Assembly: GCA_018056425.1 (NCBI GenBank)
Contig: JAGPFR010000003.1
Span: forward strand, 35,594 to 99,593
Length of the DNA: 64,000 bases
DNA from: Lachnospiraceae bacterium
GTDB lineage: Bacteria > Bacillota > Clostridia > Lachnospirales > Lachnospiraceae
Direction of reading: 5' to 3'
Part shown: positions 1 through 64,000 of the stretch, one piece after another
Position numbering within the stretch: position 1 is the stretch's first letter
Layout of the letters: each line of letters begins with the position of its first letter
Translations under genes and position numbers: made by a program
The notes under the pieces: generated by a model
Databases searched by the model: none
The model's input: only the letters and a program-made list of their open reading frames with translations
Told to the model about the DNA's origin: nothing

Positions 1-312
1 TGCGGCTTTTTCAAATCGTGACAGAACATTTTCGTCGTAAAAGAAATCGCCGCAGTTCATGAAGATATAATAGTCACCTGAAGCATTTGAGATGCCCTGG
101 TTCATGCCGTCGTAAATGCCGGTATCTTTCTGTTCAAAAATTCTGACACGGCTGTCGTTAAGTGCTTTGACCGCATCTATGGAACCGTCCTTTGAAAGAC
201 CGTCCTTAATGACGATCTCAAGATTGACATCCTTCTGGGAAAGGACGTTACGAACGGTCTCTGTCAGTTTTTCTCCCGCATTGAGGGATACGACTATTAT
301 TGAAAACTTCAT
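1..312 (-). CDS. Family 2 glycosyltransferase, N-terminal part (runs off window)
   Basis: The first 104 residues begin MKFSIIVVSLNAG, the usual start of a GT-A fold family 2 transferase, and include SKDGS and the IYDGMNQGI stretch that precedes the metal-binding region in this family; a late NCGDFF segment fits the DxD-type position. The sequence is cut by the window edge, so acceptor and sugar cannot be told. Its ATG overlaps the stop of the preceding Cys-rich gene as ATGA, so it is translationally coupled to the tail of the B12 operon, though a role in B12 synthesis is not expected. Confidence 0.8.
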   Translation of the reverse strand, partial: MKFSIIVVSLNAGEKLTETVRNVLSQKDVNLEIVIKDGLSKDGSIDAVKALNDSRVRIFEQKDTGIYDGMNQGISNASGDYYIFMNCGDFFYDENVLSRFEKAA

Positions 313-578
313 GTTAATTCTCTTGGTGAAACTTCCCCGTGTCGCCTGTTCTTCAGGTATTCCATCACTTTATCGTAGTTGCCGGGAACATGAGGGAAGT
401 TGCAGTTTTTGCAGCTCTTTATTTTTCTGTCCCCTTTATCGATTATAGTATAATTTCCCGGACAGGCAAGGTTATAGAGAGGACAAAAGCAAAAAAGACA
501 GTTCATATCCCCTTCGATATTATGACAGGGATAATACTGACACTCTTTATTTGCAAAAAACTTACTTGAGTTTTCCAT
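309..578 (-). CDS. Cysteine-rich small protein of cobalamin operons
   Basis: An 89-residue soluble protein with nine cysteines, including CFCPLY and CKNCNFPH, and the segments NIEGDMNCLFCFCPLY and ACPGNY. This matches the cysteine-rich small domain family often linked to CobT/CbiA genes in Clostridia; the cysteine spacing suggests a metal or iron-sulfur site (inference). No enzymatic role is established. It overlaps the 3' end of cbiA by 17 bp and its stop overlaps the start of the next gene, so it is co-transcribed with the B12 operon. Confidence 0.75.
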   Translation of the reverse strand: MENSSKFFANKECQYYPCHNIEGDMNCLFCFCPLYNLACPGNYTIIDKGDRKIKSCKNCNFPHVPGNYDKVMEYLKNRRHGEVSPRELT

Positions 579-1950
579 CCTTGACCTCTTTCATCTTGGC
601 AATAAAGTCATCGATAAATGCGGGATTTGATCCGTAGTAAAAATGAGGAAAGCCCCAATATCCGTTATGATCCGTGATCATGCATTTCCAGATAGTTCCT
701 CTTCGCGGTTTCTTCGCAGTGCAGCTATCACCATTCATATCCGAATCATAGTAGTGGAACTCATGGCCTTTCATGCCGGATAATTTGCCGCCTTCTTCGA
801 TCTGCATATATCCGAATCTTACAAGATGTCCGACGTACTTACATCTGCCGTCATAAGCACCAACGGTTTCGTATACATTCCCTTTATCATCCTCGACAGA
901 TTTTCCCAGATACATAAATCCGCCGCACTCGGCAAGCGATGGGATGTTTGAATCCGTAAGCTTCCTGATCGAAGAAAGCATGCTCTTATTTGCGGACAGT
1001 TTCTCCAGATAAAGCTCCGGATATCCTCCTCCGAGCAGCAGTCCGTCCGCATCTTCCGGAACCGACTCATCTTCAAGAGGTGAGAAGTATTTTATCTTCA
1101 CTCCTCTTTCTTCAAACATTTCGATATTATCACGGTAGTAAAAACAAAACGCATCATCAAGCGCAACTGCAAGTGTAAGGCCATCGCCTGCATGTGATGA
1201 AAAAGCCTGTGTTTCATCCGGTGCGTTTACAGCAGGTGCACTTTGCATGATCTCGATCATCGAATCCATATCGATATTTTCTTCAAAAACTTCTGATGCG
1301 GTTTCTATCTTCTTATCGGTTTCTTCCGATTCGTTCGGAAGTTTTAATCCGAGATGTCTGCTCTCAAAATCTATGCCCTTTGTCTTCGGGAAAAATCCGA
1401 GCATTTTAATATCAGGCCTTAAGACGCTCAATGCTTTCTCCAGTTCGGGTAAAAGCTGTTTATAAAAGCCTGCGCTGATATTATTCAGGATTATTCCTTT
1501 AATAAGATTCTTATCATCATCGTGGGTGACGCCTTTGATCATGGAGATGATTGTTCTTCCGACTTTGCCCGCATTTACGACGAGAACGACAGGTGTCGAA
1601 GTAACTGCCGCAATCTCATAACATGAACCTGAAACGGAAGTTACATCATTTCCGTCGTATAATCCCATGACGCCTTCGATCACGGCATAACCTCCTTCAG
1701 CTTTTGAAAGAGATTTTCCAATCCTTTCTTCTCCCATAAAGAAGATATCGAGATTTCTGCTTTCTATCCCGAATGCCTTTTTATGGAACATGGGATCTAT
1801 GTAATCCGGACCGCATTTGTATGACTTAAGATCATGGCCTCTTTTTTGAAGGCATCTTAAGAAGGCACAGGTAAGAGTTGTCTTTCCGCTTCCGCTTGTC
1901 ATACCTGCGATCAAAAGTCTGTTTACATTAAATGTTTTATTTCCGCTCAT
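562..1950 (-). CDS. cbiA: Cobyrinate a,c-diamide synthase
   Basis: Glutamine-dependent, ATP-using amidation of the a and c carboxylates of (cobalt-)cobyrinate in the cytoplasm. The N-terminal dethiobiotin-synthetase-like domain has the Walker A GMTSGSGKTT; the C-terminal glutamine amidotransferase domain has LLGGGYPELY and the nucleophile cysteine in LAECGGFMYLG, with the late GHEFHYY histidine segment. About 462 residues, normal for the family. I chose the ATG at 1950 because it forms an ATGA overlap with the stop of the upstream fusion gene; a GTG seven codons earlier is possible. Confidence 0.95.
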   Translation of the reverse strand: MSGNKTFNVNRLLIAGMTSGSGKTTLTCAFLRCLQKRGHDLKSYKCGPDYIDPMFHKKAFGIESRNLDIFFMGEERIGKSLSKAEGGYAVIEGVMGLYDGNDVTSVSGSCYEIAAVTSTPVVLVVNAGKVGRTIISMIKGVTHDDDKNLIKGIILNNISAGFYKQLLPELEKALSVLRPDIKMLGFFPKTKGIDFESRHLGLKLPNESEETDKKIETASEVFEENIDMDSMIEIMQSAPAVNAPDETQAFSSHAGDGLTLAVALDDAFCFYYRDNIEMFEERGVKIKYFSPLEDESVPEDADGLLLGGGYPELYLEKLSANKSMLSSIRKLTDSNIPSLAECGGFMYLGKSVEDDKGNVYETVGAYDGRCKYVGHLVRFGYMQIEEGGKLSGMKGHEFHYYDSDMNGDSCTAKKPRRGTIWKCMITDHNGYWGFPHFYYGSNPAFIDDFIAKMKEVKDGKLK

Positions 1951-3932
1951 ATCGTAAAAGAAAAGATCCACACGGGATTTTGAGCACTCATCAAATGATA
2001 CCCGCCTGCTTTTCTGACACCCGTGACGGAAATCTGAACTATCTCTTCGTCACTTACATCCGCTTCATTCATAAGTTTCTTGACTTCTTCGAATGTCTCA
2101 AGGCTTACGGCATTGATTACATATCTGATGCCCTTCTTTATGCCTGAAAGAGTCCTTATAATCTCCGAAAGCTTTCCGTCTGATCCGCCGATAAATACTT
2201 TATCCGGAGCGGGAAGTCCGGTGAACGTGCCTGGTGCATTTCCCTCAATGACTTCTATGTTATAAAGTCCGGCCTTTTTGATATTTTCCCTGATAAGATC
2301 CAGGGCTTCCGGTTTCCTTTCAAAAGAATACACTTTAAGATTCCTCGAAAGAGATGCGGCTTCTATGGATACGGATCCCGTTCCCCCTCCGATGTCATAC
2401 ATCACATCGCCTTCGCAAAGATTCAGTCTTATGATGCTCTCGTGGCGGATGCATTCTTTGGTCATCGGAATATCGCCCCTGATCATATCGCTGTCTTTGA
2501 TGACATTTATCAAAGGTTTCCTATCAGGTGCATCGTTAAGAATAAATGCCGTAACTATTCCGGGGGCATTGTAATCAAGTGCTTCATCCGGGGTCATTGT
2601 GATGATCTTCTCATCGTCATAGGAAAGGTTGACGCCTGCAGAGATATTAGCATTAATGCCGCGCAGCTTCATCATCTCCGCAATCTTTGAAACATCCTTG
2701 CCACCTGACATCAACGTAATGACTTTACGGTTATACTTTATCGCATCTCCGAGAGCTGCCAGGTTCTCATCGGAATCTTTTCCGTGAAGACTGAAAAGAA
2801 CCGCATCGTCGTATGTGAGTCCAAGTTTTGCGGACAGATATGAGATGGAAGAAATACCGGGGAGAACATTTACCTTAACGTCCGCGTTCCACTCTTTTAA
2901 AGCTGCGTTCATTTTGTGTGACCCGCTGTAATAACCGGAATCACCCGAGTAAAGAATAACCGGACGCAAAGGCTTTTCGGATTCAATAACGGGAATGATA
3001 TCCTTTGCAAGATACATCGGATACTTCTCAGACTTCTCAATATGCTCAATAAGTCTTGTCGCGCCGAATACTGCATCCGCATCCTTTATCGCGAGGCTTA
3101 CATCCGCAGTCTCACATCCGGATGAGCCCATTCCGATCCCTGCGATCGTGATGATCATTTCGGGAGCTTCGGATCCTAATATCATGGAAAGAGCATCGCC
3201 CGTACTTACACCCTCTTCCTTTGAAGGTCTTTCGATAATGTGTGCGGTGATCCCCTCATCACGTGCCGCGAGGATCTTCTCATCAAAGCCTCCCGCTCCG
3301 CCGCTTTCTTTTGTCACAAGATGTTTTATCGAATACTGCCTGATAAGTGCGGCATTCATATCCTTTGAAAACGGACCGTGCATCGCAATGATATGGGATT
3401 TTTCTATCCCTGCTTTTTCACATATCTCAAGGCTTTCGATTGAAGGAAGAACCCTGACATATGTTCTTCCGAGAACTTCTTTCGATACAACATCGCAGTA
3501 TACTCCGAGTTCCTTGCTGCCTGTTGTAAGCAGGATATTCGAATCGGTTTTATTAAGGGCCTTTGCGCAGTCTTCAGAAGATGCATACTTAGGGAAGCCC
3601 TCCGCCACGGATTCATCCCCCGACCTGATAACCCTTACGTATTTCAGATCCGCAGACTTACATGCTGCTTTGATATTTTCGGTAACTTCGGACGCATATG
3701 GATGGGTTGCATCAATTACGATGGCATCAATCGAAAGATTTGTTTTAAAAAAATCCTTCATCGCATCCGCATCCATTCTGCCTACGTGGACCACGCGTGA
3801 GGGATCTTCTTTCATCATCTCCTCGCCGTACGTTCCCGCAACGCAAACGATGTGCTTTATCTTATGCGCGGACAAAGCATCGGACAAAGTTCTTCCTTCT
3901 GTTGTTCCCGAAAAAACAATACATCTGATCAT
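1947..3932 (-). CDS. cbiJET: CbiJ-CbiE-CbiT fusion (cobalt-precorrin-6A reductase / cobalt-precorrin-7 methyltransferase-decarboxylase)
   Basis: A 661-residue protein carrying three consecutive steps of the anaerobic corrin pathway. Residues about 1-250 are a CbiJ/CobK reductase (start CIVFSGTTEGR, later GPFSKDMNAAL). Residues about 258-455 are a CbiE tetrapyrrole methylase (ITIAGIGMGSSG, YSGDSGYYSG, NVLPGISSISYLSAKLG). Residues about 470-655 are CbiT, a SAM-dependent methyltransferase and C12 decarboxylase (MTKECIRHESI, YDIGGGTGSVSIE, KVFIGGSDG). CbiET fusions (CobL) are common; the added reductase gives a three-enzyme chain, presumably for channelling. The start overlaps cbiH by 4 bp. Confidence 0.93.
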   Translation of the reverse strand: MIRCIVFSGTTEGRTLSDALSAHKIKHIVCVAGTYGEEMMKEDPSRVVHVGRMDADAMKDFFKTNLSIDAIVIDATHPYASEVTENIKAACKSADLKYVRVIRSGDESVAEGFPKYASSEDCAKALNKTDSNILLTTGSKELGVYCDVVSKEVLGRTYVRVLPSIESLEICEKAGIEKSHIIAMHGPFSKDMNAALIRQYSIKHLVTKESGGAGGFDEKILAARDEGITAHIIERPSKEEGVSTGDALSMILGSEAPEMIITIAGIGMGSSGCETADVSLAIKDADAVFGATRLIEHIEKSEKYPMYLAKDIIPVIESEKPLRPVILYSGDSGYYSGSHKMNAALKEWNADVKVNVLPGISSISYLSAKLGLTYDDAVLFSLHGKDSDENLAALGDAIKYNRKVITLMSGGKDVSKIAEMMKLRGINANISAGVNLSYDDEKIITMTPDEALDYNAPGIVTAFILNDAPDRKPLINVIKDSDMIRGDIPMTKECIRHESIIRLNLCEGDVMYDIGGGTGSVSIEAASLSRNLKVYSFERKPEALDLIRENIKKAGLYNIEVIEGNAPGTFTGLPAPDKVFIGGSDGKLSEIIRTLSGIKKGIRYVINAVSLETFEEVKKLMNEADVSDEEIVQISVTGVRKAGGYHLMSAQNPVWIFSFTI

Positions 3933-4663
3933 ATATCGTATCCTCTGGGTGTAATGAGCATGTCACCCGTGATCTTTGTTTTGGAATTTCCGATAAAGAC
4001 AGTAACAAACATATCTACATTTTCACCTACAAGCTCAGAAAGTGTGCAGAGCTTCTTTTCCATACCGTTCCTTCCGATATTTCGTACATACCCGCATGAA
4101 GTATCGGGTGATAAAACCGTAAGCAGGATCTGACATGCACGCTTCAGATAATCGGATCTTTTTTTACTCGAGGGATTATAGATTGCCATGCAAAAATCAC
4201 CCTCGGCAGCTTTAATAAGTCTTTTCTCGATAACTTCCCAGGGTGTGAGAAGATCGCTTAAACTGATCACGCAAAAATCATGAGATAAAGGAGCGCCAAG
4301 GATTGCACTTCCGCTCAGAGCAGCTGTTACTCCCGGAACGATCTCGACATTCCTGAAGTTATTCTGTCCGGCAATTTCAAGAAGAGGCGATGCCATTCCG
4401 TATACGCCTGAATCCCCGCTGCAGATAAGAGCTACGGTCTTACCGGAAAGTGCAAACTCCACGCATTTTTCGCAGCGCTCTATTTCTCCGCGCATTCCGT
4501 TTTCGTAAAACTCTTTACCGGAAAATTCATCTCTTACAAGATCAATATATGTTTTGTATCCGGCTATGATGTCGCACTTTTCAAGAACGGATCTTGCCCT
4601 GAGCGTCATATCATCCGCATTTCCCGGACCTATTCCTACAACATATATTTTACCGTCACTCAT
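3929..4663 (-). CDS. cbiH: Cobalt-precorrin-3B C17-methyltransferase
   Basis: SAM-dependent tetrapyrrole methylase that methylates C17 and helps ring contraction. It starts KIYVVGIGPGNADDMTLRA, has the GDSGVYGMASPLLE loop, the PGVTAALSGSAILGAPL motif specific for this subfamily, and ends with FVTVFIGNSKT. Length 244 residues is typical. The ATG at 4663 lies 7 nt after GGAG, better than the GTG two codons upstream. It sits between cbiG and the cbiJET fusion in the operon. Confidence 0.93.
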   Translation of the reverse strand: MSDGKIYVVGIGPGNADDMTLRARSVLEKCDIIAGYKTYIDLVRDEFSGKEFYENGMRGEIERCEKCVEFALSGKTVALICSGDSGVYGMASPLLEIAGQNNFRNVEIVPGVTAALSGSAILGAPLSHDFCVISLSDLLTPWEVIEKRLIKAAEGDFCMAIYNPSSKKRSDYLKRACQILLTVLSPDTSCGYVRNIGRNGMEKKLCTLSELVGENVDMFVTVFIGNSKTKITGDMLITPRGYDI

Positions 4664-4675
4664 TTTCACACTCCG

Positions 4676-5677
4676 TTAAATACATTTAAATCCGGCTCTT
4701 TTTGCGATTGCTATCGTCATTCCGTTTTTTGCGGTTTTCTTAAGGATCAAACTTCCGCATCCGCTTCCGAGGATTGCAGATCTTTCGCAGACATTGTCAA
4801 CGCCTGTCTTTTCACGTACAAACTCGGATGATGTAAATTCTCCGGGGGCTTTGTTTAACAGATCACTGTCAAAGGATAAAACAGGGATCCTGTATTTGTC
4901 CCTGAGACTTACTATCGCAGGCTCATCCTCTTTAATATCGATGGTGCAGAGAGCATATACATCGCTTACATCAATTTTATTTTGCGAAAGTATATCAAGA
5001 AAGAATTCTTCAACCTCTCCGGGATCTTTATCCTTCTTCATTCCGAGGCCGACCGTATACATCTTGGGCTTAAGAAGAAGCTGATGCTCCGCATCCGTTT
5101 CATCCGCAACGATCACATCAACAGGTTTTTCCGGAGGAAAATCTTTGATTGAAAGAGTAACCTTCTTTCCCTCCAGTGCTCTTGTCGAAACTTTTTTGAT
5201 ACCTTTTTTATCCGTGATCGTCAGTCTGTTCTCAACAGCATAACTGTCCACTGAAAAAGATTCATTAACATCACTTGAAGTTGTGATAACAGGAACTGCA
5301 TCTATAAGACCTGCGATGATCTCCGCAAGCTTATTTGCAGATCCTGCATGTCCGGAAAGAACAGGAATAACAAATCTTCCCGCATCATCTACTACAACCA
5401 CGGGACAATCGGTTAATTTATCCTTCGGAAGTCCGGACAAAGCCCTGACCGCAATTCCCATGGCACCGACAAATATCAGAGCATTTCCTTCAGTGAAATT
5501 ATCGGATGTCCATTTATATACATCAGACCCGGGTCTTATAAAACCATCCGGAATAGCTTCAGATTCCGTGATTGCATAGGCAGTAAGGCCAGTTACGCCC
5601 TTTACGGCGCAGGCTTCATTTATCTTCTGTATTAAGTTTGCGCCGCGAGGCGAAAAACAAATCGCAAGCTTTTTCAA
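4676..5677 (-). CDS. cbiG: Cobalt-precorrin-5A hydrolase
   Basis: Opens the delta-lactone of cobalt-precorrin-5A and releases acetaldehyde. The 333 residues show the N-terminal CbiG domain (KLAICFSPRGANL, ALIFVGAMGIAVRAL, PVVVVDDAGRFVIPVLSGH, GSANKLAEIIA) and the C-terminal domain (YTVGLGMKKD, ERSAILGSG). The start is TTG at 5677-5675. The stop of the frame-shifted reading of cbiF would end at 5674, giving a TTGA overlap, which supports both this start and the idea that the cbiF tail was recently in frame. Confidence 0.93.
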   Translation of the reverse strand: MKKLAICFSPRGANLIQKINEACAVKGVTGLTAYAITESEAIPDGFIRPGSDVYKWTSDNFTEGNALIFVGAMGIAVRALSGLPKDKLTDCPVVVVDDAGRFVIPVLSGHAGSANKLAEIIAGLIDAVPVITTSSDVNESFSVDSYAVENRLTITDKKGIKKVSTRALEGKKVTLSIKDFPPEKPVDVIVADETDAEHQLLLKPKMYTVGLGMKKDKDPGEVEEFFLDILSQNKIDVSDVYALCTIDIKEDEPAIVSLRDKYRIPVLSFDSDLLNKAPGEFTSSEFVREKTGVDNVCERSAILGSGCGSLILKKTAKNGMTIAIAKRAGFKCI

Positions 5678-6434
5678 TGTTTCCTACCCTGTCTGAATTC
5701 TGTAGTAAATTCCGGATCATACAATTTGGATCTTTCGTAATCCGAATCTGAGATCACGTCGCCTACGAGTACGATCGCTGTCTTTGTGATATTTTCCTTA
5801 GCAGCTTCCGCAGCGAGAGTTTTTAATGTACAGACTATCTTTTTTCCTCGGGCCAGGTTGCCTTGTAAATCAATGCTGCGGGAGTATCTTCCGAATAACC
5901 GCCCGAGATGAGTCTTTTGCTGAGTTCTTCCAGCATCCCTGAGCTTAAGTAAATTGCCATTGAAGATCCGTGGGATGCAAGGCTTTCGATCTTTTCTTTT
6001 TCGGGAACCGCGGTTTTACCTTCCATTCTGGTGATGATCAGAGTCTGCGAGATTCCCGGAAGAGTGTACTCAAGATTAAGGGATGATGCCGCACCGAATG
6101 CTGCACTTACACCGGGGCAGGTCGCGTAGGTTATTCCCTTCTTATCAAGTTCATCCATCTGCTCACGGATCGCTCCGTATATGCTCGCATCGCCGGTATG
6201 AAGTCTCACAACTTCTTTACCTGCCTCGGCCGCAGGTATCATTACATCAAGAACTTCCTCTAGAGTCATTTTCGAGCTGTCGAAAATTTCCGCGCCTTCT
6301 TTGGCATTATCAAGCAGTGCGGGATTAACCAGGCTTCCCGCATAGATGATGACGTCTGCATTTTCAATAAGCTTCAATCCGCGAACGGTTATAAGATCCG
6401 TTGCACCGGGACCTGCTCCGACAAAATTGATCAT
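5674..6434 (-). pseudogene. cbiF: Cobalt-precorrin-4 C11-methyltransferase, frameshifted at an A6 run
   Basis: SAM-dependent methylase (INFVGAGPGATDLITVRG, HTGDASIYGA, CPGVSAAFGAASSL, ITRMEGKTAVP). The uninterrupted frame ends at a TAG at 5835-5837 after TWPEEKR, about 55 residues short. Stepping back one base in the six-A run (5840-5845) restores EEKKIV followed by a family-like tail (CTLKTLAAEAAKE, TAIVLVGDVI, DYERSKLYDPEF) that stops at 5674, overlapping the cbiG start. The intact tail argues for a recent mutation, an assembly error, or -1 ribosomal or transcriptional slippage. The ATG at 6434 overlaps the cbiD stop as ATGA. Confidence 0.85.
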
Positions 6435-7543
6435 ATGACAGTCTCTTTCTTTGCTTCTTCGATAAAGCTTTCGGCATTTTCGGTTTTTCCGAGAAGACCG
6501 TATGCATTTGCATAAACCATGCACTCAACCTTCATCCTGCCTGCGCTTCTCTTATTCAGATAAAAAGAAATCTTATCGGTGATATATTCAAAACATTTAT
6601 CCTTGATGTTTTCCTTAACAAGGATTTCAATTGCTTCCTCGGTTGCAACACAGTCGAGGATCTTGTTGATAACAGCATTATCCGCACCGCACCTTGCGGC
6701 CGCTGCGGCCATGAGTTCCATTCTGCAGTCGCCTTCTTTGGAATGCGTGTTCATGATTCCGCCGGATACCTTAACCAGTTTTCCGATGTGACCGCACAGG
6801 AGCATCTTCTCAAATCCCAGTTCCGCCGCCATATCGATCGTATCGCCGATAAAGTTTGAACACTTTACCGCACGATCGAGATCAAAATCATAAGTATCCC
6901 TCATGAAATCAAGACCGTAATTTCCGGGTGATATTACAGCAACCGTTGCACCCATTTCCTTCAGCTGGTTCAGCTCGACTTTGATCGTATCAAGAAGGGC
7001 TCTGGTGCTCATAGGCTCAACAATCCCCGTAGTTCCGATGATGGATATTCCGCCTTCAATCCCGAGTCTGGGATTAAAGGTCTTAAGTGCAATCTCTTCA
7101 CCTCCCGGAACGGAGATCTCAACTTTCAAACTGCCTTCATGATCGAATACACCGGCAACCTGAAGCACTTCTTCCGTGATCATCTTACGAGGTACCGAAT
7201 TGATCGCGGCATTTCCGACGCTCTGATCAAGTCCGGGACGGGTTACGGTTCCGACGCCTTCACCGCCTGTGATGATCACTCTCTCATCAGCATCAGGTGC
7301 ATAGGAAACCTTCGCATACACCCGCATTCCGTTTGTGATATCGGGATCATCCCCGGAATCTTTTCTGACGGCGCATTTTACGAAGGAGGCGGTTCTCGTG
7401 ATATCTTCAATGTCAGGCTTATACACGATGCCGGCAGGAGTTGTTATCTCTATTTTGTTTTTCTCGCTCCCGGATAAAAGCATCCATGCTGCAGCTTTTG
7501 ATGCAGCGGCTGCGCAGCTTCCGGTCGTAAAGCCTTTTCTCAT
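6431..7543 (-). CDS. cbiD: Cobalt-precorrin-5B C1-methyltransferase
   Basis: CbiD methylates C1 in the anaerobic pathway. The 370-residue protein starts MRKGFTTGSCAAAASKAAA, the CbiD signature, and has GGEGVGTVTRPGLD, SVPRKMI, GGISIIGTTGIVEPMS and LLCGHIGKLVKVSGGIMNTHS. Full length, with nothing missing. It lies 9 nt after cbiC and overlaps cbiF by 4 bp. Its presence defines the route as the oxygen-independent, cobalt-early one. Confidence 0.96.
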   Translation of the reverse strand: MRKGFTTGSCAAAASKAAAWMLLSGSEKNKIEITTPAGIVYKPDIEDITRTASFVKCAVRKDSGDDPDITNGMRVYAKVSYAPDADERVIITGGEGVGTVTRPGLDQSVGNAAINSVPRKMITEEVLQVAGVFDHEGSLKVEISVPGGEEIALKTFNPRLGIEGGISIIGTTGIVEPMSTRALLDTIKVELNQLKEMGATVAVISPGNYGLDFMRDTYDFDLDRAVKCSNFIGDTIDMAAELGFEKMLLCGHIGKLVKVSGGIMNTHSKEGDCRMELMAAAAARCGADNAVINKILDCVATEEAIEILVKENIKDKCFEYITDKISFYLNKRSAGRMKVECMVYANAYGLLGKTENAESFIEEAKKETVI

Positions 7544-7552
7544 TATTATCCT

Positions 7553-8176
7553 TTACATGTTATACAAAACGGCATTGCATATGGCAGCCGAGATATTGCT
7601 TCCGCCTTTTCTTCCCCTGTTGATGATGTACGGGACATCCGAATCAAGGAAAAGCTCCTTTGAGGCGACGACGTTTACAAATCCGACGGGAACACCGATA
7701 ACAAACTTCGGAGTATAAATCCCATCTTCCATCATCTCATGAAGTCTGATAAGTGCAGTCGGTGCATTTCCTATTGCAAATATGACATCTCTGTCAAGTC
7801 TTGCAGCTTTCTCCATCGAAACCGCAGCCCTGGTAACGCCTCTGTCCTTAGCCTCGGCTGCAACCTCTTCATCAGCCATATAGCAAAGAGCTTCGCCTCC
7901 AAATGTTGCAAGCTTCTTCTTATTGATCCCTGCAAGTGCCATGTTCGTATCGGTCACGATATAAGCACCGCCCCGGATAAGTTCCTTCATCTTCTCCACG
8001 GCACCTTCGGAAAAAGAAAGCGTCCTGGCATATTCAAAATCCGCGGATGTATGAATACAGCGTTTGATAACAGGTTCATTAACGGGATCAAGGACAATGC
8101 CCTTTTCCTCGAGCTCACTTGTGATTATCTCAAAACTTCTTTTTTCAATTTCCGCGGGAGCTAATTTCTCAAACAA
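7553..8176 (-). CDS. cbiC: Cobalt-precorrin-8 methylmutase
   Basis: Moves the C11 methyl to C12 to give cobyrinate. The 207 residues contain IKRCIHTSADFEYA with the catalytic histidine, GGAYIVTDTNMALAGINK, IGNAPTALIRLHEM, and PKFVIGVPVGFVNVVASKE, all typical of CbiC/CobH. The last segment GRKGGSNISAAICNAVLY fits the usual end. It overlaps the end of the cobD gene by 8 bp. Confidence 0.95.
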   Translation of the reverse strand: MFEKLAPAEIEKRSFEIITSELEEKGIVLDPVNEPVIKRCIHTSADFEYARTLSFSEGAVEKMKELIRGGAYIVTDTNMALAGINKKKLATFGGEALCYMADEEVAAEAKDRGVTRAAVSMEKAARLDRDVIFAIGNAPTALIRLHEMMEDGIYTPKFVIGVPVGFVNVVASKELFLDSDVPYIINRGRKGGSNISAAICNAVLYNM

Positions 8177-9215
8177 TGTTTTCTCCGATTCTTTCTATCA
8201 ATTCCTTGTTGTCGTTTTCATTTCTTACGGCTATCCGGTAGAAGCCTTCGCCCAGTCCCTCGTAATCACTGCACTCCCTTATAAGGATCCCCTTATCAAG
8301 AAGTTTTTCATCCAGTCCCGAGGGACCTTCAAATAAAACAAAGGAAGTATCACTGTCATAAACCCTGAGCCCCAACGCCTTCAGGCTTCCGGTAAGATAG
8401 TCCCTTCCATCTTTTATGGCATCCAGTGTATCTCTCAGAAACTTTCTGTCTTTCAGAAGATCATATCCTGCCTTTATGGCAGCTTCACTTGTTACGGGAA
8501 GATTCCATTCGGGGAGCTGCGCTGCAATTTCTTTTATCGCTTCGTGCGATGCAAAGACAACCCCCGCTCTTATTCCCGGAACATTAAACAGCTTGGTGAA
8601 TGATCTGATGATATATAAATTGTCGTATTTTTTAATAAGGTCGATGCTTTGAGATCTGTAGGAATTCCTGCATCTTTCGGACATCAGATAAAAACTTTCA
8701 TCAAGGAGCACCCTCGCTCCTGCTGAATCAGCTTTTCTTATCGCTTCTTCAAGCACGTCAGCTTTGATATTTTTTCCCGTAGGATTAATAGGATTGCACA
8801 GGAAAACAAGTCCTGTTTTATATGTGATGGAAGAAAGATCCTCCATAGTAAGATCAAAGTCCGATTCTTTTAAAGTATTGTGATAGCAGATATCAACGCC
8901 GGCTCCGTCCAGCGCTCTTCCGTATCCAGTATATGACGGAGCAAAAATAAGAGCATTGTCCGGATGAATGCTTCTGATGATCGCAGGAATAAGCTCAGAA
9001 GCACCTGCTCCCGCAAGAACATTTCCGTAATCGAGGCCTTCTTCTGTTGCTATCTTTTCCCTGATGATCCTTTGATCCTGATCCGGGTATTCTTCACATC
9101 TGTCCAGTGAATGCATGAGTGCAGTCTTCATTTCATCACGGATTCCCAGGGGATTCAGATTAACGGAAAAATCTATATTTACTTTATTTCTGTATATATC
9201 TCCGCCGTGACTCAT
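8169..9215 (-). CDS. cobD: Threonine-phosphate decarboxylase (class I aminotransferase fold)
   Basis: PLP enzyme that makes (R)-1-amino-2-propanol O-phosphate for the nucleotide loop linker. It has MSHGGDIYRN near the start, the NLNPLG segment, VLAGAGASELIPAI, FLCNPINPTGK, and the PLP lysine region RSFTKLFNVPGIRAGV. The arrangement with cbiB and cbiC favours CobD over histidinol-phosphate aminotransferase. The ATG at 9215 overlaps the cbiB stop as TGATG; a TTG one codon earlier is less likely. Confidence 0.88.
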   Translation of the reverse strand: MSHGGDIYRNKVNIDFSVNLNPLGIRDEMKTALMHSLDRCEEYPDQDQRIIREKIATEEGLDYGNVLAGAGASELIPAIIRSIHPDNALIFAPSYTGYGRALDGAGVDICYHNTLKESDFDLTMEDLSSITYKTGLVFLCNPINPTGKNIKADVLEEAIRKADSAGARVLLDESFYLMSERCRNSYRSQSIDLIKKYDNLYIIRSFTKLFNVPGIRAGVVFASHEAIKEIAAQLPEWNLPVTSEAAIKAGYDLLKDRKFLRDTLDAIKDGRDYLTGSLKALGLRVYDSDTSFVLFEGPSGLDEKLLDKGILIRECSDYEGLGEGFYRIAVRNENDNKELIERIGENIV

Positions 9216-10231
9216 CAAACCCTCACTAATAAATTCACTGCTGCCATAATTACAAGTACAGTCAAAACGGTTATGCCTTCCGTCATAAACATAAGATTAT
9301 TGGATCTTTTTACATCCTGTGTTTCGGCTTTTCTGACCTCATCCCCGATAAACGGTTTGTCGACCATCACGCCTCCGTACAAATGAGGACCGCCGAGTTT
9401 CAGCCCGAGCGCTCCGGCACATACGCTTTCCGTCTGAGCGGAATTTGGGGACTTGTGATTAAGTCTGTCCCTCTTCCAGATCTTTGCCGCATTTTTCGGA
9501 TCATATTTCTTACTGAACAGTCTCAGCAAAAACGCTCCCGCTATCATAAAAAGGGCGCTTATCCTGGAAGGAATGAAATTAAATACATCATCAGCCTTAG
9601 CAGCCATGAAACCGAAATCCTTAAACCTCTCATTCTTATATCCGAGCATAGAATCCATCGTATTGACTGCTTTGTACAAGAATCCGAGAACCGGCCCACC
9701 GATCGCTGTATAGATGAGAGGCGCTATAACTCCGTCCGATGTATTTTCCGAAACGGTCTCGACCGCAGCTTTTGCGATCTCCTCTTCCGAAAGCTCTGCG
9801 GTATCTCTTCCTACTATCATCGAAAGCTTGTATCTGGCTCCCGCAATATCTCCTTTTTTAAGCTCCTTCGAAACAGCCATGCTCTCTCTGCATAGGCTTC
9901 TTGCGGCAAGAATGTAGCATGTAAGGATACTCTCTATAACAACTCCGAGATACTTATTTATCAAATACGAACCTGCAACTATAAGCGCAGTTATGAAAAC
10001 AGTGGTTAAGATCACGATAAACCACAGAAGAATTCCGCGTCTTTTCTCCCTGCCGGGATTTCTGACCGAAGCGCCATTCGTCTCACCGAGAAGCTTCTTC
10101 TCAAGGATCATTATGAGCTTTCCGATTGCTCTTATGGGATGGGGCATAAAATGCGGATCGCCGACTATCTGATCAAGTAAAATTCCGCAGATCAACGCGA
10201 TCATATGCAGTTGCAACAATATTCTTACCAT
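9215..10231 (-). CDS. cbiB: Adenosylcobinamide-phosphate synthase, membrane protein
   Basis: Integral membrane enzyme that joins aminopropanol phosphate to adenosylcobyric acid. The 338 residues have DQIVGDPHFMPHPIRAIGKLI near the N terminus, ETVSENTSDGVIAPLIYTAIGGP, NTMDSMLGYKNERF and the end region AGALGLKLGGPHLYGG, all CbiB hallmarks, and several hydrophobic segments. ATG at 10231 has GGAG four bases upstream although it overlaps cobC by 59 bp; a second ATG at 10204 lacks a ribosome site. Confidence 0.94.
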   Translation of the reverse strand: MVRILLQLHMIALICGILLDQIVGDPHFMPHPIRAIGKLIMILEKKLLGETNGASVRNPGREKRRGILLWFIVILTTVFITALIVAGSYLINKYLGVVIESILTCYILAARSLCRESMAVSKELKKGDIAGARYKLSMIVGRDTAELSEEEIAKAAVETVSENTSDGVIAPLIYTAIGGPVLGFLYKAVNTMDSMLGYKNERFKDFGFMAAKADDVFNFIPSRISALFMIAGAFLLRLFSKKYDPKNAAKIWKRDRLNHKSPNSAQTESVCAGALGLKLGGPHLYGGVMVDKPFIGDEVRKAETQDVKRSNNLMFMTEGITVLTVLVIMAAVNLLVRV

Positions 10232-10790
10232 CGGTCTCCAGATCCATTACCCAGCAATCCAGGTTCTTAGTCATAAAGTGAAAATAGTTTTCACCGGTCA
10301 GGTGACTTAAGATCCCCATGATATTTCCGCCGTGACAAACTATCGCAATACAATCATCCGTCCTCATGTCACCGAGTGCTTTCTTAAGTCCTTCCAGAGA
10401 TCTTGCTATAAGATCTTCTCTTTTCTCCGCACCCGGAATCGGATCTTCACCGTTTGAATCGATCCACTTCTGATAGACCGCATCCCCGTTCAGATCTGCG
10501 TAGTTCTTGCCCTCGAAATATCCGAAGTCAGTTTCGGTCAATTCATCGATCACAGTGATATCTCTGTCATCAAAAAGGATCCGTGCAGTCTCCCTTGCTC
10601 TTAACATTGGGCCGCTGTAAACCTTTTTTATCTGTCTGTAAAAAGAAGCCGGAATCCGCGATCTTAATTCCCGGGCAGCTCTTATTCCTTCTTCGCATAA
10701 AGGCTGATCGGTCCGGAGGCCTATATATCTCTTTTCGATATTTCCGATCGTCACGCCGTGTCTTATCAGATAGACTTTTTTATTTGCCAT
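10173..10790 (-). CDS. cobC: Alpha-ribazole phosphatase (histidine phosphatase family)
   Basis: Removes the phosphate from alpha-ribazole 5'-phosphate (or adenosylcobalamin phosphate). The 205 residues carry the phosphoglycerate-mutase-like motif LIRHGVTIGN with the phospho-acceptor histidine, YSGPMLRARETA, TETDFGYFEGK and the second histidine in IVCHGGNIMGIL. Position between cobS and cbiB supports CobC over a general phosphatase. The ATG at 10790 overlaps the cobS stop. Confidence 0.88.
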   Translation of the reverse strand: MANKKVYLIRHGVTIGNIEKRYIGLRTDQPLCEEGIRAARELRSRIPASFYRQIKKVYSGPMLRARETARILFDDRDITVIDELTETDFGYFEGKNYADLNGDAVYQKWIDSNGEDPIPGAEKREDLIARSLEGLKKALGDMRTDDCIAIVCHGGNIMGILSHLTGENYFHFMTKNLDCWVMDLETDGKNIVATAYDRVDLRNFT

Positions 10791-11575
10791 CAAAGTAACC
10801 TCAAAATCAAATACATGACCGCAGTCGCAAGAACCGCACCGGTTTCTGATACGCTGACAAGCATGCCGGCGGTATCACCCGTAACTCCTCCGAATTCTTT
10901 TTTCGTTTTATATTTGTAATAAAGAGTATATCCTGCAAAGAATACAAGTGCGGGAAGAGCCGTTATCGGATCAAGGATCAGCATCGCTGCAGCCGAGATA
11001 ACAAGCTGCAGACACAGGAGTACGACACTGCTCTTTTTTCTGTTACCGGTTTCCTTTGAAAGCATTCCGCTTTTCTTCGCTTTCTTTAAAAAGAGAGAAG
11101 TAAGCCCCGATATGCATCTGCTTACCACAAAGATCAGTGCGATCACGATCACGCTTTCTTTGGAAAGTGCATCGAAGCTTAGGATAAAAGCAGATGATGC
11201 AAGTGCGGTCAGGATAAGCTTAACAAGTGAGATAACCGAGAATGCGCCGATGTGAGGATCTTTTAAGATCTCAAGTTTCTTCGCAGGTTCTCCGTATGAA
11301 TTAAGTGCATCCGCGGTATCCATAAATCCGTCCAAATGAAATCCGCCCGTAACAAGGATTGGGATAAGTACCGAAACGATCGCCCTTACGAAGGGATTAA
11401 TATGTGTGCTTAAAGGACCGATGTTTACAAGACAGATAAGCGCGCCGATAACCGCACCGACAAGAGGGAAGAAATCAAGACTGGAAGACATGTCATCTTC
11501 CTTCCATTCAAATCTCGGCATCGGGATCCTTGAATAAAGCGTAAATGAAATTGCTATCCTTCTGAAAATCTTCAA
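10790..11575 (-). CDS. cobS: Adenosylcobinamide-GDP ribazoletransferase (cobalamin synthase)
   Basis: Membrane enzyme that attaches alpha-ribazole to adenosylcobinamide-GDP. It has FTLYSRIPMPRFEW near the start, FFPLVGAVIGALIC, GGFHLDGFMDTADAL (metal-binding DGxxDxxD), LKDPHIGAFSVISL and GVTGDTAGMLVSVSE; about six hydrophobic segments. Start codon is TTG at 11575, 2 nt after the cobU stop. Length 261 is normal. Confidence 0.94.
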   Translation of the reverse strand: MKIFRRIAISFTLYSRIPMPRFEWKEDDMSSSLDFFPLVGAVIGALICLVNIGPLSTHINPFVRAIVSVLIPILVTGGFHLDGFMDTADALNSYGEPAKKLEILKDPHIGAFSVISLVKLILTALASSAFILSFDALSKESVIVIALIFVVSRCISGLTSLFLKKAKKSGMLSKETGNRKKSSVVLLCLQLVISAAAMLILDPITALPALVFFAGYTLYYKYKTKKEFGGVTGDTAGMLVSVSETGAVLATAVMYLILRLL

Positions 11576-11576
11576 A

Positions 11577-12104
11577 TTAATTCCCTTCGTTTTTAGAAAG
11601 CAGATCGTAAACCCTGTCGCAGTAGTCCCTGATCAGTTCATTGGTTCTGCTAAGCGTCTTCACATAATTACGTGTAGAATCGTCATACCCGTCGCCGTCT
11701 TTATCATACTCATCAGTGACGATGATAAGGTTGTGTACTTTCTCCGACAGTTCTTTTATTTCCGCAGAAACCTTCGCCGCTACGGATTTGGGGTTCGCAT
11801 CTTTACACTGATCATCAAAGATGTAATTGGCAACAAGATTTGCAACGCACTCAAGAAGTACCGTCGATAGGCACGCATCATTTTTATCATCAAGTATTCC
11901 TGCAATGCCTCGCTGCTTTTCTATTGTGATAAATCCCTTACCTTCTCTTTGCTTCCTGTGTTTGATAACGCGCTCCCTGCCCGCATCGTCCATTACGTTC
12001 ATCGTGGCAAGGTAATATACTTTTTCATCACCCGTTTCGAGAGCAAGTTTCTCGGCAAGCGCAGATTTTCCGCTATTTGATTTCCCCACTACAAGCGTGA
12101 TCAT
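11577..12104 (-). CDS. cobU: Adenosylcobinamide kinase / guanylyltransferase
   Basis: Phosphorylates and guanylylates adenosylcobinamide. The 175 residues have a P-loop VVGKSNSGKSALAEKLA, YYLATMNVMDD, RIxxHRxxR-like VIKHRKQREGKGF and the end domain LSRTNELIRDYCDRVYDL. The loop GKSNSGKS differs from the usual GGARSGKS but keeps the essential GKS. The start overlaps the cobT stop as ATGA. Confidence 0.88.
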   Translation of the reverse strand: MITLVVGKSNSGKSALAEKLALETGDEKVYYLATMNVMDDAGRERVIKHRKQREGKGFITIEKQRGIAGILDDKNDACLSTVLLECVANLVANYIFDDQCKDANPKSVAAKVSAEIKELSEKVHNLIIVTDEYDKDGDGYDDSTRNYVKTLSRTNELIRDYCDRVYDLLSKNEGN

Positions 12105-13171
12105 TTATCATCAAACCTTTCGTACTCCTTTATCGGAGTATCGGAAAAATAAGTTCCGCTCATATACATCGACATTGCCATATCAAGAAGAGGAAACATC
12201 ATAACCGCTCCGCTTCCTTCACCGAGTGCAAGATTTGCGTATATCACGGGATGTAAGTTAAGTTCTTTCGAAAGAACCTTCATTCCGATTTCTTTTCCCA
12301 GATGGGATGCAATCATGTAATCCCTGCATCCGGGTAAAAGGCGATCTGCGATAAGTGCCGAGACCATGCTGATAAATCCGTCGATTACAACAGGCACCTT
12401 ATAAATTGCGCCTCCGATAAAAACACCGGTAAGACCCGCAATATCAAGTCCTCCGACTTTGCAAAGTGCATCGAAAGCATCGGTTAGTCCATCCGGGAAA
12501 TGATATTCAAGGGCTTCGGTTATTACTTCAACTTTACGTGCAAGTCCTTCGTCCGAAAGACCCGCGCCTCTTCCCGTGCACTGCTTTACGTCAAGTCCTG
12601 TGAGGATACTCAAAAGTGCAGATGATGTAGTGGTATTTCCGATCCCCATCTCACCGGTTGCGATGATCGAGATTCCTTTATCTTTAAATTCCTTTACGCA
12701 GTCTGTTCCTGCTTCGATAGCTTTTATGGCTTCTTCGGAATTCATCGCAGGCTCGTGCAGGAAATTTCTTGTTCCTCTCGCGACTTTCTTATCGCGGGCG
12801 CCTTCGGGAGTATCATCAGAGTCTATTCCTATATCAACAGTCATTACTTCTGCCGGATAATCCTTAAGCATGATGCCGACAGAGCTTTTCTTCCTGCCCA
12901 TAAGCGCAGCCACTTCGTAAGTAACTTCCTTGCCTGTCTGGGATACACCCTCACTGACAATTCCGTTATCCGCACACATGATGATCAGTCCTTTTTTCGA
13001 AAGGTTAAAATCAGTGCTTCCTTTTATCGCAGCGATCCTGCAAACGGCATCTTCAAACGTGCCGAGTCCGTCAATGGGCTTTGCAAGAGCATCCCATTTT
13101 TTCTTTGCAAGAAGTTTTATATTTTCATCAGGCTTCTCTATCTTGACAGAGAGCAGCTTTTCCTTAGTCAT
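12101..13171 (-). CDS. cobT: Nicotinate-nucleotide:dimethylbenzimidazole phosphoribosyltransferase
   Basis: Makes alpha-ribazole 5'-phosphate (or a phenolyl/purinyl analogue) for the lower ligand. Signs are KPIDGLGTFEDAVCRIAAI, IIMCADNGIVSEGVSQTG, ATGEMGIGNTTTSSALLS, TGRGAGLSDEG, GGLDIAGLTGVFIGG and the catalytic glutamate region LALGEGSGAVMMFPLLD near the C terminus. Length 356 is typical. No bza genes for benzimidazole synthesis are in the window, so the base source is unknown. Confidence 0.95.
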   Translation of the reverse strand: MTKEKLLSVKIEKPDENIKLLAKKKWDALAKPIDGLGTFEDAVCRIAAIKGSTDFNLSKKGLIIMCADNGIVSEGVSQTGKEVTYEVAALMGRKKSSVGIMLKDYPAEVMTVDIGIDSDDTPEGARDKKVARGTRNFLHEPAMNSEEAIKAIEAGTDCVKEFKDKGISIIATGEMGIGNTTTSSALLSILTGLDVKQCTGRGAGLSDEGLARKVEVITEALEYHFPDGLTDAFDALCKVGGLDIAGLTGVFIGGAIYKVPVVIDGFISMVSALIADRLLPGCRDYMIASHLGKEIGMKVLSKELNLHPVIYANLALGEGSGAVMMFPLLDMAMSMYMSGTYFSDTPIKEYERFDDK

Positions 13172-15489
13172 CTGTTTATTCCAAGTACCTTGTAGATATA
13201 ATCCATATCGAGGCTGTTTCTCAGATTCTCCGCAAGCTTATCGTAGACGACTTCCCTGCGGTCCTTATAATCTTCAACAGATCCTGTGTTAATGCTCTTT
13301 CCGCGGGATTTTGAAACTGCCGAGGCAACTCCGCTGAGGATTTCTTTTTTATCGAAGAATCCGTGCACATAAGTTCCGTAGACATTACCAAGACAGTATC
13401 CTGTTTTGCCGGAAGTAAACTCGGTAAGATCCGTGCTCGGAACGGTTTCTCCCATATGGATCTCATATCCGGTTACGGGCGAGTCTTTGAGCGTGTCAAG
13501 GACACCGGTTGCATTTACAACTCTTCCGCTGTAAACAGTTCTGATCTTCTCACTTCCGATCACGGTCCTGACAGGAAGTAGTCCCAGTCCGGTTTCACTT
13601 CCGCCTTCCTCGGAGCATTCGGGATCTTCAACGCTCTCTCCGAGCATCTGATACCCGCCGCAGATTCCGATGACTACCGTGCCTTCTTTTGCCTTCTTAA
13701 TAATATTATCATACAGGCCCGATCTCTTAAGTTCCCTGAGGTCTCCGATGGTATTCTTGGATCCGGGAATGATCAGTATATCCGGGTCACCCATTTCCGA
13801 AGGAGCATCAACATACCTTACAGATGCATCCTCAATCTGGTCGAAGGTATCCAGATCCGTGAAGTTTGAGATAGCCTTAAGCTTTATGACAGCAACATCA
13901 AACTTTCCGGGCTTCTTATTAAGGAATCTTTCGGAAAGCGAATCCTCATCATCTATCTTAAGATCCATGTAGGGAACCACTCCGACAACCTTCGTTCTTC
14001 CTTTATCCTCAAGGATATTTATTCCACTTTCGAACAGCTTTCCGTCGCCTCTGAATTTATTTACTATAAGACCCTTTACGCGTTTTCTTTCTTCGGAAGT
14101 AAGAAGGTCCAGTGTTCCGAGCAGCTGCGGGAAGATTCCTCCCCTGTCGATATCACCTACGAGAAGAACCGGTGCATCTATCATCCCGGCAAGTCCCATG
14201 TTTACGATATCGCCTTCTTTAAGATTGAGTTCAACAGGAGAACCCGCACCCTCAACGACAATGATGTCATTATTTTCCGCAAGGGTATCGTATGCCTTCA
14301 TGATCTCGGGAATATAGTCCTTCTTATGCCGGAAGTAATCCATCGCCTTCATATTGCCGACCACCTTACCGTTTACGATAACCTGAGAACCCATTGCGGA
14401 TGTGGGCTTAAGCAGGATCGGATTCATCTCTGCAAGCGGACGGACCTTAGCACACTCCGCCTGAACAACCTGCGCCCTTCCCATCTCAAGGCCTTCATCC
14501 GTGATATATGAATTGAGTGCCATGTTCTGCGACTTGAAAGGAGACACTTTATAACCGTCATTTGCAAAGATCCTGCAAAGTCCCGCGGCAATAAGACTTT
14601 TTCCGGCATTCGACATCGTGCCCTGGATCATGATGACTTTTGCCTTGCGGGAAGAATGCTCCGGATCAGGTGACAGGGTCGAAGCATCAGAAGACTTATT
14701 CACCTCTTCGGACCCGGATCCGTTTTCCCAATACTGATCACCGAGAAGATCCGACTTAACGCCCTCGATCTTATATAACTTCCTTATAAAGCTTTCGGTA
14801 CATACTTCATGAGGAGTTCCGATCTTAAGGATCTTTCCTTCTCCTACTGCAACAACAATATCCGATACCTTCCTTGCGATATCGAGTTCGTGTAGTGACA
14901 TAAGGACTGCAATGTTTTTTTCTTTTGCGATGCCGCATATCTTATTCAACAGATCTATCTTATATCTGATATCCAGATAGGATGTGGGCTCATCAAGGAT
15001 AAGGACGTCCGGTTCCTGACAGATTGCCTTGGCAAGGAGCACGCGCTGCTTTTGTCCGTCGCTGAGCTGAGCAAAATATAAGTCTGCAAGTTCTACAGTA
15101 TCTGTCTGCTCCATCGCATCAAGAACCTTAGCTTTATCTTCTGATGATAAAATTCCGAGTTTTCCGGTATATGGATATCTTCCGACTTCGACAACTTCCC
15201 TGCAGGTCATGAGCTCCGGTTTTATTTTCTCCGTCATGACCATGGACATGGTCTTTGCGATATCATACGCAGGCATCTCAGATTTATCCCTGCCTGCGAG
15301 GATAATCACTCCGCCGCGGCTTTTAAGTTCACCGGTCAGAGTCTTAAGAAGCGTTGTTTTTCCGGAGCCGTTTGGTCCGATCAGAGTAACGATCTTACCG
15401 GGTCGTGCTTCAATGCAGATATCCGAGATCAGATCACTTTCATAGCCGATATTTAAATGTTTGGTTTTTATTCCTGATTCTTCGGGCAT
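13168..15489 (-). CDS. btuD-cbiP: ABC transporter ATPase fused to cobyric acid synthase CbiP
   Basis: Residues about 1-250 form an iron/B12-type ABC ATPase: Walker A GPNGSGKTT (38-46), signature LSDGQ (142-146), Walker B DVLILDEP (161-168). Residues 251-282 are a Ser/Glu-rich linker. Residues about 284-773 are CbiP, which amidates b, d, e and g carboxylates: VIMIQGTMSNAGKS, SQNMALNSY, VVEGAGSPVELNL, the amidotransferase cysteine C610 in GICGGYQMLG and the YGTYVHG histidine near 709. The ATPase presumably serves the permease encoded directly upstream, so one polypeptide joins uptake and synthesis. 13,168 overlaps cobT by 4 bp. Confidence 0.93.
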   Translation of the reverse strand: MPEESGIKTKHLNIGYESDLISDICIEARPGKIVTLIGPNGSGKTTLLKTLTGELKSRGGVIILAGRDKSEMPAYDIAKTMSMVMTEKIKPELMTCREVVEVGRYPYTGKLGILSSEDKAKVLDAMEQTDTVELADLYFAQLSDGQKQRVLLAKAICQEPDVLILDEPTSYLDIRYKIDLLNKICGIAKEKNIAVLMSLHELDIARKVSDIVVAVGEGKILKIGTPHEVCTESFIRKLYKIEGVKSDLLGDQYWENGSGSEEVNKSSDASTLSPDPEHSSRKAKVIMIQGTMSNAGKSLIAAGLCRIFANDGYKVSPFKSQNMALNSYITDEGLEMGRAQVVQAECAKVRPLAEMNPILLKPTSAMGSQVIVNGKVVGNMKAMDYFRHKKDYIPEIMKAYDTLAENNDIIVVEGAGSPVELNLKEGDIVNMGLAGMIDAPVLLVGDIDRGGIFPQLLGTLDLLTSEERKRVKGLIVNKFRGDGKLFESGINILEDKGRTKVVGVVPYMDLKIDDEDSLSERFLNKKPGKFDVAVIKLKAISNFTDLDTFDQIEDASVRYVDAPSEMGDPDILIIPGSKNTIGDLRELKRSGLYDNIIKKAKEGTVVIGICGGYQMLGESVEDPECSEEGGSETGLGLLPVRTVIGSEKIRTVYSGRVVNATGVLDTLKDSPVTGYEIHMGETVPSTDLTEFTSGKTGYCLGNVYGTYVHGFFDKKEILSGVASAVSKSRGKSINTGSVEDYKDRREVVYDKLAENLRNSLDMDYIYKVLGINR

Positions 15490-15490
15490 T

Positions 15491-16495
15491 TCAGTGATCC
15501 TTTTTTCTTTTCAACATTACATATATGACAACGGGCACGAGCAGAACTGCCGTCACCGAACTTATACTTACTTCAGTTGGTGCAAACAGGGTTCTTGCGA
15601 TCGCATCACTTAAGAGCGTTACGATCGATCCGCCTATGAAGGATGCCGGAATTACGATTTCCGCGCGGTCTGTTTTGAGGGACGATCTTACCAGATGAGG
15701 AACCGCAATCCCGACGAATGATATGGGACCCGCAAACGCTGTAACACATGCTGCAAGCAGGCTTGATACAAGTATCAAAACAATGCGCAGCATTCTGATA
15801 TTTACACCGGCATTTCTCGCGTAGTTTTCCCCGAGCCTGTATGCGTTCATCGGCTTAACGATCGTAAGTGAGATGAAAAGGCAGAATAGTATTACTACGG
15901 TAAATACACTGATCTCTGACCAGTTTATTCCGGATAAACTTCCCATCGACCAGTTATGGAGATTTACGATATTCGAATCATCCGCAAAGGTTACAACGAA
16001 ATCAGTGATCGCAGAGCAGATGTATCCGATCATGATCCCGCATACAACAAGTATGCCCATGCTCCTAACCTTCTGCGAGATTGCAAGCACAAATGCCATT
16101 ACAATAAGCGAACCGATAAATGCGGAGACCACCATTCCGGCAAGGCCGATGTAATTTCCACTGTACAATACGTAGATCAGCATAAGTGCAACGAAGAGCT
16201 TAGCACCGGAAGAAATGCCCAGCACGTAAGGTCCGACTATCGGATTTGCAAAGAATGTCTGCAAGAGATACCCCGACAGAGCCAGGGCCCCGCCCAGTAC
16301 AAGTGCCGCCACTGCCCTCGGAAGCCTGATGTTCATGATGATCGCTGCGGTAGTTTCATCCGCCCTGCCCGCAAAGACATCCATGATCTCCCGTGCGGTG
16401 ACATGCGTGCTTCCGAGCAGGATGTTCATCGCAAGCAGCCCCGCCGCCAGCAATATGCATATTGTGAAAAATAGTACGCCTCTTTTTCTGCTCAT
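15491..16495 (-). CDS. btuC: BtuC/FecCD-type ABC transporter permease
   Basis: Membrane channel for uptake of a corrinoid or metal chelate. The 334 residues have the FecCD pattern: long hydrophobic stretches, RLPRAVAALVLGGALALSGYLLQ, NPIVGPYVLGISSGA, GENYARNAGVN and PISFVGIAVPHLVR (contact with the ATPase). Its position between the binding lipoprotein and the fused ATPase, inside a B12-riboswitch operon, favours corrinoid over siderophore uptake (inference). ATG at 16495; stop 1 nt before the ATPase-CbiP start. Confidence 0.9.
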   Translation of the reverse strand: MSRKRGVLFFTICILLAAGLLAMNILLGSTHVTAREIMDVFAGRADETTAAIIMNIRLPRAVAALVLGGALALSGYLLQTFFANPIVGPYVLGISSGAKLFVALMLIYVLYSGNYIGLAGMVVSAFIGSLIVMAFVLAISQKVRSMGILVVCGIMIGYICSAITDFVVTFADDSNIVNLHNWSMGSLSGINWSEISVFTVVILFCLFISLTIVKPMNAYRLGENYARNAGVNIRMLRIVLILVSSLLAACVTAFAGPISFVGIAVPHLVRSSLKTDRAEIVIPASFIGGSIVTLLSDAIARTLFAPTEVSISSVTAVLLVPVVIYVMLKRKKDH

Positions 16496-16521
16496 CTTTT
16501 GAACCCTGTCTTAAGGTGCGG

Positions 16522-16778
16522 GCTAATAAATTGTCCCATTTCCGGTTTTTTTTAGCCCATTTCGCCTGCCGGAAGCTCTTTTGGCTTCTGAGGGGGCTAA
16601 TAGAACGCCCCATTTCCTGCTTTTATTAGCCCGTTTCCCCTGTCGGGAGCTCTTTTGGCTTCTGAGGAGGCTAATAGAACGCCCCATTTCCTACTCTTAT
16701 TAGCCCGTTTCCCCGCCGGGAGCTCTTTTGGCTTCTGAGGGGGCTAATAGAACGCCCCATTTCCGGCATTTTTTAGCC
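16522..16778. repeat. Four tandem ~74-bp repeats, each with a GCTAATA/TATTAGC hairpin
   Basis: Copies start at 16522, 16596, 16670 and 16743 (period 74, 74, 73). Each has a 36-nt inverted-repeat core: arms GCTAAT(A) and (T)ATTAGC around a loop containing CCCCATTTCC, then a ~38-nt link containing AGCTCTTTTGGCTTCTGAGG. The arms keep pairing in all copies although the inner bases vary (copies 1 and 4 shorten the arm to GCTAA/TTAGC). The array fills most of the 340-bp gap between the binding-protein gene and the permease gene and would be transcribed with the operon. It may adjust mRNA stability or relative expression of the highly needed binding protein (inference). Confidence 0.9.
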
Positions 16779-16835
16779 ACCGGATTCTTCCGCAGCACAC
16801 GTCTCTTCCGAAGTGCCGAGTCGCCGGGCCATCGC

Positions 16836-18377
16836 TCAGTACAGCCTGTTTATATAAGTATAATCCCTCTCTACCCCACTGAAAATGTCGTTGAGGTCCA
16901 TGATGAAATCCGCCATTCCCGTGGTCTGCTGGAAAAGGTTACGCTCGGTGCAGTAAACCCTGCCTTCCTTAACCGCTTTAAAATCCGCAAAAAGGGGATT
17001 GAGCTCGATCAGCTCATCTATGGAAGTTATCTCTCCTCCGATAGTTGAATTATATATCAAAATGTCCGCATCCTTCGCCCCTGCATAGAAATCCTCCGCC
17101 TGCATGTTCATGGTCGAGAGTGCGTCCCCGCCGTCCCCTGAATTTTCAGGAACATAATGTCCGCCGGCGATTCCGATCATGCTCGTGATATAATCACCGT
17201 CCTTGCGCACGTTGATCATGCCGTTTGACGTGACATGAAAAAAGGCGACTTTCATTCCGGTGTCCGGCCTTTCTCTCAGGATTTCATCAAGAGCTTCGAG
17301 CTGGGCGTTAAAGTAAGCATCAGCTTCCTCTTCCTTATCGAAAAGAATACCGTAGAGCCTGATCCATTCAAGTCTTCCCAAAGGATCCTTTTCATAGCTT
17401 GATGTTTCGATAAGAACAGGTATTCCGAGCTCATTAAGTTTCTCTATAACCGCGGGATTGTGGTAGATCATGGTATTTTCTACGGCAAGATCGCATCCCG
17501 TATTCAACAGAAGCTCATAATCCGGTGCCCGATATTTACCCGCATAGAGAATATCTCCTGCAGCCATGGCCTGCGCAGCTTCTTCCACATAACAGTCACT
17601 TTCCTTGGTTCCGGAAAGCGTGATGCGGTCAAGAGCACCGCAGGTAACCACAAGATCCATTGCGGAAGAACTCACCAGATATACACTGTCAAGCGGTTTA
17701 TAAAGAACACAAACGCCCTCGGGCAATCCATCCGGAACGCTTTCGCCTTCCGGAACCAGCAGATACTCTCCCGAATTATCGATCGAGATCACCGAATAAT
17801 CCCCGAATCTTGTAACCCTGTAACCGACTGCATACTCAGGGATCATCTCTCCCGTTTTCGAAAGACCTGCTTTTTCAAGAGCTTCAAAAATCTCATTTTC
17901 GGAAACGACAGAATTGTCATAAACCTCGCTCGATGTTACTGTCGTCTCACCCCAGACAACCGTATACTCAATCTCATGAGGAGTGCTCATGGCAACAGTA
18001 TCACCGATAACCGTAAGAGGCTCTGTGATATTATCGATACTTACCGTAAAAGTAGAAGGTCCTCCGGGATTTTCATTATCGTATCTTACGCCTCCTACGA
18101 TCATGTAATCGTAATTGACACTGTTCCATACAAAGACCGCAGTAAGATCTCCATCCACGGATGAGACCTCAACAGGAGACTCGATATACGCTTTTCCGGT
18201 GCCTCCTTCGAAGCCGATATCGATCAGATAAGTTTCTTTTACCGTCGCAAAAGACTCTTCTTCATTCGTCTGATTAACAAAGGTAACCCCCTGCGAAGTG
18301 CAGGAGGTTACGCTTAGTAATACCACTAATGAAAAAAGTATAGATATGTTATTCTGTATTTTTTTCTTCAGTTTCAT
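16836..18377 (-). CDS. btuF: Substrate-binding lipoprotein for B12/corrinoid uptake with N-terminal extra domain
   Basis: A 513-residue exported lipoprotein: basic start, hydrophobic core and lipobox SVTSC with Cys26. Residues about 45-150 form a beta-rich domain (NYDYMIVGGVRYDNENP, DTVAMSTPHEIEY) found in clostridial uptake proteins. The rest is a periplasmic-binding-protein type III domain: GALDRITLSG, AAGDILYAGKYRAPDYELLL, LGIPVLIETSSYEKDPLGR and the terminal region ELNPLFADFKAVKEGRVYC. It would capture a corrinoid outside the membrane for the permease. The 3' end lies about 60 bp before the tandem repeats. Confidence 0.85.
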   Translation of the reverse strand: MKLKKKIQNNISILFSLVVLLSVTSCTSQGVTFVNQTNEEESFATVKETYLIDIGFEGGTGKAYIESPVEVSSVDGDLTAVFVWNSVNYDYMIVGGVRYDNENPGGPSTFTVSIDNITEPLTVIGDTVAMSTPHEIEYTVVWGETTVTSSEVYDNSVVSENEIFEALEKAGLSKTGEMIPEYAVGYRVTRFGDYSVISIDNSGEYLLVPEGESVPDGLPEGVCVLYKPLDSVYLVSSSAMDLVVTCGALDRITLSGTKESDCYVEEAAQAMAAGDILYAGKYRAPDYELLLNTGCDLAVENTMIYHNPAVIEKLNELGIPVLIETSSYEKDPLGRLEWIRLYGILFDKEEEADAYFNAQLEALDEILRERPDTGMKVAFFHVTSNGMINVRKDGDYITSMIGIAGGHYVPENSGDGGDALSTMNMQAEDFYAGAKDADILIYNSTIGGEITSIDELIELNPLFADFKAVKEGRVYCTERNLFQQTTGMADFIMDLNDIFSGVERDYTYINRLY

Positions 18378-18380
18378 ATA

Positions 18381-19997
18381 TTAATCTGCAAGCGATACGC
18401 TGACCTTGTGATCATACCAGACTCCCTTGGTTCCGATCAGGGCAAGATCAAATTCCCTGTCAAGATAAGGAACAGGAACATCAAATCCGTTTACGGTCTC
18501 AGTCAGTCCGTCACTGTATGTAACCTCATCCTCTGTGGGCTGTAATAAAACCGCTCCGTCCTTCTGAGCATCCTCTGCAAGTCCGGGATAAAGATTTACG
18601 ATATTGGCTGATCCCAGAGTAATGTGTACGGTCATAACACCATCCTTAACGGTAAGTGTAGCCTTGTCATCATACTCCTCATTGATACGGAACATGGTGC
18701 TGTCGGTGGTGAAGATAACTTCATACTCTCCGTCTTCAAGTGAAGCGGTGGAAACCTCAATACCTGAAAGAGCTTCTGCGGTATGTGCTACATAAAGCTC
18801 CTTAACAGCGTCTATTCTTCCGAGTCCTGCTAACTGGCAATCGATGGTTTCGAAATATCCGGAAGCTTCGAACATACTCTTCCAGGAATCCTCTTCATCC
18901 CCTGCCATATCATTGTTTGCATGATCTCCCGCAACTACCATAAGGGGGCGAAGAATAACTTTGGTATAACCTGCTTCATGAACCGCCTCGAGGATATTCT
19001 CGCAAGCGGTCTCTTCAGGCTCACCCTCTACGGTTCCGATGAATACGTTGTCATATCCGAGATCAGCCATCTGTGTAGCCATTTGGCTGTAAGAAACTTT
19101 TGCGGTGTGTGCGGTTCCGTGACCCATGAATACAAATGCAACGCCTTCTTCAGCAGCTGCATCAAGACTGTCGTATCCTGCAGCCTCTACACTTTCCGCA
19201 ACTACTGCTTCGGCAACTGCTTTCTTGTCATCATTGATGACAGTAGCATCATTTCCTACTTCTCCGAGAAGGGGCTCTGCTACGGATACTGTCTCAAAAT
19301 TATCCTTGTACTCTTCAACAGCCTCCATGAGCTCGTCATACTCTGCTCCGTGCATCAGATGAGTGGGCTGGATTACAAGATTCTTAACGCCGTTATCAAC
19401 TGCTCTCTGAAGAGCCTGTTGAACGTTATCGATCTTCTCGCCGTCTCTTGCAAGGATATGATTGATAATGATCTGAGCGGTAAATGCTCTTCTGACCGAC
19501 CAGTCGGGATTTGCATCGGCAATAGCTCTCTCAATTCCTGCGATATCATTCGCGCGGCTTTCATTAAATGAAGTTCCGAAAGATACGACAAGGATCTCAT
19601 TTTCTCCGATTTCGTCCGCATTCAGGGGATCATCCTTGGAAGCATCGCCTGTATCTCTTCCGAAATAATCGGGATCTGCAAATTCGCCTTCTACAAGTTC
19701 CTTCTGTGCATCGGTAAGAGCATCCCATGCAGCCTTAGCCTGAGCACAGAGCTCATCGGTCTCCTCGGTCCACTCCTGAACATAGATCGCATCAATAAGA
19801 TCTGCAACTTCCTGTGCAAGCTCTTCGTCGCTGAGAACAGGGGGCTCCTCTTCGGGCTCAGCGGGTTCTGCGGGCTCTTCGGATGCAGGCGTCTCTTCAG
19901 CGGCAGGCTCTTCTGCGGGAGCTGTATTTCCGCATCCTGCAAGCATCATGGCAGTCATTGATGCTGCCAAAACAAGTGACAACAATTTCTTTTTCAT
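18381..19997 (-). CDS. cbiK: Exported sirohydrochlorin cobaltochelatase lipoprotein
   Basis: CbiK inserts Co2+ into sirohydrochlorin. The chelatase part contains ILVVSFGTSFNESRAN, QPTHLMHGAEYDEL, the metal-binding histidine in VFMGHGTAH and a second in VVAGDHANNDMAGDE. Unusually it has a lipoprotein signal (LAGC, Cys22), an E/P-rich linker and a helical domain before the chelatase part, plus a C-terminal beta-rich domain (NIVNLYPG, NGFDVPVPYLDREFDLALIG) that resembles the extra domain of the neighbouring binding protein. So it should sit outside the membrane. ATG at 19997 follows AGGAGG by 11 nt. It is the first gene after the riboswitch. Confidence 0.9.
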   Translation of the reverse strand: MKKKLLSLVLAASMTAMMLAGCGNTAPAEEPAAEETPASEEPAEPAEPEEEPPVLSDEELAQEVADLIDAIYVQEWTEETDELCAQAKAAWDALTDAQKELVEGEFADPDYFGRDTGDASKDDPLNADEIGENEILVVSFGTSFNESRANDIAGIERAIADANPDWSVRRAFTAQIIINHILARDGEKIDNVQQALQRAVDNGVKNLVIQPTHLMHGAEYDELMEAVEEYKDNFETVSVAEPLLGEVGNDATVINDDKKAVAEAVVAESVEAAGYDSLDAAAEEGVAFVFMGHGTAHTAKVSYSQMATQMADLGYDNVFIGTVEGEPEETACENILEAVHEAGYTKVILRPLMVVAGDHANNDMAGDEEDSWKSMFEASGYFETIDCQLAGLGRIDAVKELYVAHTAEALSGIEVSTASLEDGEYEVIFTTDSTMFRINEEYDDKATLTVKDGVMTVHITLGSANIVNLYPGLAEDAQKDGAVLLQPTEDEVTYSDGLTETVNGFDVPVPYLDREFDLALIGTKGVWYDHKVSVSLAD

Positions 19998-20040
19998 TTT
20001 TATTACTCCTCCTAATCTATACAAAGAAGGAAAATAAAAA

Positions 20041-20062
20041 ACTCATCCCGGACAGGATGAGT
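20041..20062 (-). terminator. Riboswitch expression-platform terminator
   Basis: On the minus strand ACTCATCC pairs with GGATGAGT around a CGGACA-type loop, followed by a T-rich run (TTTTTTATTTT) at 20040-20030. It lies between the B12 aptamer and the cbiK start, so it fits the off state of the switch. A competing upstream hairpin GCAGGG/CCCTGC is at 20081-20098. Confidence 0.85.
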
Positions 20063-20149
20063 AAAGGGCGCACACAAAGCGCAGGGCATGAACCCTGCTT
20101 ATGTGATACGATCAATTACTCGTGATCCGGACATAAATCCTGTATCGTT

Positions 20150-20345
20150 ATACATGGCAGGTTTCCCGGCTCATACCTTCGAACGCATCTGTGAAAAGAA
20201 TACGCTCACGCAGCTTTCTGCCTTCCCGGTTTCCCAGTGACTTATGCGAAAGTCTGCTCGGTATATACGGTGACGAGTTCGCACAGGCCTTAAACCTGTT
20301 TCCCTTTTAACGTCAGAGGTCGTAAGACCTCGTCGGCACCACATA
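20150..20345 (-). ncRNA. Cobalamin riboswitch
   Basis: On the minus strand the conserved pieces appear in the right order: GGGAAACAGGT (20304-20294) with its AGGCCTGTGC partner, CACTGGGAAACCGGGAAGGC (20239-20220), and the B12 box TGAGCCGGGAAACCTGCC (20173-20156). The box keeps the ACCTGCC end that pairs with the loop L5 region in known cobalamin switches. High adenosylcobalamin or related corrinoid would stop expression of the whole operon through the terminator at 20041-20062. Confidence 0.93.
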
Positions 20346-20370
20346 CCCTTCTTTGTTAAATTGCTACACG

Positions 20371-20399
20371 ATTCTAACACAAAACCGTATATTCAACAA
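20371..20399 (-). promoter_or_regulatory. Promoter of the cobalamin operon
   Basis: -35 TTGTTG at 20399-20394, 17-bp spacer, -10 TAGAAT at 20376-20371. Transcription would start near 20364, about 20 nt before the riboswitch. The 404 bp between the glycosyltransferase gene and cbiK is filled by this promoter, the riboswitch and the terminator. Confidence 0.6.
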
Positions 20400-20428
20400 G
20401 ATGACATTGTGAACGCATCACTCTGTCA

Positions 20429-21220
20429 TCACAGCTTCCCGGAAGCTGCATCTTTAATTCCCCGGAACAATACCTTCTTCGCTTTCTTATAGGGGTAATC
20501 CTTCTCATACTCGGGTCTCATCTTGTATACCCAGCGAAATCCCCAAAGCTTTGCCCACTTTCCATATAAGAAATGATACAAAACTCCTCTGTCATAAAAG
20601 AGCTTGTCGTTATACCCGTTAAACCATGTGGAGGGTCTGGGAACTTCCTCACCCAGAACAACGGGTGAAGCAAGCATCTTAAAACCGGCTTTTCTCATAT
20701 CATTTATGAACAGAGAATCCTCACCGTTTGAGTACTTGGCACCGCCTCCGAACAAAAGACTGTACTTAACGCCTGCTGCCTTCAGCTTCGATGCCTTAAC
20801 AGCAATGCTGTAGGCGGGATATCTTCCGCTGTTGTACCACTTGACCCACTTGTAGTCCTCATTCCAGTAGGTTCTTCTGGTCTCGCACACCCTTACGTTG
20901 AAAAAAATCGCATCCGCATTCGGGTGATCTTCGAATTCCTTTAAAACCTTCGCCTCATATCCCTCGTCGTATACGATATCCTCGTCCGCAAAAAGAATGA
21001 TATCGGCGTTTGAATGATCGATGCAGATATTCCGGTTTAGCCCAACCCCGCGAGTCTGGGATTTGATGGACAGAACCCTGTTTTTGCCAAGATCAAAGAA
21101 TTCGTCAGATTCCGTCTCCTCAAGCTGTGATACGATAACCGCATCCGATGCTATATTCATTTTTTCCGCAAGCTCATGTGCATCTTTCCGGACACATGAG
21201 ACAAGAAGTTCGAATGTCAT
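20429..21220 (-). CDS. Family 2 glycosyltransferase
   Basis: A 263-residue soluble transferase: N-terminal beta-strand ELLVSCVRKD, donor-binding region GVGLNRNICIDHSNADIILFADEDI with the DxD-like DED, and NGEDSLFINDMRKAG resembling the ED catalytic segment. The C-terminal region is basic (KMRPEYEKDYPYKKAKK). This pattern is common in rhamnosyl or galactosyl transferases for surface glycans, but donor and acceptor cannot be given. It sits between uvrA and the B12 operon and follows uvrA by 2 nt, so it may be the last gene of the repair transcript. Confidence 0.75.
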   Translation of the reverse strand: MTFELLVSCVRKDAHELAEKMNIASDAVIVSQLEETESDEFFDLGKNRVLSIKSQTRGVGLNRNICIDHSNADIILFADEDIVYDEGYEAKVLKEFEDHPNADAIFFNVRVCETRRTYWNEDYKWVKWYNSGRYPAYSIAVKASKLKAAGVKYSLLFGGGAKYSNGEDSLFINDMRKAGFKMLASPVVLGEEVPRPSTWFNGYNDKLFYDRGVLYHFLYGKWAKLWGFRWVYKMRPEYEKDYPYKKAKKVLFRGIKDAASGKL

Positions 21221-21222
21221 AT

Positions 21223-24162
21223 TTAATCTTCCGTCTTTTTCTTACGGCCGGTTTTTCCGGCAGAAGTCTTAGCTGCAGTTTTCTTCGCGGGTGCTTTTGC
21301 GAGAGCCTTCTCTCTTTCCTTAGCTCTGTCAAGCATCTGCTTAACGTATTTGCCGGTGTATGAGGCCTTGACCTTCACGATCTCCTCCGGTGTTCCCTCA
21401 GCGATGACAGTACCGCCTCTGTCGCCGCCCTCGGGTCCCATATCGATTATGTAATCCGCACACTTGATGACATCCAGATTGTGCTCGATGACTACAACGG
21501 TGTTTCCGCCGTCGGACAGTCTTGCAAGGATCTCAACAAGCTTGTGAACATCCGCAAAATGAAGACCGGTTGTAGGCTCATCCAGAATGTAAATGGTTTT
21601 ACCCGTTGCACGCTTTGAAAGCTCGGTTGCCAGTTTGATACGCTGAGCCTCACCGCCGGAAAGTTCCGTGGAAGGCTGTCCCAGCTTGATATAACCGAGA
21701 CCCACATCGTAAAGAGTCTGAATCTTGTTTCTGATGGAAGGAATGTTCTCGAAGAACTTAAGTGCCTCCTCGACTCTCATATCAAGAACATCGAAAATAC
21801 TCTTTCCTTTGTATTTGACCTCAAGAGTTTCCCTGTTGTAACGCTTACCTCCGCAGACTTCGCAGGGCACATAAACATCAGGCAGGAAGTGCATCTCGAT
21901 CTTGATGATACCGTCACCGGAGCAGGCTTCGCAGCGTCCTCCTTTTACGTTAAAGGAAAATCTTCCCTTTGAATATCCCATGCTTCTGGCATCTTCCGTG
22001 GATGCGAAGAGGTCTCTTATCATATCGAATACTCCGGTATAGGTTGCGGGATTCGATCTGGGAGTTCTTCCGATGGGGCTCTGGTCGATGCAGATGACCT
22101 TGTCCAGCTTATCTATTCCCGTGATTCCCTTGCACTTTCCCGGAATGGTATGTGCACGGTTAAGCTTCCTCGCTAGATATTTATGAAGGATCTCATTAAC
22201 AAGAGAAGATTTACCGGAACCCGAAACACCGGTAACACAGGTAAATACTCCGAGAGGGATCTTTACATCGATATTCTTAAGGTTGTTTTCCGCAGCACCC
22301 TTAACTGTTATCCAGCCCGCAGGCTTTCTGCGCACTTCGGGAACCGGAATGGCCAGCTTACCCGACAGGTACTGTCCTGTTACGGACTCGGGAACCTTCA
22401 TGATCTCCTCTGCGGTTCCTACCGCAACAACCTCACCGCCGTGAGATCCCGCACCGGGGCCGATGTCCACGATGTAATCCGCAGCAAGCATGGTGTCCTC
22501 ATCATGCTCGACAACAAGAAGAGTATTTCCCAGGTCTCTTAAATGCTTGAGAGTTGCAAGGAGTTTATCGTTATCTCTCTGATGAAGTCCGATACTGGGC
22601 TCATCGAGAATGTAACATACACCCACAAGTCCTGACCCGATCTGTGTTGCAAGTCTGATACGCTGTGCCTCGCCTCCGGATAGAGTGGCCGTCGCTCTGG
22701 AAAGTGACAGATAATCAAGTCCCACATCAACGAGAAATCCCACGCGGTTCTTGATCTCTTTTAAGATTCTCTCACCGATTATCGCCTGCTGCCTGGTAAG
22801 GTTAAGACCTTCAAGAAATGACTTAAGATCAAGGATCGAAAGAGTTGTCATCTCATAGATGTTCTTATCTCCGACGGTAACAGCAAGGGATTCCTTCTTA
22901 AGTCTCTTGCCTCCGCACTCCGAGCAGGGAGTGATTCTCATGAACGCTTCATACTCTGCCTTCATGGATTCGGAGAATGTCTCCCTGTATCTGCGCTCAA
23001 CGTTTTTGACAAGGCCTTCGAAAACAGTGGGATACACACCCGAACCTCTCTGGCCCACATAATGTACATCAACGCTCACGTCCGTTCCGTTCAAAAGAAT
23101 ATCTTTGATCTTATCCGGATAATCTTCAAAAGGTGTATCCAGGTCAAATTTGAATTTCTTGCAAAGTGCCTGAAGAAGCGCATTGGTAAAGCTGCCTTCC
23201 TGATTGCAGGACTGCCAGCCTGTTACAATGATCGCACCGTCATTGATTGAAACGGAAGTATCGGGGATCATAAGCTCTGCGTCAAATTCCATCTTATATC
23301 CGAGACCCGCACATACCGGGCAGGCACCGAACGGATTGTTAAAGGAAAAGCTTCTGGGCTCGACTTCCGATATGCTGACTCCGCAATAAGGACATGCATA
23401 GGAAGTACTGAAAGAAAGTGTTTCACCACCGACAACATCAACGTTAAGAAGTCCGTCAGCAATGCGGAGTACGTTTTCCGATGAGTCGGTGAGTCTTCTC
23501 TGAATTCCGTCTTTTATGACAAGTCTGTCAACTACGATATCGATGTTGTGCTTATCGTTTTTCTCAAGTGAAATATCCTCGGTAAGGTCGTACATGATCC
23601 CGTCGACCCTTACTCTTCCGTAGCCGGACTTTCTCGCAGATTCTATAACCTTCTCATGTCTTCCTTTTCTGCCTCTGACAACGGGGGCCATGAGCATGAT
23701 CTTGGTTCCTTCCGGAAGTTCCATGATACGGTCAACGATCTGATCTACAGTCTGACGCTCGATCACTCTTCCGCACTCGGGGCAGTGGGGGATACCGACT
23801 CTTGCATAGAGAAGTCTGAAGTAGTCATAGATCTCGGTTACAGTTCCCACAGTGGACCTGGGATTCTTGTTGGTTGATTTCTGATCGATGGAAATTGCGG
23901 GGGAAAGTCCTTCGATCGATTCGACATCGGGCTTTTCCATCTGACCGAGGAACATCCTCGCATAAGAAGAGAGGGACTCCATGTAACGTCTCTGACCTTC
24001 CGCGTAGATCGTATCAAATGCAAGCGAAGATTTTCCCGAACCCGAGACACCTGTCATTACGACAAGCGCATCTCGGGGGATCTCCACCGACAGATCTTTT
24101 AAGTTATTTTCTTTAGCACCGCGAACAACTATCTTGTTCCTGGGCAGCATCTTAACAGCCAT
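21223..24162 (-). CDS. uvrA: Excinuclease ABC subunit A
   Basis: Damage-recognition ATPase of nucleotide excision repair. The 979 residues contain two ABC units: [16 protein letters not shown] early and [15 protein letters not shown] late, signatures [13 protein letters not shown] and [13 protein letters not shown], and zinc ligands [11 protein letters not shown] and the CxxC pair around [17 protein letters not shown]. The C terminus is Lys/Ala-rich ([15 protein letters not shown]), which is variable in the family. It follows uvrB with a REP-like palindrome in between. Confidence 0.97.
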
Positions 24163-24180
24163 TTAAATTCCTTTCAATGT

Positions 24181-24209
24181 GGGCCAAACTGAAACGTCCC
24201 CGTGGCCCT
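24181..24209. repeat. REP-like palindrome A (GGGCCA...TGGCCC)
   Basis: Arms GGGCCA and TGGCCC enclose AACTGAAACGTCCCCG; on the minus strand the loop reads GGGGACGTTTC, a core shared with the palindrome at 40538. It abuts the uvrB stop codon and fills the uvrB-uvrA gap. Confidence 0.65.
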
Positions 24210-26181
24210 ACCCTAAATTAGTCTTGAGTTCGAACAGTTCATCGCGAAGGATCGCAGCTCTTTCGAAGTCGAGTTCCGCAGCAGCCTTGCGCATTGCAGC
24301 CTCGGTCTGCTGAATGAGAGCCTTAAGTTCCTTCTTGGACATGGACTCGGGATCTTTCTTCCACTTAACATCATCCGCTTCGACCTTCTTGGAAATACTG
24401 ATGAGGTCGCGGACTGCTTTTTCGATGGTCTTGGGAGTAATTCCGTGAGCCTTATTATACGCCATCTGTATCTCACGTCTGCGGTTCGTCTCATCGATCG
24501 CAGCCTGCATTGAGCGGGTTATTGTATCCGCATACATTATTACGTGACCCTCGGAGTTTCTCGCTGCTCGTCCTATTGTCTGGATGAGTGAAGTTTCCGA
24601 ACGGAGGAATCCTTCCTTATCCGCATCGATGATCGCAACAAGTGTGATCTCGGGGATGTCGAGACCTTCTCTGAGCAGGTTTATTCCTACGAGTACATCA
24701 AATACATCGGTCCTCATATCGCGGATGATCTTGGTTCTTTCGAGAGCCTTGATATCGGAGTGCATGTAGTTGACCCTGATGTCAGCCTCCTTCAGATAGT
24801 CCGTAAGATCCTCCGCCATCTTCTTGGTAAGAGTCGTGACGAGGACTTTATGCTTATTTGCAACTTCCTTCTTGATCTCCGTGATGAGATCATCGATCTG
24901 TCCCAAAGTAGGTCTTACGCTGACCTCGGGATCAAGGAGTCCGGTGGGACGGATGACCTGCTGGGCGCGAAGAAGTTCATGCTCAGCCTCGTAGTCCGAA
25001 GGGGTCGCGGAAACAAAGAGCATCTGATCTATATGGGACTCAAATTCCTCAAAGTTAAGCGGTCTGTTATCAAGTGCCGAAGGAAGTCTGAATCCATAAT
25101 CAACCAGGGTGGTCTTACGGGATCTGTCCCCCGCATACATCGCACGTATCTGAGGGATCGTCATATGGGACTCATCTATGATGATCAAAAAATCATCCGG
25201 GAAGAAGTCCATAAGAGTAAGAGGCGGTGCACCCGCAGGCAGGTTGTTCAGGTGTCTGGAGTAATTCTCAATACCCGAACAAAAGCCCGTTTCTCTGAGC
25301 ATCTCGAGGTCAAACCCGGTTCTTTCGGAAATACGCTGAGCCTCTATCAGACGGTCCTCACCTTTGAAATACTTGATCCTGTCTTTTAATTCTTCTTCGA
25401 TCGCATCGCATCCTTTTAACAATGCATCACGGCTTACGACATAGTGAGAAGCCGGGAATACAGCGATATGTTCAAGCTGCGCCACGGGCTTGGCATTAAC
25501 GTGATCCACTTCAAGGATCCTGTCTATCTCATCTCCGAACCACTCGATCCTGATCAGATAATCTCCGCCCTGGGCAGGGTAGTATTCGAGAATATCGCCG
25601 TTGATACGGAAGAGGCCCGGTTTCTTTTCCAGATCATTCCTCTCATACTGCATCGCGATCATGGTCTTCGCCACTTCATCACGGTCGATACTCTGACCGG
25701 GTCTGAGGGAAAGAATCATGCCCTTATATTCGTCGGGTGAACCCAGACCGTAGATGCACGAAACCGATGCGACAACTATAACATCCTTGCGCTCTGCGAG
25801 GGATGCGGTCGCAGAAAGCCTTAGCTTATCGATCTCATCGTTTATGGAAGAATCCTTTGCAATGTATGTATCCGACTGGGGAACATAAGCTTCGGGCTGG
25901 TAGTAATCGTAGTAGGACACAAAATACTCAACGGCATTTTCCGGAAAGAATTCCTTCATCTCGCCGTAGAGCTGACCTGCGAGGGTCTTGTTATGCGAAA
26001 TGATCAGCGTGGGCTTGTTTAACTGCGCGATAACATTGGCCATGGTAAAGGTCTTACCCGAGCCTGTTGCGCCGAGAAGCGTCTGGAACTGATTTCCGGC
26101 TTTGAAGCCCTCGACAAGTTCCTCGATAGCCTGCGGCTGATCTCCTGTTGGTTTGTATTCAGAGTGAAGTTTGAAATCCAT
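24208..26181 (-). CDS. uvrB: Excinuclease ABC subunit B
   Basis: Damage-verification helicase-like protein. The 657 residues start [18 protein letters not shown], have Walker [16 protein letters not shown], the beta-hairpin [26 protein letters not shown]-type region [29 protein letters not shown], and the C-terminal UvrC-binding UVR motif ([17 protein letters not shown]). Complete. It is the second gene of the operon, 1 nt after the radical SAM gene. Confidence 0.97.
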
Positions 26182-26182
26182 C

Positions 26183-27055
26183 TTAGAAAAAACTCATCTG
26201 TTCATATTTATCGGGAAATTCTTCCATGTATTTGAAGCAGTCATCCGGTCTGCAGAGCATACCATGGTTTTTACAGATCCTTCCGAATAGATCCATAAGT
26301 TCCCTTGAATGCGGTGAAGGGACCTCGTATGCATTGCCATAGCGTGCGATGTATTTTTCCTTAAGTCCGGGGAAATGCTTATCCAGCGCGGCGTAGTAGT
26401 ATTCCCTGTCACCGTCGCGAAGGGTAAGACCCATGTCAAAACAGATCACGCCTTTAACGCCTACTCTTGCACACTCTTCGAGGATTGATGTGATGTTCTC
26501 CGGAGTATCGTTAATGTATGGGCAGATGGGTGTAAGCCAGACTACAGTCGGAATGCCGCGCTTTTGGAACTCTTCAAGAACTTCGATGCGTCTTTTGGTA
26601 TTGCAGACGCCCGGCTCGAGTATCCTGCAAAGATCATCGTCATAGGTCGTAAGTGTCATCTGCACGACCGTTTTGGCTTTCCGGTTGATCTCATCAAGAA
26701 GATCCATGTCCCTCAGGATCAGATCCGATTTGGTCAGGGGAGATACTCCGAATTCATACTTCGATATTATCTCGAGGCATTTTCTCGTAAGTCCCAGCTT
26801 TTCTTCGCAGTGCATATAGGGATCGGACATTGAACTGGTGGCGATCATACAGCGTTTTCTTTTCGACCGGAGGGCGGTCTCGAGAAGCTGTGGAGCATTT
26901 TGCTTGACCTCGATGTCTTCGAAGGGATGGGTGAACTGATAGCACCTGCTCCTGGAGTCGCAGTAAATGCACCCGTGTAAGCATCCCCGATATATGTTCA
27001 TTCCGAAGTGCCCGCCGCTTCCGGTGAGCAATCCCTTGGCATCGACAAAGTGCAT
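26183..27055 (-). CDS. SplB-like radical SAM protein
   Basis: About 290 residues with the radical SAM cluster motif CLHGCIYC (CxxxCxxC) after [10 protein letters not shown], and the family features [33 protein letters not shown] and [14 protein letters not shown]. This is the COG1533 group that includes spore photoproduct lyase, but the lyase-specific C-terminal cysteine context was not recognised, so the substrate is unknown. The ATG at 27055 follows GGGAGG; an upstream GTG-type start would precede the predicted transcription start. The operon with uvrB-uvrA and a LexA box points to DNA repair. Confidence 0.85.
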
Positions 27056-27078
27056 ATCCGCCTCCCGCAAACACACTG

Positions 27079-27107
27079 ATTATACCATTATGAGAGTGGG
27101 ATGTCTA
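27079..27107 (-). promoter_or_regulatory. Promoter of the SplB-like/uvrB/uvrA operon
   Basis: -35 TAGACA (27107-27102), 17-bp spacer, -10 TATAAT (27084-27079). This is a near-consensus housekeeping promoter; start of transcription near 27072. Confidence 0.8.
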
Positions 27108-27115
27108 TGATTTTT

Positions 27116-27129
27116 CGAACAGCTGTTCG
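27116..27129. promoter_or_regulatory. LexA (SOS) box
   Basis: CGAACAGCTGTTCG is a perfect 14-bp palindrome that matches the Gram-positive LexA operator CGAACNNNNGTTCG. It lies 8 bp upstream of the -35 hexamer of the repair operon, so the operon is probably SOS-induced. Confidence 0.85.
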
Positions 27130-27136
27130 GGGAGTT

Positions 27137-27448
27137 TCATCCCCCGAGCTTCTCGTTAACGATCTCCTGCATAGCCCTTGCAAGAAGCATCATCACGTTC
27201 ATGCAATACTCGCCGTCCCATAGTTCACTCAGTACATTGACCACCTCAGCTTCTGCCTCCACCTTTTCTTCCGGGACGCCGTCAAAGACGCCGGATTTCA
27301 TTTTATCAGCAAAGATTTTGGCGGGATTTATTACATTGAAATTATTGACAACCATATTCCTCAGTCCGGCAATCTCACTGCGATGAGCAGGCTGGATATC
27401 GATATGACATCCCCTGTAATCCTGTTTTTTAAATTCAAGATGCATCAT
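27137..27448 (-). CDS. Unknown 103-residue protein paired with the AAA+ ATPase
   Basis: Starts MMHLEFKKQDYRGCHIDIQP and continues with a helical, acidic part (EEKVEAEAEVVNVLSELWDGEYCMN). No known domain recognised, no signal peptide or membrane segment. The ATG at 27448 follows AAGGAGAAAA; it lies 22 nt after the AAA+ gene and shares its transcript. A role as adaptor or partner of the ATPase is only an inference. Confidence 0.6.
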   Translation of the reverse strand: MMHLEFKKQDYRGCHIDIQPAHRSEIAGLRNMVVNNFNVINPAKIFADKMKSGVFDGVPEEKVEAEAEVVNVLSELWDGEYCMNVMMLLARAMQEIVNEKLGG

Positions 27449-27470
27449 AGTTTTTTCTCCTTTCCGGTTA

Positions 27471-28481
27471 TCACGCAATATTAAGTATTTTGACATTTTG
27501 GTCATTCCAGATTATTTCATCAATATGATCACGGATCCGGTTTTTGATGCCACGGATGCCGAGCCCCGATGCATAGGCTTCATGTGCCAGCAGATCTTTC
27601 CGCTCACCGCTTATCCGTATGGGAATCCCGAACTCTGCTTCAAGCTCATGGACCGGTCCGCGTTCCGGCTCATCAAGCATCTTTCTGTAATCTTCTTCTC
27701 CGATGGCATTGAGGCTGATGATCCTTTGGATCCTTCCGCACAGCTCCGATATGCAGCCTGCCTCTATGATGTCCGCCGCATTAAATCCACTGTCATATGC
27801 GCTGACATTTTCCCGATGCATGCCGAATCCCAGAGCAGGTCCGTTTTCTTTTTCAGCTATTTCTTTTGCTTTCTTTTCAAATGCTCCCGCAAAAAGAAAA
27901 CTGATACCCGAAGTACTGATCATTCTTCTTGCCCTGTCCGGTGTGGAAATCTCGATTTCTCCGCCGTGAATGACCGATAGAAATTCCGACTGTACAGTCT
28001 CGCTGACATTGTCACCGCTACTCGTATGCTTCGGAGTAAACATCTTATCGCACTCATCCAGGAAGATTACCGGCTCAAATCGAACATTATCGCACCCCGG
28101 GTAACTCACTCCCTGAAAAAGACTATGCACTTTCTTGCCGCCGCTCCATCCGTCATTTGTCACATTGGATATATCCCTGAGGTAAACCATATCCGGAAAG
28201 ATCTTTTTAAGATTCTCCGCAATAAAGGATTTGCCGGATCCCGTAGGCCCTGCCAGCATCCCGACAAAGCGATGCCCCCTGAGATGCTGGTACATCATAA
28301 CGGACACTTTTCTACATGCTTCATCCTGATTTACTATGTTTTTTACAAGTTCCGCATATATATCCTGCGGCGTGTAGGACAGGTAATCTTTTTTACGTTG
28401 TTCATCGTAATAAGAGATACGATAATCGTCAGAGTACCAGGGTATGTAACTCCTGACGATTTTATTATTCTTCTTTTCCAT
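27471..28481 (-). CDS. ClpX-like AAA+ ATPase
   Basis: 336 residues with the AAA+ core: Walker A GPTGSGKS, Walker B VIFLDECDK, a sensor region STSGISFLFAGAFEKKA and a C-terminal small domain ending RGIKNRIRDHIDEI, close to ClpX/HslU order (EFLSVIHGGEI). It lacks the zinc-binding N domain of ClpX, and no clear IGF-type loop for ClpP binding was seen, so it is probably a stand-alone remodelling ATPase. ATG at 28481 lies 7 nt after AAGGAG. It is preceded by an unusually long leader. Confidence 0.75.
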   Translation of the reverse strand: MEKKNNKIVRSYIPWYSDDYRISYYDEQRKKDYLSYTPQDIYAELVKNIVNQDEACRKVSVMMYQHLRGHRFVGMLAGPTGSGKSFIAENLKKIFPDMVYLRDISNVTNDGWSGGKKVHSLFQGVSYPGCDNVRFEPVIFLDECDKMFTPKHTSSGDNVSETVQSEFLSVIHGGEIEISTPDRARRMISTSGISFLFAGAFEKKAKEIAEKENGPALGFGMHRENVSAYDSGFNAADIIEAGCISELCGRIQRIISLNAIGEEDYRKMLDEPERGPVHELEAEFGIPIRISGERKDLLAHEAYASGLGIRGIKNRIRDHIDEIIWNDQNVKILNIA

Positions 28482-28735
28482 GCTCACACTCCTTTCAATA
28501 ATTTCCTATAGTTCAAAACGTTCTTATGCAAAGCCTTGGCACGCTCTCCTCACCTTACCGATGAAGGTCATCGCAGTACTTCCCCGGCCGCACGGGTCAT
28601 AAGAGCGATATTCAGTTTTCAAGGAACAACAAAAAAAGAACCGATATCCGGATCATCGTGAAATGGGTATAATTCGCCCACTGCACAATTAATCCAAATA
28701 TCGCTTCTTTATCTCTTAAAAATTTTCTGTAGCGC
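28482..28735 (-). ncRNA. Long structured leader of the AAA+ gene
   Basis: About 250 nt of untranslated RNA predicted upstream of the AAA+ gene. On the minus strand it has GTTCCTTGAAAACTGAATA (28629-28611), a sequence type seen near rRNA spacers and mobile-element leaders in Firmicutes, then a G-rich tract and the stem CGATGA-CCT-TCATCG (28576-28562). No open frame with a ribosome site was recognised. Function unknown; antitermination or attenuation is an inference. Confidence 0.45.
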
Positions 28736-28764
28736 TAATCTACCACTGTGCGATCGCAGTGTCA
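28736..28764 (-). promoter_or_regulatory. Promoter of the AAA+ gene with a palindrome in its spacer
   Basis: Minus strand: TTGACA, 17 bp, TAGATT. The spacer holds the perfect 10-bp palindrome TGCGATCGCA within CACTGTGCGATCGCAGTG, a likely operator because a bound protein would block polymerase. Confidence 0.6.
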
Positions 28765-28765
28765 A

Positions 28766-29641
28766 CTAGAATTTTATCTCGATCACTAATTTGCCGTCCT
28801 CGTATCCGGCATCGATGGGGCAATTCATGCGGCTTGCAAAGGTTTTGACGATGGAAAGGCCAAGGCCGCCTGCGTGGCTCCTTGCATTTTCCACGGTAAA
28901 GAATCTGTCGAAAAGCTTCTGGATCTCGACATTTGAAAGAGATGATGCGCTGTTTGCCACCCTGACGGTTCCGTTATCGGAAAGGGAAATCTCCAGGTCG
29001 CCGTCCGAATACTTCAGCGCATTGCTTATCAGATTATTGAAAATTCTCTCAACGTAGGTGGGATATAACTGTTTTTCGATCTTTTTTTCGGTAATTCCGA
29101 TAACAGGCTCGATGCCCCTTTCAAGAAGCGCGGGGTAATAGTTCATGACGCAGTCTTCGAGCACGCGGTTAACATTCACGGTTTCCAATTCCTCGGAAAC
29201 TTCACCGCCCGTGATAACCGAATACTCAAAAAGTTCCTCGGTGAGGCCCTTCATGTACTGCGCTCTCTCGTCGATGATATTCAGATTCTTCCTCAGATCT
29301 TCACTCATCTCCTGCTTCATGGACAGCTCCAGATAACCGCATATCGCGGTCAAAGGAGTACGAAGATCATGCGCGATATTCGTGATCGCGGTTTTGACCT
29401 CAGCATCGCCCTGACGGTATTTATGATACGAGTCACGAAGTGCGGTGATGGTCTCATTGATCTGAGAGGCAAGCCTGCATATATATCTGTCCCTGCCGGT
29501 CACTCCGATCAATGTGTTACTGTCGAGAGTTGCATGAGCCGAAAAATCTGTCCCCAGGTCGCGGACAGATTTTCTCATCGTAAGTATTTTGACTGCCAGA
29601 ATAATGTTGACGACTATGCTGACGGCAAGTATATAGTTCAT
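28766..29641 (-). CDS. Sensor histidine kinase
   Basis: 291 residues: one membrane helix at residues 2-20, a short cytoplasmic linker, the HisKA box AHDLRTPLTAICGYLEL with the phospho-acceptor histidine, N box NLISNALKYSDG and G-boxes FTVENARSHAGGLGLSIVK. No extracellular sensor loop, so it probably senses through the membrane or through the co-encoded transporter. ATG at 29641 follows GAGGAA. It is the last gene of the RR-ABC-esterase group. Confidence 0.9.
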   Translation of the reverse strand: MNYILAVSIVVNIILAVKILTMRKSVRDLGTDFSAHATLDSNTLIGVTGRDRYICRLASQINETITALRDSYHKYRQGDAEVKTAITNIAHDLRTPLTAICGYLELSMKQEMSEDLRKNLNIIDERAQYMKGLTEELFEYSVITGGEVSEELETVNVNRVLEDCVMNYYPALLERGIEPVIGITEKKIEKQLYPTYVERIFNNLISNALKYSDGDLEISLSDNGTVRVANSASSLSNVEIQKLFDRFFTVENARSHAGGLGLSIVKTFASRMNCPIDAGYEDGKLVIEIKF

Positions 29642-29655
29642 GGCGATTCCTCGTT

Positions 29656-29688
29656 GGGGTGGGTCACCGTGTCCCCATAACCCAACCC
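29656..29688. repeat. REP-like palindrome B
   Basis: Nine-base arms GGGGTGGGT and ACCCAACCC with one mismatch, around CACCGTGTCCCCATA. The minus-strand loop reads GGGGACAC. It lies between the esterase-like gene and the histidine kinase, ending 4 bp from the esterase stop. Confidence 0.55.
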
Positions 29689-29691
29689 TTC

Positions 29692-30963
29692 TTAGTAGTG
29701 TAAGCACCTTATCGGCGTGGTCTCGTAATAATATATCATCGCGTCATATCTTTCTGCGACTTTCATCTTAACACGGTAGCTTTTGTACAGATCCATGTAG
29801 ACGGTGTAGCCTTCACCCGCACATCCGGTGAAATTATCTTCGTGAATCAGATTGTATATTCTCGAATAGTCCTCGGTAATGTCGTCAAATACCAGCACGT
29901 ATTTTCCGTCTTCGAAAAATCTTGCCTGATATGCGAGGATGTCCTGCGAGCAGAACTCGTGGTCCTTTCTCTCATACTCGTCATCATAAGTTCCTGCCGT
30001 GTGGATATTTACGACGGTGTTGTAGAATTCGGTTCCGATGCAGAAATACTTTCCCTCGAACAGATCATCGATCCTCTGACCCATTGCGGTCTCACCGTAA
30101 CTTGCAGAGCCGCCCTTCATGATGTGTCCGTTGTGTGCGGTTACGAGAACCTGTGAATATCCGCGGTGCTCTTCTATCCGGGAAATGCTCTGTACATTCA
30201 GTGCCATGCAATTGTCCCTGTATTCACCGTATGCATTGGCATCTTCGTCAAAGCTTGGGGAATCGATTGACTGAAGCACGGTATTTACAGCCATAGATGC
30301 GATCATGTAATCGGTATTGTTACTCTTCGAAATATGCTCATACAAGTTAACGAAAAAGTCCCTCTCCGCAGCGTAATCTGCATCGGGATATGCAAGGGCC
30401 GAAAGCTTATCAAGTTCACCCTCCCTGAAAGCTTCGGGGTGAATCTCCGCAAACTCACACAGGTACTCAATGCTTGTATATGCGCCCTGCATGTCTATTC
30501 CGTAAAACATGACGGAATTGTCATAACTTCTTCCCTTGTTGAACTCTCTCATCCAGGCAAGAAGGTCGATGATCTGCTGCGTATCATAGAGAGGATAATC
30601 CAGCTCTCCCACAAGTTCGGTAAGATGCGCTCCGTTTCCGTGGATCGCGGAATTGATCATGGCACCTTCTCCGACGGAAATCTCAAATGCGATACATCTG
30701 CAATTGCCGTCCGAGATCATTTTCTTGAGCATATCAAGCTTTGCAATCTGAAACTCGACATTTCCGTGAGTTGCTTCGCCGATACCCACCACTCTCACAT
30801 CGGAAGGGATGACCATATCTTCAAGGGTGATGCCGACCTCTTCGATCTCAGGAATCTTCCTGGATGAAGACATGACTGCGCCCACATTGATAAGCAGCAT
30901 CACCGCGATATATCCCGCTATGAAAACGGAGATTGCAATTATAATCGTTCTAAAAAGTTTCAT
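29692..30963 (-). CDS. Erythromycin-esterase-like membrane-anchored protein
   Basis: 423 residues with an N-terminal membrane anchor (about 5-28) and the erythromycin esterase/PvdO-like fold: VVGIGEATHGNVEF, FEISVGEGAMIN, DMQGAYTSIEYL and VLVTAHNGHIMKGG supply the family's Glu and His positions. The active part should be outside the membrane. Whether it acts on macrolides is unknown; many relatives have other substrates. It is encoded between an ABC-2 permease and a histidine kinase, suggesting a role in envelope stress or antibiotic resistance (inference). Confidence 0.8.
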   Translation of the reverse strand: MKLFRTIIIAISVFIAGYIAVMLLINVGAVMSSSRKIPEIEEVGITLEDMVIPSDVRVVGIGEATHGNVEFQIAKLDMLKKMISDGNCRCIAFEISVGEGAMINSAIHGNGAHLTELVGELDYPLYDTQQIIDLLAWMREFNKGRSYDNSVMFYGIDMQGAYTSIEYLCEFAEIHPEAFREGELDKLSALAYPDADYAAERDFFVNLYEHISKSNNTDYMIASMAVNTVLQSIDSPSFDEDANAYGEYRDNCMALNVQSISRIEEHRGYSQVLVTAHNGHIMKGGSASYGETAMGQRIDDLFEGKYFCIGTEFYNTVVNIHTAGTYDDEYERKDHEFCSQDILAYQARFFEDGKYVLVFDDITEDYSRIYNLIHEDNFTGCAGEGYTVYMDLYKSYRVKMKVAERYDAMIYYYETTPIRCLHY

Positions 30964-30985
30964 TTCTATGTAAAGCCTTTCGGTA

Positions 30986-31738
30986 TTATTTCAGATCTCT
31001 TTTGTCCAAGCCGGCCATGCCCAATAACAATGATACAACAAGCACGGTGATTGAGGAAAGAAATTGCATAGGAGCACCCGCATTTACTCCCTCATCGACA
31101 AGAGGAGTGTTTGCAAACCACTGTCCGAGAACGTTGATATTATACACAAATGCGGCGATTTTGAAAGCGGGCTTTCCCGAAGTCAGCATCAGGATAAAAT
31201 TTCCGAACATTACAAATGAATAAGCAAGATTAAATAAAAGCATACCTGTTACCACTCCTGCGATCATGTTTTTGAAACAATAAGAGATCGATCCGATAAG
31301 TGCGATATACGCAATTATTGCAATCATCATTACGATTATGGGAAGAACAGGAACTGACGAAAGAGGCTCACCTGCTCTAACAATCCCGATAATTCCGCCC
31401 GCGATGTAAAACACATGCATGATGACGGCCGCACATTCGAGCGAAAGGATATGTGCCAGAAAGTCTTCCTTTTGGGTGTATCCCGCAATGATCCTGTTTC
31501 TGATGTATCCTTCCGAATACTCACCGCAAACAGACATGGGTGTATATACTGAGAAAAAAAGAACCATCGCAGCGCTCACAAAGAACATGATTTCTCCCGC
31601 ATTCAGGTTGTGAAGCGGCGGAAAATCAACCGTTCCGGAAGTAAATGCATATGTTACCGCAAACGCGATCAGACATCCTCCGATGAAATATATGTTTTTA
31701 ATCAGTTTCTGAAGATTGGCTTTTAATATATTGATCAT
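30986..31738 (-). CDS. ABC-2 type permease, second subunit
   Basis: 250 residues, about six hydrophobic segments, no ATP-binding motif. The start MINILKANLQKLIKNIYF and the segment MSVCGEYSEGYIRNRIIAGYTQKEDF are typical of small ABC-2 permeases of the bacitracin/lantibiotic immunity type. It is adjacent to a related permease and its ATPase, so the two likely form a heterodimeric channel. Confidence 0.8.
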   Translation of the reverse strand: MINILKANLQKLIKNIYFIGGCLIAFAVTYAFTSGTVDFPPLHNLNAGEIMFFVSAAMVLFFSVYTPMSVCGEYSEGYIRNRIIAGYTQKEDFLAHILSLECAAVIMHVFYIAGGIIGIVRAGEPLSSVPVLPIIVMMIAIIAYIALIGSISYCFKNMIAGVVTGMLLFNLAYSFVMFGNFILMLTSGKPAFKIAAFVYNINVLGQWFANTPLVDEGVNAGAPMQFLSSITVLVVSLLLGMAGLDKRDLK

Positions 31739-31750
31739 TTTATTCTCCGG

Positions 31751-32515
31751 TCATTTAAACTCTCTCTTTTCATACACGATCATTCCGGCCAAAAGAGAGA
31801 ACACAGTTAAGATAATGCATCCGATCAGGCATTTCGTAAGGTCGTGATAATTGATCCCCGTAAAAAACGCATAAGGGCAATACCGGTCGTAAAGCATGTA
31901 GAGCTTAAGCTTGGTTCCTTCAAGCAGGCATGCCCCGTTTTCGGGATAGAGCTTATCAAGAACCTCCGCAGTCGCTACGCGAAAAAAGAACGTAATAACA
32001 AGTCCTGCGACATATGAAAGCTTAGTTCCTCCGAAAGCCATAAGGATCATGGTCATAAAGCTTCCTGCCGCTGCGGATGCCATGATATTTCTGATGCAAA
32101 ACTCTCCGATCTCTGAGGTGGTCATTGTTACATATCCGTCAGCGAAAATCCCAGCAAGTAAAAGTCCCGATACCTGTGAAAAGATAATAAAAAAGACTGA
32201 AGTAAGACTTCCCAGGATTATCGCAGAGGCTGCCACCGTTTTCTTTTGCACGCCGCACATGATCTTGTTTCTGATCGTCCCGTCGCTGAAATCCCCAAGG
32301 AAAAGATAAAGAACCGATGCCGCGATAAAAAAGGGAGAAGCGGTGGGAAAGGAGGTCAGAACATCATCAGATGTGAGAGTAGCATCTATTGAATAAAGGA
32401 CCACTTTCAGGAACAGTGTCAGGATGAGGGTGTAGCCGAAGATCATTGCCATCCCGGCCTTTATCGCTCTTCCTTTCAGGATCCTGTGAAGATCCGAGTA
32501 AAGTATTCTAGTCAT
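31751..32515 (-). CDS. ABC-2 type permease, first subunit
   Basis: About 254 residues starting MTRILYSDLHRILKGRAIKAG with about six membrane segments and the GDFSDGTIRNKIMCGVQKKTV loop that recurs in the partner permease (SEGYIRNRIIAGYTQKE). I set the start at 32515 because it overlaps the ATPase stop by 8 bp and the region before it is in the ATPase gene. Confidence 0.8.
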   Translation of the reverse strand: MTRILYSDLHRILKGRAIKAGMAMIFGYTLILTLFLKVVLYSIDATLTSDDVLTSFPTASPFFIAASVLYLFLGDFSDGTIRNKIMCGVQKKTVAASAIILGSLTSVFFIIFSQVSGLLLAGIFADGYVTMTTSEIGEFCIRNIMASAAAGSFMTMILMAFGGTKLSYVAGLVITFFFRVATAEVLDKLYPENGACLLEGTKLKLYMLYDRYCPYAFFTGINYHDLTKCLIGCIILTVFSLLAGMIVYEKREFK

Positions 32516-33422
32516 TTGAGCCGCCTCCGAGGAGTGACAGATAGAAAGCTTCAAGACTTTCGTCGCGCTCTTCCATCGTAAAGATCGTGCAGTTTTCGTC
32601 CGCGAATCTCTTTGCGATATCCGAGAAATTAATCTCCGTGTAAATATCTGCATGAGCATCATCGATGATCTTATATTCGATGTTTGCGGCATCCATGATC
32701 TTGGCAAGGATCCCGGTGTCGCTTACTTTCATGCGGACAGATTTACGACACTCGTGTCTTAATTCCTCAGCGCTCATTTCTCTTACAATGTGACCCTTGT
32801 CGATGAATCCGTAATGAGTCGCAAGTCTTGAGAGTTCATCGAGGATGTGGCTGGAGATCAGGAAGGTGATACCGCGCTCTTTGTTAAGCTTAAGGATCAG
32901 TTCCCTTATCTCGATGATTCCTTGGGGATCGAGTCCGTTTGTGGGCTCGTCCAAGATTATGAAATCCGGATTTCCGCAAAGCGCAATCGCGATCCCGAGT
33001 CTTTGCTTCATTCCGAGCGAGAACTTTCCTGCTTTTTTGCGGCCTGTGTCAGAAAGGCCGACCAGCTCGAGCAGTTCGTCGATTCCTTTGAAATCAGGAA
33101 GTCCGAGCATGAGATACTGCTGGATCAGATTGTCGCGAGCGCTCATATCCTTGCATATGGCGGGAGTCTCAACAACGGCTCCGATCCTGCGACGCTCTTT
33201 CGTAAGTTTCTTATCGTCATTTGCGATTCCCAGAAGCTCAAATGAACCCGAGGTGGGATGCTGCAGTCCGCACAGGATCCTGATCAGAGTTGTCTTACCT
33301 GCTCCGTTTTTCCCTACGAATCCGTAGATCGAACCCTTCTCGATATTCATGTTCAGATCCGTGAGTGCATTGAAGCTTCCGTATCTTTTGCAAAGTGAAT
33401 TACTTTTGAAAATGTATTCCAT
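32508..33422 (-). CDS. ABC transporter ATP-binding protein
   Basis: 304 residues: Walker A GKNGAGKTTLIRI, signature FSLGMKQRLGIAIAL, Walker B FIILDEPTNGLDPQG, H-loop ISSHILDEL. The C-terminal 80 residues form the extra domain found in bacitracin/lantibiotic-resistance type exporters. Forms one transporter with the two permeases. Confidence 0.92.
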   Translation of the reverse strand: MEYIFKSNSLCKRYGSFNALTDLNMNIEKGSIYGFVGKNGAGKTTLIRILCGLQHPTSGSFELLGIANDDKKLTKERRRIGAVVETPAICKDMSARDNLIQQYLMLGLPDFKGIDELLELVGLSDTGRKKAGKFSLGMKQRLGIAIALCGNPDFIILDEPTNGLDPQGIIEIRELILKLNKERGITFLISSHILDELSRLATHYGFIDKGHIVREMSAEELRHECRKSVRMKVSDTGILAKIMDAANIEYKIIDDAHADIYTEINFSDIAKRFADENCTIFTMEERDESLEAFYLSLLGGGSND

Positions 33423-33471
33423 GTCAACCTGCCTTTTTGAAACCTTTTTTGATGATCTGATAATAAAATAA

Positions 33472-33489
33472 GCCGGTCAAGAAACCGGC
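33472..33489 (-). terminator. Hairpin between response regulator and ABC ATPase genes
   Basis: GCCGGT pairs with ACCGGC, followed on the minus strand by TTATTTTATTA. It may reduce read-through so that ABC expression depends on its own promoter. Confidence 0.45.
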
Positions 33490-33498
33490 CGGGAAAAA

Positions 33499-33515
33499 GT
33501 CAAGATATCGTCAAG
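33499..33515 (-). promoter_or_regulatory. Direct CTTGAC repeats, likely response-regulator site
   Basis: Minus strand has CTTGAC twice, 11 bp start to start (one helical turn), just after the regulator gene and upstream of the ABC operon. OmpR-type regulators bind such direct repeats. No confident -10 was found with it. Confidence 0.4.
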
Positions 33516-33529
33516 ATTTTGGTGACCCA

Positions 33530-34216
33530 CTATTTAAATCTAAAGCCTATGCCGTAGACCGCTTCGATGTGGTCGATGCCGTCTGCTGCTTCGAGTTTTT
33601 TACGGATATTGCTGATATGCTGCTTGAGGGATCGCTCAGTGCAATCGGGAGTAGAGTCTGCGATGCGGTCAAGAATGGTGTTTCTGCCCAGGGGGCGCTC
33701 TGCATTGATCATAAGAATATGAAGGATCGCAGCTTCGGTTCTGGTAAGCGGAATCTCTGTTCCCGAAACAGTTGCGATCATGAGCTCTGTATCGAGTGAT
33801 ACGCCGGATGCTTCAACGGTATTACCTGAAGATGTGCTATCGGGCGCGTTCTTTGACCCGGACATCCTGAGAGCAACGGCAATCCTTGCGATAAGTTCGG
33901 AGATGACAAAGGGTTTGGTTATATAATCTGCTGCTCCGTCATAGAGCAGTTTTATTTTTCCTTCGATATCTGTCTTGGCACTGACTACGATCACGGGGAT
34001 TCCCTTGGTCTTAGCCAGAACTTCTTCACCGGTAAGGCCGGGGAGCATAAGGTCGAGGAGGATGAGATCAGGTTTTTCTTTTTCAATGACCATTAAAGCC
34101 TCGGTACCGGAATATGCACGCAGAGCCGTATAACCTTCGGATTCAAGTGATTCCTGCACCATGTTTCCGATCGTCACATCATCGTCAACTATCAATATTT
34201 TCGAGGTTTTGCTCAA
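33530..34216 (-). CDS. OmpR-family response regulator
   Basis: 228 residues: receiver domain with ILIVDDD, phosphorylated aspartate in LILLDLMLPG, and KPF lysine, followed by a winged-helix DNA-binding domain (TRTEAAILHILM, SLKQHISNIRKKLEA). The start is TTG at 34216, 7 nt after AGGAGG; an upstream in-frame ATG would overlap the divergent MATE gene. Partner of the histidine kinase at the other end of the group. Confidence 0.88.
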   Translation of the reverse strand: MSKTSKILIVDDDVTIGNMVQESLESEGYTALRAYSGTEALMVIEKEKPDLILLDLMLPGLTGEEVLAKTKGIPVIVVSAKTDIEGKIKLLYDGAADYITKPFVISELIARIAVALRMSGSKNAPDSTSSGNTVEASGVSLDTELMIATVSGTEIPLTRTEAAILHILMINAERPLGRNTILDRIADSTPDCTERSLKQHISNIRKKLEAADGIDHIEAVYGIGFRFK

Positions 34217-34264
34217 TATTTTTCCTCCTGAATCACCGAATGGGACAATTTTATCATATTTTGC

Positions 34265-34270
34265 TATAGT
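34265..34270 (+). promoter_or_regulatory. -10 element TATAGT of the MATE gene, near leaderless
   Basis: TATAGT at 34265-34270 with GGGACA 17 bp upstream (34242-34247). The ATG is at 34278, so transcription would begin at or next to the start codon; no ribosome site is present. Confidence 0.4.
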
Positions 34271-34277
34271 ATTTCCC

Positions 34278-35672
34278 ATGAAATACAAGTTTTTTGACAA
34301 AACAGAATCCGGTTTTTACCAAAATGTTTTCACACTGGCACTTCCGATAGCACTGCAGAGCCTTGTCACCGTCGGCGTAAACATGCTCGACACCATAATG
34401 GTTGGGTCGCTCCCCGGAAATGCACTCTTTTCGACAAATCTGGCGAATTCTTTTATCTCGATCTATCACATACTCTGCATGGGCCTCGGAATGGGCGCAT
34501 CGGTTCTGGTATCCAGATATTACGGCATGAAAGAAAACGGAGATGATACAGAAAAAGCAGAACATGCCCTCAGGCAGACGGTTTGTCTGATGCTCAGGCT
34601 AACGCTTCTTCTTGCGGCCCTTTTTGCGGCGGCTACCGCAATCATGCCGGGTACCATCATGAGCATGTACACGGATGAAGCGGAGGTCATCGCACTTGGA
34701 ACCTCGTATTTTAAATGGTCCGTGCCTACATATTTTTTCCTCGGTGTATCACTTACCACAACCATCGCACTTCGAAGCGTAAGACAGGTTAAACTTCCGT
34801 TCCTTGTTTCCATCGGTGCCTTCTTTATAAACCTCGGAGCAAATTATGCATTTATCTTTGGTAAATTCGGTGCACCCAGGATGGAAGTTGCGGGTGCTGC
34901 GCTCGGAACGCTGATTGCAAGAATCTTCGAGGCATCCATGATCGTCGGATACCTTCTCATAGTTGATACCAAGATTGGTTTCAGGCTTAAGCACATGATG
35001 ATGGAAACAAAGTCGATTGCCTCCGAATACGTCAGGATAAGCATACCCGTTCTTATCAGTGACGGCATCCTCGCAATCGGAAACAACACCGTCACCATGG
35101 TCATCGGAAATCTCGGACCCGTCATTGGATCCGCAAACTCGATCACAGGACCCACGCAGCAGCTTTCAACCGTTGTTGTACAGGGCGTTTGCCAGGCCGG
35201 CACGATCGTCACAGGGCAGACTCTCGGCACCGGTCAGAAAGAACAAACCATGAAGCAGGGTTTTCTTTTCTTCGGATTGGGAATCGGACTGGGACTGCTG
35301 TCAGCACTGTTTATTCTGCTTGTTAAGGGACCCGTCATTGCCTTCTATACCGGAGTTGAAGCAGAGGCCAGGCTTATTGCGGATGACCTGATGATCGCAA
35401 TCTCACTTATCATTGTCTTCCAGGCGACCAATTCGATAATGACAAAGGGAGTCCTTCGAGGCGGCGGAGATACCAGAATGCTGATGCTTGCGGATAACAT
35501 CTTCCTGTGGACTATCGCGATCCCTCTCGGATATTTCGCGGGGTATGTGCTTCACCTTCCCGCATTCTGGATCTACATTTTCCTTAAATCCGATCAGATA
35601 GTTAAGACTTTCTGGGCGCTTCTCAGACTAAGGAGCAGAAAGTGGATCAAGAAGATCACGACAGGAAAATAA
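34278..35672 (+). CDS. MATE family multidrug exporter
   Basis: About 464 residues with 12 predicted membrane helices; internal repeat typical of MATE: FTLALPIALQSLVTVGVNMLDTIMVG in the first half and YVRISIPVLISDGILAIGNNTVTMVIG in the second. Exports organic cations coupled to Na+ or H+ (family knowledge). I chose the ATG at 34278 because the hydrophilic start MKYKFFDKTESGFYQNV is typical. It is divergent from the response regulator gene. Confidence 0.9.
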   Translation: MKYKFFDKTESGFYQNVFTLALPIALQSLVTVGVNMLDTIMVGSLPGNALFSTNLANSFISIYHILCMGLGMGASVLVSRYYGMKENGDDTEKAEHALRQTVCLMLRLTLLLAALFAAATAIMPGTIMSMYTDEAEVIALGTSYFKWSVPTYFFLGVSLTTTIALRSVRQVKLPFLVSIGAFFINLGANYAFIFGKFGAPRMEVAGAALGTLIARIFEASMIVGYLLIVDTKIGFRLKHMMMETKSIASEYVRISIPVLISDGILAIGNNTVTMVIGNLGPVIGSANSITGPTQQLSTVVVQGVCQAGTIVTGQTLGTGQKEQTMKQGFLFFGLGIGLGLLSALFILLVKGPVIAFYTGVEAEARLIADDLMIAISLIIVFQATNSIMTKGVLRGGGDTRMLMLADNIFLWTIAIPLGYFAGYVLHLPAFWIYIFLKSDQIVKTFWALLRLRSRKWIKKITTGK

Positions 35673-35678
35673 CGAAAA

Positions 35679-35704
35679 AAGCCCTCGGTTTTCACCGAGG
35701 GCTT
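35679..35704. terminator. Bidirectional terminator between MATE and BrnA genes
   Basis: AAGCCCTCGGT pairs with ACCGAGGGCTT. The minus-strand side is followed by TTTTTTCG, so it mainly ends the brnTA transcript, and it can serve the MATE gene as well. Confidence 0.8.
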
Positions 35705-35733
35705 AACACTATCATTAGCACGATTGTTTCTAT

Positions 35734-35949
35734 TCAATCCCAGGAAATAGTTAATTTGCGATCATTTTCCGCACAATCAGTCAGGTATAAGTTAATAAGT
35801 GTCTGATACGGGATACCGCATTGTTCTGATTTATTCTTGAAATAGTTAATAGTATCCTCGTTCAAATTTATGGTAATAGTTTTCTTAAGCCTCTTTGAAT
35901 AAGGATTCTTTTGGGGATTCAGCTTTTCTATATCGTATTCTTTTCTCAT
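35734..35949 (-). CDS. brnA: BrnA-like ribbon-helix-helix antitoxin
   Basis: 71 residues; the C-terminal half (KTITINLNEDTINYFKNKS, GIPYQTLINLYL) is a ribbon-helix-helix DNA-binding and dimer domain as in BrnA. The N terminus would wrap the toxin. It has AAGGA 7 nt before ATG. It overlaps the toxin reading frame. Confidence 0.8.
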   Translation of the reverse strand: MRKEYDIEKLNPQKNPYSKRLKKTITINLNEDTINYFKNKSEQCGIPYQTLINLYLTDCAENDRKLTISWD

Positions 35950-36154
35950 AGTCTATTCCTTCTTTTCCCGACATTCCTATTATCAAGAATCTACATTCCT
36001 CTATTGAGTGATCCGGATCGTCAAACACTATGGCATCGTCATCATAAAACACTGTCATGGCCTCTTCGAATGAAATACCATGCTTTTTGATGTTTATTAT
36101 TTTTTTCTTTTCATCCCATTCAAATGCTAATCCGTCTATATTTATATTATACAT
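35885..36154 (-). pseudogene. brnT: BrnT-like toxin, C-terminally truncated
   Basis: Starts like BrnT ribonuclease toxins: FEWDEKKKIINIKKHGISFEEAMTVF, then DHSIEECRFLIIGMSG. After that the family's C-terminal strand and helix with RIISARKA-type residues is absent; the frame runs through the antitoxin start region instead. Seen directly as a lost segment between IGMSG and the antitoxin gene, so probably a deletion and loss of activity. The start ATG lacks a ribosome site. Confidence 0.65.
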
Positions 36155-36319
36155 ATATTTTCAATATATTCAACTTTCTGTTTGTTTTCATAAAACCGCA
36201 TATCAAAATGCAATACTGACAATAAAAACGGCATGAAATCCGGTCGTTAGTAGATTGTATTCCTGAATTGTCTCACCAGCTTTACAACTAACACAATTAG
36301 TGATATCTTCAGTTTATTG

Positions 36320-36337
36320 AATGAATATTTATTCATT
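36320..36337. promoter_or_regulatory. Probable operator of the TetR-family regulator
   Basis: AATGAATA-TT-TATTCATT, eight-base perfect arms, 20 bp upstream of the regulator's start. TetR proteins usually bind such palindromes next to their own gene. Confidence 0.6.
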
Positions 36338-36357
36338 AGATAAATGAGGTAATATCG

Positions 36358-36948
36358 ATGCCGCGATCACAGAAGAAAAATCAGGAAATACGTGATAACA
36401 CAAGGAACAGGATCATCAAGGAGTCCTCGCTTTACTTTGCAAGGAACGGATTCGGAGATACTAAGATAAGTGACCTTGCCAAGTTCATCGGCATTGCACA
36501 GGGTTCCATATATGTTTATTTCAAATCCAAGGAAGAACTCTACGATGAGATCAGGCGGGAAGCCAATACCGACGAAGATATAAAGAAGATTAAGACTCTC
36601 GCAGCTCTCCCTCTCCCATACAGGAAGAAAGTATCCATGCTGGCCGGCTCAATCCTGGATGCTCTTAAGAATGATGAGGGGTTCCCTGTCAGGATCACCC
36701 TCTCCACACAGCTTATACTCGAGAACGGAACGTCAGTCTACGATACGGAGCTGTATAAACAGACCACGAAGATAATAAAACAGGGCATCAAAGAGGGTAC
36801 CGCACCTGACATTGATCCCAAAGCCGCAGCCGATATGTTCTGGGGGATGATATATGTTTATTCACTAAGAAGCCTGTTCACTGATAACTACCCTCTCCCC
36901 GATCTTAGAGAACTCATGAGACTACTCATAAAGGACAATGAACTATGA
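36358..36948 (+). CDS. TetR-family transcriptional regulator
   Basis: 196 residues with the N-terminal helix-turn-helix (RIIKESSLYFARNGFGDTKISDLAKFIGIAQGSIYVYFKSKEEL, residues about 18-60), and a C-terminal ligand domain. The RNA start has GAGGT 7 nt before ATG. It overlaps the next gene as ATGA, so it represses or activates its own operon. Confidence 0.9.
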   Translation: MPRSQKKNQEIRDNTRNRIIKESSLYFARNGFGDTKISDLAKFIGIAQGSIYVYFKSKEELYDEIRREANTDEDIKKIKTLAALPLPYRKKVSMLAGSILDALKNDEGFPVRITLSTQLILENGTSVYDTELYKQTTKIIKQGIKEGTAPDIDPKAAADMFWGMIYVYSLRSLFTDNYPLPDLRELMRLLIKDNEL

Positions 36949-37706
36949 ACAAAGCGGCAATAGTAACCGGAGCAACCGGCGGTATCGGAAAAGAATTTGT
37001 AAGACAGCTGTTTGATAAAGACATAGATGTAATTATCGCCACAGGAAGAAATGAAGACAGGCTCAACGAGCTCCGATCGGAATACGGAAGCAGACTAATC
37101 GCGATTAAGGCCGATCTTGCTTCTTACGAAGGTCTTACGGCCGTAAAACAGACGATTGAAGGAATGAACTTAAGATATCTTATCAACAATGCCGGAACCG
37201 CTTATATGGGCAGATTCGACGAGATGACAGAAGAACAGATCGCAGGCATAACAGACATCAACTGCAGGGCCTGTGCGATCCTCACGCACATGTGCCTTCC
37301 TTATATGAGCGAAGGGGCTGCTATAATCAACGTCTCCTCTGCCTCGTCCTTCCAGCCTAACCCGTATCTGACAATGTATTCGGCGAGCAAGGTCTTTCTT
37401 AAGAACTTCTCGAGAGCCTTGAACGTGGAACTAAAGGACAGGAAGATCACATCGATCGCCGTTTGCCCCGGATGGGTCGACACTGAAATGCTGAACCACG
37501 AATCAAACGGACAGAAGATCAGATTTCCGGGCATGGTAACTCCCGGGAAAGTGGTTGCCAAAGCACTTAAGGATGCCGGTAAACATAAGGATATATCCCT
37601 GTCATCGTGTTATAACGCATATCTGAGGCTGTATTCAAAATACATGCCGACATCCATAGTAATGAAGCAATGGGTTAAAGGAATAAGAAAATATGTCAGG
37701 ACTTGA
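36945..37706 (+). CDS. SDR-family short-chain dehydrogenase
   Basis: 253 residues with the Rossmann motif VTGATGGIGKEF, NNAGTAYMG, the catalytic serine in NVSSASS and YSASK (Tyr and Lys), then CPGWVDTEM. NAD(P)-dependent oxidoreductase of the DltE/YqjQ type; substrate unknown. Followed by an overlapping gene for an acyltransferase-like protein, suggesting lipid or acyl metabolism (inference). Confidence 0.88.
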   Translation: MNKAAIVTGATGGIGKEFVRQLFDKDIDVIIATGRNEDRLNELRSEYGSRLIAIKADLASYEGLTAVKQTIEGMNLRYLINNAGTAYMGRFDEMTEEQIAGITDINCRACAILTHMCLPYMSEGAAIINVSSASSFQPNPYLTMYSASKVFLKNFSRALNVELKDRKITSIAVCPGWVDTEMLNHESNGQKIRFPGMVTPGKVVAKALKDAGKHKDISLSSCYNAYLRLYSKYMPTSIVMKQWVKGIRKYVRT

Positions 37707-38877
37707 GATAAGAACAGAGCGTGCGGACCTTTACGATGTCAACATGATCATAGTTATGAGGATCCGTATAGAAGGAAGCATAAACAACGCTGAAGAAGCC
37801 TTTTCGAAAGCTGTCAGCAGCAATGAAGTGCTCAACACCAAAGTCGTGATCAAAGAAGACGGCAGGGCCTTCTACGAGCCTAATAACACTCCGCGAAGCT
37901 TTATTATGCGCACGGACAAGAACCTCGATAAAGTACGTCAGCAGCAGGAGAAGATCCGCTTCAGACTTGAAGATGGCGAATTCATACGAGCGTACATGAA
38001 CAACGGCGAGATCCTCTTCCTCATGCACCACTTAGGCGGCGACGGCAAGTCCCTCTCCTACTTTATAGAGGATTTTCTTACTGCCGCTTCGGGTGAAGAA
38101 CTTACATACAAGCCGATGCACGAGGTCGAACTTTCGGTCACATCCGCAGGGATCAAAGGAAAGTTCTTCGCGCACCTTCTTAACAGGGGCTGGACCGGCA
38201 GGACTTATACCTGGAACGATCAGGACAAAGCTTACGGGCAGTACTGGTCCGGAAGAACCACCGTCATCGAGGAGAAGGAAGAAGACCTTGCAAGCACGCT
38301 AAATATGCTTCATGACGAGAAGATCGGCTACACGGCTTATCTTATCGCGGGATACCTTCAGGACATGGATAAGAAAGCAGATGTCGGCATTGCCGTGGAC
38401 GCGAGACAGAAGGGCGACAGATCCATGGGCAACCTCGCGACGGGTATATCATTCAAGTACAGATACGACAAAAGAAAGGACCGCCTCGGCAACGCCAAAG
38501 CAATCCACAAGCTGATCCACGGTAAGCTCTCGAGTCCCTATAAGAAGTACTTCATCCTGAATTTCATGCCCATGCTGAGAAGATCATTGACGGATGCGAT
38601 CAACCTCGTTCACGCAGGAACCGAATCAGATCCTGCCGCAGTCAAAGCTGCAAAGGCCATGGGCTATCTTGATGACACCAAAGACCTGAGTGTCACCAAC
38701 CTGACTTCACTTGACATAAGGACTGATTACAACGGGTTCCGGCTTGTAAGGCTGTCTTTTACGGGGCCCGTCGTCTCCTACGGGAAGAACATCGTCAGCT
38801 GCTGCACGCTGAACAATGTAACCGTAACGACGCGACACACGAGGATCAGAGAAAAAAAGCCCTCAGCCAAGGGCTGA
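37693..38877 (+). CDS. Condensation/acyltransferase-like protein
   Basis: 394 residues with an HHxxxDG-type motif in FLMHHLGGDGKS, as in NRPS condensation domains and wax-ester/alcohol acyltransferases. The N-terminal part (IEGSINNAEEAFSKAVSSNE) also fits that fold. Stand-alone, with no adenylation or carrier domain nearby. Its last codons (KKPSAKG) lie in the downstream terminator hairpin. Third gene of a TetR-SDR operon; product unknown. Confidence 0.7.
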   Translation: MSGLEIRTERADLYDVNMIIVMRIRIEGSINNAEEAFSKAVSSNEVLNTKVVIKEDGRAFYEPNNTPRSFIMRTDKNLDKVRQQQEKIRFRLEDGEFIRAYMNNGEILFLMHHLGGDGKSLSYFIEDFLTAASGEELTYKPMHEVELSVTSAGIKGKFFAHLLNRGWTGRTYTWNDQDKAYGQYWSGRTTVIEEKEEDLASTLNMLHDEKIGYTAYLIAGYLQDMDKKADVGIAVDARQKGDRSMGNLATGISFKYRYDKRKDRLGNAKAIHKLIHGKLSSPYKKYFILNFMPMLRRSLTDAINLVHAGTESDPAAVKAAKAMGYLDDTKDLSVTNLTSLDIRTDYNGFRLVRLSFTGPVVSYGKNIVSCCTLNNVTVTTRHTRIREKKPSAKG

Positions 38878-38883
38878 GGGCTT
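38857..38883. terminator. Bidirectional terminator between acyltransferase-like gene and xylB
   Basis: AAGCCCTCAGCC pairs with GGCTGAGGGCTT. The minus-strand side is followed by TTTTTTTCTC, so it terminates xylB. On the plus strand the stop codon of the acyltransferase-like gene lies inside the hairpin. Confidence 0.85.
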
Positions 38884-38885
38884 GG

Positions 38886-38914
38886 TGTGACAGCGGGTCC
38901 GACCCCCTGTCACA
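38886..38914. repeat. REP-like palindrome C
   Basis: Arms TGTGACAG and CTGTCACA around CGGGTCCGACCCC, with inner GGGTC/GACCC pairing. It directly abuts the xylB stop codon (38915-38917). Confidence 0.65.
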
Positions 38915-40393
38915 TTACTGTGCTTTAACGATGTTGTCGTAGAGGGGCTTGCACTGAGGATACAGTGACTTGTAAACCTGATACTTCTTCTCGTACTTGG
39001 CAACGAGTTCAGCGTCGGGCTCAACGGTATCAACTACCTTAACAACCTTGGCAGCGATCTCTTCTACATTCTTGTACTCTCCTGCTGCTACGCATGCAAG
39101 CATTGCACCGCCGAGTGAAGGGCCTTCCTCAACTTCAAGGATGTCGATCTTAACGTTAAGAACGTTAGCCATGATCTTTCTCCAAAGAGGGGACTTTGCA
39201 CCGCCGCCGCAGATCTTGGATCTTTCGGGATTAATGCCGATGCTTCTTGCAGCTTCCATCATGTCACGGAATGCAAATGCAACGCCTTCAAGAACTGCCT
39301 GAGTCATATCCGCACGGGAGGTATCCATGGTCATACCGATGAAGGTTCCTCTTGCATCGGGATTGTTGTGAGGAGATCTCTCGCCCATGAGGTAAGGCAG
39401 GAAGTATGTATTGTTTTCACCCAGCTTGGTAATCTGAGCCTGTTCAGCAGCGTAATCCTTGGTTCCGATAACGCCGTCCTCCCACCACTTGTTGCAGGAA
39501 GCTGCGCTGAGCATACATCCCATGATGTGGTAGGTGCCGTCTGCATGGTCGAATGAGTGAAGCGCATTGTTCGCATCAACACCATAATTCTTCGAAGATA
39601 TGAAAAGAGTACCGGAAGTTCCGAGTGAAATGTTACAAGCGTTGTTTCCTACGGTTCCGGTTCCTACTGCAGCTGCTGCATTGTCGCCTGCACCTGCTGC
39701 TACGATGGTGGTTGCGGGGATTCCGAGTTCTGCTGCAATGTCAGCCTTAACGGTTCCGATGGACTCGTAAGACTCGAATACCTTGGCAAGCTGGCTTTCC
39801 TTTACACCGCAGATATCGCACATTTCCTTGGACCAGGTACGATTCTTAACGTCGAAAAGAAGCATTCCGGATGCGTCTGATACGTCGGTTGCATGAACGC
39901 CGGTAAGCTTGTAAGCAAGATAATCCTTGGGAAGCATGATCTTAGCGATCTTTGCGAAGTTGTCGGGCTCGTTCTTCTTAACCCAGAGGATCTTGGGTGC
40001 GGTAAATCCGGGGAATGCGATGTTTCCGGTAAGCTCGGTGAGCTTGGCTTTTCCGATCTCATTGTTGAGATAGTCGGTCTCAGCTCCGGTACGTCCGTCA
40101 TTCCAGAGGATTGCGGGACGAATGATGTTGTCTGCATCATCAAGTATTACAAGACCGTGCATCTGTCCGCCAAAAGAGATACCGGCAACCTGTGATGCAT
40201 CCTGACCTGCGAGAAGCTCTTTGATACCCTCGATCGACTCCTTGTACCAGTCGGCAGGGTTCTGCTCAGACCAGCCGGGATGAGGGAAAGAAAGGGGATA
40301 CTCCCTTGAAACCATATTTACAATCTTTCCTTCCGAAGAAAGGAGAAGAAGCTTGACCGCAGAGGTCCCGAGATCGATTCCGATATAAAGCAT
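38915..40393 (-). CDS. xylB: Xylulokinase
   Basis: FGGY-family kinase that phosphorylates D-xylulose. 492 residues: YIGIDLGTSAVKLLLL, GISFGGQMHGLVILD, ILWNDGRTGAE (substrate aspartate), GAGDNAAAAVGTG and ICGGGAKSPLWRKIMANVL. No other pentose genes nearby. The start has GAGGAAA 3 nt before ATG. Confidence 0.93.
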   Translation of the reverse strand: MLYIGIDLGTSAVKLLLLSSEGKIVNMVSREYPLSFPHPGWSEQNPADWYKESIEGIKELLAGQDASQVAGISFGGQMHGLVILDDADNIIRPAILWNDGRTGAETDYLNNEIGKAKLTELTGNIAFPGFTAPKILWVKKNEPDNFAKIAKIMLPKDYLAYKLTGVHATDVSDASGMLLFDVKNRTWSKEMCDICGVKESQLAKVFESYESIGTVKADIAAELGIPATTIVAAGAGDNAAAAVGTGTVGNNACNISLGTSGTLFISSKNYGVDANNALHSFDHADGTYHIMGCMLSAASCNKWWEDGVIGTKDYAAEQAQITKLGENNTYFLPYLMGERSPHNNPDARGTFIGMTMDTSRADMTQAVLEGVAFAFRDMMEAARSIGINPERSKICGGGAKSPLWRKIMANVLNVKIDILEVEEGPSLGGAMLACVAAGEYKNVEEIAAKVVKVVDTVEPDAELVAKYEKKYQVYKSLYPQCKPLYDNIVKAQ

Positions 40394-40444
40394 GTTTTCC
40401 TCTTTTCTGCGCCTACGCGCGGTAAAAAACTATTACTGTTTCCG

Positions 40445-40457
40445 GAAAGTTTCCGAA
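40445..40457. promoter_or_regulatory. CGGAAA-G-TTTCCG palindrome in the xylB leader
   Basis: A perfect 6-base inverted repeat in the predicted 5' region of xylB. It may be a sugar-regulator operator; nothing else supports this. Confidence 0.3.
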
Positions 40458-40488
40458 AAAAACGCTATCCCTATTTTACCACAGAAAA

Positions 40489-40513
40489 AGGCGCTCTAGC
40501 GACCGCCTTTTGC
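40489..40513 (-). terminator. Terminator of the HD-GYP operon
   Basis: AAAAGGCG pairs with CGCCTTTT on the minus strand, followed by T-rich sequence; it lies about 65 nt after the HD-GYP gene. Confidence 0.65.
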
Positions 40514-40537
40514 GAAAAACTATACATTTTTTGCTAG

Positions 40538-40579
40538 GTGACAGGGGGGACGTTTCCTCCGTCCCGCGGGTCCTGTCAC
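40538..40579. repeat. REP-like palindrome D
   Basis: Arms GTGACAGG and CCTGTCAC around a G/C-rich loop with GGGGGGACGTTTCC. The TGA stop of the HD-GYP gene (40576-40578) is part of the arm. It shares GGGGACGTTTC with palindrome A and TGACAG arms with palindrome C. Confidence 0.7.
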
Positions 40580-42816
40580 AGTTCTTTAATATACGCCTCA
40601 GCTCTGGGAAACTCCAGGATATATCCGCGGATATCTGTAAGTTCCTCGGGATTTCTGTCAAAGAGCACCACGATATTGCACAGATCATCGTATTCTATCA
40701 GCACATCTCTCATGGTGAGGCGCTTTCTGACATACGCATTAAACTCGGTAAGTGGGTCTTTCTTGTGCTCATGAGCTCCGCACTCCGGACATTCATCGCC
40801 ATGTACGTGAGGCTCGGATTCACCGCACTCGGGGCACTTAATGCCCGTAAAGAAGATCTCGAAGTTTCTCTTGTTCTTCTCTGCCAGCTTCATGATATAG
40901 CAGATCATTCGAACGTGCGAAGCATGATGCACGAGCTCGGGCTTTTCCAGCAGATCCGTCTGAAGCCTCTTTTCAAGCATTGAGGAACGATATACGCTTC
41001 CGAGTTCGCTCGCTTCCATTCCGTCGATCGTAGCCGCCTTGAAATCCCCGCGCTCGATCATTGTTACGAAAATGCCTGCGATCGCAGGATCAAACTGCGT
41101 TCCCGCACATCTCCTGATCTCGGCAACAACATCCTCATCCGAAAGCCTCTTACGGTAAACACGGTTCGAGGTCATGGCATCATAGCAGTCCGCAACGCAG
41201 ATGATACGTGCAACCAGAGGAATATCAGTCCCTTCGAGCCCGTCAGGATAGCCCTTGCCGTCGAATCTTTCATGGTGATGACGCACGCCTTCAAGCAGTC
41301 CGTCGATCGAATTGTCCATAGACTTAAGGAGGTCATATCCGATCTCCACATGCTTTTTCATCAGCGTAAACTCTTCGTCCGTCAGCCTGCCCGCTTTGTT
41401 CAAAACAGAATCCGCAACACCTATCTTACCGATGTCATGCATGAATCCGATGTACTGGATCCTCAGGATGTCTTCTTCCGAAAAATCATAATCCGCTGCC
41501 ATCTCACGTGCGATCATTCCCGCATAAAGACCGACTCTGTCAGAATGTCCTCCCGTGTATTCGTCCTTTGCGTCGATAGCGCCCGTGATAGCCTCGATGG
41601 TGTTCATCAGGCTTTCTTCTTTTTCACGCTCACGGGTGATCGATGTCTTTTCCGTGCGGAGCGCGGTCTGAACGATCGTTGCAACGAGAAGTGCCAGCAT
41701 GCCGATGCAGATGTATGCGCCGAAGCTCCATATATCGGACATGAAGAACGAGAATAACTCAAGCAGGCAGCAGACCAGGAAAATACATGTTCCGATAAAC
41801 GATGCGATATAGTCACGGATACGCTTCTTTACAATGTCCCTTACAAGCGTATACATGACAAGGATGATTCCGACCGCAAACCAGAAATGCGAGATAAATA
41901 TCGTCTGGAAAAAATCAAGGATGCCGAGTCCGTTCAGCGCTAAGTTAATAATGATCTGTGCGGTGATGACACCTTCGCAGACCAGATAGAATTTGCGGTA
42001 GCGCCTGCTCTGTATCTCATCAAAGTATGAGCATACAAACACGCCCGTGATCTCAATTGCAAAGTAGGAAAAATAATTCGAAAGCGATGGCGTCGCAAAA
42101 AGGATCTGCCTGAGCCTGCTCTCCGACAGCATCCACATAGAAAGGGAACACATGAAAAGACCCATGTAGAAAAAGGACCTGTCGATCTGAAATCTTGCTG
42201 CCGCGAACTGATAAAAAATGATAACGAACAATCCGACGACCAGTATCATAAGCGCACTGATCGTCAGAAAAATATTATCCTGAATGATCGCAAACCATAC
42301 ATTGTTGCCGTATCCGATGGATACTCCTTCTATGGTTCCGATATTCTTGATCACGAAAAGTGCCTTGATCTCTTTGCCCGCATCTTCTGCGGACAGATCA
42401 CATGCAACATACGCACTCGGGATGTGGTATCCCGCTCTTTCAAGGTCATGTGACGAATAAGACGAACGAAGCTCTCCGTCCACATAGACATACAGATCTT
42501 CGAGTCTTGTCCTGAAGATTATAGTAGCCGGTCCTTTAATGTCATCCGGCAAAGTATTTTTCACCATGACGGCATCCCCGCTTCGTGCCCCGGAGGCGAC
42601 TGTGGGAAGCGTCACATTCTCATATACATCCCCGCTTCTTTCATTGATGACGGTCCATCCTTCGTTAAAACTTTCGGATGAAAAATCCCCTGTGTAGGCT
42701 TCACCGGGCTGACCGTTACCGTAAATTGCCATAATGAATACGATTGCCGCAAACATTATGAAGCAATAGGAAAAATAATCTATGAGCTTTTTGATCTTAC
42801 TTCGTCTCTCCATCAT
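40576..42816 (-). CDS. Membrane HD-GYP domain protein with C-terminal zinc motif
   Basis: 746 residues: membrane helix at about 12-32, extracytoplasmic beta-rich domain (about 40-185, jelly-roll-like), then about seven helices (185-395), and an HD-GYP cyclic-di-GMP phosphodiesterase domain: GGHSDRV, FMHDIGKIGV, HHHERFDGKGYPDGL, RVYRKRLS. All metal ligands and the GYP motif are kept, so it should be active. After it, a CPECGxxEPHVHGDECPECGAH segment looks like a zinc-binding insert near the end. Overlaps the next gene upstream by 20 bp, so it may sense the same signal. Confidence 0.88.
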   Translation of the reverse strand: MMERRSKIKKLIDYFSYCFIMFAAIVFIMAIYGNGQPGEAYTGDFSSESFNEGWTVINERSGDVYENVTLPTVASGARSGDAVMVKNTLPDDIKGPATIIFRTRLEDLYVYVDGELRSSYSSHDLERAGYHIPSAYVACDLSAEDAGKEIKALFVIKNIGTIEGVSIGYGNNVWFAIIQDNIFLTISALMILVVGLFVIIFYQFAAARFQIDRSFFYMGLFMCSLSMWMLSESRLRQILFATPSLSNYFSYFAIEITGVFVCSYFDEIQSRRYRKFYLVCEGVITAQIIINLALNGLGILDFFQTIFISHFWFAVGIILVMYTLVRDIVKKRIRDYIASFIGTCIFLVCCLLELFSFFMSDIWSFGAYICIGMLALLVATIVQTALRTEKTSITREREKEESLMNTIEAITGAIDAKDEYTGGHSDRVGLYAGMIAREMAADYDFSEEDILRIQYIGFMHDIGKIGVADSVLNKAGRLTDEEFTLMKKHVEIGYDLLKSMDNSIDGLLEGVRHHHERFDGKGYPDGLEGTDIPLVARIICVADCYDAMTSNRVYRKRLSDEDVVAEIRRCAGTQFDPAIAGIFVTMIERGDFKAATIDGMEASELGSVYRSSMLEKRLQTDLLEKPELVHHASHVRMICYIMKLAEKNKRNFEIFFTGIKCPECGESEPHVHGDECPECGAHEHKKDPLTEFNAYVRKRLTMRDVLIEYDDLCNIVVLFDRNPEELTDIRGYILEFPRAEAYIKEL

Positions 42817-43822
42817 TTAAGACAATATTGGAATCAAGTTCGATTATATATCCCTGTTTTCTGTTTGACTTGTTACGGATAACACCGATGCTGTAATAAA
42901 TCCTCTCATTCTTCATGAGGAAATTTCCGCCGCCCAGTTCTTCCTCTTCGTTTTCAAGATACTTCGTCAAAGGCTGGCGCAGGTAGGTGTTGAAGCGTCC
43001 TCCTTTTCCCGGGATCTTCTTTTCAAGCTCCCACTCGCCAAGCTCCGGGAAGAATTCATATGCCTTCTCGTTACTTCCCATAAAGCGCATCTTTCTGTCA
43101 AAAAAGATATAGCCCTTCTTCTCAAGGCGGTCCCTTATGATCTCATTGTTTCCGGTGATGGAATACGTATTCAGCTTAGTGATCGGTATCATCAAAAGGA
43201 CCAGTCCCGTATCAAAAGCAAACGGCATCAGTTCGATCTGAAAACCGGCCATACGCTGCGCTATATAAACCGATATGGTGAAAAATTCGAGGAAAAAGAT
43301 GGCGGTCGAATCCGCAGAGGAGATCCTCCTTTTATGCGGAAATACACCTGCAGAAACCAGGATCAGAAGTCCGAAATAAATGTACATCGAAATAATGTGG
43401 ACCATGTGCATTGGACCGTAGACCTTGGTCAGAAATACGATGTCCCCGGATCTGTTGTATTCGACTGTCCGGTAAAAGAGTTCGAGCTTGCCGATCGTCA
43501 TAACACAACAGTAAATCCCGAACTGGACCGCGTACATCATGCACAGGAGCCAGCTCGGGATACGTACTCTGTATATTTCGCAGGCGATCGCAAACATAAG
43601 CATCGGAGCAAAGCACCCCGTTACATAAGTTATCTGCGTCGCAATAAGAGCTTCGGGCAAACCTTCGGAAAGCGACAGCGGAAAATACCCCGCGTCGCCA
43701 ACGACTATTACCGTAACCAGAAGTATCTGGTTAATGCTGTATCCGTCCCCGTAAGTGATCATGAACAAAAGGACGGTCATTGCTATCAAAAAAGAAAACA
43801 AATACAGGATACTGATAGACAT
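42797..43822 (-). CDS. Seven-helix N-terminal-histidine-kinase-like protein with PAS domain, no kinase
   Basis: 341 residues; first 225 are about seven membrane helices as in 7TM histidine kinase N-terminal domains, then a PAS-like segment (DRLEKKGYIFFDRKMRFMGSNEKAYEFFPELG). No H box or ATPase domain follows. It overlaps the HD-GYP gene, so it probably feeds signals to that enzyme rather than to a kinase (inference). Confidence 0.65.
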   Translation of the reverse strand: MSISILYLFSFLIAMTVLLFMITYGDGYSINQILLVTVIVVGDAGYFPLSLSEGLPEALIATQITYVTGCFAPMLMFAIACEIYRVRIPSWLLCMMYAVQFGIYCCVMTIGKLELFYRTVEYNRSGDIVFLTKVYGPMHMVHIISMYIYFGLLILVSAGVFPHKRRISSADSTAIFFLEFFTISVYIAQRMAGFQIELMPFAFDTGLVLLMIPITKLNTYSITGNNEIIRDRLEKKGYIFFDRKMRFMGSNEKAYEFFPELGEWELEKKIPGKGGRFNTYLRQPLTKYLENEEEELGGGNFLMKNERIYYSIGVIRNKSNRKQGYIIELDSNIVLNDGETK

Positions 43823-43831
43823 GTCTCACAC

Positions 43832-44443
43832 TTATTTATATCTTTCTTCAGCTACGCTCCAGTCAATGATGTTCCAAAGTGCCTTGAGGTAATCCGCACG
43901 AAGATTCTTATACTTCAGATAATATGCATGCTCCCATACGTCAAGAGCAAGAATGGGCGTAGAATCAAGCTTTAAGCTGTAGCAATTGTCCTGGTTAGCG
44001 GTCTTGTATGTAACAAGAGAGCCGTCAGATTTCTTGCCGAGCCATCCCCAGCCCGATCCGAACTGAGATGCGGAAAGAGCATTGAGTTCTTCTTTTAGCT
44101 TATCAACGCTTCCGAACTGCTTCTCGATCTGTGCAAGAAGAGCTCCCTCAGGTGCTTTCTTAGCCTGAGCTTCCGGCTTAAGCTGCTCGAAATAAATGTT
44201 GTGATTCAGATATCCGCCGCCCTGGTTTCTGAGACCGGTGCGAAGCGCCTCATCGGCTACGGAATCAAGTCCGGAGAGGATCTCCTCAGCGCTCTTACCC
44301 TGAAGGCCTGCTTTTTCAACCAGTTCATTAAAAGTCTTAGTGTATGCCGCATGGTGCTTGCCGTAATGAGTTTCCACGGTCGCGGTGTCAATAACGGGCT
44401 CAAGTCCTGAATTCTCAAAGCTTAATTTGATCTGTTCAAACAT
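43832..44443 (-). CDS. sodA: Superoxide dismutase, Fe/Mn type
   Basis: 203 residues; ligands in HYGKHHAAY (His), YLNHNIYFEQL (His), LALDVWEHAYYLKY (Asp and His), and QFGSGWGWL. The metal cannot be told from sequence alone. AGGAGG ribosome site 8 nt before ATG, so expected to be well expressed. Predicted -10 TATAAT at 44490-44485. Confidence 0.95.
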   Translation of the reverse strand: MFEQIKLSFENSGLEPVIDTATVETHYGKHHAAYTKTFNELVEKAGLQGKSAEEILSGLDSVADEALRTGLRNQGGGYLNHNIYFEQLKPEAQAKKAPEGALLAQIEKQFGSVDKLKEELNALSASQFGSGWGWLGKKSDGSLVTYKTANQDNCYSLKLDSTPILALDVWEHAYYLKYKNLRADYLKALWNIIDWSVAEERYK

Positions 44444-44484
44444 AGCACACCTCCTGAATGTTGGTTATAACGTGACATATACGT

Positions 44485-44490
44485 ATTATA
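44485..44490 (-). promoter_or_regulatory. -10 TATAAT of the superoxide dismutase gene
   Basis: TATAAT on the minus strand 42 bp before the sod start, preceded by TATGA; no clear -35 was found. Confidence 0.45.
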
Positions 44491-44499
44491 TCATAACTT

Positions 44500-45297
44500 C
44501 TACCACATATTCCTGATAACATCATCCTTCAGGAAAAGATTTCCTTTAACATCTTCCATCAATGGGGAAAGAGCTCCCTTCCCGATCATGTATGACAGAT
44601 TCTGCCTCGAGCAGCTCATAATATCACATGCCGCGGATGTATCAACCAGACCGCCTATAGCCATCATCTTCAGATCATCCGGAGTAAGTGGAATCCTCTC
44701 TCCCTTTCCGTACAGCGCGTATGCGGGTATATCAATTGAATTGTTAAATGTAATGAAATAACCGCCAGTTCCCAGCTTTCCGGACCTGAATAATTCTTCA
44801 TTTTCCAGAACCTTACTGACATCCTTTTCGTCAGAAAACATTGCCAGGTCTGTTTTCATCACCGTTTCATCCGCATAAATGCACAGGATTTCGCGTCCGC
44901 GCAAAAGAAAACATCCGGTCAGATTTCTGCTCTGCCTTTCCGAAACATAACCCGGAAGTTCCTTTACCGGTTTTACATACATCGAATCCTGCGAACACTT
45001 CCCGCGTGAAATCTCCAGAAAAATGCATTCATCATACTCTTTAAGCTTATGATGTCTGAGTATGAGATCAATATTTTGCCTGGAAGGGGGGATTATCCTG
45101 CTCCTGACCCAGTTAAAGCTCTCATCCCTCGGAATAGTATAAATACCTTTTCGCACAAATCCGGTAAATAGAAATGGCGCACTCCACTCATCCAGGTCAT
45201 CGGCCAGTTCACATATAAAGGTCTTCTCTTTCTCATAATACAAAAGAGTACCTACAGAGTTTTTATTTTCATCATCTATAATGTCAAAGATTTTCAT
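44500..45297 (-). CDS. HipA-module partner with C-terminal helix-turn-helix
   Basis: 265 residues. The N-terminal part (GTLLYYEKEKTFICEL, SWVRSRIIPPSRQNI-like region, KEYDECIFLEISRGKCSQD) is a conserved clostridial pattern seen beside HipA-like kinases; the last 70 residues (TPDDLKMMAIGGLVDTSAA...CSRQNLSYMIGKGALSPL) look like a DNA-binding helix-turn-helix. Overlaps the kinase gene by 14 bp. Likely the antitoxin/repressor or recognition part of the module, acting at the paired palindromes upstream (inference). Confidence 0.55.
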   Translation of the reverse strand: MKIFDIIDDENKNSVGTLLYYEKEKTFICELADDLDEWSAPFLFTGFVRKGIYTIPRDESFNWVRSRIIPPSRQNIDLILRHHKLKEYDECIFLEISRGKCSQDSMYVKPVKELPGYVSERQSRNLTGCFLLRGREILCIYADETVMKTDLAMFSDEKDVSKVLENEELFRSGKLGTGGYFITFNNSIDIPAYALYGKGERIPLTPDDLKMMAIGGLVDTSAACDIMSCSRQNLSYMIGKGALSPLMEDVKGNLFLKDDVIRNMW

Positions 45298-46087
45298 ATG
45301 CCTTATACCTGGTCCGGATCATTTCCCATATTTTCTCAAGCAACGTATCGGATACAATCCCGGTAAGCCCGCCCAGCAAATAATCTTTATCCGTATTCCT
45401 CAGCCTTCCCGTAAACACATTCTTCCTGTCACGGATAAGCGACAGATTTTCATAGCAGGACCGTCCTCCTATAAAATTCCCGCATTTCCTGTCTTCCATC
45501 ACATCAAAAGACTGTATTTCTTCATCAGAATAGCAGGAACACAGAAGTGACAATCCGTGATCAAAAAGCGGAGCAAGCCTCACTGAATGATCATTTTTAT
45601 TTCTCAGAACTTCAATATTGGCGCCATGCCTGTCCCTGTTTAATATCAGATAGTCAAAAGCGATCATCCGGTCTATATAATCGCCAAACCCCATCCTGAT
45701 GCAGAAATCATATGGTTTTTCTCCGGCGGAAGCATTTATCCTGAAAAAATCATCCAATGCGATCTTACTCTCACCACGATTTTTAAAATCGACCGAGGAA
45801 CACAAATAAGTGGTATATCTGTTCCCTTCAATATCGATATCAGCATGGACAAGATCATAGCTCAAATGATCCACGCCAAGAATTGTCAACAATCTGTCCG
45901 CGATTATCTCATTAACACATTCATGTCCGGTCACCCCGGCAGCAGGGTCAAAATTCGACAGCTTATAATATTTTTTTATCCCGCCAAGCTCTGAAGATGA
46001 TTTTAAAAAAGTACCGGCTGTCCCGGATGACCCACGAATATGAGACCATTTTAAGTATGTCAAATCCTGTTTTTCAGTTATGATCAT
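45284..46087 (-). CDS. HipA-like Ser/Thr kinase (toxin-type)
   Basis: 267 residues. Features of the HipA C-terminal kinase: Gly-rich segment SSSELGGIKKYYKLS, ECVNEIIADRLLTILG, catalytic loop FDYLILNRDRHGANIEVLRN (Asp, Asn) and metal aspartate in APLFDHGLSLL. The usual N-subdomain is missing and may be supplied by the partner gene. It is preceded by two 16-bp operators, one overlapping the -35 region. Confidence 0.72.
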   Translation of the reverse strand: MIITEKQDLTYLKWSHIRGSSGTAGTFLKSSSELGGIKKYYKLSNFDPAAGVTGHECVNEIIADRLLTILGVDHLSYDLVHADIDIEGNRYTTYLCSSVDFKNRGESKIALDDFFRINASAGEKPYDFCIRMGFGDYIDRMIAFDYLILNRDRHGANIEVLRNKNDHSVRLAPLFDHGLSLLCSCYSDEEIQSFDVMEDRKCGNFIGGRSCYENLSLIRDRKNVFTGRLRNTDKDYLLGGLTGIVSDTLLEKIWEMIRTRYKAYENL

Positions 46088-46100
46088 AAATTCGCCTTTC

Positions 46101-46116
46101 TTTGACGCACGTCAAA
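46101..46116. promoter_or_regulatory. Operator 1 of the HipA-like module (TTTGACG-CA-CGTCAAA)
   Basis: Seven-base perfect arms, 14 bp before the kinase start and downstream of the predicted transcription start. It matches operator 2 except for the central pair. Confidence 0.75.
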
Positions 46117-46142
46117 TATTACGAACTTATCTTATCATATCG

Positions 46143-46158
46143 TTTGACGCTCGTCAAA
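46143..46158. promoter_or_regulatory. Operator 2 of the HipA-like module (TTTGACG-CT-CGTCAAA)
   Basis: Second copy, 42 bp (four helical turns) from the first. On the minus strand it contains the -35 TTGACG; a TAAGAT lies 17 bp downstream as -10. Binding would block polymerase. Confidence 0.78.
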
Positions 46159-46167
46159 CAAAAGAAA

Positions 46168-46192
46168 AAGCTGATTCCCTTAAGAATCAGCC
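46168..46192 (-). terminator. Terminator of the sugar-transfer operon
   Basis: GGCTGATTC pairs with GAATCAGC, followed on the minus strand by TTTTTCTTTTG. The TAA stop of the membrane protein (46180-46182) lies in the loop. Confidence 0.8.
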
Positions 46193-46980
46193 TTTCCGAT
46201 CATCTTATATATCCCCCAAACACTCACCGGCATGCTATATATCCACATCTGAGACAGCATCCAGGACGTCCCGTCCTCAAACGAAGCCCCCGTCAGCGGA
46301 TCAAATGTGAGGAAATTGACCTGTCCCAAAACTCCATGCCAAAACCCGAAGCCGTTGACAGCTCCCAGTATTCCTGCGATAACAGCAGCCAAGGCCGCCG
46401 CGCAAAGCACCGGACCCGCTTTCGAAGCCTTGTAAGCTGCCTCAAAACAAAGCGCAAGGATCAGCGCGGGACAAAACAAAACTCCGGCTGCATATGCCAA
46501 AGTCTTCGTCCACTTACGATCCCCTGCAAAAGCATATGCCCATATAAAGCACGCGATCCCCAGCGAATCCGTCATGCTCCAGACAATACCTCTGAGCAGC
46601 GTAAAAGGCATGATTAATATAACGGAGTAAAATACAAGTCCCTTTTCCGGACTTCCGGAGCCTTTCTTACCGGATGCTCCGATTCCTTTACTCAGCGCCC
46701 TTGCCCCGACAGCCGCCATCGCAAAATCCCCAAAGGCCGCAACCCATTTCATAAAGTGTACAGGAAGGATCGGGAAATTCATTCCAAATCTCATCAGGGA
46801 CCACCAAAGCTGACCCTGAACCATGTGGGCATGTCCGTCGTAGTAATACTCCACGCCCTCTACGCTCCACCAGACTGCGATCTTACGAAGAAACAGATTT
46901 AAAATAGTGACAACCACGTACCCCAGAAGAACTCTGTGCGCCGTAAGAAAGTCCAGTAATTTCTTCTCTATCTTCGTCAT
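46180..46980 (-). CDS. Membrane protein of the glycan operon
   Basis: 266 residues with about six to seven hydrophobic helices, an early acidic loop (SVEGVEYYYDGHAHM), no recognised domain. It follows the GT-C type transferase with an ATGA overlap, and its sequence GVEYYYDGHAHMVQGQLW resembles the second half of split mannosyltransferase-like proteins. May pair with that protein. Confidence 0.55.
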   Translation of the reverse strand: MTKIEKKLLDFLTAHRVLLGYVVVTILNLFLRKIAVWWSVEGVEYYYDGHAHMVQGQLWWSLMRFGMNFPILPVHFMKWVAAFGDFAMAAVGARALSKGIGASGKKGSGSPEKGLVFYSVILIMPFTLLRGIVWSMTDSLGIACFIWAYAFAGDRKWTKTLAYAAGVLFCPALILALCFEAAYKASKAGPVLCAAALAAVIAGILGAVNGFGFWHGVLGQVNFLTFDPLTGASFEDGTSWMLSQMWIYSMPVSVWGIYKMIGKADS

Positions 46981-48185
46981 GCGGCGCCTCCTTTCACGGG
47001 AGCTGAAACCTTCGAACTCGTAACAGCGCCCCTGCCGCAGACCGTTCTGATAACTCCGGCCGTAAGGAATGCATAAACCGCCATATTAAGGAGCGAAAGC
47101 CCGTAAAACTCAGGCTTTCCCCATCCGTAATAAGACATTCCGTTACACAAAAGGCCCGATACCATAAGCACACCTGCAGGCACCCTGTACTTTTTATCGG
47201 TAACGGCTAAAACCGGCAGCATTACCTCAGCAGGATAATTGTATCTTTCGTGCATTACGGGCAGGAACATCGCACAGGTCATAAGCGACCAGAGCGCAAG
47301 CTCCAGATCCATCGCCATGCTCCACTTACGCTCCCGAGAGTCTTTGGCAAAACGAACCGTATAGAGCAGGAACACCGTCAGCATCATTCCGATGCCGACC
47401 TTCCCGAAGACATAATAAGGCAGGTCCCTGAACCAGATCCAGAAATTCGGATAATAGTAATAGACCGCGGGGCACAGATTGGTCTGAGTGAAGAACTTTT
47501 CCCAGAAGATATAAAAAGGACATCCGCCAATCATCGCAGGAATGCTGAGCACCTGTATGGTCAAAGGGATTATCAGGAAATGAAGCACCGAGAAAACCTG
47601 CGATCTGTAATAGATAAGGAACAGGAATGGCAGGAAGAATATGCCCTGGGGCTTCATTCCGAATGCCACGCCCATCATGATCATCGATAAAACAGGGCGC
47701 TTTTTATGCGCAAAATAAACCGACAGAAAGCCGGTAAATGTCCAGAGTCCCTCAAGCTGACCCTGATATCCGCTGTTTCCGACTGTGATGGGAGAAAGCC
47801 ATACCAAAGCACTTCCGAACTCTCCAAGGCGCCTTGACAGATCTTTGCCTTTGCCCGCTTCAAGAGCGAGTTCCCTGACAAACAAAAATCCGACCACAAA
47901 ACCCGGAATATCAAAAAGAGCTGCCAGGATCTTAACCATCACTATGTCACGAACAGGAAATAATGTAGCCAGAAAAAGGATCCACATATAGGGTGCATTG
48001 TAGTCCCCGATAAAGGTCTTAAATGCCGCGATACCGCCGTTATCACGTATATAGTTAAACCACAAAGTAAAACAGTCCGTATCCGCGGTAGTGCAGTACA
48101 GGAATTTAAATCTAAATATAAATCCCGACACAAACACGGCAAGGACTGCCAAACCTTCCAAAATGTAACTTTTCTTTTTATCCAT
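46977..48185 (-). CDS. Membrane glycosyltransferase (GT-C-like)
   Basis: 402 residues, about ten helices; the first periplasmic loop has CTTADTDCFTLWFNYIRDNGG with acidic residues as in GT-C enzymes that use lipid-linked sugars, and VHERYNYPAEV-like MHERYNYPAEV, a frequent motif in ALG6/PMT-type transferases. It likely adds a polyprenyl-phosphate sugar made by the GT2 next door. Overlaps the acetyltransferase gene. Confidence 0.7.
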   Translation of the reverse strand: MDKKKSYILEGLAVLAVFVSGFIFRFKFLYCTTADTDCFTLWFNYIRDNGGIAAFKTFIGDYNAPYMWILFLATLFPVRDIVMVKILAALFDIPGFVVGFLFVRELALEAGKGKDLSRRLGEFGSALVWLSPITVGNSGYQGQLEGLWTFTGFLSVYFAHKKRPVLSMIMMGVAFGMKPQGIFFLPFLFLIYYRSQVFSVLHFLIIPLTIQVLSIPAMIGGCPFYIFWEKFFTQTNLCPAVYYYYPNFWIWFRDLPYYVFGKVGIGMMLTVFLLYTVRFAKDSRERKWSMAMDLELALWSLMTCAMFLPVMHERYNYPAEVMLPVLAVTDKKYRVPAGVLMVSGLLCNGMSYYGWGKPEFYGLSLLNMAVYAFLTAGVIRTVCGRGAVTSSKVSAPVKGGAA

Positions 48186-48714
48186 TAATCTTCTTCCATT
48201 CAGGCTCTAAGATGCTGTACCTTCTCTGTTCCAGAAACATCCCGTCTCTTAGCACATCATCCCGGAGAATTCCTTCGTATACAAACCCCATCTTCTCGTA
48301 GAAAGCTATCGCTCTTTCGTTACCGGAAAGCACGTTCAGCCAGACCTTGTGAAGCCCGATATCATTAAACGCCTTGCTAAGAAGAAGCGTCGTAGCCTGC
48401 AAAGCAGCTCCCGAGCCCTGCGCTTTCTTTCTCAAAGTCACCGCATACTCTGCGCTTTTATTCGCAAGATCCAGATGCTTTAAACTGATCGTTCCCAGAT
48501 ACTCATCCGTCTCAGAATCCGCTACGGCATAATGAAGCGATGCACCGTCCGTGATCTCCATATGAGATGATGCCTCCCTGCAAAAGCCTTCAGCATCTTC
48601 AAGAGTCATATGCATCAGATCCTTCTGAAAACCTTTTATGATCTCAGGGTCATGCATCCACTCAAGCATAAGATGCGCATCCTTTGTATCAAGACTTCTT
48701 AACTTCACCATCAT
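48178..48714 (-). CDS. GNAT N-acetyltransferase (RimJ/RimL type)
   Basis: 178 residues; LGTISLKHLD, the acetyl-CoA loop KAQGSGAALQATTLLLSKAF, and NVLSGNERAIAFYEKMGFVYEG. In this operon it may acetylate the amino sugar made by the FdtA/DegT pair, acting like FdtC (inference). GAAGG lies 6 nt before its ATG. Confidence 0.8.
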   Translation of the reverse strand: MMVKLRSLDTKDAHLMLEWMHDPEIIKGFQKDLMHMTLEDAEGFCREASSHMEITDGASLHYAVADSETDEYLGTISLKHLDLANKSAEYAVTLRKKAQGSGAALQATTLLLSKAFNDIGLHKVWLNVLSGNERAIAFYEKMGFVYEGILRDDVLRDGMFLEQRRYSILEPEWKKING

Positions 48715-49648
48715 TTTTACCTTCCCCTGCGGAGTAAGAATCCTCTACGATATAGGGCGGACGGTTTCTTGCCGCATCAAACAGTCTCCAGATATATTCT
48801 CCCAGAATTCCCAGCGAGATCATTATTATGCCAAAGCTGAAAAGGGAGAAAATAAAGAGCGTCGCATAACCGGAAACGGCAATGCCGCCCGTGATACGTG
48901 CTACGAAAACAACGATTGCCCAGACAAGTCCTATGATAACGGAGAGCATTCCCATTATCTCAAGAAATCTTACGGGAACCGTGGAGAAGCTGAAAAGCGT
49001 ATCCGATACCAGTCTTATTTTCTTCTTAAGAGTCCATCTGCTCTTTCCTATCTCGCGGGCTTTGCGGGTGTAATATACAACTCCCGTCTTAAATCCGCTC
49101 CACAGGATCTGGCTTGTTATGGACGAATCCTTCTCATCAAGCTTATCTATTACATCGATAACCTTGCGGTCAAGGAGGTAAATGTCAAAACCGTTCTTAG
49201 GCATGTTGGGAAGCGCGGTTTTACGCACCATCCAGTAATACATGTTCGCAAAACCGACCTGGCGCCTGCTTTCTTCCCTGTCAGATCTGCAGGCAAGGAC
49301 AACATTATTGCCGGATTTCCAGCTATCTATCATCTCAAGCAGGAGCTCTGTGGGCTCCTGAAGGTCTGCAGCCTTGATAACGGCGCAGTCCCCTGTTGCA
49401 TTAGATAAGCCGCAGAGGCATGCTGCATGGGACCCGAAATTCTTGGAAAGCGAGAAGATCCTTATATTAGGATCTGCCAGCGCAAGTTCCTTCATGACCT
49501 CATAGCTGTTATCTCCCGATCCGTCGTTGACCATGATGATCTCATAATCATAATCGATCTTAGAGATAAACTTCTCCTTGATGTCCGCATATAAAGGACG
49601 TAAATTATCTTCGTTGTAATATACCGGTATTACTATCGATACTTTCAT
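48689..49648 (-). CDS. Polyprenyl-phosphate glycosyltransferase (GT2, GtrB/ArnC type)
   Basis: 319 residues: N-terminal GT-A domain VSIVIPVYYNEDNLRPL, VNDGSGDNS, DLQEPTELLLEM, SRRQVGF-like QVGFANMYYWMVRK, and two C-terminal membrane helices (GMLSVIIGLVWAIVVF, LFIFSLFSFGIIMISLGILGEY). Transfers a sugar to undecaprenyl phosphate at the inner leaflet. Confidence 0.88.
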   Translation of the reverse strand: MKVSIVIPVYYNEDNLRPLYADIKEKFISKIDYDYEIIMVNDGSGDNSYEVMKELALADPNIRIFSLSKNFGSHAACLCGLSNATGDCAVIKAADLQEPTELLLEMIDSWKSGNNVVLACRSDREESRRQVGFANMYYWMVRKTALPNMPKNGFDIYLLDRKVIDVIDKLDEKDSSITSQILWSGFKTGVVYYTRKAREIGKSRWTLKKKIRLVSDTLFSFSTVPVRFLEIMGMLSVIIGLVWAIVVFVARITGGIAVSGYATLFIFSLFSFGIIMISLGILGEYIWRLFDAARNRPPYIVEDSYSAGEGKNDGEVKKS

Positions 49649-49658
49649 ATCAGCTCCG

Positions 49659-50084
49659 TTAAGACTCCCCTCCGATCAGTTTTACGAAAGTCTCATAATC
49701 TCTTATATATTCATTCGGATCATAATGAGTGCTCGCAAGAACCAGGAGCACCGAATCCCGGCTGAAGTCATACATATCCTTCCATACCATGTTGGGAAGG
49801 TAAATTCCGGTGTGAGGCCTGTTCAGGCAATAGATCACTTCGTTGCCTTCGCCGTCCTTAACCTTGACCTTGCTGGTACCCGCAACATTTATCAGGACAA
49901 ATTCCGATACCTTGTTGGCATGCTGACCTCTAACAACATCGGGGTCAGATCCGTATATATAGAAGGTCCTCTTGATCTCAAAAGGGATGTCCATTCCGCC
50001 TTCAACTATGACCAGATGCCCTCTTTCGTCTCCGCGCCGCCTAAACTCGAGCATCTTAACTTTATCCATGTTATGACTGACCAT
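49659..50084 (-). CDS. FdtA-like sugar 3,4-ketoisomerase (cupin)
   Basis: 141 residues, WxcM/FdtA cupin fold: EFRRRGDERGHLVIVEGG, IPFEIKRTFYIYGSD, VRGQHANK (His), NRPHTGIYLPNMVWKDMYDFS. Converts dTDP-4-keto-6-deoxy-glucose to the 3-keto isomer for the aminotransferase. GGAG 7 nt before ATG. Confidence 0.88.
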   Translation of the reverse strand: MVSHNMDKVKMLEFRRRGDERGHLVIVEGGMDIPFEIKRTFYIYGSDPDVVRGQHANKVSEFVLINVAGTSKVKVKDGEGNEVIYCLNRPHTGIYLPNMVWKDMYDFSRDSVLLVLASTHYDPNEYIRDYETFVKLIGGES

Positions 50085-50085
50085 A

Positions 50086-51183
50086 TTATCTCCAACCGTT
50101 TACAGCTTCGATCACTTTAGTCTGCTCTTCCTCATACATACCATTGTACATCGGAAGGCTCAGTACTTCATCCGCATATTTCTCCGCGACAGGGAAATCT
50201 CCCTTTTTATGCCCTAAATATGCATAGGCCTCCGACAAATGAGGCGGGATGGGGTAGTGGATAAGTGTTCCGATATCCTTACCCTTAAGATACTCCATAA
50301 GCTCATCGCGCCTTCCCGGGACATGAACAACATACTGATGCCAGGACGAATCCGCACCCGGACGGATGCGTGGCTTTATCACAAGGGGATTAACCAGTTC
50401 CGAATCGTACCTTGCCGCAATACGTGAGCGCTCTTTGTTAAACTCATCAAGATGCCGAAGCTTAACTCTCAGGAGTCCTGCCTGTATCTCATCAAGTCTG
50501 GAATTCGTTCCGACCATCATATTATGATAACGCTTTTCGGAGCCGTAATTCCTGAACACCTTAAACTTCTCCGCAAGCGCTTCGTCATCCGTAACGATGC
50601 ATCCCGCATCACCGAATGCTCCGCAACCCTTGGAAGGGTAGAAGCTGAAGCACCCTACGTCGCCGAATGTGCCGACCGTCTTACCCTGCCAGTGATTTCC
50701 GTGGCTCTGCGCACAGTCCTCAACAATCTTCAGGTTATACTTTGCTGCAATATCGCATATCTTAGTCATATCACAGCTTTGACCATAGAGATGAACCGCA
50801 AGGATTGCTTTAGTCCTGTCCGTTATCTTCTCTTCGATCCTGCCTGCATCGATATTGTCATATTCATCGGGCTCTACAAATACAGGAGTCGCACCGTTTA
50901 TGGTAATACCCATAACGCAGGCGATGTATGCATTGGCGCAGACTATTACTTCGTCTCCCGCACCAATCCCCAGGAGTCTGAAGGAGATCCAGAGCGCATC
51001 AAGTCCCGAAGCAAGTCCCACACAGTACTTTGCTCCGATATAACGCGCCCATTCCTCTTCAAAGGCTGAGACCTCTTTTCCAAGGATATACCATCCCGAA
51101 TCAAGTACCTCACAGGCTTTAGCTTTATATTCATCGGCATGAAGGCTGTACTGCCTGCCGAGATTGTTGGGCATAATAGACAT
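50086..51183 (-). CDS. DegT/DnrJ family sugar aminotransferase (FdtB-like)
   Basis: 365 residues of the PLP-dependent sugar aminotransferase family: SGLDALWISFRLLGIGAGDEVI, HLYGQSCDM, IVEDCAQSHG (Asp156) and lysine 185 in FSFYPSKGCGAFGDAG. With FdtA it gives a dTDP-3-amino-3,6-dideoxyhexose. RmlA/RmlB genes are not in the window. Confidence 0.9.
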   Translation of the reverse strand: MSIMPNNLGRQYSLHADEYKAKACEVLDSGWYILGKEVSAFEEEWARYIGAKYCVGLASGLDALWISFRLLGIGAGDEVIVCANAYIACVMGITINGATPVFVEPDEYDNIDAGRIEEKITDRTKAILAVHLYGQSCDMTKICDIAAKYNLKIVEDCAQSHGNHWQGKTVGTFGDVGCFSFYPSKGCGAFGDAGCIVTDDEALAEKFKVFRNYGSEKRYHNMMVGTNSRLDEIQAGLLRVKLRHLDEFNKERSRIAARYDSELVNPLVIKPRIRPGADSSWHQYVVHVPGRRDELMEYLKGKDIGTLIHYPIPPHLSEAYAYLGHKKGDFPVAEKYADEVLSLPMYNGMYEEEQTKVIEAVNGWR

Positions 51184-51188
51184 AAAAA

Positions 51189-51818
51189 TTACTCCACCAT
51201 CTCAAAATCACTTGCGGGATGCTTGCATATAGGGCAGATGAAATCATCAGGAAGATTCGGTCCCACATATTCATATCCGCAGATCTTACAGCGCCACTTG
51301 TGAACACCCTCGGGAAGCTTGTTCTCCGCAGGTGCAGCCGCGGGCTTAGGTTTGATATTGTCCTGATAATAAGCATAGGTTGCCGAAGGTGCACTTGAAA
51401 GCACGACCATATCCGTGGGAACACCTATGAAAAGTGTATGTGAGCCCAGGTCAACCGTCTGAGTCACATCGATTGAAAAGTAGGCATTCGTTCCCTTGGT
51501 GATATAAGGGATTCCGTTATCTGCTCTCTTAAAATCCGCGAATCCTTCGAACTTATTGACATCCCTTCCTGACTGAAATCCGAAATGCTTGAAAAGCTCG
51601 AACGTAGCTTCCTCACTGATAACGGATATGTTAGCCTTCTTAGACTCCATCACAAGATCATGGGTGTAATTAGCCTTATTGATCGCAAAAGAAATCTGAT
51701 TGGGATCCGAGGCAACCTGAATGGCAGTGTTGGTAATACATCCGTTTTCCTTATCCCCGGCCTTGGTGGTAAGTACGAACAATCCATATGACAATTTGTA
51801 CATTGCTTTGTTATCCAT
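51189..51818 (-). CDS. hrb: High-molecular-weight rubredoxin (flavin reductase + rubredoxin)
   Basis: 209 residues: N-terminal FMN-binding flavin-reductase-like domain (GLFVLTTKAGDKENGCITNTAIQVA), Pro/Ala linker (KPKPAAAPAENK), C-terminal rubredoxin with CKICGYEYVG and CPICKHP. Electron transfer to diiron proteins in O2/NO defence in anaerobes. Neighbour of DegT gene but functionally unlinked, probably same transcript. Confidence 0.9.
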   Translation of the reverse strand: MDNKAMYKLSYGLFVLTTKAGDKENGCITNTAIQVASDPNQISFAINKANYTHDLVMESKKANISVISEEATFELFKHFGFQSGRDVNKFEGFADFKRADNGIPYITKGTNAYFSIDVTQTVDLGSHTLFIGVPTDMVVLSSAPSATYAYYQDNIKPKPAAAPAENKLPEGVHKWRCKICGYEYVGPNLPDDFICPICKHPASDFEMVE

Positions 51819-51833
51819 GCCTCTTCCTCCCTT

Positions 51834-52205
51834 TTAAAATCCACTGAACAGTTTGTTAAAGTTCTCTACGCTCTCCTTAAGATCCCTGATTGATTCATTG
51901 AGAGAATCCACATCCAGGGAGTTGATCTGATTCATCGCCTCGGACACATCGGACATCGCATTTGCGGTGCTCTCATCAATACTCTGTATGGTCTCGGATA
52001 ACCTAAGCGTTGTCAGCTGTTCAGAAACCTCCTGCATATTATCAAGAGTGGTCTGAGCTGTTCCGATAAGCCTTACAGCCTTGGGGACAACCACAAGTGC
52101 ACATATAAACAGCACAAGGAATGTCAGAAGGGAACATCCTGCGATGATCATAGTGAAATAATATGTGCCTTTGCTATACTTTTCCGAAACTTTAGATTCA
52201 TCCAT
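51834..52205 (-). CDS. Single-pass membrane protein with coiled coil
   Basis: About 123 residues: cytoplasmic start, one helix (YYFTMIIAGCSLLTFLVLFIC, about 17-37), then a long heptad-type coil (LDNMQEVSEQLTTLRLSETIQSIDEST, SLNESIRDLKESVENFN). No known domain. Similar short TM-coil proteins occur near rubredoxin genes in Lachnospiraceae; function unknown. ATG at 52205 follows GAGG. Confidence 0.55.
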   Translation of the reverse strand: MDESKVSEKYSKGTYYFTMIIAGCSLLTFLVLFICALVVVPKAVRLIGTAQTTLDNMQEVSEQLTTLRLSETIQSIDESTANAMSDVSEAMNQINSLDVDSLNESIRDLKESVENFNKLFSGF

Positions 52206-52209
52206 ATCT

Positions 52210-52656
52210 TTACAACCTCTGCAACTGTTTTTCCAAAGCATCCTGAAGAACCTTGGAAACATTTAAATGTGCTTTTTCTGCCTGATAATTCATCCAACAA
52301 GGTAGCGTAACATTTCTTCTAACCATCTTATTATCATGTTTCAAGCGATATTCAGTAAAATTCACATCGACAAATGTTAATAATCCTGTTGAATAATCGA
52401 ATATATCATCGGCCTCATTTTGGGCCTTCCTTAAAGCAACTTCAGGAGAAGATGGGGGTGGTACATCGACACCATCATCTTCCAATGTAATCCCTTTTAA
52501 TCCTATTGCATCCCGTGCCATCTCTATAGCATCTGTAAGACTCTTCCCTTCAGTATAAATATCCAAATCAGGAACATATACCAAAAAGATTTTACCATTT
52601 TCTTTGATAAATGTCGGATATGTGTTTTTATTTGATTTCATATTATTCATGGCCAT
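52210..52656 (-). CDS. hicB: HicB-like antitoxin, no HicA partner
   Basis: 148 residues: FIKENGKIFLVYVPDLDIYTEGKSLTDAIEMARDAIGL is the HicB partial RNase-H-like fold; a C-terminal RHH-like part (RRNVTLPCWMNYQAEKAHLNVSKVLQDALE) would bind DNA. No HicA-sized frame sits next to it, only a 22-codon frame upstream. Promoter at 52757-52785. Confidence 0.75.
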   Translation of the reverse strand: MAMNNMKSNKNTYPTFIKENGKIFLVYVPDLDIYTEGKSLTDAIEMARDAIGLKGITLEDDGVDVPPPSSPEVALRKAQNEADDIFDYSTGLLTFVDVNFTEYRLKHDNKMVRRNVTLPCWMNYQAEKAHLNVSKVLQDALEKQLQRL

Positions 52657-52666
52657 TCTCTCTTGT

Positions 52667-52735
52667 CTAATACTTGATATTCCATTTCTTCAATATTTTT
52701 CTAGCCGTTATTTCATTGATTTCTCTATTTTTCAT
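52667..52735 (-). CDS. 22-residue upstream frame before hicB
   Basis: MKNREINEITARKILKKWN and three more residues, beginning 11 nt after GAAGGG and ending 11 nt before the hicB start. Basic and helical, with no relative recognised; it could be a leader peptide or a remnant of a lost toxin. Weak evidence that it is translated. Confidence 0.3.
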   Translation of the reverse strand: MKNREINEITARKILKKWNIKY

Positions 52736-52756
52736 TCGGCTTTGTGCCCTTCTCGT

Positions 52757-52785
52757 ATTATACACATTTTTTACACACTGAGCAA
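52757..52785 (-). promoter_or_regulatory. Promoter of the hicB transcript
   Basis: TTGCTC (52785-52780), 17-bp spacer, TATAAT (52762-52757). The start of transcription is about 16 nt upstream of the 22-residue frame. Confidence 0.65.
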
Positions 52786-52834
52786 TTCGATCTTTTGTTT
52801 AATTCAATTATATGAATTTGCATTGAAAAAAAAA

Positions 52835-52858
52835 TATGGCTCCCTTTGGGAAGCCATA
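52835..52858 (-). terminator. Terminator of the GNAT gene at 52868
   Basis: TATGGCTTCCC pairs with GGGAGCCATA around AAA, followed on the minus strand by a run of nine T. Confidence 0.85.
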
Positions 52859-52867
52859 GATACTTAA

Positions 52868-53320
52868 TTACTCACTCATAGCCTTACTTGCATACGAGCA
52901 GGTCGAAACAATTGAGACGCCTTTGCGCTCTGCAGCTTCAAGAATGGAATATACCAGTCTCTTGGCTATTCCTTTCCCTCCATATGCCGGATCAACCTCT
53001 GTATGATAAATGCACCATCCGGATTCAGATTCCTGATAGTCACATTCACCGATCAGCTTATCTCCATCATAAGCGGCACTCCTGCACCTCTCGGGTTCAA
53101 ATACGACATTTACCCCATGCCGATACAACACACCAAGCGCCCCGGAAGGACACTGTTCGACCGCCTGCCAGACTTCCGGATTCGGCACATTTCCAAGCTG
53201 TATCCAAGGCTTCCTTTTCGGCTTTTTACCATGCAGATTTCCTGCGATGCATTTTAGAAGCATAAAGTCAGCATATAAGCGTTTCTGCACCAAAATTGCG
53301 ATTGCAGAACATCTGCTCAT
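52868..53320 (-). CDS. GNAT acetyltransferase with YjdI-like N terminus, cluster ligands partly lost
   Basis: 150 residues. Residues about 24-65 resemble the YjdI mono-cluster domain (KPWIQL, WQAVEQCPSGAL); the paired cysteine of the first ligand loop is changed (CIAGNLHG instead of CxxxGxC), so cluster binding is doubtful. Residues about 68-150 are a YjdJ-type GNAT (IGECDYQE, IYHTEVDPAYGGKGIAKRLV). The N-terminal 20 residues look non-native, so the start may be wrong or truncated. Confidence 0.6.
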   Translation of the reverse strand: MSRCSAIAILVQKRLYADFMLLKCIAGNLHGKKPKRKPWIQLGNVPNPEVWQAVEQCPSGALGVLYRHGVNVVFEPERCRSAAYDGDKLIGECDYQESESGWCIYHTEVDPAYGGKGIAKRLVYSILEAAERKGVSIVSTCSYASKAMSE

Positions 53321-53464
53321 ATTGCATCAAAAAAGAATAACAGAATACGCAAAAAGTTGCAGGTGCAATTTTCGCAGAAACCACGCTCCCACGTTGCTTG
53401 GATTAGGGCGTATCCCTATACCCCTTCATAGCTACCAATAAATGTCCAACAAAAAGAAATGACG

Positions 53465-53593
53465 TCAAATTGGCGCCACATAATATTCCTTACGAGAAGG
53501 TGAGTAAAAAATGAGCCTGTTTCTATAGCGGATTCCTCCTTCTTTGCCTCGATCCGAAATACGAAGATCCACCACTTCCTCTTCACAAATCAT
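53465..53593 (-). CDS. Possible 42-residue protein after the flavodoxin remnant
   Basis: MICEEEVVDLRISDRGKEGG, then a basic part with NRLIFYSPSRKEYYV. Starts about 19 nt after the flavodoxin stop, with AAGGA upstream. Its composition looks coding but no relative is recognised. The remaining bases between 53320 and 53465 hold a small hairpin (GGGTAT/ATACGCCC) and no gene. Confidence 0.3.
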   Translation of the reverse strand: MICEEEVVDLRISDRGKEGGIRYRNRLIFYSPSRKEYYVAPI

Positions 53594-53611
53594 TTTGCAT
53601 TATTTCCTTTT

Positions 53612-54100
53612 CTAATATCCAAGACCCGAGATCCAATCACTTACCTCGTTTCGCACACTGTCCTGTTTATTCTGACAATCATTTCCGCGTATAGTCAACC
53701 CCTCAAGGATCGTGCTGTTTGGACATGCAGATTCGAGCTTCCTGTCAAAGCCGGACAACCCACTTCCCTCATGAGTAGAAAACAGAACAAGCGTCTTGCC
53801 TGATAATCCATCAGCATTTTGCTCAAAGAAGGTATACATAATCATCGGCCAGTCTCCCCACCGCACTGGTGCACCGATGTAGATCGTATCGTATGCGGAA
53901 AGGTCAGGTACTTCGCCTGCATATTCTGGTCTCGCATTATCATTCTGCTCCTGCTTTGCTACATCCGTAAGCTCAGCATATGTCATTGGATAATGATCAT
54001 CTACAGGTAATACTTCAAAAAGATTAGCTCCTGTCTGCTCTGCAATCATCTCTGCCACGATCGCAGTATTCCCTTTGTCTAATTGTAGCCAACAGCCTGT
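53612..54100 (-). pseudogene. Flavodoxin, 5'-truncated
   Basis: The remaining 160 residues match flavodoxin from KGNTAIVAEMIAEQTGANLFEV onward, with SAYDTIYIGAPVRWGDWPMIMYTF, LSGKTLVLFSTHEGSGLSGF and the CP near the end. The N-terminal strand and first part of the FMN phosphate loop (YFSxTGNT) are missing; upstream is the end of the SEC-C gene and a hairpin. There is no suitable start, so it is probably not functional. It marks one edge of the inserted defence cassette. Confidence 0.65.
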
Positions 54101-54120
54101 CCGTTTATAAGGACAGGCCT
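54097..54120 (-). terminator. Hairpin after the SEC-C gene
   Basis: GCCTGTCC pairs with GGACAGGC around TTATAAAC, directly at the junction with the flavodoxin remnant. No T run follows on the minus strand, so termination is uncertain. Confidence 0.45.
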
Positions 54121-54137
54121 TCAACACACTTATTTTA

Positions 54138-56501
54138 CTATTTTCTACCGCAACAACGCTTATATTTTTTTCCACTACCACAAATGCATGGTTCATTCGG
54201 ATAGATCTTCTTTTTATTATTCTGTACCAAAAACTGTTCTGTCCTACGCTCCACGATTTCCTTGCCAAAAGCTTTTAACTTGTCTCTTTGACTATCAGAA
54301 ATGTCACTCTGAGTAAATAAACGATACTGAACATCAATAATATTATCTTCTTTATTTAATACAATAGTAATTGACCAGCATTCTTTTCTTTCATTTTGCG
54401 CCAGATTGGCCAATATATACTCATCGCGACTTTCCTTAGGATAAAGTGTTATGTCAGGAACTTCCACAAACAAAGCGTAACTACAATCCATAAAGCTCAT
54501 TGCTGGAAGCATTCGACCAAGTCCCCTTTCTCTTCTGGCCAAATTACTTATCGATTCGTTAAAAGCTTCCCTGCTTTCAGCAGATAAATCCAAAAGAAAA
54601 TTGGAAAACAGTGTTACATTTTCTTTCTTGCTTATCACAATATTTAGAATCTTGACTATTTTGTCTGGAATAAATTGTATTGGCTTTTCATAATGAATTC
54701 CTACATGTATACTTGACAAAAACTTATCCAATTCTTCTCGGTATCCCATAAAGCTTACATGTTTTCCTTGACCAATATCTTTTGCCTGTAAAGAATACAT
54801 GTTATGAGAAATATACATTCCCAAATGGTCCAATTCATCCGATGTTGCAATTTCAGCAGTTTCGGTTGCAATAGTCCTTTGTTTTATAAAATGGATAAAC
54901 TGTAACGGATTTTCAAAATAGTATTTGTAAACCCACAAGTCATTAAGTGAAATTGCAATTATTCCCTCTTGAGCCTTAGCTATTTTAATCTTCTCCATTT
55001 GCGAAGCAAACTCGTTAAAATCAGAAACAGTAACATCAAACATGTATATTTGACTATATTTATCCATGTTGATAGAAAATGCCTCTGTATCCAGCTTATC
55101 ATCCGTATAAAATACCCGTTTATTGTCTGTTTCATCAGTAATATATTTTTTTGTACGTAGACATTGTTTTTCAGCTTTTTCCACAAGTGTCTCAAACGAT
55201 TCTTTATGTGCTGAAAAATCCATCATTGCTGGTGTATATACAAATGTTCCGGCTTTCACCTCTACAATCAGAAGCACGTCTTTATATTCAATTAGAATAT
55301 CATTTTCCGCTCCATCATTTTTCTTTAATGGATAATGGTTGGAATAATGTATTTTGCACCCAGGTAGCAACTTTTCAAATACACTTCCAACAGTCTTTTC
55401 GCTTGAATATGTCTGTGCATCTTTCCATCTTTTGCCATAATCTTTGCCATGGGATCTTATTGCTCGTTGAAGTGCGACATAAAAGTTATCAAATAAATTA
55501 TAATAATCAAAGCAATATACCGTTCCATCTAACTCTATAAACGGTTTATACTGAATCGGTAAATTCCAAATTGGCCATCCAGGATATTCTTCATGCGATA
55601 GGAATTCTCCATCACCATTAATGCCCAGGCATAAATCGCCAATAAACTCATCTGTCCATTTTGTATTCTCTCTTACATCAAATAACGACGTTCCGATTGC
55701 TTTTAATACGATTTCTTGGCTTTCTTTAATATAATCCTCGTCTGGTTCAGAACCATCAAATAGCTCCAACTTGTCCATTTGATTTCCTAAAGCCTTCATT
55801 GCATCTAGCCTTCCAGATGATAGATTCTTTTCTAATACTGTAAGCCCCGCTATAACATCCGAAACCGATAGTCCATATACTTCTTTCAGTAGTTCTGCCT
55901 GTGGTAATAGCAACTCCTTTAATATTGGGATTCTAAATGCCTGATACTGCTCACCTCGAACTTGTGACATCATCTGGGCAAGAACAATATACTCCTCGTC
56001 CTCTGGACTAAGCTTACCTATTTTCCGTTGTTGTGCAGTCCAATACATGTAGAATACAGGTATCTTGCTATATAACTCTATACAATAATTTGCAATTTCA
56101 TGATAAACCGGTTCTTGCTCATCGTCATTTATTTCATTTGACTTATCATGTTCCATCGAAACTAATAAACTCTGGATATATTCCACACTTCTTAATTGAA
56201 AATTAGCATCATTTGATATCTCTGATTCTGTAGTTACGTCTGTACTCATAAGTAACATCGAATTCATAGACGTTAAAAAATTAAACAACGTAAGTGGATT
56301 TACCAATGCAAGCTTTTCTTTTATTGTTTCGATGAGTGCATCAATCTTTTCTTTTTCTTCTACGTAATGACTAGACAACTCTGAAATCCATTTCTCATAT
56401 TGTTCATCAGTCATATTATTATGTGTCACTACAGTATTACCAAATCTTGCCACCTCAATCATCCCATTAGTAAAGTATTCATCAGGCTTTACTTTTTTCA
56501 A
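54138..56501 (-). CDS. PD-(D/E)XK-like protein with C-terminal SEC-C motif (third gene of the defence cassette)
   Basis: 787 residues, no membrane segment. Residues about 370-460 contain a nuclease-type core: E375 in SVFEKLLPG, D401 in AENDILIEY, E414 and K416 in LLIVEVKAG, which fits E...D...ExK of PD-(D/E)XK enzymes. The N-terminal 350 residues are helical. The C terminus is a SEC-C zinc motif, CICGSGKKYKRCC (772-784). Start is a TTG about 12 nt after GGAAGG. It follows the helicase gene by 43 bp in the same direction with the same low GC, so it likely works with it; the substrate is unknown. Confidence 0.72.
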   Translation of the reverse strand: MKKVKPDEYFTNGMIEVARFGNTVVTHNNMTDEQYEKWISELSSHYVEEKEKIDALIETIKEKLALVNPLTLFNFLTSMNSMLLMSTDVTTESEISNDANFQLRSVEYIQSLLVSMEHDKSNEINDDEQEPVYHEIANYCIELYSKIPVFYMYWTAQQRKIGKLSPEDEEYIVLAQMMSQVRGEQYQAFRIPILKELLLPQAELLKEVYGLSVSDVIAGLTVLEKNLSSGRLDAMKALGNQMDKLELFDGSEPDEDYIKESQEIVLKAIGTSLFDVRENTKWTDEFIGDLCLGINGDGEFLSHEEYPGWPIWNLPIQYKPFIELDGTVYCFDYYNLFDNFYVALQRAIRSHGKDYGKRWKDAQTYSSEKTVGSVFEKLLPGCKIHYSNHYPLKKNDGAENDILIEYKDVLLIVEVKAGTFVYTPAMMDFSAHKESFETLVEKAEKQCLRTKKYITDETDNKRVFYTDDKLDTEAFSINMDKYSQIYMFDVTVSDFNEFASQMEKIKIAKAQEGIIAISLNDLWVYKYYFENPLQFIHFIKQRTIATETAEIATSDELDHLGMYISHNMYSLQAKDIGQGKHVSFMGYREELDKFLSSIHVGIHYEKPIQFIPDKIVKILNIVISKKENVTLFSNFLLDLSAESREAFNESISNLARRERGLGRMLPAMSFMDCSYALFVEVPDITLYPKESRDEYILANLAQNERKECWSITIVLNKEDNIIDVQYRLFTQSDISDSQRDKLKAFGKEIVERRTEQFLVQNNKKKIYPNEPCICGSGKKYKRCCGRK

Positions 56502-56544
56502 ATATTATCAGTCCTTCCTTTTTCATGCATATCCTTTATTCATA

Positions 56545-59500
56545 TTATTTTATTGCCTCTGCAAATCTATTAATAAAGTACGCGGGATAAGATTCTAGAG
56601 TCTCCTTTATCACTTCAAAATGAGATTTGATTACTGAAATAATTATGTCATCAGAAATACCCTGTTCCCCAATAATATCAGTAACTTTATCAGCAATAAG
56701 TCTTTCGTTACATATTTTTTCACAAATCGAAATAGATGTCTCAGATGATACTCCGTATTTAACTTTCTTTTGCAGATCCATCATCCCCTGGACATTTACT
56801 CCGTCATCCTCCAGATAATCAATAATGTTTCCTATACAAAAACTCAATTGAAAAGATATACTCTGACCACATTGCTTTTCTATATCTGTAACTTTTATAC
56901 CAGTCATTTTTTCGATTGAATAAAAAGTATCTCCATTAACCCAGCCTGCACAAATTGTTTCATCTATACAATCATCTTCATATATAGAATTGTAAAATTC
57001 CACAATGACTGATAACAGTTTCTCCTGCGGATAAAAAACGGTATTTAACTCCTTTTCAGAAATCAATTCATTTACAGCTTCTGCAATATTAATATCAATC
57101 ATAGATTTTGACATCACCTTAGCAAATATACTTTTTTCAGCAATCTTTTTTGCCAATGATACAAATAACTTTTCTAATAGACATTTTTCATCTTCCGAAG
57201 CCAAATAGTATGCCAAGGTCTGCTTAACCACCCCAGCCGATTCATCTACAACTTGCTGTAGGTCTTCAATAGAAATGTCTACATTTTTCCCTGTTTCATA
57301 ACAAAGCTCGTTCTCTATAGTTCCAATTATTTTTCGATAAGAATTTACCTTGGTTTGTATGGTTTTTATATGATAATCTTTTTTATCATATTCTTCATCC
57401 AAAGCACTAATCAAAAGACCTTTCAAATCCTTATCCCAGTCATTATTAATATTATCTATGATATAATTGATTATTGCTTCCCCACTGAATACAACATCAT
57501 AATCAATTTCCATGTTCCTAAGCAGCATTAGTATTGAGCTGCTACAAGCCTCCGCATTATTAGGGTCAAATAAAGCGATAGCATCTTTCCAAAGATATGC
57601 CCCTCTTCCACCATTCCTATCATCATACAGTTTAGGATCCGAAATAAGAACACTGCCTTCTGTATATACTCCAGACCGAGCTGTCCTTCCAATTAAGTTT
57701 TGAAAACTTCTGGTTGTTATCATTTTTGTAGCCGAATTCAAACTGGTCATAACCATGTATTTGATTGGAATATTGACTCCCTGCGCCAAAGTTGAGGTAC
57801 ATACAACAACCTTTATTTTTTCTTTTCGAAAGGCAAACTCCACTGCAAGCCTGAGCCCATTAGGTAATGTTGAATAATGCGGAAATATACCCGCATTTGC
57901 CCCCATTGCAAAAATTGATTTTTCCCCATAATACTCTGAAATAAACTTTTGAAGTCTTTCAATTTCATTTACATCAGAGCAATCCATAATATTGGCAAAA
58001 CTATAATTCTTATTTGCAACTTCAACAAGTCTTTTTATTACTGTAGAAGCGAATCTTCTTTGACTGACATAAATGGCCACTCCACCTTTTTTGCACAAAA
58101 GATTAGCATAATATAACGCTATATCATTGGCCTTTTTCTCAGGAAAAATCTTTTTCTTGCTTCCTCTCCTAGTTTTTAATTCAGACACCCTAATTGCTCT
58201 TGGAATATAGAAATCTTCCTCTTCAAATGAATCTGAATAATAATGAATCTCTTTTTCAGATGTCAAAAATCCAACTACTTTAGGTGTACTCCTAATACTA
58301 AAATCAAACGCAACAACCCCTTTTTCTCCGAAAACCCATTGTTTGATAGATTCAGCATTGGATAAAACTGCCGACATAATAACTAATTGTTGACTATCAT
58401 TAAGATGACTCTTTATATCCATCATTAAAAACTCATATAAAGCCCCTCTGCTCATGTCATCAAACATATGCCCTTCATCAAAGATAAAGAGATCTATAAG
58501 TGGTAAAATATCCGGCTGATGATGAAGGATAAACTGTAGTTTTTCTGGTGTACATATCAATATTTTGTTATCTGACGAATTATTAAAAGCATCCACATAA
58601 TCTATTTCCAAAACATCTGAAAATTGATTGATTGCAGCATCCTTTACAAAAGATTTCCGCATATCACCAGATATCTCGTTGCAAAGAGCTCTTAGCGGCG
58701 CTATAATCAGTGCAATTTTACCTCTACCGGACAAAAACATTGATTGAATGATGAGTTCAATACTCTTCGTTTTACACACGCCTGTTGGCAACTGTACTAT
58801 CGCATTTTTTCCACCTAAGAGTCCTTTCTCACCAATAAGTATTTGTGAAGGCCACATCATTCGAACGGAATTATTCTTTTTAAAATAATCGGCCCAAATA
58901 TCAAAACTTAAGTTAGAATATTGAGGTAATAACGTGTATGCCGATTTTTCACGTGCTATTATAATAACTGCGAAAATACTCTCTACCCAAAATAAATCAG
59001 TCTCCTGCACACTATTAAATGATAGTTCGCGTATATCGCACATTTTTTCAATAATGTCATTGTCAACATTTTCTTTAAACGAGCTTTCAAAAGCATCAAT
59101 AACACCATCATGAATATCACTCAGTCTGCGTCCAAAGAAAATAATACTAAATATGTTGGCTAAAACACCTCTAAAATCGCTTGGAACATCTAATTTCCAT
59201 ACCTCTTTTATCATAACTAACGAACTTCCATAATCACCATGGAAGAAATAAGCCATAGTGCCCATAAGAACGAAGTCAAGATCATGCATTTCTTGCTCTC
59301 TTGATTGTAATGCAGCGTCATAATACTCGGCACACATAGAAAGATGTTCTTTATATGAATCCATCAATTCTTTATTCTTATCTATTACCGCCTGCGCATA
59401 TTCTGAAATAACATAAACCGTTGGAAAAGCTAACTCCCTGTAATTTAAAGGAAACCTTGGATAATCTTTATGTTCAATTTCGTATTCTAAAAGTTTTACT

Positions 59501-59547
59501 TTTGCTTTTTGATACTTAAGCATATACTCTGCTTTAGAAAAACTCAT
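56545..59547 (-). CDS. hamB: SF2 helicase, HamB-like
   Basis: 1000 residues. N-terminal 230 are helical. Helicase core: Walker A LPTGVCKT (254-260), DEGH box (357-360, variant of DEAH), SAV motif III (392-394), and motif VI QNLIGRTARSG (616-626), with an NIPIKY motif V region. C-terminal 350 residues are of unknown function. The Walker A has Cys where Gly/Ala/Ser is usual (PTGxGKT). ATG at 59547 overlaps the nuclease stop as ATGA after AGAGGTG. In Hachiman the HamA nuclease and HamB helicase are encoded in this overlapping order. Confidence 0.78.
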   Translation of the reverse strand: MSFSKAEYMLKYQKAKVKLLEYEIEHKDYPRFPLNYRELAFPTVYVISEYAQAVIDKNKELMDSYKEHLSMCAEYYDAALQSREQEMHDLDFVLMGTMAYFFHGDYGSSLVMIKEVWKLDVPSDFRGVLANIFSIIFFGRRLSDIHDGVIDAFESSFKENVDNDIIEKMCDIRELSFNSVQETDLFWVESIFAVIIIAREKSAYTLLPQYSNLSFDIWADYFKKNNSVRMMWPSQILIGEKGLLGGKNAIVQLPTGVCKTKSIELIIQSMFLSGRGKIALIIAPLRALCNEISGDMRKSFVKDAAINQFSDVLEIDYVDAFNNSSDNKILICTPEKLQFILHHQPDILPLIDLFIFDEGHMFDDMSRGALYEFLMMDIKSHLNDSQQLVIMSAVLSNAESIKQWVFGEKGVVAFDFSIRSTPKVVGFLTSEKEIHYYSDSFEEEDFYIPRAIRVSELKTRRGSKKKIFPEKKANDIALYYANLLCKKGGVAIYVSQRRFASTVIKRLVEVANKNYSFANIMDCSDVNEIERLQKFISEYYGEKSIFAMGANAGIFPHYSTLPNGLRLAVEFAFRKEKIKVVVCTSTLAQGVNIPIKYMVMTSLNSATKMITTRSFQNLIGRTARSGVYTEGSVLISDPKLYDDRNGGRGAYLWKDAIALFDPNNAEACSSSILMLLRNMEIDYDVVFSGEAIINYIIDNINNDWDKDLKGLLISALDEEYDKKDYHIKTIQTKVNSYRKIIGTIENELCYETGKNVDISIEDLQQVVDESAGVVKQTLAYYLASEDEKCLLEKLFVSLAKKIAEKSIFAKVMSKSMIDINIAEAVNELISEKELNTVFYPQEKLLSVIVEFYNSIYEDDCIDETICAGWVNGDTFYSIEKMTGIKVTDIEKQCGQSISFQLSFCIGNIIDYLEDDGVNVQGMMDLQKKVKYGVSSETSISICEKICNERLIADKVTDIIGEQGISDDIIISVIKSHFEVIKETLESYPAYFINRFAEAIK

Positions 59548-60374
59548 TTTGTGCACCTCTCAAATACTTCGTGTGTTAGTTTCATTAGATTTTTTCCGTG
59601 CACAAAAAAAATACAATTTCCATGACATAGTTTAAGATCATTACCGTCAATTTCAGGAACAATGTGTATTTTTTCTTTCCCGACAGTTACTTCATCTAAC
59701 TCTACAAGGCTTGTGATGCCAGCCGGAACATAGAATAATGAATAATCATACTTAGTTTTTAGTTGAAATCGTTCAATATCCTTAGATTCATCTATCTTGC
59801 CATAATGCTTTAATTTTTTTCTCATATAGTTTAACGTATGCGCTACTCTATACTCGTCCTTAACAGAATCTTCTACCGCACTTTTTATAACCGATGTATC
59901 TGCTTTGGATAAAACTGCCTTTACCTCTGCAGCAACTAGTTTGTCTTTGGATGATGGGGTTTTGTCTTCTTTTTCAAACTGGTATCCTATAACATCAGTA
60001 CCATGCTCAGATACAGTTGTTCCAGACATATTTGTTTGTCTTATTCTCGGAACATGAAATCCATAAACAAATTCTAGTAAGTCAGATATTAAGATTTCTG
60101 TTATTGTATTAGATCTTGATGTTGGCCCTAAATGAACATCTTTTTGAGGAATTACACTAGACTTTAAATATTCTTCTGATGTTAATCCTAGTAATGTACA
60201 ATCCTCTTCTAACTCATCATCCGATATATAATGTCTTCTAATATGTAAAGCCCAATCATCTAATACATTCGGATCATTATTATATTCAATACGATAGCAT
60301 TTAAGCGGTATTGAATTATCCTTAATCACACCATCTTCTTTAATTATCCAACGTAGATACTCTGGTTTATTCAA
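59544..60374 (-). CDS. hamA: HamA-like PD-(D/E)XK nuclease (DUF1837-type)
   Basis: 276 residues. Nuclease core in about 90-160 of the longer numbering: conserved Glu in NTITEILISDLLEF, Asp in EHGTDVIGY, and ExK in VAAEVKAVL. This order matches the HamA/AbpA family by general pattern; I cannot run a profile search. C-terminal part has beta strands (IHIVPEI, NCIFFVHG). Start TTG at 60374 lies 7 nt after GGGAG; an earlier TTG at 60389 would include the ribosome site. Just downstream of a helicase fragment and coupled to the helicase. Confidence 0.65.
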   Translation of the reverse strand: MNKPEYLRWIIKEDGVIKDNSIPLKCYRIEYNNDPNVLDDWALHIRRHYISDDELEEDCTLLGLTSEEYLKSSVIPQKDVHLGPTSRSNTITEILISDLLEFVYGFHVPRIRQTNMSGTTVSEHGTDVIGYQFEKEDKTPSSKDKLVAAEVKAVLSKADTSVIKSAVEDSVKDEYRVAHTLNYMRKKLKHYGKIDESKDIERFQLKTKYDYSLFYVPAGITSLVELDEVTVGKEKIHIVPEIDGNDLKLCHGNCIFFVHGKNLMKLTHEVFERCTK

Positions 60375-60402
60375 ACTAATCTCTCCCAACTACACAATCA
60401 AT

Positions 60403-60606
60403 TCACTCAGCCCGCCCATAGCAAGTAACGCATGCACTCTTTCTTGCTCTTGTAAGAGTAACATAAAGCAGACACTTCTCCTCTGTTCTGAATTCCTCGA
60501 GAGAAATGTCATCTTCAAAGTCTGCTCTTGTTCCAAACGGAAGCACCTTTTTGTTTACCGCAACAGCAAAGACATAATCGAACTCAAGCCCTTTTACTCT
60601 ATGCAT
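60403..60606 (-). pseudogene. UvrD-family helicase, C-terminal fragment
   Basis: 67 residues that match the last part of UvrD/Rep-type helicases: MHRVKGLEFDYVFAVAVNKKVLP (motif V region) and EEKCLLYVTLTRARKSA (motif VI). All upstream motifs are missing; the homology begins exactly at the tail of the broken ParE gene, at an ATGCAT that both share. A deletion probably fused the two genes. Confidence 0.7.
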
Positions 60607-60829
60607 GCCTCTCCTGAAGCCTTTTATGCACATCCGATGCTCCATACAAAACATCAGTAACGGTAACCACACCCGGATCAACGACATATCAGATCAGATA
60701 ATTATCCACTATCATCCTATGAATCCCCATAGAATGTTCCGGAGCAAGCAGCTTCTTTGCAATATACTCATATAACGCTTCCATATCATCAAGCGCCTCA
60801 TCAGTGATATTAACTATGTATCTATCCAT
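60599..60829 (-). pseudogene. parE: ParE/RelE-type toxin, broken
   Basis: Starts MDRYIVNITDEALDDMEALY, the family start, then AKKLLAPEHSMG. Then it jumps to IHRMIVDNYLI, a TGA stop at 60691-60689, and continues in the same frame with YVVDPGVVTVTDVLYGASDV to a TAG at 60601-60599. So a middle segment of about 30 residues is deleted and a nonsense codon is present. The toxin is expected to be inactive. Confidence 0.75.
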
Positions 60830-61134
60830 CAGCTGTGGTTCTCCCGAAATCGGCTAAATGCTTCTGCAGCATTCTGTGTTCGACCGGACTTGTACGCTTC
60901 ATATCCTTTTTGTATCTTGGCATGAATCTGGTCTTCACTCATCTTCGTCGCATCTATGCTTTCCGATGCATTGGGCAAAGTAACCGCAAAAGGTATTCCG
61001 CCGACAAGGACAATCTGGTTTAAAAACATATCAACAGCAGTAGACATCGGTATACCTAAACGCTCCAATACGGACTCCGCATCTTGCTTCAATGTGGGAT
61101 TTACTCTTAAATTTAGTGTTGCAGTTTTTTCCAT
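60829..61134 (-). CDS. relB: RelB/DinJ-type antitoxin
   Basis: 101 residues: N-terminal ribbon-helix-helix (ATLNLRVNPTLKQDAESVLERLGI, STAVDMFLNQIVLVGGIPF) and C-terminal flexible part. GGAGGT 7 nt before ATG. It overlaps the broken toxin by one base. It should still bind its operator. Confidence 0.88.
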   Translation of the reverse strand: MEKTATLNLRVNPTLKQDAESVLERLGIPMSTAVDMFLNQIVLVGGIPFAVTLPNASESIDATKMSEDQIHAKIQKGYEAYKSGRTQNAAEAFSRFRENHS

Positions 61135-61159
61135 AATGGCACCTCCATTTAGCTCTACT

Positions 61160-61178
61160 GTAACGACATTGTTGTTAC
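61160..61178. promoter_or_regulatory. RelB operator inside its promoter
   Basis: GTAACGACA-T-TGTTGTTAC, one mismatch in nine-base arms. It lies in the spacer between -35 TTGACG and -10 TACAGT on the minus strand (17-bp spacing), so autorepression is likely. Confidence 0.7.
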
Positions 61179-61297
61179 GCGTCAAGTAGTTATTCCCATA
61201 AAATAGCCCATAAAATAGCTCCTGCCAGTTAATTGCAGGAGCCGTTCTGTATATGACATATTCTAATGTCACTATCCGGAATATGCACAGCACAAAC

Positions 61298-61338
61298 ATA
61301 AAAATTCACTGTTTTTATGAAAAACAGTGAATTTTTAC
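61298..61338 (-). terminator. Terminator of the gene at 61349
   Basis: AAAATTCACTGTTTTT pairs almost perfectly with AAAACAGTGAATTTTT, 11 nt after the gene stop. A second hairpin (GCTCCTGC/GCAGGAGC) lies near 61205-61242. Confidence 0.8.
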
Positions 61339-61348
61339 GTTTTAAAGT

Positions 61349-62767
61349 CTATTTTTCCATATAATCAGTGCCGTCTAAATATCCTCTCAGCGTAATCAAC
61401 ACTGCGGAAGCTGAAGGCACCATGGACAGGAACTGGTCATTCATCCTCTTATTCTTTCCGGCCTCTATAGTGAAGAATCCGCCCTCGTTTCCTCCGAATC
61501 TGACGCCATTTTCCAAAAACTCCAGTTTAAAAAGATCCTCCCTGCTGATCCATACCAGTTTATCTCCGTCTACAAGAACATTCTTTTCCTTCTTCTGCCT
61601 TTCCTTCTCGGACCTTGCAAGTTCCTCTACAGATTCAGATTCATTTTTCTTCGATTCGTCGTTTTCCTTCTCTTCCAGTTTCTCAAAGAACATCTCCGTT
61701 ACCTGAGATGCAGTCTGAGAAACTCTGGAATAAAACAGCAGTTGCGGTTTACCACACTCGACACAGTCTCTGTATGCCTGAATTATATTGACGGTTTCCA
61801 CAAAACTCCGGTCAATCTTTAATTCATCCCCTATTTCCTCCAAGATTGCTTTAAGTAATCCGGAAACAGTAAAACTGCCATTCTCATCCAGTGCGTATTT
61901 TGTCTTAAGTGAAGCTCCTATACTATCACCATAAGTCCTCTTACCAATGGAGACCTCTTTCTTACGCTTCACGAACACAAATTTTCCGTCCGAGGTTTCT
62001 ATAAATCCGTTAAAACCCAGATGATTGGACAACATAGAATACTCCAGAGTATGCAACGCCGCTCCGGGTTCATACATACTCCTTACGGTAATATCTTTAC
62101 CGCTCCAGTCATAGTCGGCGGCACGATTTGTTACCAAAGAGTAATAATAATAAGTCCTCTCAGTAACCAGTTCCAACCGGTCACCATCCGAATTAAAACC
62201 GGTAACTCGTACATTTATGTTGTTGTATATATCCGATGTATCATGAACACTTAATATCTCAAGCATGTTGGATTCAATAATACTCGGCAGAGAATACATT
62301 CTCTTGCTGTCAACAATTGTGATCTTCTCACTGTTAACAACTCTTTCATTGGTCGAAAACAAACAGATATCTCCGGTCCAATATGAAGCCACAGGATATT
62401 TTAACTCTCCGTATGAGATCAGATTATCTTTTTCGTATTTTTTAGCCAGTGCAAAATAGTCCTGTCTCAGTTTCTCCCTGTCTTCATATTTATTCTTAAG
62501 TCTTTTCTCGAATATATATACGAGGACTATTACGCCGACGACTATATAATTGCTTATTACATTATCTATCAATCCCTGGATTGTTTCGATTGACAGAAAG
62601 TGGCGGAATCCGCCAAAAAACACCAAATACATATCTAGGCATACACACAGTACGGAATAAGCAGCAATGTGATTCTTGGCATAAGAATACGCACCCTTAT
62701 TACGGATATACCATACATTTATTAAGATTATAGCCAGCAGAATTACTGACCCTAACACATAGAACAT
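61349..62767 (-). CDS. Membrane protein with NUDIX-like soluble domain
   Basis: 472 residues: three hydrophobic segments (about 1-20, 30-50, 70-92), a helical linker, then a soluble part. Residues about 255-330 (GFIETSDGKFVFVKRKKEVS, GSFTVSGLLKAILEEIGDEL) resemble a NUDIX fold with a degenerate box lacking the usual REUxEE residues. A Lys/Glu-rich linker (KLEEKENDESKKNESESVEEL) precedes the C-terminal strand. Function unknown. Confidence 0.55.
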   Translation of the reverse strand: MFYVLGSVILLAIILINVWYIRNKGAYSYAKNHIAAYSVLCVCLDMYLVFFGGFRHFLSIETIQGLIDNVISNYIVVGVIVLVYIFEKRLKNKYEDREKLRQDYFALAKKYEKDNLISYGELKYPVASYWTGDICLFSTNERVVNSEKITIVDSKRMYSLPSIIESNMLEILSVHDTSDIYNNINVRVTGFNSDGDRLELVTERTYYYYSLVTNRAADYDWSGKDITVRSMYEPGAALHTLEYSMLSNHLGFNGFIETSDGKFVFVKRKKEVSIGKRTYGDSIGASLKTKYALDENGSFTVSGLLKAILEEIGDELKIDRSFVETVNIIQAYRDCVECGKPQLLFYSRVSQTASQVTEMFFEKLEEKENDESKKNESESVEELARSEKERQKKEKNVLVDGDKLVWISREDLFKLEFLENGVRFGGNEGGFFTIEAGKNKRMNDQFLSMVPSASAVLITLRGYLDGTDYMEK

Positions 62768-62769
62768 AA

Positions 62770-63714
62770 TTACTCCTGTTTAAACACACCAACAAATGGA
62801 ATATCACCATCAGCATAAGCTTCCTTTATTATACCATCCATTGTCTCTCTGGTGGCATATTCCGGTGATAAATGCTGCCCGTCTGACGTCATATCTTCCG
62901 GAAAATAGTAAATCGAGTCAAAATAGCCCGGAAAAGCCTCTTCTAGCTGAGTCTGCGCAAATTCTTCATGGAGCTGCTTATGTTCTTCAATTTGCCCATC
63001 TCCTGCGGGTGATGCCAGCAGGTGGAACTCAACTCCGCGCATCTCGCATTCGGATTTAAGTTTCAGCAGGTACTTCTCAGTTATCTCAAAAGAGTTCCCC
63101 TGTACATAATCTTCCCTGTACAGGTCCAGGTAATTCAGGTACATCTTCCTGTTAAAAGCCAAATCCTGGATCAGCCTGACAACCGGCTTTTTCAAAAACA
63201 CCTTTCCGAATACGCTTCCCATCTGATCCATAGTCTCATCATCCAGGTAGACAAGCATATCATTCAGTGCAAAGGGAATCACTCCGTGGGGATAAGTCCA
63301 ATATGTATCAAAAGTTCTGGCCATGGATGTCGGAAGCATTATCAGATATACATCCGTCGCATCTTCATGATATTTCAGCCACTCCATTGCAAGCATATAC
63401 TGACCCGTTATGTTTATGGCAGCATATGATGTAATAACGCAAACTTCAGGATATTCAGCATCCAAACTTCCAAAAAACTGATTGGCCACACTGTCTCCTA
63501 TAACCAATACCGTAGTACCGTCATCAGCTCTTACTCTTTCAATCTTAGGATTTACGGAATCATACCCACTACCCTCTGAAACATACTCCTCACTTTGCGT
63601 TAACCTGTTTATAAATCCACTCGTCTCAGGACACAGTGAACCGATCTCCAGCATCATTAAGAATGCCAAGACAAACAGAATCACTATTCCCATTTTGAGA
63701 AATAACTTCTTCAT
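62770..63714 (-). CDS. SGNH-hydrolase-like secreted/anchored protein
   Basis: 314 residues: membrane anchor (about 7-25), block I VLVIGDSVANQFFG with the serine nucleophile, and a late DGQHLSPEY with the aspartate/histidine pair. Such proteins work with MBOAT acyltransferases to acetylate surface glycans (family knowledge). ATG at 63714 overlaps the MBOAT stop. Confidence 0.75.
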   Translation of the reverse strand: MKKLFLKMGIVILFVLAFLMMLEIGSLCPETSGFINRLTQSEEYVSEGSGYDSVNPKIERVRADDGTTVLVIGDSVANQFFGSLDAEYPEVCVITSYAAINITGQYMLAMEWLKYHEDATDVYLIMLPTSMARTFDTYWTYPHGVIPFALNDMLVYLDDETMDQMGSVFGKVFLKKPVVRLIQDLAFNRKMYLNYLDLYREDYVQGNSFEITEKYLLKLKSECEMRGVEFHLLASPAGDGQIEEHKQLHEEFAQTQLEEAFPGYFDSIYYFPEDMTSDGQHLSPEYATRETMDGIIKEAYADGDIPFVGVFKQE

Positions 63715-64000
63715 CAAAACCTCGTATACATAAACTTGCCAGCATCTCCACCAAAGAAGCATATATAGACAAGAATCATAAATACAATATAGGCCATATA
63801 TACTCCCCATCTGATAATTGCAGGGAGCCTTCCAAATCTCTCAGACAGTTTAATGCCTTTCTCCTGAAGAAGATCCACTACAAATATCACTGATATTCCG
63901 AGTAGCATATGTGCCCACTGAAATTTCGTCCATCCCAGTTTGATTTTTCCATCGGTAAAGGATGTCATTATCTCCGGTTTTATAAATATACGTTTGATTA
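63714..64000 (-). CDS. MBOAT O-acyltransferase, C-terminal part (runs off window)
   Basis: The last 95 residues, with KLGWTKFQWAHMLLGISVIFVVDLLQ and a final helix (VYMAYIVFMILVYICFFGGDAG), as in AlgI/DltB-type acyltransferases. The stop overlaps the next gene as TGATG. Confidence 0.75.
   Translation of the reverse strand, partial: IKRIFIKPEIMTSFTDGKIKLGWTKFQWAHMLLGISVIFVVDLLQEKGIKLSERFGRLPAIIRWGVYMAYIVFMILVYICFFGGDAGKFMYTRF

Follow-up and report, generated by a model that had tools for sequence, protein, structure and literature searches.

Shedu (SduA) and the NERD-domain nucleases are both of the PD-(D/E)XK type. The Hachiman system pairs HamA with HamB (Tuck et al. 2024, PMC12278908), and in the variant HamMAB the Hachiman genes are accompanied by HamM, an MBL-fold nuclease, while a protease is fused to a HamA that has lost its active site (PMC12799240). 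ARMADA type II comprises ArmA-ArmB-ArmC-ArmD (PMC12458937); the main text of that paper contains neither the word Hachiman nor HamA. Within the main texts of five papers (PMC12278908, PMC12799240, PMC12458937, PMC12839542, and PMC12904381), there is no report of an ARMADA-Hachiman operon, nor of Hachiman in company with the nuclease described below.

The window analyzed here, a 64,000-nucleotide stretch from a Lachnospiraceae-type bacterium whose draft genome is 90.8% complete in 84 contigs, carries three ORFs that share one strand and are AT-rich, as the earlier note had stated; the strand is the minus one, and the G+C content in 2-kb steps is 0.33-0.35 from 54001 to 60000 versus 0.41-0.51 over 1-54000. 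The first encodes HamA, the Hachiman DUF1837 nuclease (59544..60374, 276 aa from a TTG at 60374), and the second HamB, the Hachiman SF2 helicase (56545..59547, 1000 aa from an ATG at 59547). The third, here termed gene 3, starts 43 bp past the hamB stop and encodes a predicted PD-(D/E)XK (NERD-like) nuclease with a C-terminal SEC-C motif (54138..56501, 787 aa from a TTG at 56501 to the stop at 54138). A hairpin 19 bp 3' of gene 3 (54095..54118, minus strand) is common to two related loci, L035 and L001, with one base pair swapped, and homology to these loci stops just past it. A scan for promoter-like and terminator-like sites gave counts near those of shuffled sequence (36 versus a shuffle mean of 32.3, and 3 versus 3.4, respectively). 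At the margins of the locus, a relE-like gene and a flavodoxin gene appear broken; the label RelE, like IS66 and PglX/BrxA/BrxB, was given from appearance and position with no profile behind it. Among 12 genomes of the genus searched with the downstream flank, three others gave matches, all of them partial, and no empty insertion site was found.

We consider it probable that the locus is the 3' survivor of a composite defense operon, in which ARMADA type II was followed by HamA-HamB and then by the separate nuclease gene 3; the ARMADA part would have been lost, and gene 3 would form a parallel layer. The elements of this explanation read directly from the sequence are the family identities, the gene order common to L035 and L001, the homology boundaries, and the conservation of motifs.

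The assignment of the first two genes to Hachiman, made in the earlier note, was borne out by PADLOC with both HamA (PDLC00161, E 2.3e-72) and HamB (PDLC00188, E 5e-266), the latter also matching Pfam DEAD and Helicase_C. The start of HamB at 59547 likewise confirmed the ATGA overlap between the two genes. The Pfam profile by which the 276-aa protein was to be recognized, HamA (DUF1837) PF08878, gave 23.1 bits, just below the cut-off of 25, and the PADLOC match stood in support; no other Pfam domain exceeded its cut-off in HamA, whether taken as 276 aa or as the 281 aa obtained from an alternative TTG start at 60389. The nuclease pattern noted for this protein (TE...HGTD...AEVK) corresponds to residues E98, D132, E155, and K157 (281-aa numbering), invariant in six of six aligned HamAs, a set that includes the window and L035 proteins, themselves 95% identical. 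In HamB, residue 258 of motif I is Cys (TGT, 58774..58776, minus strand), where five of five aligned relatives have Gly. The change is expected to weaken ATP binding and suggests that the Hachiman arm may be impaired in the window copy, although faulty assembly, in a genome of draft quality, could also account for the Cys. As judged from the sequence, the pair is Hachiman by descent, and the activity of the window copy is doubtful.

In L035 the trio closes an operon matching ARMADA type II. The upstream genes of L057 and L035 have DrmD-, type IIG/DrmMI-, DruE-, and GajB-like best hits in PADLOC, arranged in ArmA-ArmB-ArmC-ArmD order; their ARMADA identity is a match to the description in the main text of PMC12458937 combined with best hits to models of other systems, not to an ARMADA-specific profile. 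From the window, ArmA, ArmB, ArmC, and most of ArmD are absent, and all that is left is the end of ArmD, a UvrD helicase, comprising approximately its last 70 codons with the last few out of frame (60390..60606, minus strand; UvrD_C in Pfam, E 8.8e-12, on the ORF 60403-60687). Since only those 70 or so codons are kept, the window trio appears as a decapitated remnant. No ArmD was found in genome G000 at E up to 1e-100. The block homologous to the L035/L001 cassette spans 6510 bp (60606-54097), and at its 5' junction lies ATGCATAG (60599..60606, minus strand), common to armD and the end of the relE-like gene and a possible microhomology breakpoint. The ARMADA-like tail nature of the trio had been missed in the first reading.

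The putative nuclease core of gene 3 (residues 368-449; 55155..55400, minus strand) contains seven residues, E368, E399, D401, E414, K416, Q446, and R449, that do not vary across the 17 homologues aligned, among 11 invariant positions in total, and the order E...D...ExK is kept throughout (E368, D401, E414-x-K416). The PD-(D/E)XK motifs and SEC-C tail claimed at the outset for the 787-aa protein held up, with one correction: position 375, given there as Glu, is Phe, and the invariant Glu is E368. The zinc tail (residues 769-786; 54144..54197, minus strand) is SEC-C by Pfam (PF02810, E 9.4e-9). With the limit set at E 1, Pfam NERD matched 13 of the 17 family members, the lowest E being 1.6e-5 and the match of the window protein itself being sub-threshold (E 0.053), and SduA_C matched one of the 17 (E 4.7e-4), which is not the window protein. 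In hhalign the family profile aligned weakly with a NERD protein (E 0.013, probability 3.3%), no better than with HamA (E 0.011); an unrelated acetyltransferase gave E 0.16 and an Mrr protein E 0.41. The order of helices and strands in AlphaFold models fits a nuclease fold, but the models are poor, with a mean pLDDT of only 42.5 for the full length (5 sequences) and 38.9 for the domain (4 sequences). Sequence searches of the PDB yielded no significant match, with E values no lower than 0.28 and 0.27, Pfam gave no MBL match, and no relative was found in the viral and phage collections searched, the PHROGs match being limited to the SEC-C tail; neither did any PADLOC model match window gene 3 beyond that tail. 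The family is seen from Lachnospiraceae to haloarchaea. Gene 3 may act in defense and cut DNA, and this predicted SEC-C nuclease family is an independent defense candidate.

HamAB adjoins gene 3 in three of 19 gene-3 loci, namely the window, L001, and L035, all of them one cassette. A HamA profile matched two of the 18 other gene-3 loci, both with that same cassette, and no HamA was found by profile in 16 of the 19 (in two of which little upstream sequence is available, 576 bp in L002 and 1.4 kb in L037). The gene-3 profile matched none of seven other HamA loci (L058-L061 and L092-L094), six of which have visible downstream sequence, L060 being cut off there. Both profiles were partly built from the loci searched, so that positives arise partly by construction and the absences are the informative result. 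These counts give no support to the extended Hachiman, or new system joined by a second nuclease, that the earlier note envisaged, if it is taken as a conserved unit; a three-gene Hachiman was rejected as a conserved system. The HamA loci considered leave out the G720 HamA and eight of 11 plasmid HamA records, and the gene 3 relatives leave out one of 11 plasmid records and extra partial matches (Sinorhizobium, Rhizobium sp.). L004 belongs to the same record as L035, and the L001 gene 3 is 99.7% identical in DNA to that of L035, so the trio represents two lineages. Among 397 genomes of the bacterial family, 393 match the gene 3 query, and among the matches listed all but four are confined to residues 706 onward, the SEC-C end; HamA is present in six genomes and full-length gene 3, among those listed matches, in at least four, with two shared versus 0.06 expected by chance (6x4/397).

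Divergence was also uneven along the cassette. Between the window and L035, dS rises from approximately 0.2 to 1.27 across the hamB/gene-3 boundary, and the gene 3 of L003, which has no HamAB nearby, is closer to the L001 copy (dS 0.37 over 370 codons) than is the window copy (dS 1.28). The homology that the window shares with L002 sets in 17 bp ahead of the gene 3 start, and that with L003 sets in 25 bp ahead of it. From the step in dS and the closeness of the L003 copy to that of L001, gene 3 evidently moves on its own, separately from HamAB. Codons 1-400 of hamB also have a high dS, approximately 0.8, so that the step need not reflect an exchange of gene 3: recombination within the locus could have lowered the divergence of hamA and hamB.

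A gene 3 that travels independently beside a known Hachiman pair argues for a defense stack rather than a new three-part machine. By analogy with published work on Hachiman relatives, HamB would patrol DNA and, upon meeting damage, would unleash HamA to degrade DNA within the cell. Gene 3 would be a self-contained DNA nuclease acting in the manner of solitary PD-(D/E)XK defense proteins such as Shedu; its long N-terminal helical region may hold it inactive until a phage cue triggers it, perhaps via the SEC-C zinc tail, so that it would add a parallel layer and not a HamAB subunit. The active-site residues of HamA and gene 3 are present in the window copy despite the motif-I change in HamB. Against this explanation, the trio occurs together in three genomes (two non-redundant lineages), with gene 3 just 3' of hamB and a shared 3' hairpin, and this cohesion could reflect a functional link between gene 3 and HamAB. 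The composite operon replaces an apparent three-part system with a clearer picture, that of known systems stacked in one operon and later cut down.

The arrangement of the related loci bears on how such stacks form. In L035, HamA starts 0 or 15 bp past the ArmD stop, according to the TTG taken as its start codon, and the sequence GGGAGAG lies between; Gabija comes after ArmD in two of six loci of the same bacterial family, and in one other locus of this family HamA follows BREX brxL by 1 bp. We tentatively suggest, at rather less than even chances, that modification-based defense operons of the family, ARMADA II and BREX, offer at their 3' end a docking slot for interchangeable DNA-state-sensing modules, Hachiman or Gabija, sometimes with a stand-alone SEC-C nuclease in addition; such an operon would be a device of two or three layers transcribed as one unit, and the window would hold slot contents that outlasted their parent system. 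A slot after both ArmD and brxL, if a real rule, would predict cooperating systems and provide a simple test of synergy. On plasmids, HamA was found at none of seven ArmD loci (from 47 plasmid records matching ArmD), and a methyltransferase operon preceded HamA at none of three HamA loci (from 11 matching records).

A functional layering of ARMADA II, Hachiman, and gene 3 within a common transcription unit is somewhat unlikely; in it, methylation-based ARMADA would act first, Hachiman would answer DNA damage, gene 3 would serve as a further nuclease, and the window would preserve a broken version. The close junction in L035, the Gabija genes after ArmD, and the HamA behind brxL agree with such layering, but both plasmid counts oppose it, and adjacency alone does not show cooperation. 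We judge similarly doubtful a reading in which the window copy is debris in the course of decay and no longer has a function. Debris is what the missing ARMADA-like head with its remaining ArmD tail, the Cys in HamB motif I, and the seemingly broken relE-like and flavodoxin genes would suggest, yet the three ORFs are all full length, the changes between the window and L035 are mostly synonymous (dN/dS approximately 0.09-0.12), and the Cys is a possible assembly error.

Least credible, and in our estimate improbable, is a true three-component Hachiman in which HamB would release or activate gene 3, making it a second effector comparable to HamM: the order, strand, short gap, and hairpin are alike in the window, L001, and L035, the HamM precedent shows that Hachiman can acquire a second nuclease (PMC12799240), and co-occurrence in the family exceeds chance, but both shared genomes carry one and the same cassette, no HamA was found at 16 of 19 gene-3 loci (the view upstream being short in L002 and L037) and no gene 3 at the six other HamA loci whose downstream side can be seen, gene 3 diverges separately from HamAB in dS, and the MBL-fold nuclease, protease-HamA fusion, and lost HamA active site of HamMAB were not seen in the window.

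Set beside the known systems, gene 3 shares with the Shedu and NERD nucleases the PD-(D/E)XK-type motif order and, in several loci, a position apart from other recognizable system genes; it differs in its long N-terminal region and SEC-C tail, and the window protein scores under the cut-off for NERD and was not matched by SduA. Relative to ARMADA type II as the main text of PMC12458937 describes it, the genes upstream in L057 and L035 are of the same type and order, whereas the window lacks ArmA, ArmB, ArmC, and most of ArmD, retains the ArmD end, and has HamAB and gene 3 attached. With Hachiman (main text of PMC12278908) the pair shares HamA and HamB homology, order, overlap, and HamA active-site residues; it departs from that system in the Cys for Gly of window HamB motif I, in the tail position that HamAB of close relatives occupies in an ARMADA-like operon, and in the gene 3 that comes after. 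Like HamMAB in the main text of PMC12799240, the locus joins Hachiman to an extra acquired nuclease gene, here a predicted one, but HamM lies upstream of a protease-HamA fusion, whereas the extra gene in the window is downstream and bears PD-(D/E)XK motifs, and the window HamA is unfused and retains its active-site residues.

On the minus strand of the window, a C-terminal remnant of the UvrD helicase ArmD, HamA (59544..60374), HamB (56545..59547), the gene for a 787-aa predicted PD-(D/E)XK nuclease with a SEC-C tail (gene 3, 54138..56501), and a hairpin follow one another in that order from 60606 to 54095. HamA and HamB, the nuclease and SF2 helicase of Hachiman, matched their PADLOC models with E values of 2.3e-72 and 5e-266, respectively, and the Pfam HamA score fell narrowly under the cut-off. 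Comparison with L035, a relative's locus having the same HamA-HamB-gene 3 cassette, revealed a homology block of 6510 bp (60606 to 54097), with no window homology to L035 upstream of 60606. At this edge, ATGCATAG (60606-60599) occurs both in armD and at the end of a relE-like gene. At the gene 3-side edge, the hairpin is common to both copies with one base pair swapped, and the sequences diverge beyond it. ArmD was not found in the window genome, which is 90.8% complete, at E values up to 1e-100.

The RelE-like gene (about 60599-60829, minus strand), named by appearance, is interrupted by an in-frame stop; it comes after a RelB/DinJ antitoxin gene (60829-61299), and at its 3' end it adjoins the ArmD remnant. 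The defence block terminates just upstream of a flavodoxin gene (53612-54073, minus strand) whose 5' end is apparently missing, the Pfam match beginning at profile position 11.

In the genome of the relative (G086, loci L057/L035), the cassette is preceded by genes encoding a 949-aa DrmD-like SNF2 helicase, a 1575-aa type IIG/DrmMI-like methyltransferase, a 2121-aa DruE-like helicase that carries an MrfA zinc-binding domain, and, directly before HamA, a 699-aa UvrD helicase. In type and order these genes match ArmA, ArmB, ArmC, and ArmD of ARMADA type II as described in PMC12458937, judging from PADLOC best hits to models of other systems and, for the RelE-like N-terminus, from appearance. L001, a second relative's locus, has the same arrangement, visible from mid-ArmC onward.

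ArmD was detected in 6 of 387 Lachnospiraceae-type genomes; ArmA-C were examined in one of these, G086, and an upstream helicase end was also visible in G303. The 3' neighbour of ArmD was HamA-HamB-gene 3 in G086, Gabija GajA-GajB in G294 and G303, a 999-aa helicase-like protein that PADLOC models matched weakly in G314, and a 104-aa ORF in G320; nothing was recognised 3' of ArmD in G325. HamA of G303 lies on a contig other than that of ArmD, downstream of BrxC, PglZ, and BrxL, with 1 bp between the brxL stop and the HamA start. The two G303 contigs, C18 and C21 (L058, L079, L083), have BREX genes then HamAB on one, and ArmD then Gabija on the other. In G319, HamA is preceded by a type II/III-like methyltransferase and a PDC-S60-like gene, and no modification-type operon was recognised upstream of HamA in G013 or G334. 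On plasmids, HamA was found at none of seven ArmD loci examined, an eighth ArmD match lay in a BREX context with HamA absent, and none of three HamA loci examined came after a methyltransferase operon. The filling of a possible 3' slot by defence modules is so far a local pattern.

Among 397 Lachnospiraceae-type genomes, full-length gene 3 was present in four (among the matches listed), HamA in six, and both in two. Among 398 genomes of the wider phylum, gene 3 was present in three and HamA in two, both counts including the window genome. The HamA profile matched 2 of 18 other gene 3 loci, L001 and L035, and the gene 3 profile matched none of seven other HamA loci, six of them informative (in L060 the sequence breaks off downstream of HamA).

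Sequence comparisons suggest that gene 3 moves on its own, separately from HamAB. Between the window and L035, dS was 0.21 for hamA, 0.40 for hamB (about 0.2 for codons 401-1000), and 1.27 for gene 3, and dN was 0.024, 0.047, and 0.111, respectively. Gene 3 of another homologous locus, L003, differed from that of L001 by a dS of 0.37 (370 codons), and the HamA profile found no HamA in the 5 kb preceding the L003 copy. Homology to the window starts 17 bp before gene 3 for L002 and 25 bp before it for L003. However, hamB codons 1-400 had a dS of about 0.8 between the window and L035, which counts against gene 3 moving alone; recombination therefore shuffled the whole block, and the exchange may have run in either direction.

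Over its full length, gene 3 had SEC-C as its only Pfam match, and the matching PADLOC models aligned to the SEC-C tail only; the nuclease domain alone had no PADLOC match at E values up to 0.01. When 17 gene 3 members were searched, a CARF_PDDEXK-type and two other PADLOC models matched one member each (best E 2.8e-4), and Pfam NERD matched 13 of the 17 at E values up to 1 (best 1.6e-5). Invariant across the 17 aligned members, and all kept in the window protein, are P320, E368, E399, D401, E414, K416, Q446, R449, L522, R542, and E556. The gene 3 profile matched one NERD protein weakly (E 0.013), in an alignment spanning the E-D-ExK-QxxR motifs; as yardsticks, Mrr gave 0.41, an acetyltransferase of no relation gave 0.16, and HamA gave 0.011 across 16 columns. 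Two low-confidence models place helices and strands in an order that weakly suggests a PD-(D/E)XK core. The SEC-C tail, found in 11 of the 17 members and missing from six, is thus an optional part of gene 3. If gene 3 acts as Shedu and NERD proteins do, it would be a solitary, conditionally active nuclease. One of the six members lacking the tail, a Lactococcus plasmid homologue (L038 5358-8718), is interrupted by an IS30 transposase gene, beyond which lies an annotated SEC-C protein.

Homologues of gene 3 occur in Lachnospiraceae-type genomes (L001-L004, L036, L037), and in two genomes lying further off within the phylum (L062, L063). They also occur on 11 plasmid records, 10 of which were examined; Lactococcus, Photobacterium, Rhizobium, Aliarcobacter, and haloarchaea are among the sources. 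Preceding gene 3 are a UvrD-type helicase end in L002, a gene annotated as Lit family in L042, and genes of no recognised kind in L037 and L043; at some other loci gene 3 had no recognisable partner. In L003 (3920-6162), the gene 3 homologue is itself truncated beside an IS66-like element, and before it stand a Peptidase_C14 (caspase-like) gene and a 131-aa gene that belongs to no known family. In L063 (6473-10981), genes for a trypsin-like protease and an Mrr-type nuclease stand before the homologue.

In Hachiman, according to PMC12278908, HamB senses damaged DNA and HamA degrades DNA. Motif I of the window HamB has Cys258 where all five HamB proteins compared (L035, L001, G303, G319, G013) have Gly. 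This change may be a sign of decay that makes ATP use weaker, or it may reflect an assembly error.

Within the portions of the literature searched, we found no report of ARMADA II joined to Hachiman, or of the gene 3-type SEC-C nuclease family as a module, and in the accessible text of a BREX survey (PMC12839542) HamB appears only as an example of a Ski2 helicase. Hachiman and ARMADA II are themselves already known systems, and HamM, described in PMC12799240, is a known case in which Hachiman acquired an extra nuclease.
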